The notes under the pieces: generated by a model
Told to the model about the DNA's origin: nothing
What the model saw: only the letters and a program-made list of their open reading frames with translations
The model's database searches: none
NCBI RefSeq assembly: GCF_012271785.1
Contig: NZ_JAAWVT010000001.1
Span: forward strand, 248,001 to 312,000
Length of the DNA: 64,000 nucleotides
Direction of reading: 5' to 3'
Source of the DNA: Paeniglutamicibacter terrestris
GTDB lineage: Bacteria > Actinomycetota > Actinomycetes > Actinomycetales > Micrococcaceae
Made by a program: the position numbers and the translations under genes
In this document: positions 1-64,000 of the stretch, piece by piece
How positions within the stretch are numbered: position 1 is the first letter of the stretch
Layout of the letters: each line of letters begins with the position of its first letter

Positions 1-1001
1 TCAAGCTGGCCAAACAGTACTTCAAGTTGAAGGGAAAGCCCGGTAAACACAAGGTCATTTCCCGGGCGCTGGCCTATCACGGCACGCCGCAGGGCGCCCT
101 GGCGATCACCTCGCTGCCGGATATGAAAACTCCGTTCGAGCCATTGGTCCCCGGAACTTTCCGAGTACCAAACACCAACTTCTACCGCGCCCCGGAGCAG
201 TTTGCCGATAATGAGAAGGACTTCGGTCTCTGGGCCGCGGAGCGTATCCGTGAGGCCATCGAGTTTGAGGGTGCAGATTCCGTGGCGGCGGTCTTCTTAG
301 AACCGGTGCAAAACTCCGGCGGATGTTTCCCTCCTCCCCCGGGCTACTTCCAACGCGTGCGCGAGATCTGCGACGAGAACGACGTACTGCTGGTCTCCGA
401 CGAAGTCATTTGTGCCTTTGGGCGCATTGGCTCGATGTTCGCGTGTGATGACTTCGGCTATGTTCCCGACATCATCACCTGCGCCAAGGGCCTGACCAGT
501 GGATACTCACCGCTTGGAGCCATGATCGCCTCGGAAAAACTCTTCGAGCCCTTTAAGCACGGGGACACCACCTTCTATCACGGCTACACCTTCGGCGGGC
601 ATCCGGTCTCGACCGCTGTGGCCATGGCGAACCTGGACATCTTCGAGCGCGAGGGCCTGAACCAGCGGGTGAAGGACAACGCCCCCATCTTCAAATCGAC
701 CCTGGAGAAGCTCAAGGACCTGCCGATTGTCGGTGATGTCCGGGGTGCTGGCTACTTCTACGGCATCGAGTTGGTCAAGGACAGGAAGACCAAGGAGACG
801 TTCAACGACGAGGAGTCCGAGCGCCTGCTGCGCGGCTTCCTGTCCACCGCACTCTTCGATGCCGGGCTCTATTGCCGCGCCGATGACCGCGGGGACCCCG
901 TCATCCAGCTGGCTCCCCCGCTGACGGTGGGCCCACCGGAGTTCGACCAGATGGAATCGATCCTGCGTTCGGTGCTTACCGAGGCGGAAAACCACTTCTA
1001 G
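1..1001 (+). CDS. Class III (omega) aminotransferase, 5' end outside window
   Basis: PLP-dependent transaminase that moves an amino group from an amine or omega-amino acid to a keto acid. The reading frame is open from the window edge, so the N-terminal cofactor-binding part is missing and about 330 residues remain. Visible class III features are the SDEVICAFGR stretch (Asp that contacts the PLP pyridine nitrogen), CAKGLTSGYSPLGA with the Schiff-base lysine, and GYTFGGHPV. The fold resembles the putrescine/beta-alanine:pyruvate aminotransferase (SpuC/BauA-like) group. A 13-bp stem terminator follows closely, and a BauB-like cupin lies next door on the other strand, which fits amine or beta-alanine catabolism. 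The family is certain; the substrate is inferred. Confidence 0.85.
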   Translation, partial: KLAKQYFKLKGKPGKHKVISRALAYHGTPQGALAITSLPDMKTPFEPLVPGTFRVPNTNFYRAPEQFADNEKDFGLWAAERIREAIEFEGADSVAAVFLEPVQNSGGCFPPPPGYFQRVREICDENDVLLVSDEVICAFGRIGSMFACDDFGYVPDIITCAKGLTSGYSPLGAMIASEKLFEPFKHGDTTFYHGYTFGGHPVSTAVAMANLDIFEREGLNQRVKDNAPIFKSTLEKLKDLPIVGDVRGAGYFYGIELVKDRKTKETFNDEESERLLRGFLSTALFDAGLYCRADDRGDPVIQLAPPLTVGPPEFDQMESILRSVLTEAENHF

Positions 1002-1017
1002 GTAACGATGAGCCAGC

Positions 1018-1057
1018 AGTAGGGGCGGGACGCAATTGACATGCTCCCGCCCCTACT
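1018..1057 (+). terminator. Terminator hairpin after the aminotransferase
   Basis: Perfect 13-bp inverted repeat (arms AGTAGGGGCGGGA at 1018-1030 and its complement at 1045-1057) with a 14-nt loop, 16 nt after the stop codon. The U-tract is weak. Confidence 0.7.
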
Positions 1058-1107
1058 TCATGCTCGGAGTCCGCATCGTGCAGACCGCCGGCGCTGCTAA
1101 AAGTTGA

Positions 1108-1392
1108 CTACTTTAACTCGATCTCAACAAAGACGAATTCGGCTGCCCCATCGTTGAAGACGTTGTGTTCGCTGCCAGCGACCCGGGTATAGGAGACACC
1201 CGCCTGCAGGGAGTTCATCACCAGACCGTCCTTCGATTCCAGTCCGAGTTCCCCGGTGGTCATCGGGACCACCACATAATCGGTGGGATGGACGTGCCAG
1301 CCGGTTTCTGTTCCCGGTGCGAAACGCCATTCGGTGACTCGAACGCGTTCATTCTCGATCTGGACGGTGGCGATTGCGGCCGGACGTGTCAT
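1108..1392 (-). CDS. Small cupin protein, BauB-like
   Basis: Single-domain beta-barrel cupin of about 94 residues. It shows ENERVRVTEWRFAPGTETGWHVHPTDYVVVP, here quoted only by its key parts: the WRF-P-G-TGWH-H core carries the metal-binding histidines and DYVVVP follows. This pattern resembles the cupin called BauB that accompanies beta-alanine degradation genes in pseudomonads. I chose the ATG at 1392 because family members start close to the first beta strand. An in-frame ATG at 1431 (TATTCA box 7 nt upstream) would add 13 basic residues. The protein converges on the class III aminotransferase. The enzymatic role is unknown; it may be a metal-dependent small-molecule enzyme or sensor. Confidence 0.7.
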   Translation of the reverse strand: MTRPAAIATVQIENERVRVTEWRFAPGTETGWHVHPTDYVVVPMTTGELGLESKDGLVMNSLQAGVSYTRVAGSEHNVFNDGAAEFVFVEIELK

Positions 1393-1431
1393 GAATTTCG
1401 CTCGCTTTCTAGGATTCGGTTCCCGAGCCAT

Positions 1432-2081
1432 TGTCAGCTGAATACCGGTCAGCGCTTCAGCTGAGGAGGACCCGGTGCTATTGAATCTGAGTCAATCATA
1501 GAGTTTGTGGTCATCTTTGGACTCAACTAGGAATCGAATTAGAGATCTGCACAAGCAAAAAATCCGAACGAGGCCACGATGCTTGCCATCCTCCCCGACC
1601 TCAGTGGCCAAAGCCTTCCATATCGGGGGTCCCCGACCAATTCATGTTTTGCGACTAAGACTGTCGCCAAGGTGCGGGATCTGCAAATTGTCCCGTCGCC
1701 GAAGTCCTCACCGAGGTGGCCACGATCGACGATTCCCGGCTTCAAGGGGAACAGATCATCGCGACCGTCACCATCAATACCTCACTCACCACGCAAGATA
1801 ACGGCATCAGCGACGAGTCGGGGTGGACAGATCAACACGAACTCTTCCTAGACTCAAACGGAACTTCCTACACCGTTGTCTCTGACCGGCTTTTGTGGAA
1901 CAGCACCGGATAGGAATCTCTTCATCGCCAAGTGCCAGCAGCTGCTATCCAACAGCCTAGAAACACAACGAACCCTCACTCCCCTATCGGCAATCGGAAC
2001 CCGCGACTAGGCTGAGCGCAACACATCGGGGCTTGTCAGTCCGCAGGGCAGGCCCTTGGTATTCAACCAGGGAGAAGTGCC
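1432..2081. other. Intergenic stretch without an intact gene
   Basis: About 650 nt between the cupin and the acyl-CoA dehydrogenase. No ORF here has a credible start, apart from the protein-like tail annotated separately at 1689-1913. The composition is less GC-rich than the neighbours, as is common for decayed genes. Confidence 0.5.
1689..1913 (+). pseudogene. Possible C-terminal remnant of a secreted/DUF4352-like protein
   Basis: The frame ending at the TAG at 1911-1913 reads as a plausible beta-rich extracellular tail (AEVLTEVATIDD, then IIATVTINTSL, DQHELFLDSNG and TSYTVVSDRLLW). It has no start codon with a ribosome binding site, and the frame upstream becomes nonsensical. This looks like the end of a lipoprotein-type gene that lost its 5' part. 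It could also be a chance open frame. Confidence 0.3.
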
Positions 2082-4031
2082 ATGAGCATTGATGAAACTC
2101 ATATTGGCCAACGCGTTGATGAGAAGGTGGCGCGCCAGGTGGCGGAAGCGGCACGCGAACAACAGTGGGATCGGCCAAGTTTCGCCAAGGGCCTGTACAT
2201 GGGCACCTTTGATTGGGAGCTGATTCACCCGCACCCCACCCCCGACCCCGAGGCGGCAGCACGCGGGACAGCCTTCATGATTCGATTGCGCGCGGCCATC
2301 AAGGACTTTGACCCGGCCATCATCGAGCGTGAAGCCAGGATTCCTGACGAGTACATCAACGCCCTGCGCGAGGTCGGCGCCTTCGGCATGAAAATTCCGG
2401 TTCAATACGGCGGCCTTGGCTTGAATCTGGCCGACTATGGACGAGCCTTGATGCTCCTGGGGACCCTCAGCCCCAGCCTGGGAGCCCTGCTCTCAGCCCA
2501 CCAATCCATCGGCGTTCCGGAGCCAGTCAAGATGTTTGGCACCGATGCGCAGAAGCAGGCGTTCCTCCCCCGCTGCGCCAAGGGTGCCATCTCGGCCTTC
2601 CTGCTGACCGAAAATGACGTCGGCTCCGACCCCGCCCGGCTGGGCACCACCGCCACGCTTTCGGCAGACGGCAGCAGCTACACCATCAACGGCGCCAAGC
2701 TCTGGACGACTAACGGGGTGGTGGCCGAGCTGCTAGTAGTCATGGCGGCGGTGCCTGCCCACCTACAAGTGGACGGAACCACCGCCCGCGGCGGCATCAG
2801 CGCCTTCGTGGTGGAAGCAGACTCCGAAGGCATCCTCGTGGAAAATCGCAATGTCTTTATGGGCTTACGCGGCATAGAAAACGGCGTGACCCGCTTCCGT
2901 GATGTGGTGGTGCCGGCGGAGAACCGTCTGGGCAAGGAGGGAGCTGGCCTCAAAATTGCCTTGAGCACGCTGAACACCGGTCGACTTTCGATACCTGCGA
3001 TGTGTGCCGGTGCGGGAAAGTGGTCCCTCAAAATTGCCCGCGAATGGTCCAACGCCCGGATCCAATGGGGAAAGCCCGTGGGGAAACATGAGGCAGTGGG
3101 TCAGAAGATCGCTTACATTGCAGCGAGTACCTTCGCTCTTGAAGCGGTCTTCGAACTTTCCGCTTCTCTGGCCGACGCGGGCATGAAGGACGTGCGCATC
3201 GAGGCGGCACTGGCCAAACTTTTCTCCTCGGAAGTTTCCTACAAGATCGCCGACGAGCTGCTGCAGATCCGTGGCGGACGCGGTTATGAGACGGCCGCCT
3301 CGCAGCGGGCTCGCGGTGAACGTGCTGTCCCGGTGGAGCAACTCTTGCGAGATTTACGCATCAACCGCATCTTTGAGGGTTCGACCGAGATCATGCACCT
3401 GCTGATCGCCCGCGAGGCAGTGGATGCCCACCTGAGGGCGGCTGGCGCACTGGCAGAGAAGGACTCCGATATGGCGGCCAAGGCCAAGGCCGCGGTAGGT
3501 GCCTCCGGCTTCTACGCCAGATGGCTTCCCAAACTCGCCGTGGGCTCGGGACTACTGCCCAATTCCTATGCACAGCACGGTCGACTGGCCAAGCACCTGC
3601 GTTTTATTGAGCGAGCCTCGCGCCGGCTGGCCCGCCATACCTTCGCCGGAATGGCCACCTGGCAGGCCTCCATGGAAAACCACCAGATGTTCCTAGGCCG
3701 GGTGGTCGATCTGGGTGCCGAACTCTTTGCCATGGCCGCCTGCATCTCCCGCGTGGAACTCATGCGCACGAGCGACCCGGCCAACGCGACCTCGGCCGAG
3801 CTGCTGGCCCTGGCGTTCTGCGAACAGTCCGAGCACCGCTGCGAAACCCTATTCCGGGACCTATGGGCGAACAGCGACACAACCGATCGGAAGTTGTCCA
3901 AGAAGGTTCTCGCCGGGGACTTCACCTGGCTAGAAGCTGGCGTCTTGGATACCTCGGAAGGCACCGGCGAATGGATCGCGCAGTGGTCCACCGAGCGAAT
4001 GCCGGACATGCGGCGTCCCTACGGCCACTAG
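2082..4031 (+). CDS. Acyl-CoA dehydrogenase family protein
   Basis: FAD-dependent alpha,beta-dehydrogenation of acyl-CoA thioesters, the first step of beta-oxidation. At 649 residues it is much longer than the 380-residue canonical enzyme: about 90 extra N-terminal residues and a helical C-terminal extension of about 180, like the very-long-chain (ACADVL-type) group. Visible are LTENDVGSDPARLGTTA (FAD and substrate loop), GAKLWTTNGVVAELLVV, RGIENGVTRF, QIRGGRGYE and FEGSTEIMHLLIAREAV near the end of the core. The start is an ATG preceded by AGGGAGAAG. The gene stands alone, convergent with the PucR regulator, with a hairpin between them. The chain-length preference cannot be read from sequence. 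Confidence 0.88.
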   Translation: MSIDETHIGQRVDEKVARQVAEAAREQQWDRPSFAKGLYMGTFDWELIHPHPTPDPEAAARGTAFMIRLRAAIKDFDPAIIEREARIPDEYINALREVGAFGMKIPVQYGGLGLNLADYGRALMLLGTLSPSLGALLSAHQSIGVPEPVKMFGTDAQKQAFLPRCAKGAISAFLLTENDVGSDPARLGTTATLSADGSSYTINGAKLWTTNGVVAELLVVMAAVPAHLQVDGTTARGGISAFVVEADSEGILVENRNVFMGLRGIENGVTRFRDVVVPAENRLGKEGAGLKIALSTLNTGRLSIPAMCAGAGKWSLKIAREWSNARIQWGKPVGKHEAVGQKIAYIAASTFALEAVFELSASLADAGMKDVRIEAALAKLFSSEVSYKIADELLQIRGGRGYETAASQRARGERAVPVEQLLRDLRINRIFEGSTEIMHLLIAREAVDAHLRAAGALAEKDSDMAAKAKAAVGASGFYARWLPKLAVGSGLLPNSYAQHGRLAKHLRFIERASRRLARHTFAGMATWQASMENHQMFLGRVVDLGAELFAMAACISRVELMRTSDPANATSAELLALAFCEQSEHRCETLFRDLWANSDTTDRKLSKKVLAGDFTWLEAGVLDTSEGTGEWIAQWSTERMPDMRRPYGH

Positions 4032-4033
4032 CC

Positions 4034-4065
4034 GCCGGGGCAGCACTACCAGGCTAGGCCCCGGC
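4034..4065. terminator. Bidirectional hairpin between convergent genes
   Basis: Arms GCCGGGGC (4034-4041) and GCCCCGGC (4058-4065) lie directly after the acyl-CoA dehydrogenase stop and overlap the last codons of the convergent PucR gene. There is no long U-tract. Confidence 0.45.
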
Positions 4066-5703
4066 CAAGGAGCGCCACAGCAACGCAACATGCAGGGAGG
4101 TCCGCGACTCGGCATCATCGAGGGAAACCCCGAGCTTGTCTTGGAGTTTCCCTAGGCGTGCATAAAGTGCGGGCCGACTGAGGAAGCCGGTGCGGGCCAA
4201 CGCCGACTTGTTGCCGCCATGCTTCAGGTAGAGGCCGAGCAATTCGAGGGCGGGTTCGTCGAGCGGGTCCAGGATGCCGGCCAGCTCGGCCTCGGCAAAG
4301 GACTTCAGACGCGAATCCTCGTGCATCAGCGCCAGCAGTCCGCGCAGTCGCACGTCGGCAAAGCGGTAGAAGGGCCGGGCCCGGGTGTCGAAGGTTGCCA
4401 CGGTCTCGGCCACCTGGGCCGCCTCGGCCAGCGAGTGAGCAGCTTCGGAAAGGTTCTTGTGCCCGCGCCCCACACCGACCGACCAGTCCACGACGTCCTG
4501 CTCCCGTGCCAGCTGTCGGCAGATCCGCTCCAGCAGCGGCTCCTCCAGTTGTTTGGCGCCCACGCCCAACAGCATGCCGATCTGGCCGCTTTGCAGACTC
4601 GCGGCCAGAGCGGTGGTCCTGGCCGAATTCATCACGACGTTCAGTGCGTCCAAGAGAGCGCGCTCGCGCAGCTGCACGCCCGTGGGCGTTTGATCAGGCC
4701 GTTCATCCAGCCGGAACACCACCGGGACGTAGTGCGCAGACTCAGCCAGGCCCAGGGCGCCGGCGCGGATCAACACCTCACTCTCCCCGAGGGCGTGCTG
4801 CTGGCGAAGTTCGTGCAGCAGTCCCGCCCTGGCCTGGTGCAGCAGTTCTTTTTGATCGCGTCCGGCCAGTCGGGCGATGGACAGCGTCTGCCCGGCGCGT
4901 TCAAGCACCATGGCCGCATCCGGGTCAGTCTCCAGTGCGCCGGGAACCACGAGTCGGCCCCAGCGTTGTCCTTGGATGCCGACCGGGGTCTGGAGCCAGC
5001 TTTCCTCCCCGGCCCCGCGGCCCGTGCTATCTAGGTACCCCACCCGGCGCGAGCGTTCGGGCCAGTGGAAAAGCAACGCAGCATCGGGAGCCGGACCCGA
5101 CGCAAAACTCAGAACTAGGTGAGCCACATCCTCGAGGACCACCGGCGCCCCGATAAGTTCGGCGGCCCGTGCCACAATCCCGTCCTCGGTCTCGTTCTGC
5201 AAGCTGAGCGAGGTGAAGACCTCGTGGATCATCCGCGAGCGTTCCAGCGCGGCAAATTGGTCGGCGACCAACATCCGGTGCACCACCTCGGTGATCTCAA
5301 CAAAGCGCACGCGTCGCTTCAACAAGATGACGGGAAAGTCGCTTTGCCGTGCCAGCTGCCGCAACGCGGCAACCGAAGCGTCACTCTCGTTGGCCACCCC
5401 AGTTACCAATTCGACGATGAGCCCGGCCGCACCCGCGGACCGCACCTGGGCCAGGAATCCAGCGACCCCGGCCCCGGCCTCGCCGAAGGCCATTCCCGTG
5501 GTCAAGACCAGCTCCCCGCCGGAGAGCAGTTCGGCAAGATCAGGGGTTTCGGCCACGTGCACCCAGCGCACGGAGTTGTCCAACAGCTCCGCACCCGCCA
5601 GCACCTCGGGTTCCCCCGCGGCAACGGCGGGCAGGTCAAGGATCCGATTTATGCTCACGGTCCCGGCAATCGCGGGCTTCTGCTGGCTGATGGCGAAAGT
5701 CAT
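4054..5703 (-). CDS. PucR family transcriptional regulator
   Basis: 549-residue regulator with the two hallmark parts of the PucR family. An N-terminal purine-catabolism-type sensor domain (about residues 15-135, with SGGELVLTTGMAFG and DFPVILLKRRVRFVEI) is followed by a C-terminal helix-turn-helix (LYLKHGGNKSALARTGFLSRPALYARLGKL), preceded by a GGDEF-like CdaR domain. I chose the ATG at 5703 because a TACACT -10 box ends exactly 6 nt upstream, which suggests a leaderless mRNA; the TTG at 5709 lies between them. It is divergent from mmsA and an aminotransferase with about 117 bp between the start codons, so it most likely controls that operon. PucR members respond to amino-acid or purine catabolites; the ligand here is unknown. 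Confidence 0.88.
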   Translation of the reverse strand: MTFAISQQKPAIAGTVSINRILDLPAVAAGEPEVLAGAELLDNSVRWVHVAETPDLAELLSGGELVLTTGMAFGEAGAGVAGFLAQVRSAGAAGLIVELVTGVANESDASVAALRQLARQSDFPVILLKRRVRFVEITEVVHRMLVADQFAALERSRMIHEVFTSLSLQNETEDGIVARAAELIGAPVVLEDVAHLVLSFASGPAPDAALLFHWPERSRRVGYLDSTGRGAGEESWLQTPVGIQGQRWGRLVVPGALETDPDAAMVLERAGQTLSIARLAGRDQKELLHQARAGLLHELRQQHALGESEVLIRAGALGLAESAHYVPVVFRLDERPDQTPTGVQLRERALLDALNVVMNSARTTALAASLQSGQIGMLLGVGAKQLEEPLLERICRQLAREQDVVDWSVGVGRGHKNLSEAAHSLAEAAQVAETVATFDTRARPFYRFADVRLRGLLALMHEDSRLKSFAEAELAGILDPLDEPALELLGLYLKHGGNKSALARTGFLSRPALYARLGKLQDKLGVSLDDAESRTSLHVALLWRSLAGA

Positions 5704-5709
5704 GGACAA

Positions 5710-5715
5710 AGTGTA
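5710..5715 (-). promoter_or_regulatory. -10 box of the PucR gene (leaderless arrangement)
   Basis: TACACT on the minus strand, 6 nt before the ATG at 5703. No ribosome binding site is seen. Confidence 0.5.
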
Positions 5716-5820
5716 TTGCTTGGACCCTAAGGCGTTACAGGTTGGCGGTGTTGCGGGGCTCTTTCGGGCGACACAATTGACTCAATACCGATTCCCCTCG
5801 CTTTGAAAGGCTCACACGAC

Positions 5821-7314
5821 ATGCAGACCCTCTCCCACTGGATCAACGGAACCACCCTGGACGTCCCCGTCGATTCACGTTTTGCCGACGTAATGAATCC
5901 AGCCACCGGCAAGGTCTCTTCACGTGTTGCCCTGGCTTCCGCGGCCACCACCGGGGAAGCCATCGCCGCGGCCCACGCCGCGTTCCCCGCCTGGCGCGAC
6001 ACCTCGCTGACTCGTCGCTCGCAGATCCTGTTCAACTACCGCGAGCTGCTGAACAAGCGCAAGGGTGAACTCGCTGCTATTATCACCGCCGAGCACGGCA
6101 AGGTGCTTGACGACGCCATGGGCGAGATTGCCCGTGGACTGGAAGTTGTTGAGTACGCCTGCGGCATTCCGCATCTGATCAAGGGCGGCTACACGGAGAA
6201 TGCCTCCACCAAGATTGATGTGCACTCGATCCGTCAGCCCCTGGGAGTTGCCGCAATTATCTCCCCCTTCAACTTCCCGGCCATGGTCCCGATGTGGTTC
6301 TTCCCCATCGCCATCGCCGCCGGGAACAGCGTCATCCTCAAGCCCAGCGAAAAGGACCCGACGGCAGCCCAGTGGATGGCCGAGCTCTGGAAGGAAGCAG
6401 GGCTTCCCGACGGCGTATTCAATGTGGTTCACGGGGACAAGGAATCCGTTGACACCCTGCTGACCGATCAGCGCATTGCCTCGGTCTCGTTCGTGGGTTC
6501 CACCCCGATCGCCCAGTACGTCTACGCCACCGGCACAGCGCACGGTAAGCGGGTCCAGGCCCTGGGCGGGGCGAAGAACCACATGCTGGTATTGCCCGAC
6601 GCGGACCTGGATCTGGCCGCCGATGCAGCCGTGAACGCCGGGTTCGGTGCCGCCGGCGAGCGCTGCATGGCCATCTCCGCAATCGTGGCTATCGATTCGA
6701 TCGCCGATGAACTGGTGGCCAAGATCGCCGAGCGTGCAGCCACGTTGCGTGTGGGTGATGGGATGCGCGGTTGCGATATGGGCCCGCTGGTGACCGCGGC
6801 ACACCGGGACAAGGTCGCCGGCTACATTGACGCTGGCGAGGAATCAGGTGCCACCATGGTCCTAGATGGGCGGACGGTGGATCCAGATGCCGAGGGTGAT
6901 GGATTCTTCCTGAACCCGACGCTCTTTGATCACGTCACAACGGACATGTCGATATACACCGACGAGATCTTCGGCCCGGTCCTCTCGGTGGTGCGTGTGG
7001 ATTCCTTTGATGAAGGCATCAACACCATCAATGCCAACCCGTACGGCAACGGCACTGCCATCTTCACCAACGATGGTGGGGCTGCCCGCCGCTTCGAGAA
7101 CGAGATCCAGGTCGGCATGGTTGGCATCAACGTGCCCATCCCCGTACCAATGGCCTACTATTCCTTTGGCGGCTGGAAGAACTCGCTCTTTGGTGACGCC
7201 CACGCCTATGGCTCCGAGGGTGTGAACTTCTTCACCCGCGGTAAGGTCGTCACCTCCCGCTGGCTGGATCCCAGCCACGGCGGGCTGAACCTCGGCTTCC
7301 CGCAGAACGTCTAA
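5821..7314 (+). CDS. mmsA: CoA-acylating methylmalonate/malonate-semialdehyde dehydrogenase
   Basis: Oxidises malonate semialdehyde or methylmalonate semialdehyde to acetyl-CoA or propionyl-CoA with NAD and CoA. It has 497 residues, the usual MmsA length. Seen are PFNFPAMVPMW (oxyanion Asn151), LKPSEKDPTAAQW, LGGAKNHMLVLPDAD and the nucleophile Cys282 in GAAGERCMAIS. The LGGAKNH motif, in place of the ELGGK of ordinary aldehyde dehydrogenases, is typical of the CoA-acylating type, which lacks the general-base glutamate. The ATG at 5821 is preferred because GAAAGG lies 10 nt upstream; the TTG at 5803 overlaps that site. It is followed 25 nt later by an aminotransferase, so together they would turn beta-alanine into acetyl-CoA. 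Confidence 0.93.
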   Translation: MQTLSHWINGTTLDVPVDSRFADVMNPATGKVSSRVALASAATTGEAIAAAHAAFPAWRDTSLTRRSQILFNYRELLNKRKGELAAIITAEHGKVLDDAMGEIARGLEVVEYACGIPHLIKGGYTENASTKIDVHSIRQPLGVAAIISPFNFPAMVPMWFFPIAIAAGNSVILKPSEKDPTAAQWMAELWKEAGLPDGVFNVVHGDKESVDTLLTDQRIASVSFVGSTPIAQYVYATGTAHGKRVQALGGAKNHMLVLPDADLDLAADAAVNAGFGAAGERCMAISAIVAIDSIADELVAKIAERAATLRVGDGMRGCDMGPLVTAAHRDKVAGYIDAGEESGATMVLDGRTVDPDAEGDGFFLNPTLFDHVTTDMSIYTDEIFGPVLSVVRVDSFDEGINTINANPYGNGTAIFTNDGGAARRFENEIQVGMVGINVPIPVPMAYYSFGGWKNSLFGDAHAYGSEGVNFFTRGKVVTSRWLDPSHGGLNLGFPQNV

Positions 7315-7339
7315 AACCACCCTTGTGGAAGGATCCATC

Positions 7340-8713
7340 ATGAGCACAGTTGCAGCCACCGATTCCATCACCTCGGAACAGATCGCCGTCGGGAAACGCG
7401 CCCACGAGTTGGACCGCGAGCACGTCTTTCATTCTTGGCAGGCCCAGGGACCGTTTGACCCCATGACCATCCTGAAGGCCGAGGGTTCTTGGGTCTGGGA
7501 CGGGGAGGGGAACAAACTCCTTGATCTCTCCTCCCAGCTGGTGAACACCAATATTGGCCATCAACATCCTAAGGTCGTTGCCGCCATTCAGGAGCAGGCG
7601 GGTAAGTTGTGCACCATTGCTCCGCAGCACGTGAACGATGCCCGTTCGGAGGCAGCCCGGCTGATCGCCGAGCTGACACCCGGGGACTTGAATCATGTGT
7701 TCTTCACCAATGGTGGTGCGGATGCGGTGGAGCATGCCATTCGCATGGCCCGTCTACACACCGGTAAGCACAAGGTGCTGGCGGCCTACCGTAGTTATCA
7801 CGGAGGCACCCAATTGGCTATCAACGCGACCGGGGATCCCCGCCGTTTCTCCAATGACCGGGGAGATTCCGGGGTCGTGCACTTCATGCCTCCTTATCCC
7901 TACCGTTCATACTTTGCTGCCACCACGGAGGCCGAGGAAACTGAGCGCGCGCTGCGCCATCTCGAGGATCTGATTACTCTCGAGGGAGCGGCAAATATTG
8001 GGGCACTGATCTTAGAATCTATCCCCGGTACCGCCGGCATTTACGTCCCGCCGGCCGGCTACATGGAAGGCGTGCGGACACTGACCCGCAAGTACGGCAT
8101 CATCTTCATCGCCGATGAGGTCATGGCCGGCTTTGGCCGCTCCGGCAAGTGGTTCGCCATCAACCACTGGGATATCACCCCGGATTTGATCACCTTCGCC
8201 AAGGGAGTGAACTCCGGCTACGTGCCGCTGGGTGGTGTGGCAATTTCCGACGCGATCTTCGAAACGTTCCGGGAACGTCCCTACCCCGGTGGGCTGACCT
8301 ACTCGGGGCACCCGCTGGCCTGCGCCGCGGCCGTAGCCACCATCAATGCCATGAAGGACGAATCCATGGTGGAAAATGCTGCGCGCCTCGGTGAACAGAT
8401 AATCGGCCCGGTCCTAGCCGAGCTGAAGGCCAAGCACCCGTCCGTGGGGGACGTGCGCGGCACCGGCTGTTTCTGGGCGGTGGAACTAGTCACCAATCGT
8501 GAGACCCGCGAGCCCATGGCACCCTACGGAGGCTCATCGCCGGCCATGGCTGCCGTGACCGCTGCGCTAAAGAAGGCTGGCATGTTGCCGTTTGTGAATT
8601 TCAACCGCATCCATGTGGTTCCGCCGCTGAACATCAGCGATGCGGATCTGCGTACCGGTCTTGCGATGCTGGATGAGGCACTGGATGTTGCCGACTCCTT
8701 TGTGACCGACTAA
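7340..8713 (+). CDS. Class III aminotransferase (beta-alanine/omega-amino acid type)
   Basis: 457-residue PLP enzyme of the omega-aminotransferase group. Visible are FTNGGADAVEHAIRMAR (phosphate loop), RSYHGGTQLA, IADEVMAGFGR with the PLP-contacting Asp259, FAKGVNSGYVPLGG with the Schiff-base Lys288, and YSGHPLACAAA. The ATG at 7340 has GGAAGGA 6 nt upstream; the GTG at 7325 overlaps that site. It forms an operon with mmsA, whose substrate is a semialdehyde, so this enzyme probably makes malonate semialdehyde from beta-alanine using pyruvate or 2-oxoglutarate. Taurine or GABA remain possible donors. A 20-bp stem terminator ends the operon. Confidence 0.88.
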   Translation: MSTVAATDSITSEQIAVGKRAHELDREHVFHSWQAQGPFDPMTILKAEGSWVWDGEGNKLLDLSSQLVNTNIGHQHPKVVAAIQEQAGKLCTIAPQHVNDARSEAARLIAELTPGDLNHVFFTNGGADAVEHAIRMARLHTGKHKVLAAYRSYHGGTQLAINATGDPRRFSNDRGDSGVVHFMPPYPYRSYFAATTEAEETERALRHLEDLITLEGAANIGALILESIPGTAGIYVPPAGYMEGVRTLTRKYGIIFIADEVMAGFGRSGKWFAINHWDITPDLITFAKGVNSGYVPLGGVAISDAIFETFRERPYPGGLTYSGHPLACAAAVATINAMKDESMVENAARLGEQIIGPVLAELKAKHPSVGDVRGTGCFWAVELVTNRETREPMAPYGGSSPAMAAVTAALKKAGMLPFVNFNRIHVVPPLNISDADLRTGLAMLDEALDVADSFVTD

Positions 8714-8731
8714 CCGCTCACCACAACCGAT

Positions 8732-8772
8732 AGTGGCCGCATCCGGAAGTTGAACTTCCGGATGCGGCCACT
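8732..8772. terminator. Strong bidirectional hairpin
   Basis: Perfect 20-bp inverted repeat with a 1-nt centre (arms 8732-8751 and 8753-8772, left arm beginning AGTGGCCGCATCC). It lies between the convergent aminotransferase and lipoprotein genes. Confidence 0.75.
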
Positions 8773-8787
8773 CGTTTGAGGGCCACG

Positions 8788-9300
8788 CTATCCCTTGGCT
8801 TCCTTCTGGGTCACCAGTACCTGCCATTTCACCCGGGGATCGGCTTTAACTTCCACCTCGAACTTCCCCTCCTCGTGATTCACGAAGCTACTCATGCTCA
8901 CGTGTCCCGCGTCGCTGTCGCCGCACTCGCCCTCAACCCGTGCTCCATCACTCGTGCTGACGGAGATCGGTCCGGTTCCCGTACAAGTCCACATCACGAA
9001 GGTTTCACCCTTCGGCATCGATTCCGTAGCGGCACCTGCGTCGCCGGAACCCATAGTCTCGAGAACCGCTTTTTGCCCGGCTAATGGTTTGAGGACGACA
9101 GCACCGGTCGTGACATCGACGAACTGCGTAGATTCCCATTCGGGGGTTGCCTCGATTGTGGGCGCTGGTGGTGCCGTGGCGGGCGCCGATGCTGTTGGCT
9201 CCGGCGCTTCGTCGGTCAACGTGGTGCAGCCGGCTAGCAGAGTCCCAAGACAAAGCACCAGTATGGGTGCCAACGCCTCTTTTGTCCCGAATTTTTTCAT
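8788..9300 (-). CDS. Hypothetical lipoprotein
   Basis: 170-residue secreted lipoprotein of unknown function. The N-terminus has KK, a hydrophobic stretch and the lipobox LLAGC (Cys about residue 25), then a Thr/Pro/Ala-rich linker (EAPEPTASAPATAPPAPT) and a beta-rich domain with the cysteine pair VMWTCTG and VEGECGD, probably a disulfide. The ATG at 9300 is preceded by GGAG; the longer frame upstream adds unlikely arginine-rich sequence. It is divergent from a two-helix membrane protein at 9474 and near a second lipoprotein at 10078. I do not recognise the family; an envelope or ligand-binding role is inference. Confidence 0.7.
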   Translation of the reverse strand: MKKFGTKEALAPILVLCLGTLLAGCTTLTDEAPEPTASAPATAPPAPTIEATPEWESTQFVDVTTGAVVLKPLAGQKAVLETMGSGDAGAATESMPKGETFVMWTCTGTGPISVSTSDGARVEGECGDSDAGHVSMSSFVNHEEGKFEVEVKADPRVKWQVLVTQKEAKG

Positions 9301-9461
9301 GTGGAGATTCTCCGCCCTCGTGGTAAACAGATGAGGTCGCAAAGGGTTTTCGCCTCTCGCCTTCACGATTCTTTTAACGAGCCTAAGGCACAGCAAGACA
9401 CAATTCATCGAACGGCCAGAAATACGTCTTAAGGTCGATGCCACGAAAACCATACGGTTGT

Positions 9462-9467
9462 TAGCAT
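9462..9467 (+). promoter_or_regulatory. -10 box, leaderless start of the 9474 gene
   Basis: TAGCAT followed by exactly 6 nt and the ATG at 9474. Confidence 0.5.
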
Positions 9468-9473
9468 GGTGAA

Positions 9474-9944
9474 ATGTACCAACCCGTCGACTTCACAACA
9501 CCGCAGATCATTCTTGCCGTGGCCGTCATCCTGACGGTTTTTTCCATCCCCCTGGGGATGCATGCACTGTATCGGCTCAGAAAATACCGCAAGGACACCG
9601 AGAACTCTCGAACCTACGTGCGTCGTCGCGATATTGCCATCGAGTCCAGTCTCGCTGGGATCGGACTACTGATGGTGCTGCTCTGTGTTGTCATTGCCTC
9701 TGTGGGGTGGAAGAGTTCTGCAGCCAATTTGGTGGCCAACGTCCAAACGCGTTACGTGGTCACCGATGTGTCGATGACCTTATGGAATGGCTCAACGGCG
9801 AAGGTCGACCTCACGGATGCAAACGGCGTTCGGGGATACGGCATTGACGTCTCCTTTGATGCAGTAGGACACCCAGTACTCGGGGAACCTGCAGCCAGCG
9901 AGGATGGGCACCATACCGTGAAACTTGCACTGAATCTTCGTTGA
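9474..9944 (+). CDS. Hypothetical membrane protein, two transmembrane helices
   Basis: 156 residues. Helix 1 (about 10-32, IILAVAVILTVFSIPLGMHAL) and helix 2 (about 61-84, SLAGIGLLMVLLCVVIASVGW) flank a charged loop (YRLRKYRKDTENSRTYVRRRD) that should be cytoplasmic. The C-terminal 70 residues (VVTDVSMTLWNGSTAKVDLTD) look like a beta-rich external domain. There is no ribosome binding site; a TAGCAT box 6 nt before the ATG points to a leaderless mRNA. The gene lies between two lipoprotein genes. I do not recognise a family. Confidence 0.65.
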   Translation: MYQPVDFTTPQIILAVAVILTVFSIPLGMHALYRLRKYRKDTENSRTYVRRRDIAIESSLAGIGLLMVLLCVVIASVGWKSSAANLVANVQTRYVVTDVSMTLWNGSTAKVDLTDANGVRGYGIDVSFDAVGHPVLGEPAASEDGHHTVKLALNLR

Positions 9945-10065
9945 TTCAATACCTCACTGCTGGTACTCCAGACCAGTCCCATGGAGTTCTTTTCTCCACC
10001 CTAGGTCCCATTCTTCTTCGCAGATGTGCATCCCTCCTCCGATGCGGAGCGCGCCCGCCCCTACA

Positions 10066-10071
10066 TAGGCT
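10066..10071 (+). promoter_or_regulatory. -10 box, leaderless start of the 10078 gene
   Basis: TAGGCT followed by exactly 6 nt and the ATG at 10078. Confidence 0.55.
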
Positions 10072-10077
10072 GAAATT

Positions 10078-10668
10078 ATGAAAACAACGTCCACCGCTTT
10101 GACCTCAATTCCCGGTACCCCCAAGACCCTTGCTTTGGGCATCACAGCCATCGTTGCAACACTTGCCCTGAGCAGCTGCAGCGCACTGGGAATCGAGTCA
10201 AAGTACGACAAACGCACCAGCCACGATTTCACCACCGGTGCCGAGGGCAAAGAAAAGGGCACCCTCCCCTTGTGGGTCCCGGACGAGGCCTCGGATATCA
10301 AGGAAATGGTGCGAACCACAGGCAACGAACGAATCCTGCGCCTGGACTACAGCGGAGCGTTGCCCGAGACCTGTACGAAGATCTCTGTTGCCGGCAAGCC
10401 ATCGGTCAATGAGCTCACCGCAGGTCTTAATCATGAAGAACCCAGAGATGCCAATGGCCTGGCTGACATGGTGCAGCAGCAGTATCAAATCCCCTTGCTC
10501 TCCGCGGACTGGTGGCCCACGGGACAAGAGTCTCGTGCCACGCATTTATGCGGCAAGTGGTGGGTGTCCACCGTTGGCGAGAAGGTTTATGCTTTCGCCC
10601 CTGAGGAGAAGAGCATCGCCGAACACGTCCTCACCGAACAGGCCAATATCCAGCAGGCCGAAAAGTAA
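10078..10668 (+). CDS. Hypothetical lipoprotein
   Basis: 196-residue secreted lipoprotein. It has a long N-region, a hydrophobic segment (TLALGITAIVATLAL) and a lipobox ending LSSC (Cys about residue 39). The mature part includes PLWVPDEASDIKEMVRTTG, two possible disulfide cysteines (LPETCTKI and THLCGKWW) and a helical, charged C-terminus. No ribosome binding site is visible; the TAGGCT-N6-ATG arrangement suggests leaderless translation. A 15-bp terminator hairpin follows. I do not recognise the family; the function is unknown. Confidence 0.7.
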   Translation: MKTTSTALTSIPGTPKTLALGITAIVATLALSSCSALGIESKYDKRTSHDFTTGAEGKEKGTLPLWVPDEASDIKEMVRTTGNERILRLDYSGALPETCTKISVAGKPSVNELTAGLNHEEPRDANGLADMVQQQYQIPLLSADWWPTGQESRATHLCGKWWVSTVGEKVYAFAPEEKSIAEHVLTEQANIQQAEK

Positions 10669-10701
10669 ACCTCGTCGTGGCGTGGCTCGGACCTCGCAGC
10701 A

Positions 10702-10735
10702 AAACCGGTGTGCAGCAACGGCTGCACACCGGTTT
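10702..10735. terminator. Terminator hairpin
   Basis: Perfect 15-bp inverted repeat (arm AAACCGGTGTGCAGC, loop AACG) between the convergent lipoprotein and permease genes. Confidence 0.75.
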
Positions 10736-10772
10736 CGTTGAGCCCCCAGTCTTTGCTAACTGCTGGTTGGTT

Positions 10773-12239
10773 TTAGAGGTCACCGCCGCGGCCCACGCGG
10801 GCGTAGACCTCTGGTCGGTGCCTGCGTAGCCGCAGGGCCCAGAACACCCCCAAGACCCCGGGCAGCACCACGATTACCGGCAGTAACCAGCCAAGGATGC
10901 TGGCTTCCTGCAGCCCGATCAGTACATCAAAGTTCATCAGGATGGCGACAAAAAGCACGCTGAGCAGCACTCCGGCAATCAGCGGTGCCACCTGCGCGGC
11001 CCAGGGACCCAGGCCGTGCGGCTCACTGCGGAAGTAGCCGATCACGGCGTAGGACGTTAATGCCATGAGCATGACCAGACCAAAGGCCCCCATGTTGGTG
11101 AGCCAGGTAAAGAGCGTCACCACCGGGAACATCACATCTTTTCCGGCTCCAATGAGCGCAAAGATCGCCAGAACGATCAGCGCCAATAGACTCTGAGTCA
11201 AGGACCCGGCCATCGGAGCATGAGTGCGCGGATTGGTGTGGGCCAAGACCCTCGGCATCACACCCTCGCGACCCAGTGAAAACAGGTAACGGGCCACCAC
11301 GTTGTGGAATGCGATCAGTGCTGCCAACAGGCTGGTGATGAACAGGACGTTGCCCAGGTCCACGAACCATGTCGGAACATGCTCCGAGAGGAAGACGAAG
11401 ACTAGATCCGGGCCAAATTCAGCCGACCTACCCACCACGGCAGAATCGCCTTCGCCCACGGCCATGGCCCAGGCGGACACCGCATAGAAGACCGCGATAA
11501 TGCCCACCGCAATCAAGGTGGCGCGGCGAGGAGTGTTTTTGGGATCCTTGACCTCTTCGCCATAAATGGCTCCCGATTCAAAGCCCATAAAGGCAGCGAT
11601 GCTGAAGGACAATGCGGCGCCAATTCCCGCGGTGAACAAGCTGGCAGGTTCCAGCGACGCGGTGCTTACCCCTTCGGGTGCGACCTTTACTGCGAGTACG
11701 TCGTAGACGATAACCACGAGGAATTCGCAGGCCACCACGATGCCCAGCAGCTTGGCCGAGAGATCCACCTTATTAACACCCAGCACTCCGACAATCGCCC
11801 ACCCGATGAGGGCGCAGGCCCACCAAGGGAGGTTCAGGGCGAAGGTTCCGGCGAGGAAGGATGAAAGAGCGAATCCGAAGAGGCCATAGATGCCGATTTG
11901 CATGGCGTTGTAGCTGATCAATGCGATCCAGGCGGCACCGATTCCCGCCGCCTTGCCAAGGCCTCTGGCTACATAGGCGTAAAAGGCACCGGCATTACGC
12001 ACATGTTGGCTCATTGCGGTGTATCCAACGGCGAAGATCAGCAGGACAAGTCCGAGCAAGATGAAGGAGAGCGGGATGCCCAGCACGCCGGTGACGGCAT
12101 AGTTGCTGGTGATGCCTCCTGCCACCACCGTCAGTGGTGCCGAGGCCGCGATGATCATGAAGACCAGCGACGGCACCCCGAGTGTTCGTTTACCGAGGCT
12201 CGGAGCCTCGGTGGTGGGTGGTGCGGTGAATGCTGCCAT
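10773..12239 (-). CDS. APC family amino acid/amine permease
   Basis: 488-residue secondary transporter of the amino acid-polyamine-organocation superfamily with about 12 hydrophobic segments. Family signs are LVFMIIAASAPLTVVAGG in helix 1, AFYAYVARGLGKAAGIGAAW, and FMGFESGAIYGEEVKDPKNTPRRA in the conserved helix 6-loop region. The ATG at 12239 is fixed by a GGAGG site 8 nt upstream; the longer frame is spurious. It lies 133 nt downstream of an AraC-type regulator on the same strand and close to the copper amine oxidase. Import of an aromatic or aliphatic amine is therefore the likely role, but the substrate is inferred. Confidence 0.85.
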   Translation of the reverse strand: MAAFTAPPTTEAPSLGKRTLGVPSLVFMIIAASAPLTVVAGGITSNYAVTGVLGIPLSFILLGLVLLIFAVGYTAMSQHVRNAGAFYAYVARGLGKAAGIGAAWIALISYNAMQIGIYGLFGFALSSFLAGTFALNLPWWACALIGWAIVGVLGVNKVDLSAKLLGIVVACEFLVVIVYDVLAVKVAPEGVSTASLEPASLFTAGIGAALSFSIAAFMGFESGAIYGEEVKDPKNTPRRATLIAVGIIAVFYAVSAWAMAVGEGDSAVVGRSAEFGPDLVFVFLSEHVPTWFVDLGNVLFITSLLAALIAFHNVVARYLFSLGREGVMPRVLAHTNPRTHAPMAGSLTQSLLALIVLAIFALIGAGKDVMFPVVTLFTWLTNMGAFGLVMLMALTSYAVIGYFRSEPHGLGPWAAQVAPLIAGVLLSVLFVAILMNFDVLIGLQEASILGWLLPVIVVLPGVLGVFWALRLRRHRPEVYARVGRGGDL

Positions 12240-12372
12240 GGGAATTCCCTCCTTGAAGCGTCTTTGTACCAGCGTGCGCTTCATGGGGTGCCAAGCGCTT
12301 GTCTTTGCGCGAGCAGCTATAGGCGAATCGTGCAGCGTTGCGCTGTACCCCGGTTCAGCAGCCGAACCGTAG

Positions 12373-13323
12373 TTAGGATTGGGCTCGGAATGCCGAGGGA
12401 GAGCTACCGTAGGTGGCTCGGAAAACCTTGCTGAAGTGGGCTGCGTCGGGTAGTCCCCAGCGCGCACCCACCGCTCCCACCGGCACGTGGTGCTGAAAGG
12501 GATCACTCAAGTCGCGTCGGCAGTGTTCCAGGCGCCGGGTTCGAATCCATTCGGAGACGGTGTGCCCAGATTCGGCGAAGATCTTGTGAAGACTGCGCAG
12601 GGAAATGAAGTGGGCGTCGGCAATGGCCCCGGGGCACAACTGAGAATCGGCAAGATGGGTATCAATGTACCCCTGGATGGTCCGAAATTGGCGCTGCGCA
12701 GCGTCACTTCCTAGGTCATCGCGCTCGTGAAGTTCGGCAGCGAGCAACGTGCTGAGTAGATCCACTGCGTTGGCGGCCAGTCGTTGTCCCACAGGGTCCT
12801 GCAGCTGAGGCAACAAACCAGCCAGCTGCCCCAAGAAGGGGGCAATGGCGCGCCCTAGAGGATGCTCGGCACCGATGGAGGTGGCAGTCATCTCGCGGAT
12901 TTGTGCCACGGGAAGTCCCAGCTGTTGTTGGGGAAACATGAGCACCAGGGTTTTGATGTTCTCTTCGAAGACCAAGGTGTAGGGGCGCTGTGTATCGTAA
13001 ATCGCCAATTGTCCGGGGCGGAGTACGGTTTCGCGTCCGTCCTGCAGCAGGATTCCATGCCCGCTGAGCTGCAGGTTCAATTTGAATTGGGGCGCTCCCC
13101 CGGCGGCCAATAGTTCCTCTGTGCGCCTCACCGTATGCGCGGTGGCTTCAACTTCCATCACACCGACGGAACCAAATTGGTTTCCAGCGATGCTGCCGGC
13201 GAAGGCGCCTGCCCGCACCGGTTCGCTGGTCAGCGGAACGAAGGCGCGCGAGACCAACGATTTCCAATCACCAAAGGATTCAACGTGTTGCATCTGATAC
13301 ATGAGCGAGAGACCTTTCCCCAA
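12373..13323 (-). CDS. AraC family transcriptional regulator (FeaR-like)
   Basis: 316 residues. The N-terminal half is a cupin-like ligand-sensing domain (GHGILLQDGRETVLRPGQLAIYDTQRPY is its typical barrel run, given here by its key parts GHG-LLQDGR-LRPGQLAIYDT-RPY). The C-terminal 105 residues are the double helix-turn-helix (RSLHKIFAESGHTVSEWIRTRRLEHCRRDL and AARWGLPDAAHFSKVFRATYG-like segments). The layout matches the FeaR/AraC-binding-2 group that controls aromatic amine oxidase genes. The TTG at 13323 has GGAGGTGA 6 nt upstream; an ATG at 13302 is a weaker alternative. It is followed by the APC permease. The ribosome site lies in an inverted repeat (see findings). Confidence 0.85.
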   Translation of the reverse strand: MGKGLSLMYQMQHVESFGDWKSLVSRAFVPLTSEPVRAGAFAGSIAGNQFGSVGVMEVEATAHTVRRTEELLAAGGAPQFKLNLQLSGHGILLQDGRETVLRPGQLAIYDTQRPYTLVFEENIKTLVLMFPQQQLGLPVAQIREMTATSIGAEHPLGRAIAPFLGQLAGLLPQLQDPVGQRLAANAVDLLSTLLAAELHERDDLGSDAAQRQFRTIQGYIDTHLADSQLCPGAIADAHFISLRSLHKIFAESGHTVSEWIRTRRLEHCRRDLSDPFQHHVPVGAVGARWGLPDAAHFSKVFRATYGSSPSAFRAQS

Positions 13324-13329
13324 TAACGC

Positions 13330-13366
13330 TCACCTCCCTCAACGGGTTCCAACACAAGGGAGGTGA
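13330..13366 (-). promoter_or_regulatory. Inverted repeat that can mask the AraC Shine-Dalgarno
   Basis: In the minus-strand mRNA the 10-nt arm TCACCTCCCT (13366-13357) pairs perfectly with AGGGAGGTGA (13339-13330), which contains the whole ribosome site of the TTG start at 13323. The loop is 17 nt. It could act as an RNA switch or as a DNA operator. Confidence 0.5.
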
Positions 13367-13454
13367 ACGGCATCACATTTGAGTCAATGTACGCGCAAAA
13401 ACACCCAAAGTCACGTTTTTTCTCTCGTTGTAGGTTTTAAATTTCGCTTGGCTA

Positions 13455-14048
13455 TCAGTCCGTGCGTAGCAGCGAAAGCTGATGTCCCAACTGAGCGCGC
13501 AATTGCACGGGGTCATTGAAGCGCGCATCCAAAACTGCCACCACCTGGGAACCCAGCAGGAAGGTCAGTAGCGATTCGGCAGCAGAATCCGGAACCACCC
13601 CCGCGCGCAGGACGCCCGAAGCGCCCGCCTGCGCGATCCATCCCTTGATCCAGGTTCGCCACTGTGCCATGGCCTCGTCATTGAGTGCGGCAAAATCCGA
13701 CTCGTGGATGGCACTCTGCCAAAACGGGATGACCACCCGAGCCTCATCAAGTCGATCCTCATCCAGGGGCAAAACCTCCGTGGCGAATGCTGCAAGCGCC
13801 TCGAGGCCCACGAGACCCTCCGTTGAGGCCCGAACTCTGGCATTCGTGCGTCCAAAGACGTGGGTAAAGGTTGCGCGCATCAAACTCGCGCGGGTTGGGA
13901 AGTACGGCTTCAGCGCCCCATTGGCAAAGCCTGCCTCGGCGGCGACGTCACGTAAAGTCACCCCGTCAAAACCACGGTGGGCAATGACTCGCCAGGTGAC
14001 CTCAACGAGTTCGAGTCGGCGGGCGTCATGATCAACAATCTTGGGCAT
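13455..14048 (-). CDS. TetR family transcriptional regulator
   Basis: 197 residues. The N-terminal TetR helix-turn-helix is seen in [38 protein letters not shown], cited by its core [19 protein letters not shown]. The C-terminal ligand domain resembles the BetI/TetR_C_6-like group. I chose the ATG at 14048, which has a TAGGAT box 7 nt upstream (leaderless) and GGGGGA as a possible weak ribosome site; the ATG at 14057 overlaps that box. It is divergent from the copper amine oxidase, with an 8-bp-arm palindrome in the spacer, so it is the likely repressor of the oxidase. The ligand is unknown, possibly the amine. Confidence 0.85.
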
Positions 14049-14055
14049 ATCCCCC

Positions 14056-14061
14056 ATCCTA
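14056..14061 (-). promoter_or_regulatory. -10 box of the TetR gene
   Basis: TAGGAT on the minus strand, 7 nt before the ATG at 14048. Confidence 0.45.
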
Positions 14062-14134
14062 CGGATGACGTGGGTGCCCTCGGAACATCATGCGGCGCAA
14101 ACCCGGACCCCTTGCCACGGAGGCCAATCATGGT

Positions 14135-14156
14135 TATTCTCTACAAGCAGAGAATA
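14135..14156. promoter_or_regulatory. Palindromic operator before the copper amine oxidase
   Basis: Perfect 8-bp arms TATTCTCT and AGAGAATA with a 6-nt spacer. It lies in the spacer between the TetR gene and the amine oxidase and touches a TATAAA -10-like hexamer (14155-14160), as expected for a TetR-type repressor site. Confidence 0.55.
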
Positions 14157-14223
14157 TAAAAGTGGCTTAGGTCACGGAATCTGCGATTCAATGCCCCCGG
14201 GCACCCTTCCGAAAGGCACCACG

Positions 14224-16140
14224 ATGACCCTCGAAAACGTCACGGCCCCGCGCACCACAACGGGTTCCTACATGCTGGCCACCGAAGAGGAAATCTCATC
14301 CGTCAGAGAGATCCTGGCCGCTGCCGGACACTTTCCCGAATCGGCCCGAATCGCCTATCTTGGTCTGGAAGATCCGCTGCGTGATAGTTCGACGATCGAC
14401 CGCCGTTTCCGCGTCTTCCTCCTAGATGTCGCCGGTGCCCAGCCCAAGGACCTCGTAGTCTCGGTGACCACCGGCGCCATCGAATCCGTGATCGAGTTGG
14501 ATACTGCCACCAGTGGCGAACTGCCGGTGCTGGAAGAGGAATTCGAGGTCGTGGAGCAGCTGCTGGCCAAAGACCCGCGCTGGCTAGAGGCGCTGGCCAA
14601 ACGCAACCTCGATGTGAAGACGGTTCGTGTGGCACCGCTCTCCGCCGGCGTTTTTGAGTACCCAGAGGAATCCGGTCGTCGGATCCTGCGCGGCTTGGCC
14701 TTCATGCAAGAACACCCGCAAGATTCAGCCTGGGCGCACCCGGTGGACGGATTGGTCGGCTACGTGGACGTCACTAACCGCTCGGTGGATCAGGTCATTG
14801 ATCTCGGCGTCGTGCCGATTCCCACCGAGCACGGCAACTACACCGACCCGGAACTGACCGGTGAACTGCGGACCACCCAAAAACCCATCTCCATCACCCA
14901 GCCCGAGGGTCCCAGCTTCAGCGTCACCGACGGCAATCACGTCGAATGGGAAAAATGGAGCCTTGATGTGGGCTTTGATGTACGCGAAGGCCTGGTGTTG
15001 CACAACATTTCCTTCGAAGACAAGGGTGCCCCACGCCGCATTCTGAATCGTGCCTCCATCGCCGAGATGGTTGTCCCGTATGGGGATCCATCCCCGGTGC
15101 GCAGCTGGCAGAACTACTTCGACACCGGCGAGTACCTGGTAGGCCAGTTCGCCAATTCTCTGGAATTGGGCTGTGACTGCCTGGGCGAAATCCACTACAT
15201 CTCCCCCGTGGTCTCTAACGCCCGCGGTGAGGCCCGCAGCATCCGCAACGGCATTTGCATGCACGAGGAGGACTACTCGATCCTGGCCAAGCACTCGGAT
15301 TTGTGGACCGGAATCAACTACACCCGCCGCAACCGCCGCTTGGTCATCTCCTTCTTCACCACCATCGGCAACTACGACTACGGCTTCTACTGGTACCTCT
15401 ACCTTGATGGCACCATCGAGTTTGAAGCCAAGGCGACCGGCATCGTCTTCACCAGCGCACTGCCCGAGGGCCAAACTCCCTACGCCTCCGAAATCGCTCC
15501 CGGGCTCGGCGCCCCCTACCACCAGCATCTCTTTGGTGCCCGGCTCGACTTTGCCCTCGATTCCGGTCCGGGACGTGTTGAGGAGGAAGACGTGGTGCGC
15601 CTTGCCACCGGCCCGGAGAATCTGCGGGGCAATGCTTTCTCCCGCCAGCGCACCCTTTTGGCGCGTGAGTCCGAGGCGATCCGCGATGCCGATGGCTCCA
15701 AGGGACGCACCTGGGTCATCACCAACCCAGAATCCACAAACCGGCTGGGACATCCGGTGGGGTACAAGCTGCACCCGGCGGGCAACCCCACACTGTTGGC
15801 CGATGAGGGGTCGTCGATCCATCGCCGCGCCACCTTTGCTTCCAAGGCCCTGTGGGTTACCCCGGCAACGGCGGACCAGCGTTACCCGACCGGAGACTTC
15901 GTGAACCAGCATGCCGGTGGGGGCGGGTTGCCCGAATGGGTCAAGGCCGATCGCAACATCGATGGTGAGGACGTTGTCCTCTGGCACACCTTCGGACTCA
16001 CCCACTTCCCCCGCCCGGAGGACTGGCCCATCATGCCGGTGGACACCGTGGGCTTCAAGCTGCGTCCCGAGGGATTCTTCGACCGGTCCCCGGTGCTTGA
16101 CGTTCCGGCGCCCGCAACCACCAAGTCCTGCCACAGCTAG
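14224..16140 (+). CDS. tynA: Copper-containing primary-amine oxidase (phenylethylamine/tyramine oxidase type)
   Basis: Oxidises primary amines to aldehydes with release of ammonia and H2O2, using copper and the self-made cofactor topaquinone. It has 638 residues, the length of the Arthrobacter globiformis phenylethylamine oxidase (AGAO). The topaquinone precursor is Tyr384 in [11 protein letters not shown], the catalytic base is Asp300 in YFDTGEY, copper ligands are His433 and His435 in PYHQH plus a later His (about 594, [10 protein letters not shown]), and Cys319-Cys345 match the AGAO disulfide. All sit two residues after the AGAO numbers. The ATG at 14224 has GAAAGG upstream; the longer frame is not supported. 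No signal peptide is present. The exact amine (phenylethylamine, tyramine or histamine) is inferred. Confidence 0.95.
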
Positions 16141-16150
16141 TAGCGGTGTC

Positions 16151-16624
16151 GTGAGTACGCACCTTACCGCCGCGACGTGGTCCACAGTGCGGATGGCTTC
16201 CGAAACCCGGGTCACCCGGCTGCCGCGAGCGATGGTGTTCGTGCGTCTGCTCGCGGTACTAGCCGCGCTAATGTCCGTTCTGCACCTCTGGCTTCTGCTG
16301 CTCTTTCCTCACGGCCTCTGGGTCGGAACACTATTCGGCATCATGGTGCTGATCTGCCTAAAGTGCGCGCATCGAGTCTGGGACCATCCCGTGGCACTGA
16401 CTCAGCTACTGGTGATGTCGGCGCTCATGGCCATCACGCACACCTTCATGGCACTTGGTGTTCACGATCATCACCACGGTTCCGGTGGCGTGGCGGCGGC
16501 GGGATCCGGTGCCGCCGCGATGTTGGGTGTGGCGGCAGCCGAGTTGGTGCTGGTAATGCTCTGCTCTCTGGGGCTACGAATCTCCCGCGCAAGCAAGGCG
16601 AGCACAGACTACTCACCGAGGTAA
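16151..16624 (+). CDS. Hypothetical four-helix membrane protein with a His cluster
   Basis: 157 residues with about four hydrophobic segments (LLAVLAALMSVLHLWLLLLF, LWVGTLFGIMVLICL, LTQLLVMSALMAITHTFMAL and AAMLGVAAAELVLVMLCSL). A histidine group sits at the end of segment 3 (HTFMALGVHDHHHG). The GTG start is 10 nt after the amine oxidase stop; an ATG at 16193 is an alternative. Co-transcription with a copper enzyme and the His cluster suggest metal handling, but this is inference. I do not recognise a family. It resembles in layout the His-rich membrane protein at 39080. Confidence 0.6.
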   Translation: MSTHLTAATWSTVRMASETRVTRLPRAMVFVRLLAVLAALMSVLHLWLLLLFPHGLWVGTLFGIMVLICLKCAHRVWDHPVALTQLLVMSALMAITHTFMALGVHDHHHGSGGVAAAGSGAAAMLGVAAAELVLVMLCSLGLRISRASKASTDYSPR

Positions 16625-16676
16625 CGGCGCACTTTGGTGGGGAGAGCCGGTCGCCATTCTCCGGCTGTCCCCACCG

Positions 16677-17357
16677 TCAGTGTTGCAAGCGGGCGGCGAT
16701 CCCGCCCAGCAGAAGCTCGAGTGCGAATTGATAGTTCTCTTCGTCCTGCACCGCGGCCATTTCCCGCACGGACGTGACGGCCAGGGGGAAATCGTGTTCG
16801 GCCACTTGGTCATAGCTGCTCACCCACGCCGCATCGTCCTGCTCTGATTTTTGTCCCAGAAGCAACAGACCCGCACTAAAACCGGTCCAGGCCAGCATGA
16901 AGTCGCCACAGGCTCGGAACACCAGTGCCGCTTCGTGCCGTGAAAAACCAGCCAGCGCCAACGCGCTGAGCATGGCTTCAACAAATTGAAGTTCCCCGCC
17001 TTGCCCCGTCACGCGCAAGGCGGCCAGCGTCGCGACCTGAGGGTATTGCAAGAAGCTGGACCGAATGCGCAACATCAAGTCCCGCAGTGATTCTTCCCAG
17101 TCGGGTGCCGGAACGTACCCGATCATGCCCATGGAGATCACCTTGTCGGCGAGCGCGAGCAGCAGTTCGTCCTTGTCGGCGAAGTGGCGGTAGAGCGCCG
17201 TGGGATCGGCACCAAGTTCCTTGCCGATCTTGCGGAAGGACAGGGCGTCGGGAGTTGTTCCGGTGGCCAGATTCAGGCAAGCTTCGAGGATCCTTTCGCG
17301 GCCCAGGCCCTGGGCGCGGCGGCGCGGTACCGTCGGCACGCTTTCTTTTTGATCCAT
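16677..17357 (-). CDS. TetR family transcriptional regulator
   Basis: 226 residues. The N-terminal helix-turn-helix is GRERILEACLNLATG followed by SFRKIGKELGADPTALYRHFADKDELL, cited by its core KIGKELGADPTALYRHF. The C-terminal domain has VTSVREMAAVQDEENYQFALELLLGGIAARL. I chose the ATG at 17357: the frame upstream is not needed, and a promoter TTGACT-17-AAACCT lies exactly 6 nt before this ATG. It is divergent from the FAD oxidase-cupin-aldehyde dehydrogenase operon, and a perfect 25-bp palindrome fills the centre of the spacer. Autoregulated repressor of amine catabolism is the most likely role. Confidence 0.88.
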   Translation of the reverse strand: MDQKESVPTVPRRRAQGLGRERILEACLNLATGTTPDALSFRKIGKELGADPTALYRHFADKDELLLALADKVISMGMIGYVPAPDWEESLRDLMLRIRSSFLQYPQVATLAALRVTGQGGELQFVEAMLSALALAGFSRHEAALVFRACGDFMLAWTGFSAGLLLLGQKSEQDDAAWVSSYDQVAEHDFPLAVTSVREMAAVQDEENYQFALELLLGGIAARLQH

Positions 17358-17382
17358 GGTGTTAGGTTTCCTTGACCCGATC

Positions 17383-17407
17383 GTAAAGTCAACACCGTTG
17401 ACTTTAC
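17383..17407. promoter_or_regulatory. 25-bp perfect palindromic operator with two -35 boxes
   Basis: Arms GTAAAGTCAAC (17383-17393) and GTTGACTTTAC (17397-17407) around ACC. Each arm supplies a TTGACT -35: on the plus strand 17398-17403, then 17 nt and TTTTAT (17421-17426); on the minus strand 17392-17387, then 17 nt and AAACCT (17369-17364). A repressor bound here would block both divergent promoters. Confidence 0.7.
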
Positions 17408-17569
17408 TGTTGAACTGCGATTTTATGAACAGGAACACACCAGAGGCTTTAGAGGTGCTGACCGGATGATCCATCGTTGGGCAGATCACCACGCTGCCCC
17501 AAAGATCGACGCTGCTCCTGCACCCCAGAACCATTGCTCGAATCCTCGGAATGGAACTCCCGTTACCTC

Positions 17570-19036
17570 ATGAAACTCGCTACGACCGCAACCGGCGCCA
17601 CCCCCGTCTCCTACGAGCGCTTCGAATCCACGGTGAGCAGTTCAACCGTCGACGCTTCACTGCAATCAACTAACTACTCCCCCTATTGGTTGGAGCATTC
17701 ACAACGCCCCGAGGCATTAGCGGCACTCGAGGGCTTCATCACGACCGACCTTTTGGTGATTGGTGGCGGCTACACCGGGTTGTGGACGGCGCTGTTGGCC
17801 AAGGAGGCACAACCCGACCGCGAGGTGGTGCTCATCGAGGCCCAACGCATCGGTTGGGCTGCCTCGGGACGCAACGGCGGCTTCTGCGAGGCCTCCCTAG
17901 TGCACGGAGAATCCAACGGCGAAAAACACCTTCCGGCCGAGAATGACAGACTGACCGAGCTTGGCACAGAAAACCTTGCCGACCTCATCAACACCATCAA
18001 ACGCTATGACATCGACTGCGATCTAAGGCTCGGCGGAGTACTGAACGTGGCCACCGAGGAGCACCAAGTCCCGTGGCTGCACGAGGAAGCAGATACCAAA
18101 GCCACCGATGATCTCTTGGATGCCGCCGCCACCCGGGAACTGATCAATTCCCCACTCTTCAAGGCCGGCTCGTGGGAGAAGGATGGCACGGTGCTGGTGC
18201 ATCCGGCCAAGCTCGCCTGGGGTTTGCGCCGGGTTGCACTGGAACTGGGCGTCAAAATCTTTGAACACACCAGCGGCGAGGACCTCACCTCCACCGCCGA
18301 TTTTATTCAGGTCCGCACCAAGGCTGGACGTATCCGAGCCCAACGCGTGGCACTGGCCACCAACGCCTTCCCATCCCTGCTCAAACGGCACCGCCTACAC
18401 ACCATCCCGGTCTACGACTACGCGTTGATGACCGAACCACTGACAGCTGCCCAACGCGAGTCCATCGGGTGGAGCGAGGACATTGGCCTGGCAGATTTGA
18501 GCAATCGTTTCCATTACTCCCGGCCCACCGTTGATGAGAACGGCGGCTGGCGACTGCTTTATGGGGGCTACGACGCCGTTTACCACTACGGGCGTGAGGT
18601 GAACCCCGAGCATGACCGGCACGATGAAACCTTCCGGAAGCTGGCCGCCCACTTCATCGGTACCTTCCCCCAGCTCGAAGGCATCTCCTTCTCCCACGCA
18701 TGGGGCGGGGCCATCGACACCTGCAGCCGGTTCTTCGCCTTCTTCGATACCTCCCATGATGGGCGGGTCGCCTACTGTGCCGGATTCACCGGCCTGGGTG
18801 TGGGTGCCACCCGTTTTGGTGCCCGCGTCATGTTGGATTTGCTCTCCGGGAACACCACCGAACTGACCCAGCTGGCGATGGTGAGGAAAAAACCCTTGCC
18901 GTTCCCACCTGAACCCGCTGCGTGGGTGGGCGTGAAACTCATGACTCACGCTCTCGCAAAGGCCGATCGGCAGCAGGGCAAACGCGGCCCGTTCTTGAAG
19001 GTCATGGACGCGGTAGGCATGGGGTTCGACTCATGA
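17570..19036 (+). CDS. FAD-dependent amine oxidoreductase (PuuB/DAO type)
   Basis: 488-residue flavoprotein of the D-amino-acid-oxidase/gamma-glutamylputrescine oxidase group. The Rossmann dinucleotide motif is LLVIGGGYTGLWTALLA (glycines 65-70), followed by a glutamate at the end of the second strand (VVLIEAQRIGWAASG), RNGGFCEASL, and FTGLGVGATRFGARVMLDLL near the end, which closes the FAD site. The ATG at 17570 is taken because the longer frame from 17477 is arginine- and cysteine-rich and not protein-like. The stop overlaps the next gene by 4 nt. With the downstream aldehyde dehydrogenase it would convert an amine (putrescine-like) to an acid. The true substrate is not known. Confidence 0.85.
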   Translation: MKLATTATGATPVSYERFESTVSSSTVDASLQSTNYSPYWLEHSQRPEALAALEGFITTDLLVIGGGYTGLWTALLAKEAQPDREVVLIEAQRIGWAASGRNGGFCEASLVHGESNGEKHLPAENDRLTELGTENLADLINTIKRYDIDCDLRLGGVLNVATEEHQVPWLHEEADTKATDDLLDAAATRELINSPLFKAGSWEKDGTVLVHPAKLAWGLRRVALELGVKIFEHTSGEDLTSTADFIQVRTKAGRIRAQRVALATNAFPSLLKRHRLHTIPVYDYALMTEPLTAAQRESIGWSEDIGLADLSNRFHYSRPTVDENGGWRLLYGGYDAVYHYGREVNPEHDRHDETFRKLAAHFIGTFPQLEGISFSHAWGGAIDTCSRFFAFFDTSHDGRVAYCAGFTGLGVGATRFGARVMLDLLSGNTTELTQLAMVRKKPLPFPPEPAAWVGVKLMTHALAKADRQQGKRGPFLKVMDAVGMGFDS

Positions 19037-19428
19037 TCCCCGAACCGTTCCCACCCCTGCTCGGCGGCCAAGCGCTGCTCATCAACAAGGTACCCATGGA
19101 GCACCAAAAGCCCACCGATGATGTTCTAACCGCCGGAACCACCACCGCCGCGGTGGAATTGGGATCCCTGGCTGGTTGCGAATTTGGGATCTGGGAAATG
19201 TCGCTCGGATCGATGCAAGACGTGGAGGTTGATGAGATCTTTGTGGTCATCGCCGGCCACGGCAGGGTACTTATTGAGCCCTTCAACGGACACCCGGCAC
19301 GCACCGCCGAGCTTCTCCCGGGCACCATCATGCGCCTGGAGACCGGGATGAGAACCACCTGGACCATCACCGAACCGCTGCGTAAGGCCTATTTCACGCC
19401 TCGCCTAACCCCGGAAAGTACCCCATGA
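19033..19428 (+). CDS. Cupin domain protein of the amine oxidase operon
   Basis: 131-residue single cupin of the DUF861/Cupin_3 type. Seen are EFGIWEMSLGSMQDVEVDEIFVVIAGHGRVLIEPFNG, cited by its key parts WEMS-G-DEIFVVIAGHGRV, and LLPGTIMRLETGMRTTWTI. The start ATG at 19033 overlaps the preceding stop (ATGA), and its own stop overlaps the aldehyde dehydrogenase start in the same way, so the three genes are translationally coupled. Such cupins often travel with PuuB-type oxidases in actinobacteria; their chemistry is not settled. The classical metal-binding histidines are mostly replaced, so a non-catalytic role is possible. Confidence 0.8.
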   Translation: MIPEPFPPLLGGQALLINKVPMEHQKPTDDVLTAGTTTAAVELGSLAGCEFGIWEMSLGSMQDVEVDEIFVVIAGHGRVLIEPFNGHPARTAELLPGTIMRLETGMRTTWTITEPLRKAYFTPRLTPESTP

Positions 19429-20909
19429 GCACCACCACCCACGGCCACCAATTCATCAACGGTTCCTACCGCGTCGGAGGCGGAAAAACCGTCGAACGCA
19501 TCAATCCCGCCACCGGGGAAAGTGATGGAAGCATCGACTACGCCAGCCTTGCTGACCTCAATGACGCGGTGAACGCGGCGGCAGCTGCTTTCCCCGGCTG
19601 GTCGAAGCTGACCCCGGGAGCCCGTTCGGATCACCTGCTGAATTTTGCCCGGGAACTCGGTGCCCGCAGTCGGGAACTGGCCGAACTGGAAACCCGGCAA
19701 TGCGGGAAAACCATCCGGATGTCCACCGAGTTTGATGTGCCGGGCACCTTGGATAACATCACCTTCTTCGCCGGTGCCGCCCGCCACCTTACCGGCCTGG
19801 CGGCCGGGGACTACGCCGGAAATTCGACCTCGATGATCCGTCGCGAGGCGATCGGGGTCATCGGCTCCATCTCCCCCTGGAATTACCCGCTGCAGATGGC
19901 TGCCTGGAAGATCCTCCCGGCCATCGCCGCCGGCAACACCATTGTGCTCAAGCCCAGCGAGCTGACCCCCGGGACCTCGCTGATCTTTGCCGAGGCCGCG
20001 CATGCCGCCGGCATCCCGGCGGGGGTCATCAACATTGTGGTGGGTGCGGGAGCAGATATCGGTGAGGCATTGGTTCGTCACCCGCTCGTGGTCATGAGCT
20101 CCTTTACCGGATCCACCGCAGTGGGACGGCACATCATGGCCATGGCCGCGGAGACGGGAAAGCGGGTGCACCTGGAGCTCGGCGGCAAGGCACCCCTGGT
20201 GGTCTTCAAGGACGCGGATGTGGAAGCAGCAGCCCACGGAGCGGTGGCAGGATCCACCATCAACGCCGGCCAGGACTGCACCGCCGCCACCCGCGCCTAC
20301 GTGCACGTATCACTCTTTGATGCCTTCACCACTCGGGTCGCCGAGCTCATGGATTCGATGATCCTTGGGGACCCCACCGACCCGAACACCGACATGGGTT
20401 CACTCATCTCGTATCCCCATCGTGAGAAGATCACCGCCATGGTGGATCGGGCCCGCGCCGCGGGAGCCACGGTGCTGGCTGGCGGCCGGGCACCGGATCA
20501 CCCCGGTGCGTTCTACCGGCCCACGCTGATCACTTCGGCGGCTCAGGACAGCGAGATTGTCCAAGCCGAGGTCTTCGGCCCGGTCCTGGTGGCTCTGCCC
20601 TTCGAGACCGAGGACGAAGCCATCACTCTGGCCAACGACACTCCCTTTGGATTGGCGGCCTCTGCCTGGACGCGCGACGTGAATCTGGCCATGCGCGTGG
20701 CGGCCGAGATCCAGGCCGGCTGCGTATGGATTAATGAGCACATCCCGATCGTCTCGGAAATGCCCCATGGTGGATACAAGGCCTCCGGGTTTGGAAAAGA
20801 TATGAGCGCCTATTCCTTCGAGGAGTACACCAACATCAAACATGTGCTCATTTCGCACGATACCGACGCGCACAAACAGTGGCAAAATACCGTCTTCCGC
20901 CAGCGCTAG
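19425..20909 (+). CDS. NAD-dependent aldehyde dehydrogenase (aminobutyraldehyde/betaine type)
   Basis: 494-residue ALDH. Catalytic parts are oxyanion Asn153 in SPWNYPLQMAAWK, the cofactor segment IVLKPSELTPGT, general base Glu251 in LELGGKAP, and nucleophile Cys285 in NAGQDCTAATR. NAGQDC is typical of gamma-aminobutyraldehyde and betaine-aldehyde dehydrogenases. The start ATG overlaps the cupin stop (ATGA). The position after an FAD amine oxidase suggests oxidation of its aldehyde product, for example an aminobutyraldehyde, or the aldehyde from the nearby copper amine oxidase. Substrate assignment is inference. Confidence 0.9.
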   Translation: MSTTTHGHQFINGSYRVGGGKTVERINPATGESDGSIDYASLADLNDAVNAAAAAFPGWSKLTPGARSDHLLNFARELGARSRELAELETRQCGKTIRMSTEFDVPGTLDNITFFAGAARHLTGLAAGDYAGNSTSMIRREAIGVIGSISPWNYPLQMAAWKILPAIAAGNTIVLKPSELTPGTSLIFAEAAHAAGIPAGVINIVVGAGADIGEALVRHPLVVMSSFTGSTAVGRHIMAMAAETGKRVHLELGGKAPLVVFKDADVEAAAHGAVAGSTINAGQDCTAATRAYVHVSLFDAFTTRVAELMDSMILGDPTDPNTDMGSLISYPHREKITAMVDRARAAGATVLAGGRAPDHPGAFYRPTLITSAAQDSEIVQAEVFGPVLVALPFETEDEAITLANDTPFGLAASAWTRDVNLAMRVAAEIQAGCVWINEHIPIVSEMPHGGYKASGFGKDMSAYSFEEYTNIKHVLISHDTDAHKQWQNTVFRQR

Positions 20910-21090
20910 GCCAGCTTCCGTTGACGTGACGATACAAAACCACGCACCGCACCGGTGCACGTTGGCGGAAGTAACTTCGGATCTCCCGGGGATTGATCCC
21001 CTGCGGGCGGTTCGCGCACCGGTGGCAGTTCGGGGCTGTTAGCCTCGGATCAAAGCTGGCTTCCACGTTGCGACCCGGAGGAATCGTTTT

Positions 21091-21792
21091 ATGTCTCAGA
21101 ACACCGATTACGACACCTTTGCCGAGGACTACTCGAAAGAAAACGAGTCAAGTCTGATGAATCAATACTATGAACGACCGGCGATGTTAAAACTCGCGGG
21201 AAACGTCCGGCACCGTAAGATTCTTGACGCTGGATGTGGGTCGGGTCCCTTGACCGAAGCGCTGCTTGAACGCGGTGCTCACGTGAGTGGTTTTGATTCG
21301 AGCCAGGGCATGATCAACCTGGCCACGAAGCGAGTCGGCGATGCCGCAGAACTATTTGTCGCCGATCTGGGACAGCCGCTTCCGTTTGCCGACGATTCGT
21401 TTGATGATGTTGTCGCTTCGTTGGTCTTCCACTATTTGCCCGACTGGTCTAGCGCCCTACAGGAGATTAGGCGTGTCCTGCGTCCCGGCGGCAGACTCAT
21501 CATGTCGGTAAATCATCCGATCCTCTACCCCTGGACAAACCCAGGCCAGGACTATTTCAAGCTCACGAAGTACTCGGATGATCACTCGTTTAATGGCCAA
21601 CCGGCCATCCTCACCTATTGGCACCGTCCCTTGCACGCCATGTCCGATGCCTTTGCCAAGGCGGGGTTCGGGATCGAAGTCATCAGCGAGCCACCGTATT
21701 CAACCGAGGCCCCCGCGGAGCTGGTCCCCGATCGTCTCAAGGAAAGAGATGCCTTCATCAGCTTCATTTTCTTTGTACTGCGCGCACCCTAA
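21091..21792 (+). CDS. Class I SAM-dependent methyltransferase
   Basis: 233 residues. Motif I is KILDAGCGSGPLTEALLERG, followed by VSGFDSSQGMINLA (acidic residue that binds the SAM ribose), LFVADLGQPLPFADDSFDDVVASLVFHYL, cited by its core ADLGQPLPF-DDSFDDV, and VLRPGGRLIMSVNHP. This is the Methyltransf_11 (UbiE-like) pattern. The ATG at 21091 has CCGGAGGAA upstream. The gene is monocistronic. The methyl acceptor cannot be deduced from the context. Confidence 0.82.
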   Translation: MSQNTDYDTFAEDYSKENESSLMNQYYERPAMLKLAGNVRHRKILDAGCGSGPLTEALLERGAHVSGFDSSQGMINLATKRVGDAAELFVADLGQPLPFADDSFDDVVASLVFHYLPDWSSALQEIRRVLRPGGRLIMSVNHPILYPWTNPGQDYFKLTKYSDDHSFNGQPAILTYWHRPLHAMSDAFAKAGFGIEVISEPPYSTEAPAELVPDRLKERDAFISFIFFVLRAP

Positions 21793-22023
21793 GGTTTTCA
21801 CTTCGCTGGAACTGACCGGCAACGCCCCACCGAAATATGACGAGCCACGGTTCTTCACTTTCTTACTGCCCCGGAACAACGTTGGTAACGGGCAACCGAG
21901 CAAGCGGAAGACCGGCCACTAGAACGGGCTGCCACCGCCGGTTCTTTTCGAATCGCTACACTGTTCTCTTGGGCCACTCGTCGGGGAAATCTGGCCCGCA
22001 ATCGATCTGGAGCTGAACAGTTT

Positions 22024-23304
22024 ATGGGTGGACACCACCATGGAGATGTACTTGTTGACCCGGTAAGGCGCCGCCGTGCCAACCTGATCCTCTGGGTCCT
22101 GCTGGCCCCCATCGGAATATTGGCCTTCGTGGCCACCCTGATGCTGTGGCCCCAAGGCAATGTCGCGGCCGGGATCCTTGATAACCCCTATGGCACTGCC
22201 GAGGGGGTCGAGCTGTCCATCGGGACGGTGACCCGCACCGTGAATGAACCATGCCTCTCCAGCGCCGGATTGGAAGACGTCGGAGGCACCGAGCTGCTCT
22301 GCGATATCTCCTACATCGCCCCGGATGCCGGCGGCGCTTCGTTCCCCATGGAGGTGCCGCCGGAGACCTCGCAGTCCCGTCCCCTGGAACAGGGTGACCG
22401 GATTAAATACCTCGATCTGTCCCAGACGGCCACCAACACCGGCGCCCCCTACGTTTTTGTCGACTTTGTGCGTTCCACACCGTTAGCACTGTTGGGAATC
22501 CTCTATGCGGTGGTGGTGTGCTTGGTCGCGCGCTGGCGCGGATTACGCGCTCTGGCCGGACTGGTCGGCGGATTGACCTTTATTGTCACCTTCATGGTCC
22601 CGGCCTTGTTGGAGGGCAAGTCCCCCATGCTGGTGGGACTCACTACCTCGACCGTCGTGATGTTTGCCGCCTTGTATTTTGCGCACGGTTTTTCGGCCAG
22701 AACTTCCACCGCACTTTTGGGTACGCTGTTCGGACTGGGTGTCACCGCCGCGATTGCGGTGTGGGCGACGGATGCCGCGGCCCTCACCGGAGCCACCGAT
22801 GAATCGGCCATGACGCTCAGTACCGTGGTGCCGAATCTCAGCCTCTCGGGGCTACTACTCTGTGGTCTGCTCATTGCCGGAATGGGTGTGCTCAACGATG
22901 TGACCATCACCCAATCATCGGCCGTGTGGGAATTGGCGGAGATCGCTCCGCATTCCACGGCCAGGGAACTTTTTGCCTCGGGCATGCGCATTGGCCGCGA
23001 CCATATCGCCTCGACCGTTTACACCATCGCCTTCGCCTATGCGGGGGCCGCCCTACCGATTTTGGTCTTGGTCAGTCTGTACAACAGGCCACTGATTGAT
23101 ATCCTCACCACCGGACAGATGGCCGAGGAGGTCATCCGCATTCTGGTCGGCTCCATCGGTTTGGTGCTGGCCATCCCCGTCACCACCGCGATAGCAGTGG
23201 CAGTGGTCAAGGCCACCGGAACCGGCAGCGCTAAGCCTGCGGTGGAGCTTCCCAAGCCATCGGGTCGGCGTGCACTACAGGTTGAGAGCAGCGACCAACA
23301 CTAG
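22024..23304 (+). CDS. YibE/F family membrane protein
   Basis: 426-residue integral membrane protein. Helix 1 (LILWVLLAPIGILAFVATLML) is followed by an extracytoplasmic domain of about 100 residues and about seven further helices. Typical YibE/F parts are IKYLDLSQTA, VRWRGLRALAGLVGGLTFIVTFMVPALLEGKSPMLV, cited by RGLRALAGL and PALLEGKSP, and LLIAGMGVLNDVTITQSSAVWEL. The N-terminus has GGHHHGD, which is unusual. A ribosome site (GGAG) lies upstream. The family's function is not established. A lone zinc-type binding protein gene lies 125 nt downstream on the same strand. Confidence 0.85.
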   Translation: MGGHHHGDVLVDPVRRRRANLILWVLLAPIGILAFVATLMLWPQGNVAAGILDNPYGTAEGVELSIGTVTRTVNEPCLSSAGLEDVGGTELLCDISYIAPDAGGASFPMEVPPETSQSRPLEQGDRIKYLDLSQTATNTGAPYVFVDFVRSTPLALLGILYAVVVCLVARWRGLRALAGLVGGLTFIVTFMVPALLEGKSPMLVGLTTSTVVMFAALYFAHGFSARTSTALLGTLFGLGVTAAIAVWATDAAALTGATDESAMTLSTVVPNLSLSGLLLCGLLIAGMGVLNDVTITQSSAVWELAEIAPHSTARELFASGMRIGRDHIASTVYTIAFAYAGAALPILVLVSLYNRPLIDILTTGQMAEEVIRILVGSIGLVLAIPVTTAIAVAVVKATGTGSAKPAVELPKPSGRRALQVESSDQH

Positions 23305-23355
23305 TCTCGGTGCCGGTTGTGGTGGTCTGGTGAGCCAGACCAATACGATCGATAA

Positions 23356-23370
23356 TGCAAATGATTCTTG
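23356..23370 (+). promoter_or_regulatory. Candidate Zur box upstream of the metal-binding lipoprotein
   Basis: TGCAAATGATTCTTG matches the actinobacterial Zur consensus TGAAAATGATTTTCA at 11 of 15 positions by eye. It lies about 60 nt before the ATG at 23430. Confidence 0.45.
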
Positions 23371-23429
23371 TTTAAGTTAGTCTGGTGAGTAGATAGAGAA
23401 CCCACTCGCTCCAAAGGACTAGCTCGCCC

Positions 23430-24431
23430 ATGAATCGCCAGACACTTCGCCTGCTCCCCCTCGCCATTGCCGGGACCCTTGCCTTGGCCGCCTGCGGAAA
23501 CACCAGTACCGGTGAAGATCCCGCCGCGGCCGCCGGAGAACTCCAGGTAGTCACCAGCACCACCGTCTACGCGGATCTGGTCCAGCAGATCGGCGGGGAT
23601 CAGGTCACGGTCACCCCGATCATCGATTCAGCGGCGAAGGATCCACACTCCTATGAGGCGACATCCCGCGACAAGCTCACCATGTCCAAGGCCCAGCTCG
23701 TGGTCGCCAATGGCGGCGGATACGACGAATTCATGAATGTTTTGGCCACGGATCTGAAAATTGATGACTCAACGCTCATCAGTGCCGTCGATACCTCGCC
23801 CGTGGCCCTGGTGGAAGAGGAGGGTCACGACCACGCCGAGGAAAGCGCGGCCAGCGAATCCCCGGAAACCGGCGGGGAGGCAGATCCTCATGCCGGCCAC
23901 AATCACGCAGCCTACAACGAGCATGTTTGGTACGACGTCGAGTCAATGCAATTGCTCAGCAAGGAGATCACCAAGCATCTCACCGAGCTGAAGCCGGAGG
24001 CAGCAGCCACCTTCGAGGCCAATGCTGCGGAGCTAACGGAGAAGCTGAAGGGTTTGAGCACCGAGCTCACCAGTCTGGGGAAGAAGCTGGATGGTAAGCA
24101 CTTCGCCATGACCGAGCCCGTCCCCTTCCACCTGCTCGAAGATCTGGGCATGAGCGATGCAACCCCCGAGGGGCTGAGCGAATCCATCGAGGGTGACGGC
24201 GAGATTTCACCGCAGGCCTTCAACCAGATGGGTACGCTACTGACCAGCGGAGACATCGATGTGCTGGCCTACAACACACAGACACAAAGCCCGCAGACCG
24301 AGCGCATTCGCGAGCAGGCTACCAGCGCCAAGGTGCCGGTCGTTGACTTCACCGAGACCCTGCCGGACAACACGGATTACGTGACGTGGATGGAATCGAA
24401 CATCCACGCCCTTGAGGTACTGGACAAGTAG
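23430..24431 (+). CDS. Metal ABC transporter substrate-binding lipoprotein (ZnuA-like)
   Basis: 333 residues, cluster A-I solute-binding protein for zinc or manganese. The lipobox is LAACG (Cys22). Metal ligands expected in the family are His73 in DPHSYEAT, His165 in NEHVWYDV and a later His/Asp pair. A His/Asp/Glu-rich loop (about residues 128-165, with HDH and HAGHNH) is the zinc-scavenging loop typical of ZnuA rather than of manganese-specific members. A Zur-like box lies upstream. No ATPase or permease gene follows, since the next gene is on the other strand; the permease partners must be elsewhere or it acts as an orphan receptor. Confidence 0.88.
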   Translation: MNRQTLRLLPLAIAGTLALAACGNTSTGEDPAAAAGELQVVTSTTVYADLVQQIGGDQVTVTPIIDSAAKDPHSYEATSRDKLTMSKAQLVVANGGGYDEFMNVLATDLKIDDSTLISAVDTSPVALVEEEGHDHAEESAASESPETGGEADPHAGHNHAAYNEHVWYDVESMQLLSKEITKHLTELKPEAAATFEANAAELTEKLKGLSTELTSLGKKLDGKHFAMTEPVPFHLLEDLGMSDATPEGLSESIEGDGEISPQAFNQMGTLLTSGDIDVLAYNTQTQSPQTERIREQATSAKVPVVDFTETLPDNTDYVTWMESNIHALEVLDK

Positions 24432-24461
24432 CCGGCGTAGGCATCGCATCAAGTGATGCGA

Positions 24462-24515
24462 CGAAGGTCCGCAGGGCAACTGAACCATTTGGTTCGACTG
24501 CCCTGCGGACCTTCG
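24462..24515. terminator. Large bidirectional hairpin
   Basis: Arms of 17 bp (CGAAGGTCCGCAGGGCA and its complement) plus an inner TGAACC/GGTTC(A) pairing. A second small hairpin (CGCATCA/TGATGCG, about 24445-24460) precedes it. It separates the convergent znuA-like and baeRF genes. Confidence 0.75.
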
Positions 24516-24543
24516 CTAGTTAATGAGTTGTCATACGCGGTTC

Positions 24544-25689
24544 TTAGGCGCTGGTCTCCGCGGTCTGCGGCCAGCGCAGCAACGCCGCGATGCCCACACC
24601 ACCGGGAAGCACTCCGGCCGGAACATAACGGATGCTGGCGTCGGTGAGCGCCGTCGCACGCAACAGCACTTCCGGAGCCGGCCATGAACCAATGACCAAG
24701 TCGGCGTGGTCCTCCGCTTCTTCGCTGAGCAGCCACGGATCGGCATTCAGCGCGATCAGCGTCTGATCATCCTGATATTCGCTGACCAACACCGTTTCCA
24801 CCTGCGCCTGTTGTAGCGCCGCGACAACGCTCTCAAAGCCCAAGGCAAGGTCGGTCCGCCCGTTGCCACTGCGATTTGATACTCGGGCAGAGAGTTCCTG
24901 GAGGTCTCGGCCCAGCACCTCATCCACTTTTTCCTGCACGGCTTGGGCAAAGGCCCGCTGATCTGCGCCGCCGGTACGGGTATGTTGCTCAAGAATGCTG
25001 GTGATCGGCTTGTTGGCTGCTCCGAGTTTGCTGGCCACCAATTCGCGGGCCTTAATATCTCCGGCGAGCACAATCAGTCGAACCCTGTGATCTCTGGCCA
25101 ACTCATCAATCTGCTGGGCCAGGTCCTCGGCATTACGTCGCCAGATTTCTTCGGTGCTCGACTGGTTTTTCGGTTCATCGTACCGCCCCGGAACCTTGCG
25201 GGCGTGGTGTGCTTCCTCGGGATCGCCGGTCACCCCGCGACTTTCCTCGGATCCCTTCACGGAGGAGTGGTACAGCCGCACCTCCCCGCCGTCCTTACTG
25301 GCTTCGGCCACCAGATATGGGAATTGTCCACCGCGTGCCCGGGCCAAGGCCACCAGATTCGGGAAGGGTCCACAATCAATATCGGAGGTTTGTACCTGCA
25401 AACCGCTGATCACTTCATCCAGCACCACTTCGCCGTTGTTTACCGCCACAAATCGTGCGACCGGGGAAGCATGTCCGGCGGCCGGAACCAAAACTTCGGT
25501 GAGTGCAAGAATGTCGGCCTCGGATGCCTGCTGCGAACCGAGGATTTTTCTCACCTTCTCGGGGAGGGCGTCAACCGCTTCTTGAGCTGCGGTTGTTCCG
25601 AGTGAAACGTCTACCAGGGCCGTGCACCATTGGCCTTCTCGACGGTAAAGCGTGGCGTCGATTCCTGTGGAACCTGCGCGTGATGCCAT
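24544..25689 (-). CDS. baeRF2 / Vms1-Ankzf1 family protein (Rv2629-like)
   Basis: 381 residues, similar in plan to bacterial archaeo-eukaryotic release-factor-like proteins such as mycobacterial Rv2629. It has an N-terminal module, a central eRF1-domain-2-like region with the loop PEEAHHARKVPGRYDEPKNQ and the helix EEIWRRNAEDLAQQIDEL, then LIVLAGDIKARELVASKLG and a C-terminal domain ending TALTDASIRYVPAGVLPGGVGIAALLR, cited by its core IRYVPAGVLPGGVGIAALLR. The ATG at 25689 has AGGAG 8 nt upstream. By analogy with Vms1 it may cleave peptidyl-tRNA on stalled large subunits or protect ribosomes under stress. A GGQ tripeptide at 120-122 is not in the expected loop. Function is inferred from the family. 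Confidence 0.72.
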   Translation of the reverse strand: MASRAGSTGIDATLYRREGQWCTALVDVSLGTTAAQEAVDALPEKVRKILGSQQASEADILALTEVLVPAAGHASPVARFVAVNNGEVVLDEVISGLQVQTSDIDCGPFPNLVALARARGGQFPYLVAEASKDGGEVRLYHSSVKGSEESRGVTGDPEEAHHARKVPGRYDEPKNQSSTEEIWRRNAEDLAQQIDELARDHRVRLIVLAGDIKARELVASKLGAANKPITSILEQHTRTGGADQRAFAQAVQEKVDEVLGRDLQELSARVSNRSGNGRTDLALGFESVVAALQQAQVETVLVSEYQDDQTLIALNADPWLLSEEAEDHADLVIGSWPAPEVLLRATALTDASIRYVPAGVLPGGVGIAALLRWPQTAETSA

Positions 25690-25886
25690 GAGGGAACTCC
25701 TTCCAACGCGGGGAAGCCCGCGTGCCCAATCGATCCTTCTGCTCACCGTAGCACCGCTTGATGCCTTGCCGAAAGGGGCTGTTGAAAAGGGTTTTTAGTC
25801 GGTACGCTTGGCCCCTCAGGGCTCCCCGAACGGGGCCCCAAACACCGTTATCAACCTCGATTTTCGGCCTTTGGGGCACCGCGTGG

Positions 25887-27245
25887 CTACAGCCCCAGCA
25901 CCGTGCTGGCCACCAGGAAGTAGATGATCAAGCCGGTGGCATCTACGAAGGTGGAGATGAACGGATTGGAGAATACCGCCGGATCCGCGCGCACCGCCTT
26001 GCCCAGCAGCGGCATCAACCCGCCCAGGCTCGCCGCCATGGTGCAGACTCCCAAGAGCGTCAACCCGATAACCAGGCCCAAGGGCACGGTGAAGGCAAGC
26101 GCGGCAATCACAAAGCCCAGGGACCCGAGCAGCAATCCCAGCAGCGCACCAACCCGGACCTCGCGGGTGAAGACCTTAAAGACATCTCGGGGACGCACAT
26201 CGCCCAGCGCGAGCGCCCGGGTAATGGTGGTCGCCGCCTGATTCCCGGTGTTGCCACCGGTGCCAATCAGCAGCGGGATGAACAAGGAGAGCACCACCTG
26301 CGCCTCAAGTGTTGCCTCGAAGGCACCGATGACCTTCACCGTAAGCGTCGCGCCAAGGGCTAAAACCAGTAGCCAGACGACGCGAGCCTTCACGATCGAG
26401 CGCACCGGGGTAGCCAGGTAGGGCCGACGCAACGGCTCGCTTCCGCCGGAGCGTGCAGCATCCTCGCTCTCCGCATCCTCCAAGATCCGCAGCGCATCAT
26501 CCACCGTCAAGATGCCGACCAGACGATCGCCCTCATCAATGACCGGGAGCACCAACACCTTCGTTTCGGCGCAGTAACGTGCCGCATCCTCAACGTTCAT
26601 CGAGGCCACCACGCTCAGTGGCTTCTTCATGATCGAGCTGATGGGTGTGCTCGGATCTGCCCGCAGGACATCGCGCAGCGAGATGACCCCGATCAGGCGT
26701 GCCTGCGCATCGGTGACCGGAATGGTGTAAATGCTTTCCGCGTCATCGAGCCTGGCCCGCACGCGTTCTAGGGTTTGTCCAGCGCTGAGTGTCGGATCGG
26801 TGGTGACAAATTCCGGGCTCATAAAACGTCCCACGGCCCGGTGCGGGTAGCTGCGCACAGCCGTGGTCAGCGTCCGTGAACGCTCATCCAGTCCGTGCAT
26901 CAGCGCGGCCACCATGGATTCGGGAAGCTCATCGGCAAGTGCCACGCGGTCATCCGGGCGCATCAAGGCGAACACCGTTGCGGCCTCGGCCTCGCTGAGT
27001 TGCTCAACGATTTCCACCTGCAGTGAGGTGTCGAGGCGGTCAAAAACGTGCTGGGCCACCTCGGGGCGAAGCGCCGCATAAACCAGTCCGCGCTCGGCGG
27101 CGTTCAGCCGCTCAAACTGTTCGATGACTTCGGTGGTATCCAATGGCGCCAGGGCTGCGGCAATGCCTTGTTCATCGTGAGCCGTCAGCGCGTGAGCGAG
27201 CTGATCGGCGGTGATATCAAAGGATATGCTGGGAGATTTGATCAT
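25887..27245 (-). CDS. mgtE: Magnesium transporter MgtE
   Basis: 452-residue Mg2+ channel/transporter. In order: the N-terminal superhelical domain (LAHALTAHDEQGIAAAL to LPESMVAALMHGLD), two CBS domains (about 135-255, with VTDAQARLIGVISLRDVL and VLPVIDEGDRLVGILTVDDAL), and five transmembrane helices with the MgtE signature (LLIGTGGNTGNQAATTITRALALG). The ATG has GGAGGG upstream. In the family the N and CBS domains close the pore when intracellular Mg2+ is high. The gene has an unusually long leader (about 400 nt) with a short ORF, which suggests a second, RNA-level Mg2+ control. Confidence 0.95.
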   Translation of the reverse strand: MIKSPSISFDITADQLAHALTAHDEQGIAAALAPLDTTEVIEQFERLNAAERGLVYAALRPEVAQHVFDRLDTSLQVEIVEQLSEAEAATVFALMRPDDRVALADELPESMVAALMHGLDERSRTLTTAVRSYPHRAVGRFMSPEFVTTDPTLSAGQTLERVRARLDDAESIYTIPVTDAQARLIGVISLRDVLRADPSTPISSIMKKPLSVVASMNVEDAARYCAETKVLVLPVIDEGDRLVGILTVDDALRILEDAESEDAARSGGSEPLRRPYLATPVRSIVKARVVWLLVLALGATLTVKVIGAFEATLEAQVVLSLFIPLLIGTGGNTGNQAATTITRALALGDVRPRDVFKVFTREVRVGALLGLLLGSLGFVIAALAFTVPLGLVIGLTLLGVCTMAASLGGLMPLLGKAVRADPAVFSNPFISTFVDATGLIIYFLVASTVLGL

Positions 27246-27660
27246 GATCCGGGTCCCTCCGGTGGGGGCACACGTATTCTGACGCGTTTACACGCGGCGC
27301 ATGCCAGTCATTGGTGGTGTGGGGGTGTATCTTCACCGCAACCGCGTGTTACCCACGCACCAAAACCAGACATCATTTCCCGGATGATCAATGGCCCACC
27401 TTTGCTACCTTCAACGTAGCGGCGCCGCATGGACGCAACACCCATAGCTGGGTGCAAGGAGTTAGAACCGAATGACGGAGAGGATGATGCTGGCACGGCG
27501 GTGAGACACACGCGGTGCGATAGATCGACTTGGAACGTCGTCCATGCGTGCTCTCACCTCCTTCGGGCGAATCATCAGATGTCGTGGGATCCGGTGTGAA
27601 CTACGTCCCTCGAGGCACGCGCTGATACCCGGATCGTTTGAGGGTACGCCCCATCCTAGG
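27246..27660 (-). promoter_or_regulatory. Long structured mgtE leader
   Basis: A promoter-like TTGGCT (19-nt spacer) TAGGAT pair ends at about 27654 on the minus strand. About 400 nt of leader then follow before mgtE, with a 27-codon ORF (27545-27462) and hairpins such as CACCC/GGGTG (about 27441-27455) and GCTAC/GTAGC (about 27404-27420). I do not find the M-box consensus. Confidence 0.5.
27462..27545 (-). CDS. Putative mgtE leader peptide, 27 residues
   Basis: Short ORF starting MDDVPSRS and ending LSVIRF-stop. It has the best ribosome site of the region (GAAGGAGGTGAGAG, 8-9 nt before the ATG). It lies 216 nt upstream of mgtE inside its leader. Two acidic codons followed by a proline codon right after the start resemble the N-terminus of enterobacterial MgtL, whose acidic and proline codons destabilise ribosomes at low Mg2+. 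The similarity is of composition, not of alignment. Regulation of mgtE by translation of this ORF is inference. Confidence 0.5.
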   Translation of the reverse strand: MDDVPSRSIAPRVSHRRASIILSVIRF

Positions 27661-27717
27661 CACAGTGATCGGAACTAAGCCAATGGCTGTGTCCGAGCTC
27701 TCAGTGCGAGTGCGCTG

Positions 27718-28224
27718 CTAGTGGGTCGGAACCCAGTAGCGATTGGTCATCCCGTCGCTGGCTTCAACGACGTTTTCCAGCACTCCCCCATTGGCTTCGA
27801 TGGTGCCAGCGGAGGCAATATTATCCACCCGGCAGGTCACCAGCGCGCTCTCGATTCCCCGCTGGGCCAAGACGTGCAGTGACTGGCGCAGGATTTGGGT
27901 CGCATAGCCCCGGCGGCGATGTTGTGGTCGCACCGCATAACCAACATGACCACCGACAGATCGCAGGTGATCGTTGAGTTCAAATCTGATGCAGGTGCGC
28001 CCCACCAGTTCACCGTCAACAAACGCGCCCCAGAGGGCCGACTTCACCCATCCCGGTGGCAAGCCCAGGCCCTGTTCGTGGGCGGCGAGCTGCTCAAGAT
28101 ATTCATCAAAACCGCGCCGGCTCGAGTATCCCAGCAGGAAATCGAAGTCATCGGCATCCAGCTCGGTGCGCGCAGCGAGCGCTTCATCGCTGTCTTGAAA
28201 GGTGAAAGGTCTAATCACAAGCAT
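27718..28224 (-). CDS. GNAT family N-acetyltransferase
   Basis: 168 residues with the GNAT acetyl-CoA fold. The pyrophosphate-binding motif A is VGYAVRPQHRRRGYATQILRQSLHVLAQRG, cited by its core QHRRRGYATQIL. Motif B is VDNIASAGTIEANGG, and the C-terminus ends TNRYWVPTH. The start ATG has no ribosome site; a GATACT box lies about 9 nt before it, and this promoter overlaps the sdaA terminator hairpin. The substrate is unknown. Confidence 0.82.
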   Translation of the reverse strand: MLVIRPFTFQDSDEALAARTELDADDFDFLLGYSSRRGFDEYLEQLAAHEQGLGLPPGWVKSALWGAFVDGELVGRTCIRFELNDHLRSVGGHVGYAVRPQHRRRGYATQILRQSLHVLAQRGIESALVTCRVDNIASAGTIEANGGVLENVVEASDGMTNRYWVPTH

Positions 28225-28238
28225 GTTGTGAAGAGTAT

Positions 28239-28271
28239 CAGGCGGGTGTCCCGCGATGGGACACCCGCCTG
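28239..28271 (-). terminator. Terminator of the gcv-sdaA operon
   Basis: Perfect 14-bp arms (CAGGCGGGTGTCCC, loop of 5 nt) 20 nt after the sdaA stop. It also covers the promoter region of the GNAT gene downstream. Confidence 0.8.
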
Positions 28272-28291
28272 CTATTCGTGCGGCTAGAGAA

Positions 28292-29701
28292 CTAGCACTC
28301 GATGACGTTCACGGCCAGACCGCCCAGGGCGGTCTCCTTGTACTTCGAGCTCATGTCCTTGCCGGTTTCGCGCATCGTGATGATGACCTCGTCGAGGGTG
28401 ACATGGTGCTGCCCGTCGCCCATCAGCGCCATCTTGGCGGCGTTGATGGCCTTGGACGCGGCAATGGCGTTGCGTTCGATGCATGGAATCTGCACCAGCC
28501 CACCAATCGGGTCGCAGGTCAGGCCAAGGTTGTGTTCCATGGCGATTTCCGCGGCGTTCTCCACCTGGTCCACGGTGCCGCCCAAGATCTCGGCGAGTCC
28601 ACCGGCGGCCATCGAGGAGGCAGAACCGACCTCACCCTGGCAGCCGACCTCGGCGCCGGAGATGGAGGCTTGCTCCTTGTAGAGCACACCAATGGCGGCG
28701 GCGGTGAGCAGGAAGCGCACGATCAGGTCCTCGCGTTCCTCCTGGTTCCAGTACTTGGCCCCGGGTGCGTAGTGGGTCGCGTAGAACATCACCGCGGGGA
28801 TGATGCCCGCTGCCCCATTGGTCGGGGCCGTGACCACACGACCGCCGGAGGCATTTTCCTCGTTGACGGCAAGGGCCACCAGGTTCACCCATTCCTGCCA
28901 GAACACCGGATCGCGATCCTTGTCTTCCTTGGCCAGGCGGCGGTGCCATTCCGGAGCACGGCGACGGACCTTCAGCCCACCGGGCAGCACACCCTCACGT
29001 TCCAGGGAGGCATCCTTGCAATCCTCCATGACCTGCCAAATGTGCAACAGCCCGGCGCGGATCTCTTCCTTCGAGCGGTAGACCTCTTCGTTGGCGGCCA
29101 TCACCCCGGCGATGGACAGACCCGAGGTGGCGCAGTGTTCCAGCAGCTTTGCCGCGGTGGTGAAGGGGTAGGGCTGCGCATTGAGCGCGTCCTCGAGGTT
29201 GGCAGCAAGCTTTTCTTCGGCGCCCTCGCGCACGATGAAGCCGCCGCCGACCGAGAAGTAGGTGTCTTCGGCCAAAACGTTGCCGTTGGCATCCAGGGCT
29301 GCCATCTTCATGCCGTTGGTGTGCCGCGCCAGCACGGTCAGCGGGTGCTGGATCATGTCCTCGACCTTGTAGTCGAGTTCCTTCACCGCACCCAGTGCCT
29401 TGCAGAGCTGAAGTTTGCCCGTGGCTGTCATGGCGTCAAGGCGTTCATCCACCTCGGAGGGCAGGATGGCTTCGGGTTCATAGCCTTCCAAGCCCAACAT
29501 GATGGCGGTGAAGGTTCCATGGCCGCGGCCCGTCGCAGCGAGGGATCCGTAGACATCAACGCGTAGCGATTCGGTATTCGCGAGGTGCTCTTCGCGGACA
29601 AGTTTTGAAGCAAAGGCGTAGGCGGCCCGCATCGGTCCCACGGTGTGCGACGACGATGGCCCGATACCTACGGTGAAAAGGTCAAAAACGCTGATAGCCA
29701 T
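28292..29701 (-). CDS. sdaA: L-serine ammonia-lyase (iron-sulfur type)
   Basis: 469 residues, single-chain form with both the beta and alpha domains. It deaminates L-serine to pyruvate and ammonia using a [4Fe-4S] cluster. The N-terminus [20 protein letters not shown] is diagnostic. Cluster cysteines are expected in [18 protein letters not shown] and [17 protein letters not shown], both intact. The ATG at 29701 has GAAGGAAG 8 nt upstream; the frame further up is spurious. It is the last gene of the glycine cleavage operon, 142 nt after glyA, so glycine can be turned into serine and then pyruvate. Confidence 0.95.
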
Positions 29702-29781
29702 GGAACATGCTTCCTTCAGGAGTGTTGCTGGTTGGTGTCGATAGCTGGTGGTGCGGAGAAAGATTAAGGTGCTGCGCATAA

Positions 29782-29822
29782 ACCGCAAGCCCGGGCTCCA
29801 TGCGGATACCCGGGCTCGCGGT
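29782..29822 (-). terminator. Hairpin between glyA and sdaA
   Basis: 14-bp arms with one mismatch (ACCGCGAGCCCGGG against CCCGGGCTTGCGGT) followed by TTTA. It may be a partial terminator or processing site that lowers sdaA relative to glyA. Confidence 0.5.
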
Positions 29823-29843
29823 CACATGATGTGCGGTACCGAG

Positions 29844-31163
29844 TTAGGCCAGTTTGGCCAGTTCCGGGTACAGCGGGTGGGCGTTCGCCAAGGCATGCAC
29901 ACGGTCCTTCAGGGCCGCGAGGGTAGCCTCGTTGTTCTCCTGCGTACCAGCGATGAGGGTTTCGGCGATGATGTCCGCGACCTCCACAAACGCTGCCTCG
30001 GAGAAACCACGGGTCGCCAGTGCCGGGGTGCCAATACGCAACCCCGAGGTGACCATCGGCGGACGCGGATCAAAGGGAACCGCATTACGGTTCACCGTGA
30101 TCTCCACCTTCGCCAACAGATCTTCACCCTGCTGCCCATTGAGCTCCGAGTGACGCAAGTCCACCAGGACCAGGTGCACATCGGTGCCACCGGTGAGCAC
30201 CGAAATGCCTACCGCAGCAACATCCGGAGCATTCAGACGTTCGGCCAGAATGTGAGCACCGGCCAGCGTACGGACCTGACGATCCTTGAACTCCTCGGAG
30301 GCGGCGATCTTAAACGCCACGGCCTTACCGGCAATCACGTGCTCCAACGGGCCGCCCTGCTGACCGGGGAACACCGCAGAATTAATCTTCTTCGCGATAT
30401 CCGCATCGTTGGTCAGGATGATCCCGCCACGCGGACCGGCCAGGGTCTTATGCGTCGTGGAAGACACCACGTGAGCGTGCGGCACCGGTGAGGGGTGCAG
30501 CCCGGCGGCGACCAGTCCGGCGAAGTGCGCCATGTCCACAAACAGGTACGCACCGACCTTGTCGGCAATCGCACGGAATCGTTCGAAGTCCAACTGCCGC
30601 GGGTAGGCGGACCAGCCGGCAACAATCATCTTCGGGGAGTGTTCAATGGCCAGGGCTTCGACCTTGTCCATGTCCACCACCAGGGTGTCCTCTTCCACAC
30701 CGTACGGGACGATGTTGTAGAGGCGGCCGGAGAAGTTGATCTTCATGCCGTGGGTCAGGTGACCACCGTGCGCCAGGTTCAGGCCCATGATGGTGTCACC
30801 CGGGCGGATCAGCGCGTGCATGACCGAGGCGTTAGCTTGGGCACCGGAGTGCGGCTGCACGTTCGCGTATTCGGCACCGAAGAGGGCCTTGACCCGCTCG
30901 AGTGCCAGAGTTTCCACCACGTCGACCTCTTCGCAGCCACCGTAGTAGCGGCGTCCCGGGTAGCCTTCGGCGTACTTGTTAGTCAGCACCGAACCCTGGG
31001 CCTGCATCACGGCCAGGGCCGTGTGGTTCTCCGAGGCGATCATTTCCAGGCCACGCTGCTGGCGAGCGAGCTCCGCGTCGATACGCTCCGCGATCTCCGG
31101 ATCCAACGTCCCAATGTCCTGCGTCAGCGACGCCGGAGCTAGGGATTCGAACACTGCGGTCAC
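29844..31163 (-). CDS. glyA: Serine hydroxymethyltransferase
   Basis: 439 residues. PLP enzyme that interconverts serine and glycine with tetrahydrofolate. The Schiff-base lysine is Lys239 in [16 protein letters not shown]; other family parts are [41 protein letters not shown] and [13 protein letters not shown]. The GTG start overlaps the gcvH stop by 4 nt (GTGA), so translation is coupled. In this operon it most likely uses the methylene-tetrahydrofolate from glycine cleavage to make serine from a second glycine, which sdaA then degrades. Confidence 0.97.
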
Positions 31164-31540
31164 GCTACGTCGCCGCCGTTTGCCGAGGCGTAGTCGGCTG
31201 CCGAGAGCAGCGGGCCTTCTTCGGTGACCTCAACGGTGAAGAGCCAGCCGGCACCGTACGGGTCTTCGTTCAGGACGGCCGGGTTGTCGATGGCTTCCTG
31301 GTTGACCTCAACGATGGTGCCGGTGACCGGAGCGAACAAATCGGAGACCGACTTGGTCGATTCGACCTCACCACAGGTTTCGCCGGCGGTGACGGTGTCG
31401 CCAACCTCGGGAAGGTCAACGTACACAACGTCGCCCAGTGCGTCTGCTGCAACGGCGGTGATGCCGACCTTGGTCGGGGTCGAGGCATCGACCCATTCGT
31501 GCTCGGCCGAGTAACGAAGGGAGGCAAGAACCTTGCTCAT
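31160..31540 (-). CDS. gcvH: Glycine cleavage system H protein
   Basis: 126 residues. Lipoyl carrier that shuttles the aminomethyl group from GcvP to GcvT. The lipoylation lysine is Lys63 in [12 protein letters not shown]. The N-terminal [10 protein letters not shown] and the C-terminal [12 protein letters not shown] are typical. The ATG at 31540 has AGAGGAAA upstream; the longer frame is not used. It overlaps glyA by 4 nt. An inverted repeat (9-bp arms, about 31589-31623) lies between gcvT and gcvH. Confidence 0.97.
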
Positions 31541-31629
31541 GGGGGTATTTCCTCTCAAAGAATGTGGGTAAAGAAGTAAGCCGGTAACCGGTGGCGGAAG
31601 ACGATTAGCGTCCCCCGCCACCGACAACG

Positions 31630-32742
31630 TTACTTGGCTCGGGTGTAGAACGGCAGTGAAACGACTTCAAAGGCCTCTGCCTTGCCACGAAGGTCAACAT
31701 CGACCTTTGTACCAATCTCGGCAAAGGCGGGTTCCACGTAGGCCATGGCCACGGGGAATCCAAGGGTCGGGGACGGCTGACCGGAGGTGATGGCGCCAAT
31801 CTGCGCCCCATCTACGGACACCGCGTAACCGCCGCGACCTGCGCGCCGGCCCAGACCCTTCAGGCCCACCAACACACGCTTGACGCCTTCGGCCTTGATG
31901 GCTTCCAATGCCGCGCGGCCCACAAAGTTCTCTTCCTTCTTGAAGGAGACGATGGGACCAAGGTTGGCCTCGAAGGGGTTACCTTCCAGGGACAATTCGT
32001 TGCCGTACAGCGGCATGCCGGCCTCAAGGCGCAGCGAGTCGCGGCAGGCCAAACCGGCGGGGATCAGTCCGTGGGCGGTGCCCGCGTTCATGACTGCGTC
32101 CCAGAGTTCGGCGGCCTGCTCGTTCGGCACATACAGCTCGAAGCCGTCCTCACCGGTGTAACCGGTGCGTGCCAACAGCACGTTGATACCGGCAACGGTC
32201 AGTTCATCTGCGGCGTAGTAATTCATCTCGGTCACTACGGCCTTGCCGGCTTCGTCAACCAGTTCGTGCAAGATGGCCACGGCGTTCGGGCCCTGCACAG
32301 CGATCAACGAGGTTTCCGCGGAGGCGTCGGTGACGGTGACGTCGAAGCCTGCCGCGCGTTCGGCCAGTGCCGCAGCAACAACCGGGGCGTTGCCCGCGTT
32401 GGGTACCACGAGGAACTTTTCTTCCCCGCGGCGGTAGGTGATCAAATCATCGATGATGCCGCCAGCTTCGTTGCAGATCACCGAGTACTTGGCCTTACCG
32501 ACCTTCATCACTGCCATGTTCCCGGCCAGTGCGGTATTCAGGAAGGTTGCTGCTGCCGGTCCTTCGACCCAGACTTCGCCCATGTGGGAGAGGTCAAAGA
32601 GGCCAGCAGTGGCGCGCACTGCATTGTGCTCAGCCAATTCCGAACCGTACTTCAGCGGCATGTCCCAGCCACCGAAGTCGGTGAAGGACGCGTTGAGTTC
32701 CGCATGCTTTGCATGCAGGGAGGTTTTTTTCGGGTCGCTCAT
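31630..32742 (-). CDS. gcvT: Glycine cleavage system aminomethyltransferase (T protein)
   Basis: 370 residues. It transfers the methylene carbon from the lipoyl-aminomethyl arm of GcvH to tetrahydrofolate and releases ammonia. Family parts are [21 protein letters not shown], cited by [42 protein letters not shown] and [18 protein letters not shown]. The ATG at 32742 has AAAGGT upstream; a TTG lies directly before it. It follows gcvP by 39 nt. Confidence 0.96.
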
Positions 32743-32781
32743 CAAGCTACCTTTCGTGGGGCTAAATAATGAGTGGCGGTT

Positions 32782-35619
<2,838 letters not shown>

Positions 35620-35685
35620 GGGGAACTCCATTGGGTCATCGGCGCGCGTGCACACCGAACGAGCTGCAAGTTCCTCCCCGACCCT

Positions 35686-35900
35686 GTTGCTGTGACCTGA
35701 GAGTTTCCGCGATGGTCCGCATCCTAGTGGGGATCCGGCACACGCTTGCACCTTCGGTGAGCAGCACCGCCGCGAGGCGATGTTACTTCTTTCCAGAGTT
35801 GCCTCTTCGCGGCGGTACGGGGGCCTGAGAGTTTCCCGGGGAGGAATTGCTCCTACGGCGCCCGACCAACTTTCGCTGAACGGGACTCTCCCGCCGCATG
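35686..35900 (-). promoter_or_regulatory. Tandem glycine riboswitch
   Basis: On the minus strand two aptamers follow one another. Aptamer 1 (about 35900-35822) has GCGGGAGAGTCCCG, GCCGTAGGAGCAA and GGGAAACTCTCAGGC. Aptamer 2 (about 35815-35690) has GGCAACTCTGG, CACCGAAGGTGCAAGC and GGAAACTCTCAGGT. These are the conserved cores of the gcvT-class glycine riboswitch. It lies 67 nt upstream of gcvP and should raise expression when glycine is present. Confidence 0.92.
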
Positions 35901-35934
35901 TCAGTGGCTGTGCCTCGTGAGAGGCACGGCTCTT

Positions 35935-35963
35935 ATCCTACCGGCGAAGCGTGAGCTAAACAA
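35935..35963 (-). promoter_or_regulatory. Promoter of the gcv operon
   Basis: Minus-strand TTGTTT (35963-35958), 17-nt spacer, TAGGAT (35940-35935). The expected start at about 35928 is just before the first riboswitch aptamer. Confidence 0.65.
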
Positions 35964-36097
35964 CATGGATCGCTCCGCCCCAAGCCAGCATCGAGGTTTG
36001 CGGATGAAGCAGGGAACTTTCGACTCTCAGCCGGCACTTCCTCGCCCTGCGAAGAGGCGAATTGCCTGTAGCTCTGCCCGTTGTCATCGTTCTCGAG

Positions 36098-36433
36098 TTA
36101 GCAGTTGGGCTTGGCCTCGAAGCGTGGTCCGACGTCGATGGAATACGGAAGTCCCCACGCGTTGCTGTAGCGCAGGCGCAGGCGCACGGCATGCAACGAG
36201 GACTCGTGGTTTAGATCGACGGGTTCAAGGGCCATCATGATCGAATCACTGGGCCCGTCACCGAGGGTGGCCGGCAGCTCGGTGCGAGAAAGCCAAGCGG
36301 TCTGCAGATCCGGGTCATTCTCGCCCACCGGATATTCCCATGACCCGAGCCACGCACCCTCGTGCAGGATGCCGGAACCCGCCAGCGCGCTAGAAATGGA
36401 TGCATCGTAGTCATCAGAAAATACTTGACACAT
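36098..36433 (-). CDS. Hypothetical protein, 111 residues
   Basis: Soluble acidic protein with no signal peptide or membrane segment (MCQVFSDDYDASISS, GSWEYPVGENDPDLQTAWLSRTELP cited by WEYPVGENDPDLQ, and a C-terminal RLRYSNAWGLPYSIDVGPRF). I do not recognise the family. The ATG at 36433 overlaps the -35 box of the divergent promoter at 36425-36453. The ribosome site AAAGG is only 3 nt from the ATG, so the true start may be further in. Coding character is moderate. Confidence 0.5.
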   Translation of the reverse strand: MCQVFSDDYDASISSALAGSGILHEGAWLGSWEYPVGENDPDLQTAWLSRTELPATLGDGPSDSIMMALEPVDLNHESSLHAVRLRLRYSNAWGLPYSIDVGPRFEAKPNC

Positions 36434-36453
36434 CAACCTTTTGGTTCTATCAT
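36425..36453 (+). promoter_or_regulatory. Consensus-like promoter of the 36491 gene
   Basis: TTGACA (36425-36430), 17-nt spacer, TATCAT (36448-36453). The spacer holds the inverted repeat AACC-TTTT-GGTT (36435-36446), a possible operator. Confidence 0.7.
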
Positions 36454-36490
36454 TTTTATTGAACCTTCAACTAAACGGATTGAGGATCTG

Positions 36491-37168
36491 ATGAAGAACT
36501 TCCTCGCTCAACTCTTCGGAAAGAAGCACACCATGAACATCGACGTCACCATCATCGGTACCGGCAACATGGGCCGCGCCCTTGCCACCCGCACCATCGC
36601 CGCAGGCAAGAGCCTTCAGGTCCTGGCCCGCTCCACCGAGACCGCCGCTACCTTCGCGGCAGAACTCGGCTCGAGCATTACCAGCGGCAATACCGCCGAG
36701 GCTCCGGCCGGCCAGATCGTCATTCTGGCCCTACCTTTCGACGCGGCCAAGGAATATGTCTCGGCCCAGGGTGCGGCACTGGATTCCAAGATCGTCATCG
36801 ACATCTCCAACCCCGTGGACTTCTCCACCTTCGATTCGCTGACCACCGTCGCGGGCAGCTCTGCCGCCGAGGAAATCTCCGCACTCACCTCCGCCACCGT
36901 TGTGAAGGCCTTCAACACCACCTTCGCCGGACCGCTGACCGCAGGCTCCGCCGAGGGAACTCCGCTGGACGTCTTTGTTGCCGGCGAGGAATCCGCCCGC
37001 AACACTGTCGCTTCCTTCATCACCGCCGCCGGCATGCGTCCGATCGAGGTCGGCGCCCTGCACCACGCCCGTGAGCTCGAGGGCTTCCAGCTGCTGGTCA
37101 TGGCCATGCAGGTCAACCCGGCGCTGCCCGACTTCAACTGGGGCACCGCGCTGAAGATCGTTGGCTAA
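36491..37168 (+). CDS. NADPH-dependent F420 reductase-like dinucleotide-binding protein
   Basis: 225 residues. An N-terminal Rossmann fold (VTIIGTGNMGRALATRTIAAG, GTGNMG at about 22-27) and ARSTETA as the ribose-binding loop, then QIVILALPFDAA, VIDISNPVDF and FNTTFAGPL. This is the F420_oxidored/NAD-binding family that reduces NADP or F420, or acts on related redox partners. The ATG has GAGG 5 nt upstream; a leading MKNFLAQLFGKKHT extends the usual family start. It is driven by a near-consensus promoter and ends in a clear terminator. The actual substrate is unknown. Confidence 0.82.
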   Translation: MKNFLAQLFGKKHTMNIDVTIIGTGNMGRALATRTIAAGKSLQVLARSTETAATFAAELGSSITSGNTAEAPAGQIVILALPFDAAKEYVSAQGAALDSKIVIDISNPVDFSTFDSLTTVAGSSAAEEISALTSATVVKAFNTTFAGPLTAGSAEGTPLDVFVAGEESARNTVASFITAAGMRPIEVGALHHARELEGFQLLVMAMQVNPALPDFNWGTALKIVG

Positions 37169-37200
37169 TTTCCCCCTCGACGGCGCGAGCTAGCTCCGCC

Positions 37201-37248
37201 AGATGGGAGCCGGAAGACCACCATGGTCTACCGGATCCCATCTTTTTA
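37201..37248 (+). terminator. Rho-independent terminator
   Basis: Stem AGATGGGA/TCCCATCT plus inner CCGG and AGACC/GGTCT pairing, followed by TTTTTAT. Confidence 0.85.
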
Positions 37249-37264
37249 TCCCGAGAAACACGAG

Positions 37265-38029
37265 CTAAATGAGCCCGGAGGTACCCAGCCAGGTGCCGAG
37301 GGCAAAGGTGACGGCCAGTGCGGCCGCTCCACCGATCAGCACCCGCAGCGTCGGGCGCAGTATCGGCGCCCCGCCCAGCTTGGCACCGAGCGCACCGGTA
37401 ATACCCAGGGCCAACAACACGGCAATAATTGTGATCGGGATCCGCAGTCCCACGGGCAAAAAGACCGCCGTGGCAAAAGGTAATATCGCTCCCACGGTAA
37501 AGGCCAGTGCCGAGGCAAGGGCGGCATGCCACGGGTTCAACACCTCGTCCTCATCCAACTGAAGCTCGGCATCCAGATGAGCCTTGAGCGCATCGTGCGC
37601 CGTCAGCTCCTGGGCCACGAGGCTCGCGGTGGCCGGGCTGAGTCCCTTGGCCTCGTAGAGTCCGGTGAGTTCGACCAGCTCTTCGGCCGGCATTTCCGCT
37701 AACTCACGACGTTCCTTTTCGATGAGGGCCCTTTGCGAGTCCGAGGCACTAGAGACCGAGACGTACTCCCCCAGCGCCATCGAGATCGCACCGCCAATGG
37801 CTGCCGCCGCGCCAGCGGTGAGCACCGGACCTATTGCCGGGGTGGCACTGGCAACACCAACCACCACCGCCGCGACCGAGACGATGCCGTCGTTGGCACC
37901 GAGGACTCCGGCCCGCAGCCAGTTCAGCCGTTCGGCCACTCCCTGGCCATGTGGTTCATCCTCGTGCGCACTTTCTAGCTCATTCATGGTCCCCAGCAAA
38001 TCATCTTGTGGATCCCCTGACCAGTACAT
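37265..38029 (-). CDS. VIT1/CCC1 family iron/manganese transporter
   Basis: 254 residues. Family signature RLNWLRAGVLGANDGIVSVAAVVVGVA in helix 1, IGGAISMALGEYVSVSSASDSQ in helix 2, a charged cytosolic metal-binding domain with EERR-like clusters (LIEKERRELAEMPAEELVELTGLYEAKG, cited by EKERRELAEMPAEEL), then HAALASALAFTVGAILPF and two further helices. The ATG at 38029 has GAGG 6 nt upstream; an ATG at 37987 would start at MNELESAHEDEPHG. Such proteins export Fe2+ or Mn2+ from the cytosol. It is 42 nt downstream of the SGNH hydrolase gene on the same strand. Confidence 0.88.
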   Translation of the reverse strand: MYWSGDPQDDLLGTMNELESAHEDEPHGQGVAERLNWLRAGVLGANDGIVSVAAVVVGVASATPAIGPVLTAGAAAAIGGAISMALGEYVSVSSASDSQRALIEKERRELAEMPAEELVELTGLYEAKGLSPATASLVAQELTAHDALKAHLDAELQLDEDEVLNPWHAALASALAFTVGAILPFATAVFLPVGLRIPITIIAVLLALGITGALGAKLGGAPILRPTLRVLIGGAAALAVTFALGTWLGTSGLI

Positions 38030-38071
38030 GTGCGCCTCGCTTGCGCCAGCGCGGCGGCCACTAACCAGTCC

Positions 38072-38848
38072 TCAGGCTCCCGCTGGCGGCTGAAGCGAGG
38101 TGAAGTGCGGGTATTTGGCGCTCAGGGCATCTCCCGAGGAGGTACCGGTCAGTCGGCGCTTGACCCAGGGCACCAGGTGCTCCTTGGCCCAGGCCGCATC
38201 CTCACGCAACTTATTCAGGCGCGTGAGAGCGGCAGCGTCGGTGAGTACCGGCAGCGAAATTCGCGACTGATTGCCGAGCAGCTCAAGCACCTTTGCGGCC
38301 ATAAGGGTATGCCCGGCGGTGTTCATGTGCAGCCGGTCGGTGGCCCAATAACGTAAGTCAGAAAATTCACGCCATCGCCAGTAGTCGGCGATCAGCGCGC
38401 CGGTGTCCTCGGCGATTTCACGTACCGCTTCGTTGTAGATGGCGGTGCGTCCCCGGGTGGTACCGAAGATGGCCGAGTCTCCGGAGTCGAATCCGGTAAA
38501 AAGCACCAGGGTGGCCCCGGTGCCAGCCAGTTGGATGATCATTTTTCGGTACCTGAGCATCAATGCGTCGATGTCCACGGCCGGACGCAAAATGTCGTTT
38601 CCACCCACATACAACGTGATCAGTGTCGGCTTCAGGGCCAGCGCCGCCGGTAGTTGCTCGGTGATCACCTGGTTAATCTTTTTGCCGCGGATCGCCAGAT
38701 TGGCATATCCCCAGCTCGGATCGGCACACAACACCTCGGCGACCCGATCGGCCCAGCCGCGTACCTGGTTCGGACGTTGAGGCTCAACGTCACCCATGCC
38801 CTCGGTGAAGGAGTCGCCCAATGCCAGATATCGATTCGTAAATTCCAC
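38072..38848 (-). CDS. SGNH/GDSL hydrolase
   Basis: 258-residue esterase/lipase-fold hydrolase. The four SGNH blocks are ALGDSFTEGMGD (nucleophile Ser), the Gly block YANLAIRGKK, LYVGGNDIL (Asn), and DRLHMNTAGH (Asp and His of the triad). No signal peptide, so it acts in the cytosol. The start is a GTG; a TAGGCT box lies exactly 6 nt upstream, pointing to a leaderless mRNA. Substrate unknown. Confidence 0.87.
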   Translation of the reverse strand: MEFTNRYLALGDSFTEGMGDVEPQRPNQVRGWADRVAEVLCADPSWGYANLAIRGKKINQVITEQLPAALALKPTLITLYVGGNDILRPAVDIDALMLRYRKMIIQLAGTGATLVLFTGFDSGDSAIFGTTRGRTAIYNEAVREIAEDTGALIADYWRWREFSDLRYWATDRLHMNTAGHTLMAAKVLELLGNQSRISLPVLTDAAALTRLNKLREDAAWAKEHLVPWVKRRLTGTSSGDALSAKYPHFTSLQPPAGA

Positions 38849-38854
38849 GGCTCT

Positions 38855-38860
38855 AGCCTA
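38855..38860 (-). promoter_or_regulatory. -10 box of the SGNH gene (leaderless)
   Basis: TAGGCT on the minus strand, 6 nt before the GTG at 38848. Confidence 0.5.
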
Positions 38861-38937
38861 GCCCCGCATTCCGCCGGGGCTGGAACCGGCCGCCCGAGTG
38901 GGACGATTCCCGCGCATCCTCAGCAGGGTCCTGGCCG

Positions 38938-38970
38938 ATGTGTTGACGATGTGTTGACGATGTGTTGATC
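38938..38970. repeat. Three tandem 11-bp repeats
   Basis: GATGTGTTGAC repeated three times (third copy ends in TC instead of C). Period 11 bp, about one helical turn. It lies in the spacer between the SGNH gene and the copper operon. Confidence 0.85.
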
Positions 38971-39079
38971 GACAAGACCTGGGCGGACGACGCATGAGCG
39001 TTCGATTAAGCCAAAGTGCCGACCACAACATACAGTGGGGAGCGACTTTTACAAGCGATAGAAAAGCGGGGGTGCTGCC

Positions 39080-39679
39080 ATGCCGGAACGGCACGCACGC
39101 ATGCTCCGTGCCGCCGTGGTGAGCCTAGTGGTGCTGCTGCTTTCCGCCGGCGCGCACCTGGGCGGCGGCGGCATCTTGCCGCACCCCGGTGTCCTGCTCG
39201 GCCTCGGCGCCCTGACCATGCTCTCGGTGACGGTCCTCGCCAAGCGCAGGCTCAGGCTTCCGGCCCTGCTGACGGTCTTAGGTGGCGGGCAGTTCGCACT
39301 GCACCACGCCTTTGGGCTGCTGAGCAGCACGGCCACCACCATGGTGTGCCATCCGGATGCCACGCACAGTGGACATTCCGCGGCGCTGAGTTGTGCCCTC
39401 GGGTCCACCGAAATTCAATCTCACGCCCACGCGGGCGGGATCAACATCGCCATGTTCGCGGCCCACGCCATTGCCACCCTGGCCACCGCCATGCTGATTG
39501 CCCGTGGTGAAGAAGCACTTGGCGCGGTAGCCCGCTGGCTGCGCCCCCTGTTCACGGTGTTGCAGCCCTCCCCCATCGACCCACCGGCTCGCATCGCTCC
39601 GGTGCTCACCGTGCCCCGCCTGCATGCGGTGGCCTTCCTCATCTCTCCGCCTTTACGCGGACCACCTGCCTTTCGCTGA
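39080..39679 (+). CDS. His-rich membrane protein of the copper operon
   Basis: 199 residues with about four hydrophobic segments (LRAAVVSLVVLLLSAGAHLG, VLLGLGALTMLSVTVLA, LPALLTVLGGGQFALHHAFGLL, INIAMFAAHAIATLATAMLIA). Between segments 3 and 4 is a loop with MVCHPDATHSGHSAALSC and SHAHAG, rich in His, Met and Cys and suited to copper. The gene precedes ycnI and copC with short gaps. I know such membrane proteins from actinobacterial ycnI-copC loci but not their role. GC-rich upstream sequence gives only a weak ribosome site. Confidence 0.7.
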   Translation: MPERHARMLRAAVVSLVVLLLSAGAHLGGGGILPHPGVLLGLGALTMLSVTVLAKRRLRLPALLTVLGGGQFALHHAFGLLSSTATTMVCHPDATHSGHSAALSCALGSTEIQSHAHAGGINIAMFAAHAIATLATAMLIARGEEALGAVARWLRPLFTVLQPSPIDPPARIAPVLTVPRLHAVAFLISPPLRGPPAFR

Positions 39680-39741
39680 TTCCGACTTCTTCCCATATTT
39701 CGTGCCGGCCCTATGAGGCCGTGCACAGCGAAAGGCATGCC

Positions 39742-40431
39742 ATGAAACTCCGTCGTACCCTCTTTGTGTCCGCAGCAACCGCCGGTCTGATGGCCGTTGG
39801 CCTGGCCTCGGCCAGTGCCCACGTCACCGTCACCCCCGACACCACCGATGCCGGCGCATATTCCGTGTTGACCTTCGCGGCCTCACACGGCTGCGAAGGA
39901 TCACCCACCTCTAGTTTCACCATCTCGATCCCCGAGTCCATCAGCGACGCCAAACCCACCATCTATCCCGGCTGGGACGTGAAAAAGGTCGAGGAAAAGT
40001 TGAAGGAACCCATGACTACCGCCGATGGTTCCACCGTGACCAAGCACATCGGCAAGATCGTCTACACGGCCAAAACCCCGTTGGAAGACGGTTACCGGAT
40101 GGCCTTTGAGATCCAGATCAAGAATCCCGATACCGAGGGTGAAACCCTGGCTTTCCCGACGCTGCAGAGCTGTGTGAAGGGTCAGACCGATTGGTCGCAG
40201 CTGCCAGCCGAAGGTGCTGACCCACACGAGCTTGAGGCCCCCGCCCCGAGCTACACACTGACGGCTGCCACCGCGGAGGAAGAGCACCACGGTGCCGGTG
40301 CGGAAATCGTGCTGGAGTCGGACAACACTGCCTCCCCGATTCCCGGTTACCTGGGTCTGGGCGCCGGAGTCTTGGGATTGCTGACCGGTGGCGTGGCCCT
40401 GAGCCGCACGCGCAAAAACGCGGGCAAGTAA
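39742..40431 (+). CDS. ycnI: YcnI family copper-binding membrane-anchored protein
   Basis: 229 residues. A Sec signal peptide (MKLRRTLFVSAATAGLMAVGLASASA is cleaved after ASA) exposes His27 as the mature N-terminus (HVTVTPDTT), which in YcnI proteins binds Cu(II). The DUF1775 domain follows (GCEGSPTSSFTISIP, IYPGWDVKKVEEKL), then a C-terminal helix (YLGLGAGVLGLLTGGVAL) and RKNAGK. The ATG at 39742 has GAAAGG upstream. It acts outside the membrane, with CopC, in copper acquisition or trafficking. Confidence 0.88.
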   Translation: MKLRRTLFVSAATAGLMAVGLASASAHVTVTPDTTDAGAYSVLTFAASHGCEGSPTSSFTISIPESISDAKPTIYPGWDVKKVEEKLKEPMTTADGSTVTKHIGKIVYTAKTPLEDGYRMAFEIQIKNPDTEGETLAFPTLQSCVKGQTDWSQLPAEGADPHELEAPAPSYTLTAATAEEEHHGAGAEIVLESDNTASPIPGYLGLGAGVLGLLTGGVALSRTRKNAGK

Positions 40432-40434
40432 CCC

Positions 40435-41043
40435 GTGATGATGGATTCCCCTAAGCACCGGCGATCCGGTCTCCTGCGGGCGGCGCCTCGATTACTCACC
40501 TTCGCACTCGCCCTGGGGTTGACGGTGTTGCTTCCGGTATCGGCTGCCTCGGCACACGATGTCCTCACCGGCACACAGCCCGGGAACGGACAAACGGTGA
40601 AGGTGCTCCCGAAAGCCATTGAGCTGTCGTTTAACAACATGCCGCTGGCCATCGGGACCGAGGTGGCCATCGAAGATGCCGCGGGAAAGAACTGGGCCTC
40701 CGGCGAGGTCAAGATCGTGGACAACGTGGTGAGCCAACCGCTGCTCCCCGCAACACCCGGTGGGAAATACACAGTGAACTGGCGTGTGGTGTCCTCCGAC
40801 GGACATCCGATCGAGGGCACTTTTGTCTTCAGCGCGGCAGCTGGCGGTGCCGGGGCTACTTCGGCCCTGACACCGGAATCGGAACCGGCAGCGGATTCTT
40901 CCGCTGCGCCGCAATCGCCAACATCCGGCGCCTTCCCCGTGAGCCCGATCATCGGATCGTTCGTGGTGCTGCTGGCTCTGGTGCTGGCACTGATCGTGGC
41001 GCGCTACCTCCGAGGGCGAAAGCAGAGTCACGGTTCCGAATGA
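40435..41043 (+). CDS. copC: CopC domain copper-binding protein
   Basis: 202 residues. Signal peptide ending SAASA exposes the mature N-terminal His (HDVLTGTQPGNG), and the second copper site lies in VSSDGHPIEGTFVF; the fold is the CopC beta-sandwich. A Ser/Pro/Ala-rich linker and one C-terminal helix (IIGSFVVLLALVLALIVARYL) anchor it. The start is GTG or either following ATG (40435-40443), 3 nt after the ycnI stop. No CopD partner is in this operon. It is probably a periplasmic-side copper carrier. Confidence 0.88.
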   Translation: MMMDSPKHRRSGLLRAAPRLLTFALALGLTVLLPVSAASAHDVLTGTQPGNGQTVKVLPKAIELSFNNMPLAIGTEVAIEDAAGKNWASGEVKIVDNVVSQPLLPATPGGKYTVNWRVVSSDGHPIEGTFVFSAAAGGAGATSALTPESEPAADSSAAPQSPTSGAFPVSPIIGSFVVLLALVLALIVARYLRGRKQSHGSE

Positions 41044-41055
41044 TGTGAGGAACCG

Positions 41056-41099
41056 AAGAGGGGAAGTATCAGCCGTGCACGGCTGATACTTCCCCTCTT
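41056..41099. terminator. Terminator of the copper operon
   Basis: Perfect 20-bp arms with loop TGCA, right arm ending CCCCTCTT and then T. Shared with the convergent hydrolase gene. Confidence 0.85.
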
Positions 41100-41149
41100 T
41101 CACTCCACCGATTCCACCGTGGCACCAGGCACCACAGCAGTGAATTGTC

Positions 41150-42301
41150 TTAGCCGCCGAGTAGCACCTGACGGGTCAGGACGCTCAGACGTCCACCGCG
41201 CGATCCGGTGCCGTTGGGCTCGCCGCGCGCCGGAATATAACCGAAGGCCAGCCCGTAGGCCGGGTCGGCATAGGAGAGCGAGCCGTTGGCGCCGTCGTGG
41301 CCAAAGGCCCAAGCAGAGCCAAAGTCGTTAATCGGGTGGGCCTTCATGAAGCCAATACCAAAGGCACCCGGGGCCGACCTGGCCCGATCAATGCCATAAA
41401 CCTGGTCCTGCGAGACGGCGGTGATGGTCGCCGGTGTCAGGAACGGTGCATGTTCGTCCCCGGCCTCATCAACAAAACCTGTGGTTGCCGCCGCGTAGAG
41501 CCGCGCCAGGCCCAGCGCACTGGCCACCCCACCAATGGCTGCGAGTCCGGCTTCACGGATGGCGCGGACATTTGGCACCTCAAGGATTTCAAAACTCGGA
41601 CCCTGCGGTCCATCAAAGCCACCGGTGGAATTCAGCGCCAGGCCCAGCGGTGAATAGGGGTCAATGAAGGGTGCCGGTTCTCCGCCTTCCGGAATCAATA
41701 CCGGGAGGAAGCGCGGCTCCAGGGCCTCGGGCAGCCCCAAATAGAAGTTGATGTCGTGCGGGGCACGGATGCGGCGCTCGAAGATGCTCTGCAGCGACTC
41801 CCCGGCCGCGCGCCGGGCCAGTTCTTCCATGAAGACACCCATGGTCAGCGCGTGATACGAATACGTTCCCGGGGCCGACCAGAGTGGGGTGGTAGCGGCA
41901 AGAATGCTCGCAGCCAGACGCGAATCAATCAGTTCTTCCTGGGTGAATCCGCCGTTAACCCCGGGCAGTCCGCCCTGGTGGCTCAGCAACTGAGCCACGG
42001 TCATTGATTCCTTGCCTCCGGCGGCAAATTCGGGCCAGTACAGGGCCACCGGCGCGGCCAGATCAAGGATTCCTTCTTGTACCAGCAGTGCCATGACCAT
42101 GGCTCCTGCTCCCTTGGAGCAGGAGAAGACACCGGTCATCGACTCGGGGGTGGAATCCTGACCCACCACGGAATCAAGCACCAGCACTCCGCCCTGGTAG
42201 ATGGCCAGCTGTCCCGAATAGCTCGGGTCTTCGGCGGCGAAGGATTCCATCAGCTCGGCCACGGGGGCAAAGCGCTGATCAATGACCTGGGTGTTTTTCA
42301 T
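41150..42301 (-). CDS. Serine hydrolase, beta-lactamase (class C/EstB) fold
   Basis: 383 residues. The nucleophile is Ser60 in the SxxK motif FSCSKGAGAM (Lys63); the tyrosine motif is YSYHALT and the third motif is replaced by FGHDGANGSLSYADP, as in EstB-type carboxylesterases rather than true beta-lactamases. No signal peptide, so it is cytosolic. The ATG at 42301 has AGGTGA 9 nt upstream; the GTGs at 42322 and 42313 are less likely. Function: esterase or peptidase-like hydrolysis of an unknown substrate. Confidence 0.85.
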   Translation of the reverse strand: MKNTQVIDQRFAPVAELMESFAAEDPSYSGQLAIYQGGVLVLDSVVGQDSTPESMTGVFSCSKGAGAMVMALLVQEGILDLAAPVALYWPEFAAGGKESMTVAQLLSHQGGLPGVNGGFTQEELIDSRLAASILAATTPLWSAPGTYSYHALTMGVFMEELARRAAGESLQSIFERRIRAPHDINFYLGLPEALEPRFLPVLIPEGGEPAPFIDPYSPLGLALNSTGGFDGPQGPSFEILEVPNVRAIREAGLAAIGGVASALGLARLYAAATTGFVDEAGDEHAPFLTPATITAVSQDQVYGIDRARSAPGAFGIGFMKAHPINDFGSAWAFGHDGANGSLSYADPAYGLAFGYIPARGEPNGTGSRGGRLSVLTRQVLLGG

Positions 42302-42349
42302 CTGCGTGCTCACCTGTTCCACATTACAGATCGATGGGCGGCGCTGTGC

Positions 42350-43321
42350 TTAGTTCGCCAGCGTTTCCTGCCGGTAACGCAACAACCAGCTCTCCCCCAC
42401 CCGTTGCCAGAAGGAGGAACACAGGATGGCACGCTCGCCGGCGAGCAAGCGATAGGCCAATTGAACTTGGTCTTCGCCCCACGGGGTGGCGGCCAAGACT
42501 TGCAGTGGGCCACCGGTGGGAAGTGCGTGGCCACCGTCAAAAGCCGCAATGATAGATGACCTGTCGGTCAGCGAGCCGTCCCGGCTGATCTCCTGAAATT
42601 CTGGGTGCAGGAACGCCAAAACCTCACCCAGATCTCCGCGCACCGTCGGGGACTGCAACTCGGTTTCCAGCTCGAAGACCATCTGCACCGCGGCCGTCGT
42701 GCTCGCCGCCGGATCGGTGGCGCGTTTGGCACTTGCCGCCGGTACCGGGGCGACGGGCAGGGCAGCAGCCGGGGCTACGGCCTCCGTATCCGTTGCCGGG
42801 GCGATCGGTGATTCGGTCTCGGGGGTGGTTGCGGTGCTATCGGCCGGGTTCGCGGCACCCTCAAGCCCGGGGCCGGAGTTCGGTTCCTTACCGGCCTGGT
42901 AGGCGGTGGCTGCATCGCGCGCTCGCACATCGGCGGCCTCGTTCAGCTCATGTCCGGCATGGCCCTTGACCCATTCGAAGGTGTACTTGCGTCCCTTGAT
43001 GGCTTCGTCGATTTCCTTGAGCAGCTCCAGGTTGAGCACCGGCTTGCCGTCGGATTTTTTCCAGCCCTTTTTCTTCCATCCCGGCATCCACTTGGTGACG
43101 GAGTTGATCACGTATTGCGAGTCGCAGAGGATGTGCAGATCCTCATCGGGCAGGTGAGCCGTGGAGCGGAAGAGGTCAAGAACGGCCATGAGCTCGCCCA
43201 TATTGTTGGTGCCGTGCGCCCAGCCACCGGAGCGCCAATGCGCATCATCGATGTACCACGCCCATCCGGCGGGTCCTGGGTTTCCGAGTGCTGATCCGTC
43301 TGCGGCTGCGGTGATCGTCAT
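42350..43321 (-). CDS. rnhA: Ribonuclease HI with C-terminal NTF2-like domain
   Basis: 323 residues. The N-terminal RNase HI domain (1-140) has the catalytic acids Asp8 (AAADGSALGNPGPAG), Glu43 (NNMGELMAVLD), Asp67 (LCDSQYVINSV) and Asp131, with His124 in VKGHAGHELNEAADVRA. It cuts RNA in RNA-DNA hybrids. An Ala/Pro/Thr-rich linker of about 75 residues joins it to a C-terminal SnoaL/DUF4440-like domain (ELQSPTVRGDLGEVLAFLHPEFQEISRDG, cited by VRGDLGEVLAFLHPEF, and FWQRVGESWLLRYRQE). AGGA lies 5 nt before the ATG. The second domain's role is unknown. All catalytic residues of RNase HI are present. Confidence 0.9.
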   Translation of the reverse strand: MTITAAADGSALGNPGPAGWAWYIDDAHWRSGGWAHGTNNMGELMAVLDLFRSTAHLPDEDLHILCDSQYVINSVTKWMPGWKKKGWKKSDGKPVLNLELLKEIDEAIKGRKYTFEWVKGHAGHELNEAADVRARDAATAYQAGKEPNSGPGLEGAANPADSTATTPETESPIAPATDTEAVAPAAALPVAPVPAASAKRATDPAASTTAAVQMVFELETELQSPTVRGDLGEVLAFLHPEFQEISRDGSLTDRSSIIAAFDGGHALPTGGPLQVLAATPWGEDQVQLAYRLLAGERAILCSSFWQRVGESWLLRYRQETLAN

Positions 43322-43389
43322 ATATCAATCCTGCCACGGCCCCACCGACGCTTTCACCTTAACAACCAGCCCAGGCATAAACACCGGCA

Positions 43390-43436
43390 CAACACGAAAC
43401 ACCCCACCGGCATGACCGGCAGGGCGTTTCGTGTTG
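43390..43436. terminator. Hairpin between rnhA and the flotillin gene
   Basis: CAACACGAAAC (43390-43400) pairs with GTTTCGTGTTG (43426-43436), with an inner CCGG/CCGG pairing. It ends the flotillin operon (minus strand), downstream of which rnhA begins. Confidence 0.7.
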
Positions 43437-43465
43437 AGTGGGTGTCGCTGAGTACCGCTGGGTTA

Positions 43466-45070
43466 CTAGTACAGCTCGGCTACCGCTTCATCCTGTGCCA
43501 CGGTTGCTGCCGGAGCCTTGGCGGGAGCCTTGGCCGAAGCCGGGGCCGAAGCCGGGGCCTCGCTCGGAGCTTCAGTTGCCCCGTTGCTTCCCAGCAGACC
43601 GGAGAGCATGGCCGCGAGGTCGATTTCGGTACTGCCCTTGATCATGGCCAGTCCCTCGGTGACGATGCGGTTGGCCTGCTTGACGGCATCCGAGGCTCCG
43701 TCGGAGCTGATCACCGTGTAGTTGTCGATGCCGGCGACGGCATCGGAGCTCGCCTTGACGATCTCCGGCAGCGCGTTGATTGCCAGGAACGCCAGCGAGG
43801 ACTGGGTGTGACCGGTCAGGGCCACGGCCTTGGCGTCTTCGGCCTTGGCGGTGGCCTCACCGATAGCGGCGATCGCTGCACCCTCGGCTTCACCACGCAC
43901 CCGTACGGCGTCGGCTTCGGCCTTGGCCTTCAGCTCGATGGCCGAGGCCTGGCCCTGTGCCTGGAAGACTTCGGCGTTCTTGGAGGCCTCCGCCTCAACG
44001 GTCTTTGATGCTGCCCGGGCTTCCGCATCGGCGATGGACGCCTTCTTGGAACCCTCTGCCTCAATGGTCTTGGAGTTGGCTCGCGCCGTGGCGCTGAAGA
44101 CGTCGGCATCACGCTTGGCTTCGGCGTCGGTACGCATCTTGTAGGCCTGAGCATCTGCTGGCTTGTGGACCTCGATGTCCAGGCGTTCCTGCTCCACCAA
44201 TGCCTGCTCGGTCAGTGCCTTGCGCTCAAGGGCGGCAACCGTGACGTCCTGCTCTGCCTTGGCAATTCCCTTGGCGGCATCGGCGATGGCCTCGGCGCGG
44301 TCCTGCTCGGCCTTGAACTCGGACTTCTTGATTGCGAGGTCACGCATCAGGGCGGCGGTGGCGCCTTCCTGCTCAATGCGTGCTGCTTCCGATTCTTGGA
44401 AGGCCTTGGAGGTGGCCACGCGTGCTTCACGCTTGGCTCGTTCCAGACCCGGCTTTCCGACTTCCTCGAGGTAATCGATGGTCGTGGGCATATTGTCCGG
44501 GCCGATGACGGTACGCGACGGGGTGCTGACCGAGGAGATGTTGAAGGCGTCAATCTGAATGCCCTGCTCTGCGAACTGGGTGACTGCCGATTCCAGGGAC
44601 TGATCCTGGAATTCCTTACGGTTGTTATTCGCATCCTCCACCGACATCGCCGAGACGATGCCGCGGAGTACGCCTTCGGCGGACTTGGTCACCGAGGCGT
44701 TGAGGTCTTCCTTGGAGTGAGTAAGGAAACGCTGGACGGCCTTGCTCATGCCCTCTACCGAGTCATCAAACTTGAAGTTCAGGCTGGCCGTCACCGAGGT
44801 GGTGATGAAGTTCTTATCCACGCCTTCCACGGCAAGTTCCACCTGGCGCTGCTCCAGGGACATCACAAACTTCTGGTGGATGATCGGCAGGAAGAGCACA
44901 ATGCCCTTGGTGAAGATCTGGACCTGCCCCTTGGCGCCCTTACCGGCACGGATCACTGCCTGGTTGGGTGCGACGGTGACCAGTCGTGTGGTGGCGTACC
45001 AGACGAGGGCAACAAGGACGGCGATGATCGCGACGATGGCGATGACGGTTCCGTTGATGGGAGAGTCCAT
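43466..45070 (-). CDS. Flotillin family (SPFH/band 7) protein
   Basis: 534 residues. N-terminal membrane helix (IAIVAIIAVLVALVWYATT), SPFH domain (about 30-210, VAPNQAVIRAGKGAKGQVQ and VEGVDKNFITTSVTASLNFKF), and a long Ala/Glu-rich coiled-coil (about 215-430) with repeated AEA units, then IVKASSDAVAGIDNYTVIS as the flotillin C-terminal domain. The last 35 residues are an unusual Ala/Pro/Ser/Lys tail (EAPSEAPASAPASAKAPAK). Flotillins organise membrane microdomains. It is 2 nt after the NfeD gene, the usual partner. Confidence 0.92.
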   Translation of the reverse strand: MDSPINGTVIAIVAIIAVLVALVWYATTRLVTVAPNQAVIRAGKGAKGQVQIFTKGIVLFLPIIHQKFVMSLEQRQVELAVEGVDKNFITTSVTASLNFKFDDSVEGMSKAVQRFLTHSKEDLNASVTKSAEGVLRGIVSAMSVEDANNNRKEFQDQSLESAVTQFAEQGIQIDAFNISSVSTPSRTVIGPDNMPTTIDYLEEVGKPGLERAKREARVATSKAFQESEAARIEQEGATAALMRDLAIKKSEFKAEQDRAEAIADAAKGIAKAEQDVTVAALERKALTEQALVEQERLDIEVHKPADAQAYKMRTDAEAKRDADVFSATARANSKTIEAEGSKKASIADAEARAASKTVEAEASKNAEVFQAQGQASAIELKAKAEADAVRVRGEAEGAAIAAIGEATAKAEDAKAVALTGHTQSSLAFLAINALPEIVKASSDAVAGIDNYTVISSDGASDAVKQANRIVTEGLAMIKGSTEIDLAAMLSGLLGSNGATEAPSEAPASAPASAKAPAKAPAATVAQDEAVAELY

Positions 45071-45072
45071 GG

Positions 45073-45549
45073 TTAATATCCGTTCAGTTCTGAGGTGGAT
45101 GCGACCCTGATGCGGTCTTCAACAATTGCCACAACGACAATTGGAGTGCCCTTCTCAATGGGGCTGCTTGAAAATACGAGGCGTTGATTGATTTCATCGG
45201 GGTGCTCCAGCTGAACTTTCCCGACGTTCTCGTTAATGTCTGTGGTGGCTACACCAAGAAGTCCGATGACTTCGTGCGGCTGGACGTTGGAGATGCGGGC
45301 CATCTTGCGGGCCAGGAACGCGACGCCGACAATACCGATGATTCCCAGCAGGGCTCCGGCGGTGTAGGCCAGAAAGAGTGGACCGTCATTGAGCAACACA
45401 ATCGCGCCCGCGGCGCCAAATAGCGTGGCTGCCGCACCGACAGCAGTGGTGGAGATGATTCCGTCGAAGAAGTCGACAATCTCTCCCAGGGTCATGGACA
45501 CGATGAGGAGCAGGAGGCCGATGCCTCCGATCACTGCGAATGCCAGCAT
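45073..45549 (-). CDS. NfeD-like membrane protein
   Basis: 158 residues with three to four helices (MLAFAVIGGIGLLLLIVSMTLG, AVGAAATLFGAAGAIVLL, YTAGALLGIIGIVGVAFLA) and a C-terminal OB-fold domain (VIGLLGVATTDINENVGKVQL, IEKGTPIVVVAIVEDRIRV). The ATG at 45549 is preferred over the longer frame, which adds MLRRSARQGPDERNR. NfeD proteins act with flotillins in membrane organisation. A dyad CGATA/TATCG (45695-45711) with TAGACT/TATATA-like hexamers lies about 150 nt upstream and may hold the promoter. Confidence 0.85.
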   Translation of the reverse strand: MLAFAVIGGIGLLLLIVSMTLGEIVDFFDGIISTTAVGAAATLFGAAGAIVLLNDGPLFLAYTAGALLGIIGIVGVAFLARKMARISNVQPHEVIGLLGVATTDINENVGKVQLEHPDEINQRLVFSSSPIEKGTPIVVVAIVEDRIRVASTSELNGY

Positions 45550-45694
45550 GCGGTTTCTTTCGTCAGGTCCTTGCCGGGCCGATCGGCGCAGCATGATTCA
45601 AAGGCGAGAACAACCAAGGTTCCAGTCTCGAGGTCTGCCACGATGCAAATATCACCCGAGGCCTAGATTCCGCTAGCCACTCAATTGCCTCACT

Positions 45695-45711
45695 CGATAT
45701 ATAGTCTATCG
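45695..45711. promoter_or_regulatory. AT-rich dyad upstream of the NfeD-flotillin operon
   Basis: CGATA and TATCG arms around TATAGTC. On the minus strand it contains TAGACT and TATATA hexamers. The rest of 45550-45836 holds no convincing gene. Confidence 0.3.
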
Positions 45712-45836
45712 GTTGGCGGTAAAAAGCCGAGGTAAGCGGCGCCACAAGTCGGTCAGCCATTTTTAAGCCCCACGCCGGCCGCCCCGTGCGAGGGCATGGC
45801 GCCACAGATCATCACGGCGCGGATGCTGCTCGGCGG

Positions 45837-46403
45837 TTATGCTTCGCGGATCGATAGTGCCGCCGGATTCACTGAGGCAAGGGAACGGGCAAAGACCACC
45901 GAGTCCCGCGCGACACCATCAATGAGTTTGTGCCCTCTCAGATAGCCGATCCGCAGCAACCCCAGCTTCTCCAAGACGCGGACCGAGCCGATATTATCCG
46001 GTCGACAGGTCGCCAACAGGCGCGTGATACCCAGCTTCTCACCCGCCGCGGCGGCCAGTGCGGTGGCGGCCTCGGTGACATAACCCAGCACCCAGGACTC
46101 TGCACGCAAGACAAATCCGATCTCGGCATCAGAGGCGTGCTCTAAGAGATTAGATGCCCCGCACATCAGAGCGATCGATCCGATGACCTGGGCATCTTGG
46201 GTGATCGCCAGCGTCCAGGTGGTGCGCGGGTGCACCAATTGTTCGGCCAAGCAGTCGGAGATGAACGCCGTACTGTCCGCCAGGGTATTAGGGCCCCATT
46301 CTACAAAGGCGCAAACCCGGGGATCGGAGGCAAATTCATGAACAGAGCCCACATCCGAGATGGTGAATTCACGCAGCCGCAGGCGTTCGGTGATGATCTC
46401 CAT
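45837..46403 (-). CDS. GNAT family N-acetyltransferase (RimJ/RimL type)
   Basis: 188 residues. It begins MEIITERLRLREFTISDV as in RimJ-like enzymes; motif A is EIGFVLRAESWVLGYVTEAATALAAAAGEKLG, cited by the core WVLGYVTEA, and motif B is RPDNIGSVRVLEKLGL followed by RIGYLRGHK. The usual Arg/Gln-x-x-Gly-x-Gly pyrophosphate loop is reduced to WVLGYV. The ATG at 46403 is taken from family alignment; no ribosome site is seen. Substrate unknown. Confidence 0.8.
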   Translation of the reverse strand: MEIITERLRLREFTISDVGSVHEFASDPRVCAFVEWGPNTLADSTAFISDCLAEQLVHPRTTWTLAITQDAQVIGSIALMCGASNLLEHASDAEIGFVLRAESWVLGYVTEAATALAAAAGEKLGITRLLATCRPDNIGSVRVLEKLGLLRIGYLRGHKLIDGVARDSVVFARSLASVNPAALSIREA

Positions 46404-46519
46404 AGGTCCATGCTGACATGGCGGTTCGTGAATACCTGCGCTGCTACGCCTAAACCATGCAGTGTCACGGTTTCGGAAGCCTTGGAATCCCAGTGGTGCC
46501 ATAAGTCCACCGATTGGCC

Positions 46520-46525
46520 TATGAT
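46520..46525 (+). promoter_or_regulatory. -10 box, leaderless start of the 46532 gene
   Basis: TATGAT followed by exactly 6 nt and the ATG at 46532. Confidence 0.6.
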
Positions 46526-46531
46526 CTCCCC

Positions 46532-47266
46532 ATGGAATCTCTCCTTACCGCCGCACAGCACGCAGATCTGTACGATGCGGAGAATCTCTGGACCACTGCC
46601 GAAGACTTCTTTCTCCGGTTCACCAATGCCACTCCCGCATCCCGTGTGCTGGATCTGGGCTGCGGCACCGGTCGCCTGACCATCGCCCTGGCCCAAGCCG
46701 GCCACGAGGTCAGCGGTATTGACCCGCACTCCGGTTCGATGGCCGCCGCCCGCGCCAAGCCGGGCGCCGATGCGGTGCGCTGGATTGACGGCACCTCCTC
46801 GGTCTTGGGTGAAGAGGAAGTTTTTGACACGGTGCTGATGACCTCGCACGTGGCCCAGGCGATCGTGGACGAGAATGAATGGACCCGTACGCTGGCGAAC
46901 ATCAAGCGGGTCTTGGTCCCCGGAGGACGACTGGTTTTTGATTCGCGGGATCCCGCGGCACGCGCCTGGGAAACCTGGACTCCGGCACAGACGCGCAGCG
47001 AATTCACACTTTCCGACGGCACCCACCTGCAGTCATGGATTGATTCGGCCCTGCACGATGAGGGACTCATTAAGATCACCGAACACCGGCTTTTTGCCGA
47101 CAGTTCTAGAGAAATGCAGGATGCGCTATTGGCCTTCCGTAGCGAAGATCAACTACGCGCCGACCTGACCGCGGCCGGCCTGCAGGTTGATGAGGTGTTA
47201 GGCGGCTGGAGCCACGAGCCGGTGGGTCATGGCGCCGGGGAACTGATTTTCCTGGCCCACGCATAA
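46532..47266 (+). CDS. Class I SAM-dependent methyltransferase
   Basis: 244 residues. Motif I is VLDLGCGTGRLTIALAQAG, then VSGIDPHSGSMAAAR, DTVLMTSHVAQAI and VLVPGGRLVFDSRDPAAR. The C-terminal half (LFADSSREMQDALLAFRSEDQLRADL, cited by EMQDALLAFRSEDQL) is typical of Methyltransf_25 small-molecule enzymes. The ATG at 46532 is preferred over the TTG at 46514 because a TATGAT box ends 6 nt before it. Monocistronic; substrate unknown. Confidence 0.83.
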   Translation: MESLLTAAQHADLYDAENLWTTAEDFFLRFTNATPASRVLDLGCGTGRLTIALAQAGHEVSGIDPHSGSMAAARAKPGADAVRWIDGTSSVLGEEEVFDTVLMTSHVAQAIVDENEWTRTLANIKRVLVPGGRLVFDSRDPAARAWETWTPAQTRSEFTLSDGTHLQSWIDSALHDEGLIKITEHRLFADSSREMQDALLAFRSEDQLRADLTAAGLQVDEVLGGWSHEPVGHGAGELIFLAHA

Positions 47267-47314
47267 GGCCCCGCCCCTGATGGGGCGAGGCCGCGGACGG
47301 CAGGTACCTGCCGT
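47267..47314. terminator. Two adjacent hairpins after the methyltransferase
   Basis: GGCCCCGCCCC/GGGGCGAGGCC (47267-47292) and the perfect 18-bp palindrome around GGTACC (47297-47314). They separate convergent genes. Confidence 0.65.
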
Positions 47315-47323
47315 TGCTTCTAA

Positions 47324-48433
47324 CTACGCGGGGTAGAGCGGATTGTGGCCGGAGGTCACACGCTCGGATTCACGAACGGGTTCCGGCGCGGTTCCGGCAC
47401 CCCAGGGGTTTCCACCCATGGATTCGCGGCCGTGCGGTTCCAGCCAATTGGCAAGGTCCGGGCCCACCGGAATGATCTGGGTGGGATTGATATCCTCATG
47501 CACCACGTAGTAGTGCGCCTTGATCTGCTCGAAGTCCACGGTGTCGCCGAACCCGGGCAGGGCAAACAAGTCCCGGGCGTAGGCCCAAAGGTTCGGCATC
47601 TCGGTGAGCTTGTTGCGGTTGGTCTTGAAGTGTCCGTGGTACACCGGATCAAAACGAACCAGCGTGGTGAACAGGCGCACGTCGGCCTCGGTGATCGAAT
47701 CCCCCATCAGGAAGCGTCGAGTCGCGAGGCGTTCCTCGAGCCAATCCATGGTGTCCCAGAGACGATCGTAGGCCTGGTTGTAGGCTTCTTGGCTGCCGGC
47801 AAAGCCGCAGCGGTAGACCCCGTTGTTCACCTCGGTGAAGATGCGTTTGATGATCGGCATCATCTCCTCGAGCTGATCCTCCGGCAACAAATCCGGGGCA
47901 CCGGCGCGGTGGAATTCTTTCCACTGGGTGGAGAGGTCCATGGTGATTTGTGGGTAGTCATTAGTCACCACGGCGCCGCTGGGCACATCAACGATGGCCG
48001 GTACGGTAATGCCGCGTGGGTAGTCGGCAAAGCGCTTAAAGTAGTTCTCCTGGATGCGCTCGGTGCCCAGCACCGGGTCGATTCCGCCCTCGTCGAGGTC
48101 GAACGTCCAGGAGCGAGCATCGTGCACGGGTCCCGGGGTGCCCAAGGAGATGGCGTCCTCCAGGCCCAGGAGGCGTCGCACGATGATGGTGCGGTTGGCC
48201 CAGGGACAGGCGCGTGCTGCCACCAAGCGGTAGCGTCCGGCCTCAACAGGCCAGAGCTCGGCGCCCTCGGCGATGCCAGCGTGCACATTGCCGATACTTC
48301 CGGCCGTTGAACCGCCGGAGGCACGTACCGCGGCGGGATCCGCAACGATTCGGTCCTGAATGTATTGGGTGTCGCGCGTGAATTCCGCGCCAGTGACATA
48401 GGCACCCGCGGTGCTGTATTGATCGTCGCTCAT
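47324..48433 (-). CDS. Glutathionyl-hydroquinone reductase-type GST (YqjG/ECM4)
   Basis: 369 residues. The catalytic Cys76 sits in the CPWANR motif of Xi-class GSTs; other family parts are AVVTNDYPQITMDLST, NNGVYRCGFAGSQEAYNQAY, LTEADVRLFTTLVRFDPVYHGHFKTN, cited by DVRLFTTLVRFDPVYHGHFK, and the long C-terminus. In actinobacteria, which use mycothiol, such enzymes probably remove mycothiol from conjugated quinones. The ATG at 48433 has AAGGTGG upstream. It forms a single unit with its own terminator pair. Confidence 0.88.
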   Translation of the reverse strand: MSDDQYSTAGAYVTGAEFTRDTQYIQDRIVADPAAVRASGGSTAGSIGNVHAGIAEGAELWPVEAGRYRLVAARACPWANRTIIVRRLLGLEDAISLGTPGPVHDARSWTFDLDEGGIDPVLGTERIQENYFKRFADYPRGITVPAIVDVPSGAVVTNDYPQITMDLSTQWKEFHRAGAPDLLPEDQLEEMMPIIKRIFTEVNNGVYRCGFAGSQEAYNQAYDRLWDTMDWLEERLATRRFLMGDSITEADVRLFTTLVRFDPVYHGHFKTNRNKLTEMPNLWAYARDLFALPGFGDTVDFEQIKAHYYVVHEDINPTQIIPVGPDLANWLEPHGRESMGGNPWGAGTAPEPVRESERVTSGHNPLYPA

Positions 48434-48473
48434 CATTCCACCTTAGAATTTTGTGCCGCGAAGCACCATGGGA

Positions 48474-48520
48474 GAAAAAGTTCGGGCCCGTCCCAAGATC
48501 GTTCTCAAGGGGCGGGCCCG
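48474..48520 (-). terminator. Rho-independent terminator
   Basis: Minus-strand stem CGGGCCCGCCCC/GGGACGGGCCCG (arms at 48509-48520 and 48483-48494) followed by AACTTTTTCTCC. It ends the flavin reductase transcript; 225 nt between the two genes hold nothing else. Confidence 0.75.
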
Positions 48521-48661
48521 CTGCGACCGGCCGGTTCGCCGCTACTTGCGAGGGTAGCGGAGAACCGGATGGTCAGGGGAAAAGAAGTCATGAGGGGCTC
48601 TGGAGCCCGAACAAGCCCAAGGTGCTCGGGTTCGGTGCCTCCATCACTTCAGGGAGTTGAT

Positions 48662-49243
48662 TTAGGCCGAGGCGGAAACCAGGGCTGCTTCGCGCACGGA
48701 CTTCATGGCAACGGTCCACGGCACCAGCTGGTCCAGAACCGGGGCGAGAGAAGCTGCCTGCTGCTCGGTCGGCTTGAACACCGAGAAGTTCTCGAAGTCG
48801 GTGAAGAGCGAGAACATGCCGGTCTTCTGCACGTGAGCAACCTGGAGCTCGGAGAGGATGCCACGCAGGTGCTCAACGGCACGCACGCCGAAGGCCGAGC
48901 CGTAGGAAACGATGCCCGCTGCCTTGTTGGCGAATTCGGCGTTCAGGTAGGACAGTGCATTGGCCAGAGCCGGAGCGACGGAGTGGTTGTACTCGGGGGT
49001 GACGAAGACGTAACCATCAAACTCGGCGATCTTTGCTGCCCAGGTCTTGGTGGCCTCATTCTGGTAGTTCTGGTAGGCAGCCGGGTAAGCTTCATCAAGC
49101 AACGCGAGGTTGAAGTCCGCGATGTCTACAAGCTCGTAATCGGCATCGCCGCGCAGCTGAGCCTGCTCCAAAACCCACTGGGCAACGCCGGCATTGTTGC
49201 GTCCCGGACGGGTTGAACCTGTGATGATCGCGATCTTAGTCAT
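48662..49243 (-). CDS. NADPH-dependent FMN reductase family protein
   Basis: 193 residues, flavodoxin-like fold. The flavin phosphate loop is ITGSTRPGRNNAGVAQWV; the second flavin site is VTPEYNHSVAPALANALSYL, followed by KAAGIVSYGSAFGVRAVEHL. It could be a quinone, azo-dye or chromate reductase. The ATG has AAGGAG upstream. It is divergent from a MarR regulator with two copies of a palindromic motif in the spacer; redox or electrophile-induced control is likely. Confidence 0.87.
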   Translation of the reverse strand: MTKIAIITGSTRPGRNNAGVAQWVLEQAQLRGDADYELVDIADFNLALLDEAYPAAYQNYQNEATKTWAAKIAEFDGYVFVTPEYNHSVAPALANALSYLNAEFANKAAGIVSYGSAFGVRAVEHLRGILSELQVAHVQKTGMFSLFTDFENFSVFKPTEQQAASLAPVLDQLVPWTVAMKSVREAALVSASA

Positions 49244-49287
49244 GCGTGAACTCCTTGGAAGTGAGGGTCGATGCGCCGAAACTTTGC

Positions 49288-49348
49288 TGACGCATCAACT
49301 AGAACTTGATATTTATATCTTGCCGCGAGAAGATTGACGTGTCAACTA
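49288..49348. promoter_or_regulatory. Two MarR-type operator copies
   Basis: TGACGCATCAACTA (49288-49301) and TGACGTGTCAACTA (49335-49348), direct repeats 47 bp apart. The second contains the perfect palindrome TTGACGTGTCAA (49334-49345) and on the minus strand a TTGACA -35 hexamer. Confidence 0.6.
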
Positions 49349-49373
49349 AATGAAAACAAATGTGAGGCATGCC

Positions 49374-49841
49374 ATGTCCGAGCCCCGATGGCTCAGTGAA
49401 GAAGAAGCACAACGCTGGCTGGAAATCCGCGAATTCCTCTGGGGCTTCCCCAGCGCGATGGACCGTCAGCTCGCCCGGGACGCGGAAATGTCCAGTGGCG
49501 AATACTCGGTGCTGGCCGCAGTGTCGCAGGCGGCACCTCAGGCCCTGCGTTCGGGCGATCTTGCAGCGCAGCTCAATTGGGAACGCTCGCGCGTCTCGCA
49601 CCTCCTGCGCCGCATGGAAGCCAAGGGCCTGATCAGTCGCTGTGCCTCCAGCTGCGACGGGCGCGGTCAGGACATCACGCTGAGCGAGGCCGGCTGGGAG
49701 ACGGTACGCAGTGCCGCTCCCGGACACGTGAATTTCGTGCGGGAGACAGTTTTTGACTCGCTCTCCCCCACCGAACAGGAACAATTCAGCGCGATGCTGA
49801 ACAAGATCCGTGCCGCCGTGGTGGAACGCGATCTTTGGTAG
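49374..49841 (+). CDS. MarR family transcriptional regulator
   Basis: 155 residues. The winged helix is seen in LRSGDLAAQLNWERSRVSHLLRRMEAKGLISRCASSCDGRGQDITLSEAG, cited by its core NWERSRVSHLLRRMEAKGL. Two cysteines in the wing (CASSCDGRG) are unusual and might sense oxidants or metals. The ATG at 49374 has GAGG 6 nt upstream; an in-frame ATG at 49350 is weaker. Divergent from the flavin reductase with two operator copies between them. Likely autoregulated and controlling the reductase. Confidence 0.87.
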   Translation: MSEPRWLSEEEAQRWLEIREFLWGFPSAMDRQLARDAEMSSGEYSVLAAVSQAAPQALRSGDLAAQLNWERSRVSHLLRRMEAKGLISRCASSCDGRGQDITLSEAGWETVRSAAPGHVNFVRETVFDSLSPTEQEQFSAMLNKIRAAVVERDLW

Positions 49842-49851
49842 GCGTGAAGAG

Positions 49852-50301
49852 TTATTCCCCGTGTTCGGCGACCGAGGGCCACTGACCATTCGGGGTGAAG
49901 GATGTCGCCCAGTAGAACGGATTGAGCTCTCGCAGGGTCCGCATTTCCCAGGCGCTTCCACCGGCGGATCCGGGCACCGCGGCCAAAACTTCAGGACCCC
50001 AGATAGCCAAACGCTCCTGGCAGATCCCGCAGGGGGCCAGCACCTGGTAGGTCCCCTCCGCGGTTCCGGCGGTAACGCAGGCGGAGGCAATGACCGCTTT
50101 GCCCAGCGTATAGGCCTGCGCAACCGCGCCGGTTTCAGCACATAGGGTGGCCGCCGCGTTGTAATTATCAAAGCTGACACTGGTAAGAATGTCTCCGCCC
50201 TCGAGCATCAGCGCCGCCGCGGCTACCGAATCGCGAGCCCCCGGCCACCTACTTCGGAGCTGTTCAATGGCTGCATCAACGATTTTTTGGTTCGGATCCA
50301 T
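49852..50301 (-). CDS. Cytidine deaminase family protein
   Basis: 149 residues. The zinc site is complete: Cys54 and Glu56 in CAETGAV (Glu is the proton shuttle) and Cys91 and Cys94 in APCGICQERLAI. It deaminates cytidine or a related nucleoside, for example blasticidin-like bases. FDNYNAAATL matches the substrate loop. The ATG at 50301 is taken from family length; no clear ribosome site. It converges with the MarR gene with a 10-nt gap. Confidence 0.85.
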   Translation of the reverse strand: MDPNQKIVDAAIEQLRSRWPGARDSVAAAALMLEGGDILTSVSFDNYNAAATLCAETGAVAQAYTLGKAVIASACVTAGTAEGTYQVLAPCGICQERLAIWGPEVLAAVPGSAGGSAWEMRTLRELNPFYWATSFTPNGQWPSVAEHGE

Positions 50302-50403
50302 GACTAAAGTCTGCCACTGAATCTGTCCACTTGGCCCGAAGCTCGGCCAAGTATGACTCCGCTGGCGGGTGAATATTTTTCTGGCCCCCGATCGTCGCCG
50401 CAA

Positions 50404-50838
50404 CTTGGGCTCGGCGGATGCTCCAGTTCATCGAATGTTATCCGCGGTTTTAGAACAGCTACCTCAGCAGCGTGTCGGCCGTGCGGAACGGATTTCCTAG
50501 GCCTTACTAATACCCATTTCCTAGTTCCACCATCGACGCGCCACCGACGTTGCCACCCCGAATGTCTATGGGAATGGAACAGCGATTAGCACCGGAAAAT
50601 ATGCGGCGCGCGTTGCGGACTGACAACGACGACCGTCCGTGTTCCGCTACCAAAATAAGGTAACCCGGAGCAATTCCCGCGCCCCTATGCCTACTGGAGC
50701 CAGCCCCACTCGGCGCTACTTCTGGGGCAATACTTTTCCGAACATCGAGCCTATTTTTAGGCGATTAATCCCCCGGTAGAGAATTCTCCTATTTTGCATC
50801 TGTGGGGACTGGAATTGGAGAGAAATTGGAGAGTCAAA
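50404..50838. other. Intergenic stretch without a recognisable gene
   Basis: About 530 nt between the deaminase and the ABC exporter. A 78-codon open frame (50353-50589, plus) is composed of Ser/Arg/Pro/Cys with no ribosome site and does not look coding. No promoter or repeat stands out. Confidence 0.5.
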
Positions 50839-50887
50839 CGCCGCTGGCGTGGCCCTGAGATTAGTGCAGGATTCCACGTCAGCGGCG
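50839..50887 (-). terminator. Terminator of the ABC exporter gene
   Basis: 14-bp arms with one mismatch (50839-50852 and 50874-50887, CGCCGCTG...CGTGG) followed on the minus strand by TTTG. Confidence 0.65.
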
Positions 50888-50915
50888 CTATTGTTGCCTA
50901 GACCAGTAAACCGCC

Positions 50916-52868
50916 CTAGCCATTCACGCTGGCATTCTCCCGCGGGCGAGAGGCCACCTTCACGGCCATCTCGGTGACCCGCTCGGCGGTTGAATCCCCG
51001 GCGGCCAGGAGCCGGGCAAACGCACCATCGGCGTCCCGCAAGTGCGCAGGAGTTCCGCGCTCAATGATTCGTCCGCCCTCAAGGACCACCAGCTGATCGG
51101 CATTTTCCACGGTGGACAGACGGTGGGCGATCATCAGCGTGGTGCGTCCCACGGCGAGTTGGTCCAACGCCTCCTGGACGAGGGCCTCGGTGGTGTTGTC
51201 CAGAGCACTGGTGGCCTCGTCCAGCACCAGCACCTTGGGGTTGCGCAGGATGGTGCGGGCGATGGCCAAGCGCTGTTGCTCACCTCCGGAGAATCGATGG
51301 CCGCGGGCACCAACCATGGTGCTCAACCCGTCGGGCAGCCCACTAATCAGTGTGGCAATCTGCGCCGAGTCCAGCGCCCGCCAGAGCGTGGCGTCATCTG
51401 CGTCGGGATCGGCCAACAGCAAGTTTTCGCGGATCGTGGCGTGAATCAAATACGTCTCCTGCGAGACCATGCCCACGATCTTGTTCAGGTCAGCCGGTGC
51501 CATGTCACGGATATCGATCCCGTCAATGGTGATTTTCCCGCGCCCAACCTCGTGCAAACGCGGCAAGAGTGAACCGAGCGTGGATTTGCCCGATCCGGTG
51601 GGCCCCACGATGGCAGTGGCGGTGCCAGGAGCCAGCTCCAGATCGATCGAGCTCAGCACATCAGCCGAATCTTTGTAGCCAAAGCCCACGCCCTCAAAGC
51701 GCACTCGTCCCTCGATCGCCTCCAGATCCACCGTCGCCGGTTGCCGCGGGGGCTTGATCTCCGGATCCATGTCCAGATATTCAAAGATACGACTAAAGAG
51801 TGCCATGGCGGTCACCCACTGCACCCCGACGTTGAGCAGACCCATGATGGGGCGGAAGATGGCACCCTGCAGCGCGGTAAACGCCACCAACGTACCGATG
51901 CTCATGTTTCCCGAGGTGGCGGGGAACCCGGCGGCCAGGTAGATGACCGCGGGAATGGCCGCGAAGACAATGCTCATGGTGGCCATGCGCCATTGCCCGG
52001 CCAATTGGCTGCGCATTTCCAGATCCACCAGGCGGTGTGAGGAGGCGGCGAAGCGGTCCACGTCGCGTCCGGTGGTGCCCAGGGTCTTGGCCAGGCGGAT
52101 GCCGGAAATCGACAGTCCCTCCTCGATCTGCGTATACATTCCGGCCAGTTCCCGCTGCCGTGCGCTGGTGATGTCCCGGCGGCGCAGTGCCACCTTGCGC
52201 GACAGCCAGATGGCCGGTGGCAGGACCACCAGAGAGAGCATGCTCAGCTGCCAGGACAGGGCCACCATCGCGATGGCGGTGGCCACGGCGGTGGTCAAGT
52301 TGGAGGCCACCGAGGTGGCGGTGGAGGTCACGACGTTCTGCATCCCGGCGATGTCGTTGGTGAGCCGAGATTGCACCTCTCCCCCGCGAGTCCGAGTGAA
52401 GAAGCCAAGTGATTGCGCCTGCAGGTGGGTGAAGAGTCGGGTGCGCAGGGCATGCATGACCTTTTGACCCATGGAGGTGGCCATCCAAGTCTGCACCACC
52501 CCGACGGCGGCAGTGGATGCCGCAACAACCACCAATCCGCCGGCCAGCCAGGCCAACAACCCGGTATTTTGGTGCGGCAGCGCATCGTCAATGATCGAGC
52601 GGATGATGAACGGTTGAGCCAGTCCAATGATGGAGGCCAGAGAAATCAGCAACACCACGATGGTGATGCTCAGTTTGTGGGGAGCAAAGAGGGCGGCGAT
52701 CCGGGAGAGCTTCACCGGGTGGGCGCTCACTTGTTTCAGGTCTGCGGGGTTCACACGGGATATCTGGCCGCCGCCGCGGCCTTGGCCGCCGCCGGTCGGT
52801 TTGGAATCAACCGTGTTGTGGGTGGGGCCCGTGGGGGCAGCTGCGGAAGAGAGTCTCGATTCCGTCAT
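50916..52868 (-). CDS. Multidrug-type ABC exporter (fused permease-ATPase)
   Basis: 650 residues. Six-helix transmembrane domain (about 65-345, with LLISLASIIGLAQPFIIRSII) and a C-terminal ATPase: Walker A GPTGSGKST, Q-loop VSQETYLIHATIREN, signature FSGGEQQRLAIARTILRNP and Walker B KVLVLDEATSALD with H-loop IAHRLSTV. A Gly/Arg/Gln-rich N-terminus precedes the first helix. The ATG at 52868 has AAAGGTGG upstream; the longer frame overlaps the MarR gene and is spurious. It is divergent from a MarR regulator whose operator lies in its promoter. Works as homodimer or with a partner elsewhere; lipid or drug export. Confidence 0.9.
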   Translation of the reverse strand: MTESRLSSAAAPTGPTHNTVDSKPTGGGQGRGGGQISRVNPADLKQVSAHPVKLSRIAALFAPHKLSITIVVLLISLASIIGLAQPFIIRSIIDDALPHQNTGLLAWLAGGLVVVAASTAAVGVVQTWMATSMGQKVMHALRTRLFTHLQAQSLGFFTRTRGGEVQSRLTNDIAGMQNVVTSTATSVASNLTTAVATAIAMVALSWQLSMLSLVVLPPAIWLSRKVALRRRDITSARQRELAGMYTQIEEGLSISGIRLAKTLGTTGRDVDRFAASSHRLVDLEMRSQLAGQWRMATMSIVFAAIPAVIYLAAGFPATSGNMSIGTLVAFTALQGAIFRPIMGLLNVGVQWVTAMALFSRIFEYLDMDPEIKPPRQPATVDLEAIEGRVRFEGVGFGYKDSADVLSSIDLELAPGTATAIVGPTGSGKSTLGSLLPRLHEVGRGKITIDGIDIRDMAPADLNKIVGMVSQETYLIHATIRENLLLADPDADDATLWRALDSAQIATLISGLPDGLSTMVGARGHRFSGGEQQRLAIARTILRNPKVLVLDEATSALDNTTEALVQEALDQLAVGRTTLMIAHRLSTVENADQLVVLEGGRIIERGTPAHLRDADGAFARLLAAGDSTAERVTEMAVKVASRPRENASVNG

Positions 52869-52922
52869 GTGCACCACCTTTCGTGGTGGTTGTGGGGTGC
52901 GGGATTGGCACCGCTTCTTTAA

Positions 52923-52954
52923 TGAGGTTACCTCACTATGTGGTAACCCGTCAA
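52923..52954. promoter_or_regulatory. MarR operator inside the divergent promoters
   Basis: GGTTACC (52926-52932) and GGTAACC (52942-52948) with a 9-nt spacer; TGAGGTTACCTCA (52923-52935) is itself a palindrome. The exporter promoter on the minus strand is TTGACG (52954-52949), 18 nt, TAACCT (52930-52925), so the operator fills its spacer. Confidence 0.65.
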
Positions 52955-52962
52955 ACTTCCGG

Positions 52963-52968
52963 TAGAGT
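52963..52968 (+). promoter_or_regulatory. -10 box, leaderless start of the MarR gene
   Basis: TAGAGT followed by exactly 6 nt and the ATG at 52975. Confidence 0.5.
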
Positions 52969-52974
52969 GATGGT

Positions 52975-53442
52975 ATGCCAACCAGTGCCAATATCACTCC
53001 GCCCAGGGATCTTTCCGAGCTCTTTCGCCGCTCGACGCACCGCTTGCGTCGAACCTGGACCGCCAAGCTCGCCCCGTTCGAACTGACCCCGTACCAGTCC
53101 CGCGCACTGAATTGTCTTGACCAACAACGCTGGGAAACCGAGAGCAGTGCCACGGCCGGCTTGCGTCTGAAAGACATTGCCGAACGCATGCGCATTGCCC
53201 CGCGCTCGGCCACCGAGGTCATCGATCAGCTCGAGGCCAAAAAACTCGTCACCCGCAACGCAGATCCGCTGGATCGACGTGCCACCTTGGTGTCCCTGAG
53301 TGATGAAGGAGCCGCACTGGCACAGCAGGTTCGATCCGCTCGGCGCACTCACACCGAGGAATATTTCGGTCGCCTTGACGCCCAAGAACGCGCCGAGCTG
53401 GCCCGTATCTTGGGCAAATTGGCTGGCTCTTCCGATTCCTAA
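52975..53442 (+). CDS. MarR family transcriptional regulator
   Basis: 155 residues. Winged helix core GLRLKDIAERMRIAPRSATEVIDQLEAKKLV, cited by RIAPRSATEVIDQLEAKKL, and wing NADPLDRRATLVSLSDEG. The N- and C-terminal helices form the dimer. Divergent from the ABC exporter; the operator between them overlaps the exporter -10 and lies over the regulator's -35 region. It is therefore an autoregulated repressor of the exporter, relieved by a small molecule. No ribosome site; TAGAGT-N6-ATG indicates a leaderless mRNA. Confidence 0.87.
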   Translation: MPTSANITPPRDLSELFRRSTHRLRRTWTAKLAPFELTPYQSRALNCLDQQRWETESSATAGLRLKDIAERMRIAPRSATEVIDQLEAKKLVTRNADPLDRRATLVSLSDEGAALAQQVRSARRTHTEEYFGRLDAQERAELARILGKLAGSSDS

Positions 53443-53454
53443 ATGAGCCCAAAA

Positions 53455-53497
53455 CAAAGGCCAGACAGCGAAATTTCCCTCAGCTGCCTGACCTTTG
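53455..53497. terminator. Hairpin between convergent genes
   Basis: 15-bp arms with two mismatches (CAAAGGCCAGACAGC and GCTGCCTGACCTTTG). Confidence 0.65.
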
Positions 53498-53544
53498 GTG
53501 TGATCCGCGGTTTGTAACGGTGGATCAGCCGGTGTTGGAGATCC

Positions 53545-55551
53545 TTAGAGCTCGGACTTCCCGCGGCGCCAGTAGCCCATGAAGGCCACTTGTTTGCGAT
53601 CGATGCCGGCATTGCGGACCAAGTAGCGGCGCATCTCCTTGATCATGCTCGCCTCCCCCGCCAACCAGGCATAAAACGGCTGCGTCGATTCGGTGGTGGT
53701 TTCCCACAGAATCTGTTCATCAACATCAACGTCTTCCGGATCGGCACCGGTGACCACGGCGCCGGCCGCGGGAATGGCGACGATGGAGCGCACCGCGGCG
53801 GCCAGCATTTCACCGTGCGGATGCGAACCACGCGGCAGCCACTGCACCCCCACACCCGAACGGGTGGAGGAGCCCAGAATGTCGCCGGTGTCCGGAACTT
53901 CGATCAGCGCGTGACCGGTGATCCCCGCGGGCAGGGATTCCAAGATGGAACAGATCGCCGGAGCGGCCGTCTCATCCCCGGCCAGCAGGATGCGTTTGGC
54001 CGTGCCGGGACGGAACTCAATGCCGCCGTACGTCTCATCGCATAGGGCCTTATTCGGGCCCAGCACCAGCATCGCATCGCCCACCTCCGCAGTGGCCGCC
54101 CACACGGTGGCCGGGCCGCCGGTGAGCTGACCATCAAGCTTTTGCAGGTGAAGGACAAAGTCAATGTCTATTTCCGGGTGCTCACCGAGATTGTCTCGGT
54201 GACCGGCCGGGCGCAGTGCCCGCACCGTATAGGTACGCATATCTCCCCGGCTCTCGGTCGGCAGCGCCAGCCAACGTTTGTACCAGCCGCCGGCATCCTC
54301 ACTGTTCAGCAGCGCACCGGGGCGCAGCGCGGCAAAGTCGGACCCCAACACGCTTTCGGGTTCCGCCGTGGAGGAGGCAGCCGAAGCCGGCGGAATCATG
54401 AGCTTGATGCGCAGGTCCAGGGGGTGGGCGCCAGCGCCGAAGTGCGATAGGTCCGCGCCGCTGAGGGTGACGCGCTTGAAGTTGGCACTCAAATCCTCGG
54501 TGGCCAGCACGCGGGTGGAGAAGGCCAGCATGGCGCTGATTTCCTCCGCACGTCTCAGGCTCGAATCCTCGGCAACGGGCAGCGGCTCAACGCTCTGCGG
54601 TGTAGCGCCGGTGGCGGTGTCGGTGGCCGTGATGGTATCGATTTGAGGCTCCCTGGTGGTGAGTTCTTCGGCGGTGAGAAGGCTAGTTGTGTCTTCGCCG
54701 ATGGCGGCGTCGGGCTGGCGTGTGCGGTGGATGCCGTTGGCGGCCAACACCGATTCGGCGCGCAGCACACGGTGCCGACCTATGGGCAGTACCAACGGGG
54801 TGCCGGCCACCGGGTCCGGAATCACCCGGCAGGGCATCCCAAAAACGCTTTTGACCAGTTCCTCGGTGACCACGGTGCTGGGGTGCCCCGCGGCAACAAT
54901 CTTGCCGTGTTTCAGCGCCACCAAATGATCCGCGTAACGGGCGGCCAGGTTCAGATCGTGCAACACAATCACCACGGTGGTGCCGCGTGAGCGATTCAGC
55001 TCGGAGATCACATCAAGCACCTCCAACTGGTGTGCCACGTCCAGGTAGGTAGTCGGCTCGTCAAGCAGTAGCAGTTCGGTTTCCTGAGCCAGCGCCATGG
55101 CAATCCAGACCCGCTGGCGCTGCCCACCGGAGAGTTCATCAACCGCGCGCTCGGCCAACTCCACGGTGCTGGTCAGCGTCATGGCACGCTCCACGGCGTC
55201 CTCATCCTGGGCGCTCCAACGCTTAAACCAACCCTGGTGCGGGTAACGGCCGCGGCCGATCAGTTCGCGCACCGTGATACCGTCGGGCGCGGTGGGTGTC
55301 TGCGGCAGCAACCCGAGCATCTTGGCCACCTCACGAGCACCACGGGTGTGGATGTCTTCTCCATCGAGCAGCACCTTGCCACCGGCCGGCTTCAACAGCC
55401 GGGCCAGGCCACGGAGCAGGGTAGATTTGCCGCAACCGTTGGCGCCCACAATGATCGTCACCTCGCCGGCCGGAATCTCCAACGACAGTTCATCAACAAT
55501 GCTGGGCCCGTCGTAGGCCAGTGTTAGGTCTTCGGCTTGAAGAAGTGCCAT
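53545..55551 (-). CDS. Siderophore ABC ATPase fused to a siderophore-interacting reductase
   Basis: 668 residues, two full proteins in one frame. N-terminal FepC/FecE-type ATPase (1-265): Walker [11 protein letters not shown]-loop [14 protein letters not shown], signature [17 protein letters not shown], Walker [13 protein letters not shown] and H-loop VLHDLN. A linker of about 75 residues (Thr/Ala-rich) leads to a ViuB/SIP-type ferric-siderophore reductase (about 340-668): FAD site [15 protein letters not shown] part [17 protein letters not shown], and [18 protein letters not shown] with YWRRGKSE at the end. Import and iron release are thus coupled. Normally these are separate genes. GAGG lies 6 nt before the ATG. 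Confidence 0.9.
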
Positions 55552-55558
55552 GGAAACC

Positions 55559-56635
55559 TCAGGTTCCTTCCTTGTTGGTGCGCACCAAAACCCAGATCAG
55601 GAATGGTGCTCCCAGCGCGCCGGTGACGACGCCAACTGGCAATGGTGTCTCGGGCAGGACGTTTCCTGCAAGGTAAGTGGCGGCGGTGACCAGCAGGGCG
55701 CCTGTCAGTGCCGCGGCGCCCAGATGGCTTCGGCCCTGGCACAGGCGCAGGGCCAAGGGCCCGGCTAGGAAGGAGACGAAGGCCAGCGGGCCGGTGACCG
55801 CTGTGGCAACGGCCGTGAGGGCAACACCAAGAATGATCAGGCCAAGCCGGGTACCGCGTACCCGCAGGCCCAAGCCGGCGGCCGTGTCATCGCCCAGTTC
55901 AAGAATGCGCAGGCGCGAGGCGGCGGGCATCAAGAGGGGCAGCAGAATCACCAGCGCACAGCCCAGCAGCCCCGCCCGCTCCCAGGTGCTGGCCGAGAGC
56001 GAGCCGGTCAGCCAGCGCAGAGCGTCGGAAGCGTTGCGCACATCGGTGCGGGTCAGGAGGTATTGAATGATGCCTTGAAGCAGGGCAGCTACGGCAATGC
56101 CGGCGAGAATCAGCCGCGCACCGGTATGTTTACCCGAATCGGCAATGACGTAAATGACCAGTGCCACCACCAACGCACCGGCAAAGGCCAGCAGCGACAG
56201 GCCAATTCCTTGGGCGCCGAAGAACAGCATGCCGGCGACGGCTGCCGCGCTGGCTCCATAGCCGACACCAATCACGTCGGGGCTGGCCAGCGGGTTACGC
56301 AGGAGGCGCTGGAAGATGGCACCCGAGGCACCAAATGCGGCACCGGCAAGAATTCCCACCGCCGCCTGCGGCAGTCGGTCCTCCCACAACATGAAGGAGA
56401 CGCCTGGGACGCGCTGTCCGCCAAGGGCGGCCAGAAGGTCGGAGAATTCGATGGGGTGGCGTCCGGTGAGCAGATTCAGCGCAATGGCCAGCAGGATCCC
56501 GACTCCGAGGAGCAGGTTCACCCGACCCACACCGATGGTGCGTCCGGAGCGCTGGGCACCGGCCGGCTCGAGTGCGGGGACGGGAGCGGGCTTCAGGGCG
56601 GTGAATTTTGTACCGCCTCGCTGAGCGCGGGTCAT
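55559..56635 (-). CDS. FecCD family iron-siderophore ABC permease
   Basis: 358 residues, about ten helices after a basic N-terminus. Family parts are [49 protein letters not shown], cited by [43 protein letters not shown] and [17 protein letters not shown]. The ATG overlaps the stop of the preceding permease by 4 nt. Partner of the permease at 56632-57651 in the inner-membrane heterodimer; the ATPase follows 7 nt downstream. Confidence 0.92.
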
Positions 56636-57651
56636 AGTGAGATCTTCTTTCCGCGACGCAACAACCACAGGAACAGTGGTGCTCCGATGATCGCCGTCAT
56701 GACGCCCACCTGAATTTCGGCCGGTGGGGCAATAACGCGGCCCACCACGTCCGCACCCAACAGCAGGAGAGGTCCGGCCAGCAGGGAAAGCGGCAGCAGC
56801 CAGCGGTAGTCGGCTCCGGCAATCATGCGGATGGCGTGGGGAACAATGAGCCCCACAAAACCGATGGGCCCGGCCAGCGCGGTGGCGGCGGCACAGAGCA
56901 ATACCACTCCGGCCGCGGTGATCCCGCGACCGCGCCCCACCTTAAAGCCGAGTCCGCGAGCCGAATCATCACCCAAGGCCAGCGCATTCAAGAGGCGGGC
57001 TCCACCGAGGACCAGCACCGCACCCAGGATCAGCAATGGCGCGACGGAGAGCATGTCGGGGACCTCGCGGGCACCGAGGGTTCCGACCTGCCAGAACCTG
57101 AAACGGTCCAGCGTTTGCTGCCCGATCATCAGCACCGCGTTGGTCAGCGAGCCAAGCCCGGCGGCCATGGCGGCCCCGGCCAGCGCGAGTTTCAAGGGGG
57201 TGGCGCCGTCGCGGCCCAGTGCCGCTACCGCGTACACCAGTAGTGCCGCGGCGCCGGCACCCAGGAAGGCGCACAGAATATAACCGTGCAGGGTGGCCAC
57301 GGTGAAGAAGTGGATACCCACCACCACACCCAGGGCAGCCCCGGCGTTAACGCCCAGAATGCCGGGGTCCGCCAGCGGGTTGCGGGTGATGCCCTGCATG
57401 CCCGCGCCGGCAAGTCCCAGCGCGGCACCGATTAGTAGTCCGGCGATGGTTCGTGGGATGCGCGAGGCGATCACCGCGTGATCCCCATTGGCCGGATCCA
57501 TTCCGGAGAGCGCCTCAAAAACGGTGGCCGGAGCGATGGTCCGGGCCCCAATAAGCAGGGAGGCGAACACCATCACCAGCAGGGCAACCAGCAAGACGAG
57601 GGCCAGTACCGGTGCGCGACGGAGGTGAGTCATCGGATTTTCACGCTCCAT
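56632..57651 (-). CDS. FecCD family iron-siderophore ABC permease
   Basis: 339 residues, about ten helices. Family parts are IASRIPRTIAGLLIGAALGLAGAGMQGITRNPLADPGILGVNAGAALG, cited by GITRNPLADPGILGVNAGA, LALAGAAMAAGLGSL, FWQVGTLGAREV and GPIGFVGLIVPHAIRM. First gene of the permease-permease-ATPase operon. I give the ATG at 57651, with GATATT/TATTAG-like -10 hexamers 6-8 nt upstream; an ATG at 57633 (MTHLRRAP) is an alternative. Only 41 nt separate it from the divergent metallo-hydrolase start. Confidence 0.9.
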   Translation of the reverse strand: MERENPMTHLRRAPVLALVLLVALLVMVFASLLIGARTIAPATVFEALSGMDPANGDHAVIASRIPRTIAGLLIGAALGLAGAGMQGITRNPLADPGILGVNAGAALGVVVGIHFFTVATLHGYILCAFLGAGAAALLVYAVAALGRDGATPLKLALAGAAMAAGLGSLTNAVLMIGQQTLDRFRFWQVGTLGAREVPDMLSVAPLLILGAVLVLGGARLLNALALGDDSARGLGFKVGRGRGITAAGVVLLCAAATALAGPIGFVGLIVPHAIRMIAGADYRWLLPLSLLAGPLLLLGADVVGRVIAPPAEIQVGVMTAIIGAPLFLWLLRRGKKISL

Positions 57652-57679
57652 CCACAGCTAATATCATGATTTCCGGCCC

Positions 57680-57685
57680 TAGACT
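57680..57685 (+). promoter_or_regulatory. -10 box of the metallo-hydrolase gene
   Basis: TAGACT followed by 7 nt and the ATG at 57693. Confidence 0.45.
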
Positions 57686-57692
57686 GGTGCCC

Positions 57693-58487
57693 ATGAGCAA
57701 CCCGCACATCACCAAAGTGTCCGATCAGGCAGCGTTCCTGCTGGCACCCAACCCCGGTCCCATGTCGCTGGACGGTACCAATTCCTGGATCCTGCGGGCT
57801 CCGGGAGAAGAACATTCGATCATTGTGGACCCGGGGCCGGAGGATGCCGGGCACCTCGGTGCCCTGGCCGCCGAATCCGTTGAGCTGATCTTGATTACGC
57901 ACCGCCATGGGGATCATACCGCCGGCATTGATACCTTGCATCGACTCACCGGCGCCCCGGTCCGTGCGTATTTGCCGGAGTTTTGCCGTGATGCGCAACC
58001 GCTGAAACCCGGGGAGGAAATCGGTGCCGCGGGACTGCGGCTGAATGTTCTGGCCACCCCCGGGCATACCTCCGATTCGCTGAGCTTCCTGCTGCCCGAT
58101 GATGGGCCCACCGGCTCGATGCTCACCGGAGATACGATCCTGGGCCGGGGCACCACCATCATCGATGCCCCGGATGGGACTCTGGGCGATTATTTGGCAT
58201 CCCTTGATGCCCTGAGCGCCGCCCCCGATGCGCTGGTGCTCCCGGCCCATGGGCCGGTCTTGCCGTCGTTGCATGAGGTGGTGGATCGCTACCGCACTCA
58301 TCGGCACGAACGTCTTGAACAGATCCGCGCCGCGTTGGCACAATTGCGCGCCAACGGCGGCGAAGATCCCACGATCGAGCAGATCACCGATCTGGTCTAC
58401 CGGGACGTGGATCCACAAGTTCGTGGCGCCGCGGAGACCTCGGTGGCAGCGCAACGGCGCTACCTGCTCGAGTTTGAAGCGTTCTGA
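57693..58487 (+). CDS. Metallo-beta-lactamase-fold hydrolase (LACTB2/glyoxalase II-like)
   Basis: 264 residues. Zinc ligands are in THRHGDHTAGI (HxHxDH), a later His in TPGHTSDSLSFLL, an Asp in LTGDTILGRG and a His in LPAHGPVL. A C-terminal winged-helix-like tail (HRHERLEQIRAALAQLRANG) resembles LACTB2 ribonuclease-like proteins. Start ATG at 57693; no ribosome site but a TAGACT-N7-ATG arrangement. It sits on the plus strand between the siderophore permease operon and the binding-protein gene. Substrate uncertain: thioester, RNA or lactone. Confidence 0.87.
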   Translation: MSNPHITKVSDQAAFLLAPNPGPMSLDGTNSWILRAPGEEHSIIVDPGPEDAGHLGALAAESVELILITHRHGDHTAGIDTLHRLTGAPVRAYLPEFCRDAQPLKPGEEIGAAGLRLNVLATPGHTSDSLSFLLPDDGPTGSMLTGDTILGRGTTIIDAPDGTLGDYLASLDALSAAPDALVLPAHGPVLPSLHEVVDRYRTHRHERLEQIRAALAQLRANGGEDPTIEQITDLVYRDVDPQVRGAAETSVAAQRRYLLEFEAF

Positions 58488-58534
58488 CATTCGGTACTGC
58501 AACTTCCCTCGGGTGTAACAGGCGGTGATACCGA

Positions 58535-59569
58535 CTACTTGCCGGTTGCTGCCTGAGCACCGGCGGCCAACGCCGGAACAATCTTATCGATGGCGTACGG
58601 AACCGAGAGCGGGGATGCTGCCGAGATGGCCAGGACATCCGCGTCGCTGCTGATTCCTACGAGCCCACCCTTCTTGACCGCGGGGATCTGCGCGAAGAGC
58701 TTGTTGGCCTTGATGGGATCAACGCCCGCGGTGGCCGAGGTGAAGAAGATATCGGCATCAAGTTCGTTGGCGCGCTCGGCTGCCCAGGCGAAGTAGAACT
58801 CGCCGTCCTTGGCGTTTTCGTCCACGATCGGGGCCTGGGTCATGCCCAGAGCGGTGAGGAGGCGCGGGCGTGAGTCGCCGGTGGCGTAGAGGTTGATCTC
58901 GCTTTTGACCACGTCCAGGTCACCGGCGATGAACGAGGTGTCCTTGAAGACCGGGTTGGCTTCGCCTGCCGCGCTGATCTTGGATTCAACATCGGTGATG
59001 ACCGCCGCTGCCTCGGCGTCCTTGCCCAGTGCCTGACCCACCGCGGTGGTCACATCCTGCCAGCCGGCGGTGTAGCTCGGTGCCACGGGGCCTACGACGG
59101 GTGCGATCTTGGAGAGCTTGTCGTATTCGTCCTTGGTCAACCCCGAGTAGCCGGCGACAATCACATCGGGTTCCAGCTCGGCGATGGCGGTGAAGTTCAC
59201 GCCATCGGCTTCGGAGTACTGCTTCGGTGCCTTTTCGGTGCCGATGGAGGCGCCGAGCTCTTCGAGCTTGGCATCCTTCCAATCGGTGGAACCCTGCTTG
59301 TTACTGCCCCAGACGTCTTCGGCCATGCCCACCGGGACCACGCCCAGTGCTAGCACCGCGTCGGCGTTGACCCACGAGATCGTCACCACGCGCTCGGGCT
59401 TCTTGGCGATCTCGGCGGTGCCGTAGATGTTCTTGACGCTCACCGGGAAGGCGGCATCGGCGGCGGCATTGCTGGCGGGGGCGCTTTCGGCGGTTCCGCC
59501 ACATGCACTCAGGGTCAGGGCAAGTGCGGCTGCTGCGGCCAGGAGGCCGGTGCGTCGAATGAATTTCAT
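58535..59569 (-). CDS. Iron-siderophore ABC transporter substrate-binding lipoprotein
   Basis: 344 residues, FepB/FhuD-type class III binding protein. Lipobox LSACG (Cys about 21) after a hydrophobic signal; PERVVTISWVNADAVLALGVVPVG is the standard start of the first lobe, cited by RVVTISWVNADAVLALG, then LEPDVIVAGYSGL and a long connecting helix. The ATG at 59569 has AAGGATT upstream. An iron-box-like palindrome covers its promoter. It would deliver ferric siderophore to the FecCD permeases at 55.6-57.7 kb, although a gene on the other strand lies between. Confidence 0.9.
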   Translation of the reverse strand: MKFIRRTGLLAAAAALALTLSACGGTAESAPASNAAADAAFPVSVKNIYGTAEIAKKPERVVTISWVNADAVLALGVVPVGMAEDVWGSNKQGSTDWKDAKLEELGASIGTEKAPKQYSEADGVNFTAIAELEPDVIVAGYSGLTKDEYDKLSKIAPVVGPVAPSYTAGWQDVTTAVGQALGKDAEAAAVITDVESKISAAGEANPVFKDTSFIAGDLDVVKSEINLYATGDSRPRLLTALGMTQAPIVDENAKDGEFYFAWAAERANELDADIFFTSATAGVDPIKANKLFAQIPAVKKGGLVGISSDADVLAISAASPLSVPYAIDKIVPALAAGAQAATGK

Positions 59570-59655
59570 GTGGTGGGCAATCCTTAACAATCTTGCGATG
59601 GGCGAGCTGGTGAATCGGTGCTTGCCGGGCATAATCGTTTCGCAAGCAACCGCGA

Positions 59656-59689
59656 AGTAAGGCTAGCCTTCCTTCCTCTAATTGCGCAA
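59656..59689 (-). promoter_or_regulatory. Iron-box-like palindrome on the binding-protein promoter
   Basis: Perfect 12-bp palindrome AAGGCTAGCCTT (59659-59670). On the minus strand TTGCGC (59689-59684), 18 nt, TAGCCT (59665-59660) form a promoter; the palindrome covers the -10. It fits the left half of the DtxR/IdeR consensus well and the right half poorly. Confidence 0.5.
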
Positions 59690-59777
59690 CACGGATCATC
59701 CCTATTTGATTTGTCGACTCCAGGTCATTCGAGGGTCAATCGCCGTCATCTCGCGCATCAAATCCACCCACAGTGAC

Positions 59778-59783
59778 TAGGCT
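59778..59783 (+). promoter_or_regulatory. -10 box, leaderless start of the SDR gene
   Basis: TAGGCT followed by exactly 6 nt and the ATG at 59790. Confidence 0.55.
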
Positions 59784-59789
59784 CACATT

Positions 59790-60590
59790 ATGAGTGAATC
59801 GACGCTACCAGCCCGAACCAACCCCCACCGCTCACGTGGCACCGCCCTCATCACCGGGGCCACGGCTGGACTTGGGGCAGAATTTTGCACCCAACTTGCC
59901 GCCGCCGGCCACGACCTGGTGATCGTGGCACGTGACGAATTGCGACTCGAAGAGTTGGCCGCCCGATTGCACGCACGATTCGCTATCCATGTTGAGGTCT
60001 TGGGCGCAGACCTGACCACGGCCGTCGGTACGACCGCGGTGGCGGAGCGCATTTCCGCGGAACCCTCGCCCATCTCCGTATTGGTCAACAACGCTGGTTT
60101 CGGATTGCTGGGGAACTTCGCCGATAACGACCTCGAGGCCGAACTTGGCCATCTCTACATTCACAACCAGGCACCACTGACGTTGATGCACGCGGCTCTT
60201 AATGCCATGGGGGCCTCCGGCGGTGGACGCATCATCAACGTCGCTTCCGTCGCCGCCTTCACTCCGCGGGGCAGCTACTCGGCAGCCAAGTCACTGATCG
60301 TGAATTTCAGCCGCTGGGCCAACGTCTTTTATAAGGACCGCGGCATCAGCGTCACGGCCCTCTGCCCGGGATTTGTCCGAACGGAATTCCACGATCGAAT
60401 GGGGGCCAACAAGGCCGCGATTCCCACTTGGGGCTGGCTTGATGCCGCTCGGGTGGTGCGTGAGGGTCTGAGTGCCAGCGAAGCGGGAAAGTCGGTATCC
60501 ATCCCCTCCAAGCGCTACAGATTTGTTATTGGGCTTTCGCGCCTGGCTCCCGACGCGCTGGTGGAACGACTGGCCCGACGCGGACGCTGA
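59790..60590 (+). CDS. Short-chain dehydrogenase/reductase
   Basis: 266 residues, classical SDR. Cofactor motif TGATAGLG (about residues 23-30), NNAG in VLVNNAGFGLLGNF, catalytic Ser in INVASVAA and Tyr/Lys in GSYSAAKSLIVNFS, then CPGFVRTEFH. RDELRLE after the second strand suggests NADP use. No ribosome site; TAGGCT-N6-ATG indicates a leaderless mRNA. Monocistronic; substrate unknown. Confidence 0.88.
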   Translation: MSESTLPARTNPHRSRGTALITGATAGLGAEFCTQLAAAGHDLVIVARDELRLEELAARLHARFAIHVEVLGADLTTAVGTTAVAERISAEPSPISVLVNNAGFGLLGNFADNDLEAELGHLYIHNQAPLTLMHAALNAMGASGGGRIINVASVAAFTPRGSYSAAKSLIVNFSRWANVFYKDRGISVTALCPGFVRTEFHDRMGANKAAIPTWGWLDAARVVREGLSASEAGKSVSIPSKRYRFVIGLSRLAPDALVERLARRGR

Positions 60591-60798
60591 GTTGGAACAC
60601 GGCATCAACATTTCGTTGCATAGTTCCCAGTGATGCTCGCGGTACCAGGACGCCTCCGGAGCGTAAGGTTGGCCACAATCCGACTTTTCCCAAGAATCGC
60701 ATAAATGGCATTTGACCAGTATCTATTGATGGAATTTCGCCAGATTACTGGCGAGTATCTGATAATCATGGATCGACGTCTGGTGCGATGATTTATGC

Positions 60799-62262
60799 AT
60801 GACCACGCAAAAGATTGCACCGGGATCCACCCGGCCATCCCTACGCCAGCAGCTGGGCGCCCGCAAGCCCATCGAGGCATTCATTGCCGATGCGGGTTCC
60901 GGAACCGGCGGCCCGAAACTGCGCCGCTCACTAGGACTGCTGCACCTGACCATGATCAGTGTGGGTGCCACCCTGGGAACGGGCATCTTTGTGGTGCTCT
61001 CTTCCGCCGTTCCGCTGGCGGGTCCCGCGGTCTGGATTTCCTTTGCAATCGCCGGCCTGGCCGCGCTTTTTGCCGCCCTCTCCTATGCGGAGATGGCAGG
61101 TGCCGTCCCGGTATCGGGGTCTAGTTATACCTACACCTACGCCACCATGGGTGAGGGGCTGGCCTGGATCTGTGGTTGGTGCTTGGTGCTTGAATACGCC
61201 GTTTCCGTGGCGGCCATCGCCGTGGGTGCCGGTGAATACATCAACGAAATGGCCAACACCATCGGCCTTGATCTGCCCGCGGCGCTGACCAATCCCCCGG
61301 GCACCGATGGCGGCGTCTTTAACATCCCCGCGCTGGCCATCGTCCTGTTCGCCACGGTTCTGCTGGTGCGCGGCACCAAGGAATCTGCGGTGGTCAACAC
61401 CGTGCTGGTGCTGATCAAGATCGCCGTGCTGATTTTCTTCATCGTCATCGCGTTCAGCGCCTTCACTTCCTCGAACTTCGACCCGCTGCTGCCCATGGGC
61501 ACGGCAGGCGTCTCGGCGGCAGCCGCCCGCCTGTTCTTCTCCTACATCGGCTTTGATGCCGCCTCCACGGCCGGCGAGGAAGCAAAAAACCCGCAGCGGG
61601 ATCTGCCGCGCGCCATCATCCTCTCGATGATCATCATCACCACGCTGTACATCTTGGTGGCGATCACGGCGATCGGCGCCCGCCAGTGGATGTGGTTCGA
61701 CGGCAAGGAAGCCGCCCTGGTGCAGCTGCTGGAGGAGGTCACCGGACAAAGCTGGGTGGCCCTGGTCTTTGCCATCGGCGCCGTGTTGGCCATCGTCTCG
61801 ATTGTGATCACGGTGCTCTACGGACAGACTCGTATCCTGGTGGCCATGAGCCGCGATGGCATGGTCCCGAAGGTGTTCGGCAAAATCTCTGCGCGTAATG
61901 GCGCTCCGGTCGCCGGCACCTGGATCACCGGTGGTGTGGTGGCGGTCGTGGCCGGGTTGGTCCCGCTGGGGCAGCTGGCCGACGCCACCTCCATCGGTAC
62001 GCTCTTCGCGTTCTCGCTGGTGTCCCTCGCGGTGATTTACCTGCGCCGTTCCTCCCCCGAGCTGCCGCGTACCTTCAAGGTGCCGCTGTACCCGGTGACC
62101 CCGATCCTGGCGATCATCTTCTGCGTGTACCTGATGCTGAACCTCGGAGTGATCACCTGGGTGGTCTTCGGTATCTGGATCCTCGTCGGTGCCGCGCTCT
62201 ACCTGGGCTACGGACGCCGCCACTCGGTGCTGGCCTCCGCGGGTGTCACTACGCGGCGCTAA
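60799..62262 (+). CDS. APC superfamily cationic amino acid permease (CAT-like)
   Basis: 487 residues, about twelve helices. It starts with a soluble N-terminus (RKPIEAFIADAGSGTGGPKLRRSLGLLHL, cited by LRRSLGLLHL), then ISVGATLGTGIFVVLSSA in helix 1, GSSYTYTYATMGEGLAWICGW, and FFSYIGFDAASTAGEEAKNPQRDLPRAI, cited by YIGFDAASTAGEEAKNPQRD, which is diagnostic for bacterial CAT/YfnA-type transporters. Uptake of arginine, lysine or related amino acids is likely. An extended -10 (TGCGATGAT) lies 6 nt before the ATG. A 22-bp terminator follows. Confidence 0.88.
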   Translation: MTTQKIAPGSTRPSLRQQLGARKPIEAFIADAGSGTGGPKLRRSLGLLHLTMISVGATLGTGIFVVLSSAVPLAGPAVWISFAIAGLAALFAALSYAEMAGAVPVSGSSYTYTYATMGEGLAWICGWCLVLEYAVSVAAIAVGAGEYINEMANTIGLDLPAALTNPPGTDGGVFNIPALAIVLFATVLLVRGTKESAVVNTVLVLIKIAVLIFFIVIAFSAFTSSNFDPLLPMGTAGVSAAAARLFFSYIGFDAASTAGEEAKNPQRDLPRAIILSMIIITTLYILVAITAIGARQWMWFDGKEAALVQLLEEVTGQSWVALVFAIGAVLAIVSIVITVLYGQTRILVAMSRDGMVPKVFGKISARNGAPVAGTWITGGVVAVVAGLVPLGQLADATSIGTLFAFSLVSLAVIYLRRSSPELPRTFKVPLYPVTPILAIIFCVYLMLNLGVITWVVFGIWILVGAALYLGYGRRHSVLASAGVTTRR

Positions 62263-62299
62263 GTACCGCCGACACCACCATGAGCACCGTGTGCTCTGT

Positions 62300-62398
62300 G
62301 TGAGGTACAAAAATGCCCGGTGGGCAGAACCGTTTTCGGTTCTGCCCACCGGGCATTTGCCTGCCCTAAGTATCCGTAGATCGCGAAGTTGGAGCGGC
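62300..62398 (+). repeat. Imperfect direct repeat, copy 1 (contains a terminator)
   Basis: About 100 bp that includes a perfect 22-bp-stem hairpin (62311-62358, loop TTTT), then GCCTGCCC and TAGATCGC-NNN-GTTGGAGC. The same order occurs at 63305-63404. It terminates the permease transcript. The rest of 62263-62636 shows only the lipoprotein promoter region. Confidence 0.8.
62311..62358. terminator. Terminator of the permease gene
   Basis: 22-bp perfect stem (left arm starts AAATGCCCGGTGGGC) with loop TTTT and flanking A and T runs. Confidence 0.85.
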
Positions 62399-62636
62399 TG
62401 CCGGTGTGCCTATTGCAACGGCTCCAGCGCACGCTTCGAACAATCCGGCCACCCCCCGTTTATTACTCGAAGATTGGCCTAGCAATGACGCCTGCTAAGA
62501 GATTCCACGTTTTTCCTGGATTTTCCAGCGACGTCGAAAAATTTGCCAATGTTAATTCCGAATGCAGAGAAATAATCTTGGTTCGTCAGGCACTCAGGCT
62601 ATGGTTACTTGAATATACAACTTCCTTGGAGGATTC

Positions 62637-63275
62637 ATGAACCACAAGTTTCTAGCTGTCGCTTCGCTTGCGACGCTGCTACTCACCGGCTGCGCAGACA
62701 CTAACCAGGCCCCCACGGCGCCTGATGTTACTCCGATCGCATCGGGCAGCCCATCTTCCGCATCGACGGAGCCTTCAGCGGCTACGCCAAGCGCTACTGC
62801 GGAAACAAGTGATCGCGGAAACTTGATTAAAGTAATTGGTCAACCAGCGGGCACCGTCAATACCGCAGGCGACCAAACTGTGAGCTTTGTTGTAAAGAAA
62901 ATCGATATGAAGATCAAGTGCAATGCTCCGTATGCAACGAAGGCTGAGAACGGTCATTTGATCGGCATCAAGATGGACGTACAGACGTTCAAGGAGCTCA
63001 ATGATCCAGACTATCCGGGTATGACTTTCGACGCGCATCCAAGTTCTTGGACATTCATATCCAAAGAAGGAACAACATTCAATGGCGATCTCGGCACATC
63101 ATCTGCCTTCATGTGCCTCGAAGATGACGATCAATTGCCGAACAGCATCGGGCCAGCTCAGAAGGCCACGGGGTGGATCGTACTTGATGTGCCCGCAACA
63201 ACTGGCACCCTCATCTTCTCCACGCAGCCAGGCACTGGATGGGAATGGGAGTTAGCAGAAGGTCCTAACGCTTAG
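62637..63275 (+). CDS. Lipoprotein with DUF4352-like domain, lower GC than neighbours
   Basis: 212 residues. Lipobox LLTGC (Cys19) after MNHKFLAVASLA; then a Ser/Thr/Pro/Ala-rich linker (to about 60) and a beta-sandwich-like domain with TVSFVVKKIDMKIKC, HLIGIKMDVQTFKEL, SSAFMCLEDDD and ATGWIVLDVPATTGTLIFS. This is the layout of DUF4352/Ig-like lipoproteins (two cysteines for a disulfide). GGAGG lies 4 nt before the ATG. The base composition is visibly less GC-rich than both neighbours, and the gene is bracketed by two copies of a repeat, which suggests recent insertion. Function unknown. Confidence 0.75.
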   Translation: MNHKFLAVASLATLLLTGCADTNQAPTAPDVTPIASGSPSSASTEPSAATPSATAETSDRGNLIKVIGQPAGTVNTAGDQTVSFVVKKIDMKIKCNAPYATKAENGHLIGIKMDVQTFKELNDPDYPGMTFDAHPSSWTFISKEGTTFNGDLGTSSAFMCLEDDDQLPNSIGPAQKATGWIVLDVPATTGTLIFSTQPGTGWEWELAEGPNA

Positions 63276-63304
63276 CTCTTGATCTTCGCTCAAGCTTGAC
63301 CTTC

Positions 63305-63404
63305 GGTGAGTCACAAAAAAGGCCCGGTGGGCAGAACCGTTTGCGGTTCTGTCCACCGGGCTTTTGCCTGCCCGTCAGGGCGGTTAGATCGCCAGGTTGG
63401 AGCA
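63305..63404 (+). repeat. Imperfect direct repeat, copy 2 (contains a terminator)
   Basis: Second copy of the repeat at 62300-62398: hairpin with GCCCGGTGGGCAGAACCG arm, then GCCTGCCC and TAGATCGC-NNN-GTTGGAGC. Differences include a G-T pair and a changed A/T flank. Confidence 0.8.
63317..63365. terminator. Terminator shared by convergent genes
   Basis: 18-bp stem with one G-T pair and loop TTTG, flanked by AAAA and TTTT. Confidence 0.85.
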
Positions 63405-63408
63405 GCGT

Positions 63409-64000
63409 TTAGTAGTAAACGGCGAGCGGGCCGCGCGGGCCGTCAATGACCGTCACAGGGGTCTCAAAGACCCGGGTGAGGACATCGTCTCGCATGATCT
63501 CCGCCGGGGTGCCAAACTCAACGACCTTGCCGTGCTTCACCGCGCAGATGTGATCGGCATAGTGCCCGGCAAAATTGATATCGTGCAGCACAATCACGAT
63601 GGTGCGGCCCAATTCCTCAGCGGCCCGGCGCAGGTGCGCCATCATCTGCACCGAGTGCGCCATATCCAGATTGTTCAGCGGCTCATCCAGCAGCACGTAC
63701 TCGGTGTCTTGGGCCAGCACCATCGCCACGTAGGCGCGCTGACGCTGTCCACCGGAAAGTTCGTCGAGGTACCGAGCCTCCAGCGCACCGAGATCCAGGA
63801 AGTCGATGGAGCGGGAAACGATGAGCTCATCCGCCGCGCTCAGCCGTCCCTTGGAATGTGGGAAACGGCCAAAACCCACCAGCTGCCGCACGGTCAGGCG
63901 GGTGACAAAGTGGTTTTCTTGGCGCAGGATCGAGACGATTTTGGCCAAATCTTTTGAGGCCGTGGAGGCCACATCAAAGCCGGAAATCGAGATGGTGCCC
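63409..64000 (-). CDS. Iron-siderophore ABC transporter ATPase, 5' end outside window
   Basis: The frame is open to the window edge; 197 codons are visible. Seen are the Q-loop LRQENHFVTRLTVRQLVGFGRFPHSKGR, cited by QENHFVTRLTVRQLVGFGR, the signature [20 protein letters not shown], Walker B YVLLDEPLNNLD and H-loop VLHDINFAGHYAD; Walker A is beyond the edge. Typical of FecE/CeuD-type siderophore ATPases. It belongs to a second siderophore system distinct from the fused ATPase at 53.5 kb, whose permeases should lie upstream on the minus strand outside the window. Confidence 0.9.
   Translation of the reverse strand, partial: GTISISGFDVASTASKDLAKIVSILRQENHFVTRLTVRQLVGFGRFPHSKGRLSAADELIVSRSIDFLDLGALEARYLDELSGGQRQRAYVAMVLAQDTEYVLLDEPLNNLDMAHSVQMMAHLRRAAEELGRTIVIVLHDINFAGHYADHICAVKHGKVVEFGTPAEIMRDDVLTRVFETPVTVIDGPRGPLAVYY

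Follow-up and report, generated by a model that had tools for sequence, protein, structure and literature searches.

Organization of the mgtE leader

The window, i.e. the whole stretch of 64,000 nucleotides of Paeniglutamicibacter terrestris that was analysed, contains on its minus strand the magnesium transporter gene mgtE (25887-27245), whose product of 452 aa comprises the Pfam domains MgtE_N, CBS and MgtE. The 472-nt intergenic region between mgtE and a GNAT acetyltransferase gene (27718-28224) houses an ORF of 27 codons on the minus strand (27462-27545; ATG 27545-27543, TAA 27464-27462), which encodes the peptide MDDVPSRSIAPRVSHRRASIILSVIRF. Its Shine-Dalgarno (SD) sequence AAGGAGGTGAG is located at 27563-27553 and its stop codon lies 216 nt ahead of the mgtE start codon (ATG, 27245). 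An earlier sequence-only reading of this region, which had described a 27-codon ORF with a strong ribosome site at that distance from mgtE, was accurate on these points. A second, distant MgtE-like gene (L016, G000:C12; 29% identity) is present in the same genome.

Upstream of the ORF, TTGGCT (27683-27678) and TAGGAT (27658-27653) probably form a minus-strand promoter, as suggested by their conservation, seen by eye in the genus alignment. The two elements are separated by 19 nt and were missed by the consensus scan, in which spacers of 16 to 18 nt were allowed. The scan itself detected on the minus strand one promoter-like site upstream of the ORF (27600-27571; 0.4 expected), which is not conserved and was set aside, and none between the ORF and mgtE. 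A weak terminator-like site between the ORF and mgtE (27383-27366; 0.3 expected) was absent in the leaders of the other species compared, except for the near-identical L058. Further downstream on this strand follow a GCGGTTGCGGT motif (27345-27335), conserved by eye and situated in a variable hairpin in relatives, a terminal hairpin (27305-27267; outer arms 27305-27298 and 27274-27267, inner arms 27296-27293 and 27286-27283, read from the window sequence and relatives), and the mgtE SD within CCGG-AGGGAC-CCGG (27262-27249). Among the hairpins that the sequence-only reading had placed between the ORF and mgtE, the region of the terminal hairpin, ahead of the mgtE SD, folds better than shuffled sequences in relatives on average (mean z -1.81 in 32 leaders, 14 of them below -2) but weakly in the window itself (z -0.92). 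An anti-SD ahead of the mgtE SD, which is conspicuous in the leaders of some Arthrobacter, was rejected with a mean z of only -0.78 over the 32 leaders and of 0.16 in the window.

Conservation and distribution of the ORF

Each of the 15 genomes of the genus Paeniglutamicibacter, to which the window belongs, has an mgtE orthologue and in all of them the ORF lies upstream of it. Because of this conservation, a chance occurrence is excluded; the ORF is both real and conserved, with no M-box upstream of it. Scanned with one mismatch allowed, the core pattern ATGGANGAYGNNCNNAGTCGATC occurred in 43 of 245 family genomes from 4 of 32 genera, with one match per genome, and the reversed pattern gave no match in these 245 genomes. 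All 30 matches retrieved as loci were situated 201-379 nt upstream of mgtE. In the window's genome, the pattern was found once, before the mgtE of the window. An exact scan for ATGGANGAYGNNNNNAGTCGATCTA in the GTDB collection, whose total may lack the window's own genome, yielded 27 stretches, 26 of which lie 236-348 nt before an mgtE in the same direction. The remaining one (L158), from a Truepera MAG, is located inside a longer ORF with neither SD nor mgtE and is probably a chance match.

In the genus alignment (14 rows, the near-identical L002 being left out), mean pairwise identity was 0.88-0.91 over 27565-27521, a section covering the SD, the start and codons 1 to 8, and decreased to 0.55-0.60 by about codon 14. 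The remaining leader revealed values of 0.19-0.74, with minor peaks at the probable promoter (0.58-0.61) and in the CCCACACCACC region (0.73), before identity rose again to 0.81-0.83 at the SD and start of mgtE. Within the SD of the ORF, GGAGGTG is near-invariant in the alignments A1 and A3. The C-terminus and the position of the stop codon vary among relatives, whose ORFs encode 11 to 47 aa, and in Arthrobacter L040 a 1-nt deletion causes a frameshift directly after codon 8. A divergent member of the genus, L049 (MDDGPSRCNVP), stands outside A1, A3 and the codon-selection set, while the Glutamicibacter-type genus g23, labelled so for its identical peptides, was included in A3 and the codon-selection set and stands outside A1 and the set used for the fold z values.

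In the family sample, 47 of the 120 genomes, representing 16 of the 32 genera, had mgtE at E 1e-60. By our own reading of the leaders, at least one species in nine of these 16 genera possesses the ORF (g1, g3, g4, g18, g21, g22, g23, g24 and g32), the ORF of g3 being recognized by eye only and that of g4 occurring in one of four genomes. In the same reading, no such ORF was seen in seven mgtE-bearing Micrococcaceae genera (g2, g6, g8, g12, g13, g15 and g17) and thus mgtE can do without it. For some leaders with no significant model match, the ORF was chosen by eye among the SD-linked ones (L110, L117, L118, L121, L123, L132, L201-L203 and L081). A phylum-wide mgtE search was too distant to help.

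Some side observations were made at these loci. One g22 genome (G120) has four mgtE matches (L086, L088, L090 and L108), only one of which is preceded by a leader ORF. At some Arthrobacter mgtE loci, a tRNA gene precedes the leader ORF by approximately 80 nt (L034, 1333-1420; L038, 1605-1692). The leader ORF together with mgtE was also found in L156 (NZ_JADHDY010000005.1), a record titled Sporosarcina beigongshangi, a title that is probably wrong.

Selection on individual codons

Selection was determined from 29 sequences that are distinct over codons 1 to 13 and represent four genera, L040 (frameshift) and L049 being dropped. At codons 2 and 3, the acidic pair GAC GAC of the window (27542-27537), pS amounted to 0.60 and pN to 0.055. 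All 29 sequences have D or E at codon 2 and D at codon 3, with synonymous changes; the acidic residues are evidently kept by selection. The sequence-only reading had pointed to acidic and proline codons near the start. Alignment of the relatives' leaders upheld the ORF start and the acidic codons, conserved with synonymous substitutions, but not the early proline: codon 5 varies freely (P in 11, H in nine, N in four and S in three sequences, R and Q in one each) and the conserved proline sits at codon 11 (23/29), followed by R12 (27/29). The window's copy is divergent in that codon 4 encodes V in place of the G present in 27 of the 29 sequences.

Codons 6 to 8 (AGT CGA TCT; 27530-27522) are nearly frozen, synonymous positions included, with AGT in 27, CGA in 29 and TCT in 26 of the 29 sequences. 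The three codons are uncommon: in the long ORFs of the window, the relative use of AGT and TCT among the Ser codons is 0.07 and 0.05, respectively, and that of CGA among the Arg codons 0.12, and in the mgtE parts of the relatives' loci AGT and TCT together account for 7.5% of 722 Ser codons. Codon 6 of L070 is TCT, the Ser residue being kept though the nucleotides differ. The comparison showed the ORF to be selected as a reading frame, with its important part in the first eight or so codons. Two other uses of the frozen block were considered and set aside, a frameshift that would meet a TAG in another frame at the AGT codon, as the T preceding AGT is not conserved, and sensing of Ser/Arg starvation by classical attenuation, for which no evident link to Mg2+ genes exists.

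M-boxes and the ORFs below them

An Rfam search of positions 26500-28500 gave no family match in the leader at E up to 5, the M-box (ykoK leader) riboswitch RF00380 included, and two weak matches elsewhere; at the same threshold, the M-box was absent in L001. The covariance search with this model, envisaged by the sequence-only reading as a negative control, was therefore blank for the leader. A family-wide search, run like all searches above 40 genomes with stricter filters, detected M-boxes in 31 of 240 genomes and in none of the 15 genus genomes. At the thresholds used, two Rfam scans of the leaders of other relatives gave no M-box in 15 of 20 and 17 of 18 cases, respectively. M-boxes were present in 18 of 40 genomes of genus g37 and in 25 of 394 genomes of the class sample. 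We take g37 to be Mycobacterium and g38 to be Nocardia.

The same kind of ORF occurs downstream of an M-box in the genera g4 (L072), g21 (L071) and g18 (L070) and in the distant family f68 (L119, L120 and L131). Altogether, apart from the mycobacteria, four families (f1, f66, f67 and f68) have M-box-linked ORFs of this kind, and across Actinobacteria similar ORFs lie 54-155 nt below the M-box. A closed, SD-linked ORF 40-140 nt below the M-box was found at 19 of 29 Micrococcaceae loci and at all 29 g37 loci. Of 28 newly retrieved class loci, which include 14 of g37 and three that repeat L119, L120 and L131, all but L292, hence 27, have below the aptamer an ORF with an SD at a distance of 54-155 nt. 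A set of 48 M-box ORFs, chosen by position and SD alone (29 of them from g37; L226 and L253, whose loci are short, were excluded), was compared with a null made up of the other small ORFs at these loci, taken with no SD requirement. Residues 2 to 10 of the M-box ORFs are D, E, S, P or G in 78% versus 34% in the null, and AGT makes up 62% of their 172 Ser codons versus 7%. Among the genes below the M-box are those for MgtE, Nramp, P-type ATPase, CorA, MgtC and an ABC permease, the downstream gene being defined as the longest of the ORFs whose start lies 90-800 nt from the M-box and thus not always the first gene. In g26, the M-box directly precedes mgtC and the SD below it starts the gene itself, the leader ORF being missing. 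M-boxes before MgtC-type genes were likewise noted at L285 and at L208, L210, L214, L215 and L217 (Pfam checked for L208 and L285).

Both arrangements can be found within one genus or family. Three species of g18 have the ORF before mgtE; one of them (L070) has an M-box as well, which the other two (L073 and L074) lack at E up to 5. In f68, three leaders possess the M-box, and two more, L123 and L132, lack one at E up to 0.5 and have a similar ORF that was identified by eye. At L224 (G230), an M-box and a different short ORF (MKSRSPRSKV..) precede one mgtE, and an ORF of the window type without M-box is located elsewhere.

Relationships among the leader ORFs

Two models were compared, R2, built from the sequences alone of 37 ORFs of the window type, the window's own among them, and R1, a model of 28 g37 ORFs; the E-values of both are rough due to a short calibration. 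R2 matched the M-box-linked ORFs of two sister genera, g18 (L070; 2.7e-6) and g4 (L072; 2e-5), as well as the M-box-linked L287 (MPDDSRSRSLG; 6e-4) from family f5, which belongs to another order. Its values for g21 L071 (0.07, suggestive only), g7 L227 (0.11) and the g37 ORF L238 (2.4 at best) were much higher. All seven R2 matches at E <0.001 outside the training set keep the start codon in place, as ATG (L049, L070, L073 and L287), GTG (L095 and L097) or TTG (L072). The ORF lists admitted ATG, GTG and TTG starts only, and the interchange of starts is evidence only in these model matches.

With default filters, R1 gave no match in 70 sources. In an unfiltered R1 search, which took in no g1 or g32 loci, the best of the window-type ORFs supplied was L097 with an E of 0.1, while the positive control L245 reached 2e-14. 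R1 matched seven M-box leaders, L277, L282, L283 and L284 of f66 and L278-L280 of f67, with E-values of 8e-8 to 2.2e-5, and none of the M-box leaders L285-L290. The g37-type peptide is therefore not confined to mycobacteria, contrary to the wording in the available sections of PMC12810186, where it is termed mycobacteria-specific. A fair reading of these data is that there are two sequence types, DSP and DDGxSRS, with L287 as a possible bridge, since its MPDDSRSRS looks intermediate.

It had been proposed that the leader is independent of the M-box. This holds insofar as the window's leader and the 15 genus genomes have no M-box, but the ORF significantly matches M-box-linked ORFs at three loci. 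As it resembles ORFs directly below M-boxes, independence here means absence of the M-box in this lineage.

Comparison with known leader peptides

As described in the accessible parts of PMC12810186, the M-box of M. tuberculosis controls the conserved uORF Rv1805A (uORF2) via a translational platform and Rho-dependent termination, and the role of the uORF was left unclear there. The ORF of the window resembles this uORF in being short, in having a GGAGGTGA-type SD, in its position in the leader of Mg2+-related genes, and in combining a conserved N-terminus that contains AGT serines with a variable C-terminus; the N-terminus of the uORF2 type is rich in D, S and P. The g37 peptides begin with MSSGDSPSRY.. 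and MSPSDSPYP... By contrast, the window type reads MDD(V/G)xSRS, has no M-box upstream and is not matched by R1, and the window's MDDVPSRS lacks the DSP core with proline at position 7 that marks uORF2. With MgtL of enterobacterial mgtA, the ORF shares its own SD before a Mg2+ transporter gene and acidic residues straight after the start. Unlike MgtL, whose motif is EPDP according to the portion of PMC11282234 at hand, the ORF has no conserved early proline, carries a nearly frozen Ser-Arg-Ser codon block further on, and precedes mgtE and not mgtA. Judged by these comparisons, the closest relatives of the ORF are M-box-linked uORFs, not MgtL. The suggestion of an M-box-independent control by a leader peptide thus pointed in the right direction, with a conserved ORF and no M-box. 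A literature search retrieved, in the parts of the sources available, no report of actinobacterial mgtE leader peptides nor of an M-box-type uORF outside mycobacteria or without an M-box.

Possible function of the leader ORF

The preserved acidic codons 2 and 3, the frozen codons 6 to 8 and the free C-terminus point to a leader peptide that acts in cis through its first eight or so codons, and it is quite probable that the uORF acts in cis. The explanation preferred here, to which a probability of roughly 45% is assigned, is that the ORF is a cis-acting mgtE leader peptide representing a riboswitch-less form of an actinobacterial magnesium-leader uORF, the ribosome being the likely remaining sensor. 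It is supported by the conservation of the ORF and its position before mgtE, the selection at codons 2 and 3, the freezing of codons 6 to 8, the kept start codons with a free C-terminus, the residue and AGT bias of the 48 M-box ORFs, the R2 matches to M-box-linked ORFs, the presence in g18 of the same kind of ORF with (L070) and without (L073 and L074) an M-box and, weakly, the EttA-type protein described below. A ribosome initiating at the strong SD would meet the sequence D/E-D-G-x-S-R-S, encoded in part by the three uncommon codons AGT-CGA-TCT, which are presumably read by wobble. With few residues in the tunnel, it may pause or become destabilized there, more so at low Mg2+, and its fate would set whether the downstream leader permits transcription or mgtE translation. 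In M-box lineages, the aptamer would gate access to the uORF; here, the uORF would act without an aptamer. Sensing of Mg2+ by the ribosome is plausible; that its behaviour at codons 2 to 8 constitutes the Mg2+ signal has somewhat less than an even chance. Counted against this explanation are the unconserved early proline, the polarity of the M. tuberculosis uORF treated below, the fact that the R1 and R2 types were not joined, the seven of 16 mgtE genera without the ORF and the terminator-like site at 27383-27366.

The alternative that survives best, though it is unlikely, is a translation gate without sensing, in which any ribosome on the uORF would shield the leader, either against Rho or against folding into a sequestering form, and thereby enable mgtE expression. 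The aptamer would control this gate in M-box lineages, whereas in the window's lineage it would be constitutive or set by general translation, the start region being kept for efficient initiation. This fits the SD being among the most conserved parts, the M-box and ORF preceding genes of several transport-related families, and the platform combined with Rho reported for the uORF2 leader in the sections of PMC12810186 seen. It leaves unexplained, however, why acidic residues 2 and 3 are kept with synonymous change and why AGT-CGA-TCT is frozen. Furthermore, the same sections place the main termination site upstream of the uORF, so that termination there may not depend on uORF translation.

A full MgtL-type switch would be a special case of the leader-peptide explanation and is doubtful. 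At high Mg2+, completed translation would expose a Rho terminator, while abortion of translation at low Mg2+ would hide it and turn mgtE on. A short ORF with early acidic residues before a Mg2+ transporter gene and the absence of an M-box agree with such a switch. The window's genome also encodes a TIGR03719 protein (899.6 bits; cut-off 806.75), which we take to be an ABC-F protein of the EttA type. Such proteins are common and the support is weak for this reason. In the available text of PMC11282234, early acidic motifs are described as stalling or releasing ribosomes, with EttA acting on them in E. coli as a rescue factor. On the other hand, the early proline is not conserved and the published M-box uORF has the opposite polarity: in the part of PMC12810186 consulted, its translation accompanies the low-Mg2+ ON state in M. 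tuberculosis. If translation means ON, ribosome drop-off at low Mg2+ would turn mgtE off, which makes poor sense, and the polarity here may therefore differ from that of MgtL.

It is quite improbable that the AGTCGATCTA block is an RNA structure or a protein-binding site in DNA or RNA whose reading frame is incidental. The nucleotides are indeed conserved at synonymous sites, and a hairpin around the ORF start, in which the SD pairs with downstream CACC/CGCC, was seen in single folds, with one compensatory pair in the candidate helix (L148, alignment read by eye). This hairpin was rejected, as its mean z was -0.75 over 32 leaders and its RNAalifold covariation term only -0.35, with one of 13 pairs doubly changed. 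RNA structure thus does not explain the conserved block, and a structural or binding site would not account for pS far above pN at codons 2 and 3, for the start codon, be it ATG, GTG or TTG, that all seven R2 matches retain, or for the Ser retained at codon 6 of L070 despite the nucleotide change. An action of the peptide in trans as a small protein, e.g. on the transporter, for which the conserved N-terminus, the similar length of the g37 versions (22-30 aa) and comparable proposals for Rv1805A in the available part of PMC12810186 could be quoted, is very improbable in view of the unconserved C-terminus, the length of only 11-13 aa in the listed g7 ORFs, the frameshift in L040, the almost complete lack of hydrophobic residues at positions 2 to 10 and the location in leaders of Mg2+-related genes.

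Returning to the cis-acting leader peptide, a wider proposal can be made, tentatively and on the doubtful side: the uORF and not the M-box might form the core common to many Mg2+ leaders of Actinobacteria, in which early acidic residues and uncommon Ser/Arg codons would make the ribosome a Mg2+ gauge. The M-box would be an add-on gained or lost, and before mgtE, relatives in Paeniglutamicibacter, Glutamicibacter and Arthrobacter would rely on the ribosome as the sole sensor. Leaders without M-box are a natural deletion experiment and suggest that the ORF has a job beyond receiving the signal of a riboswitch, and the nearly frozen codons indicate which part of the ORF deserves attention. Should the ribosome be the sensor, the MgtL principle would reach Actinobacteria with a different sequence code. 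Compared to what the available sections of PMC12810186 report, such ORFs are new in four more families, before several transport-related gene families and without an M-box. As a further observation on M-box leaders, G725:C1 has two M-boxes, at 5377556-5377738 (minus strand) and 5378101-5378269 (plus strand), which are about 360 nt apart and seemingly belong to divergent leaders.
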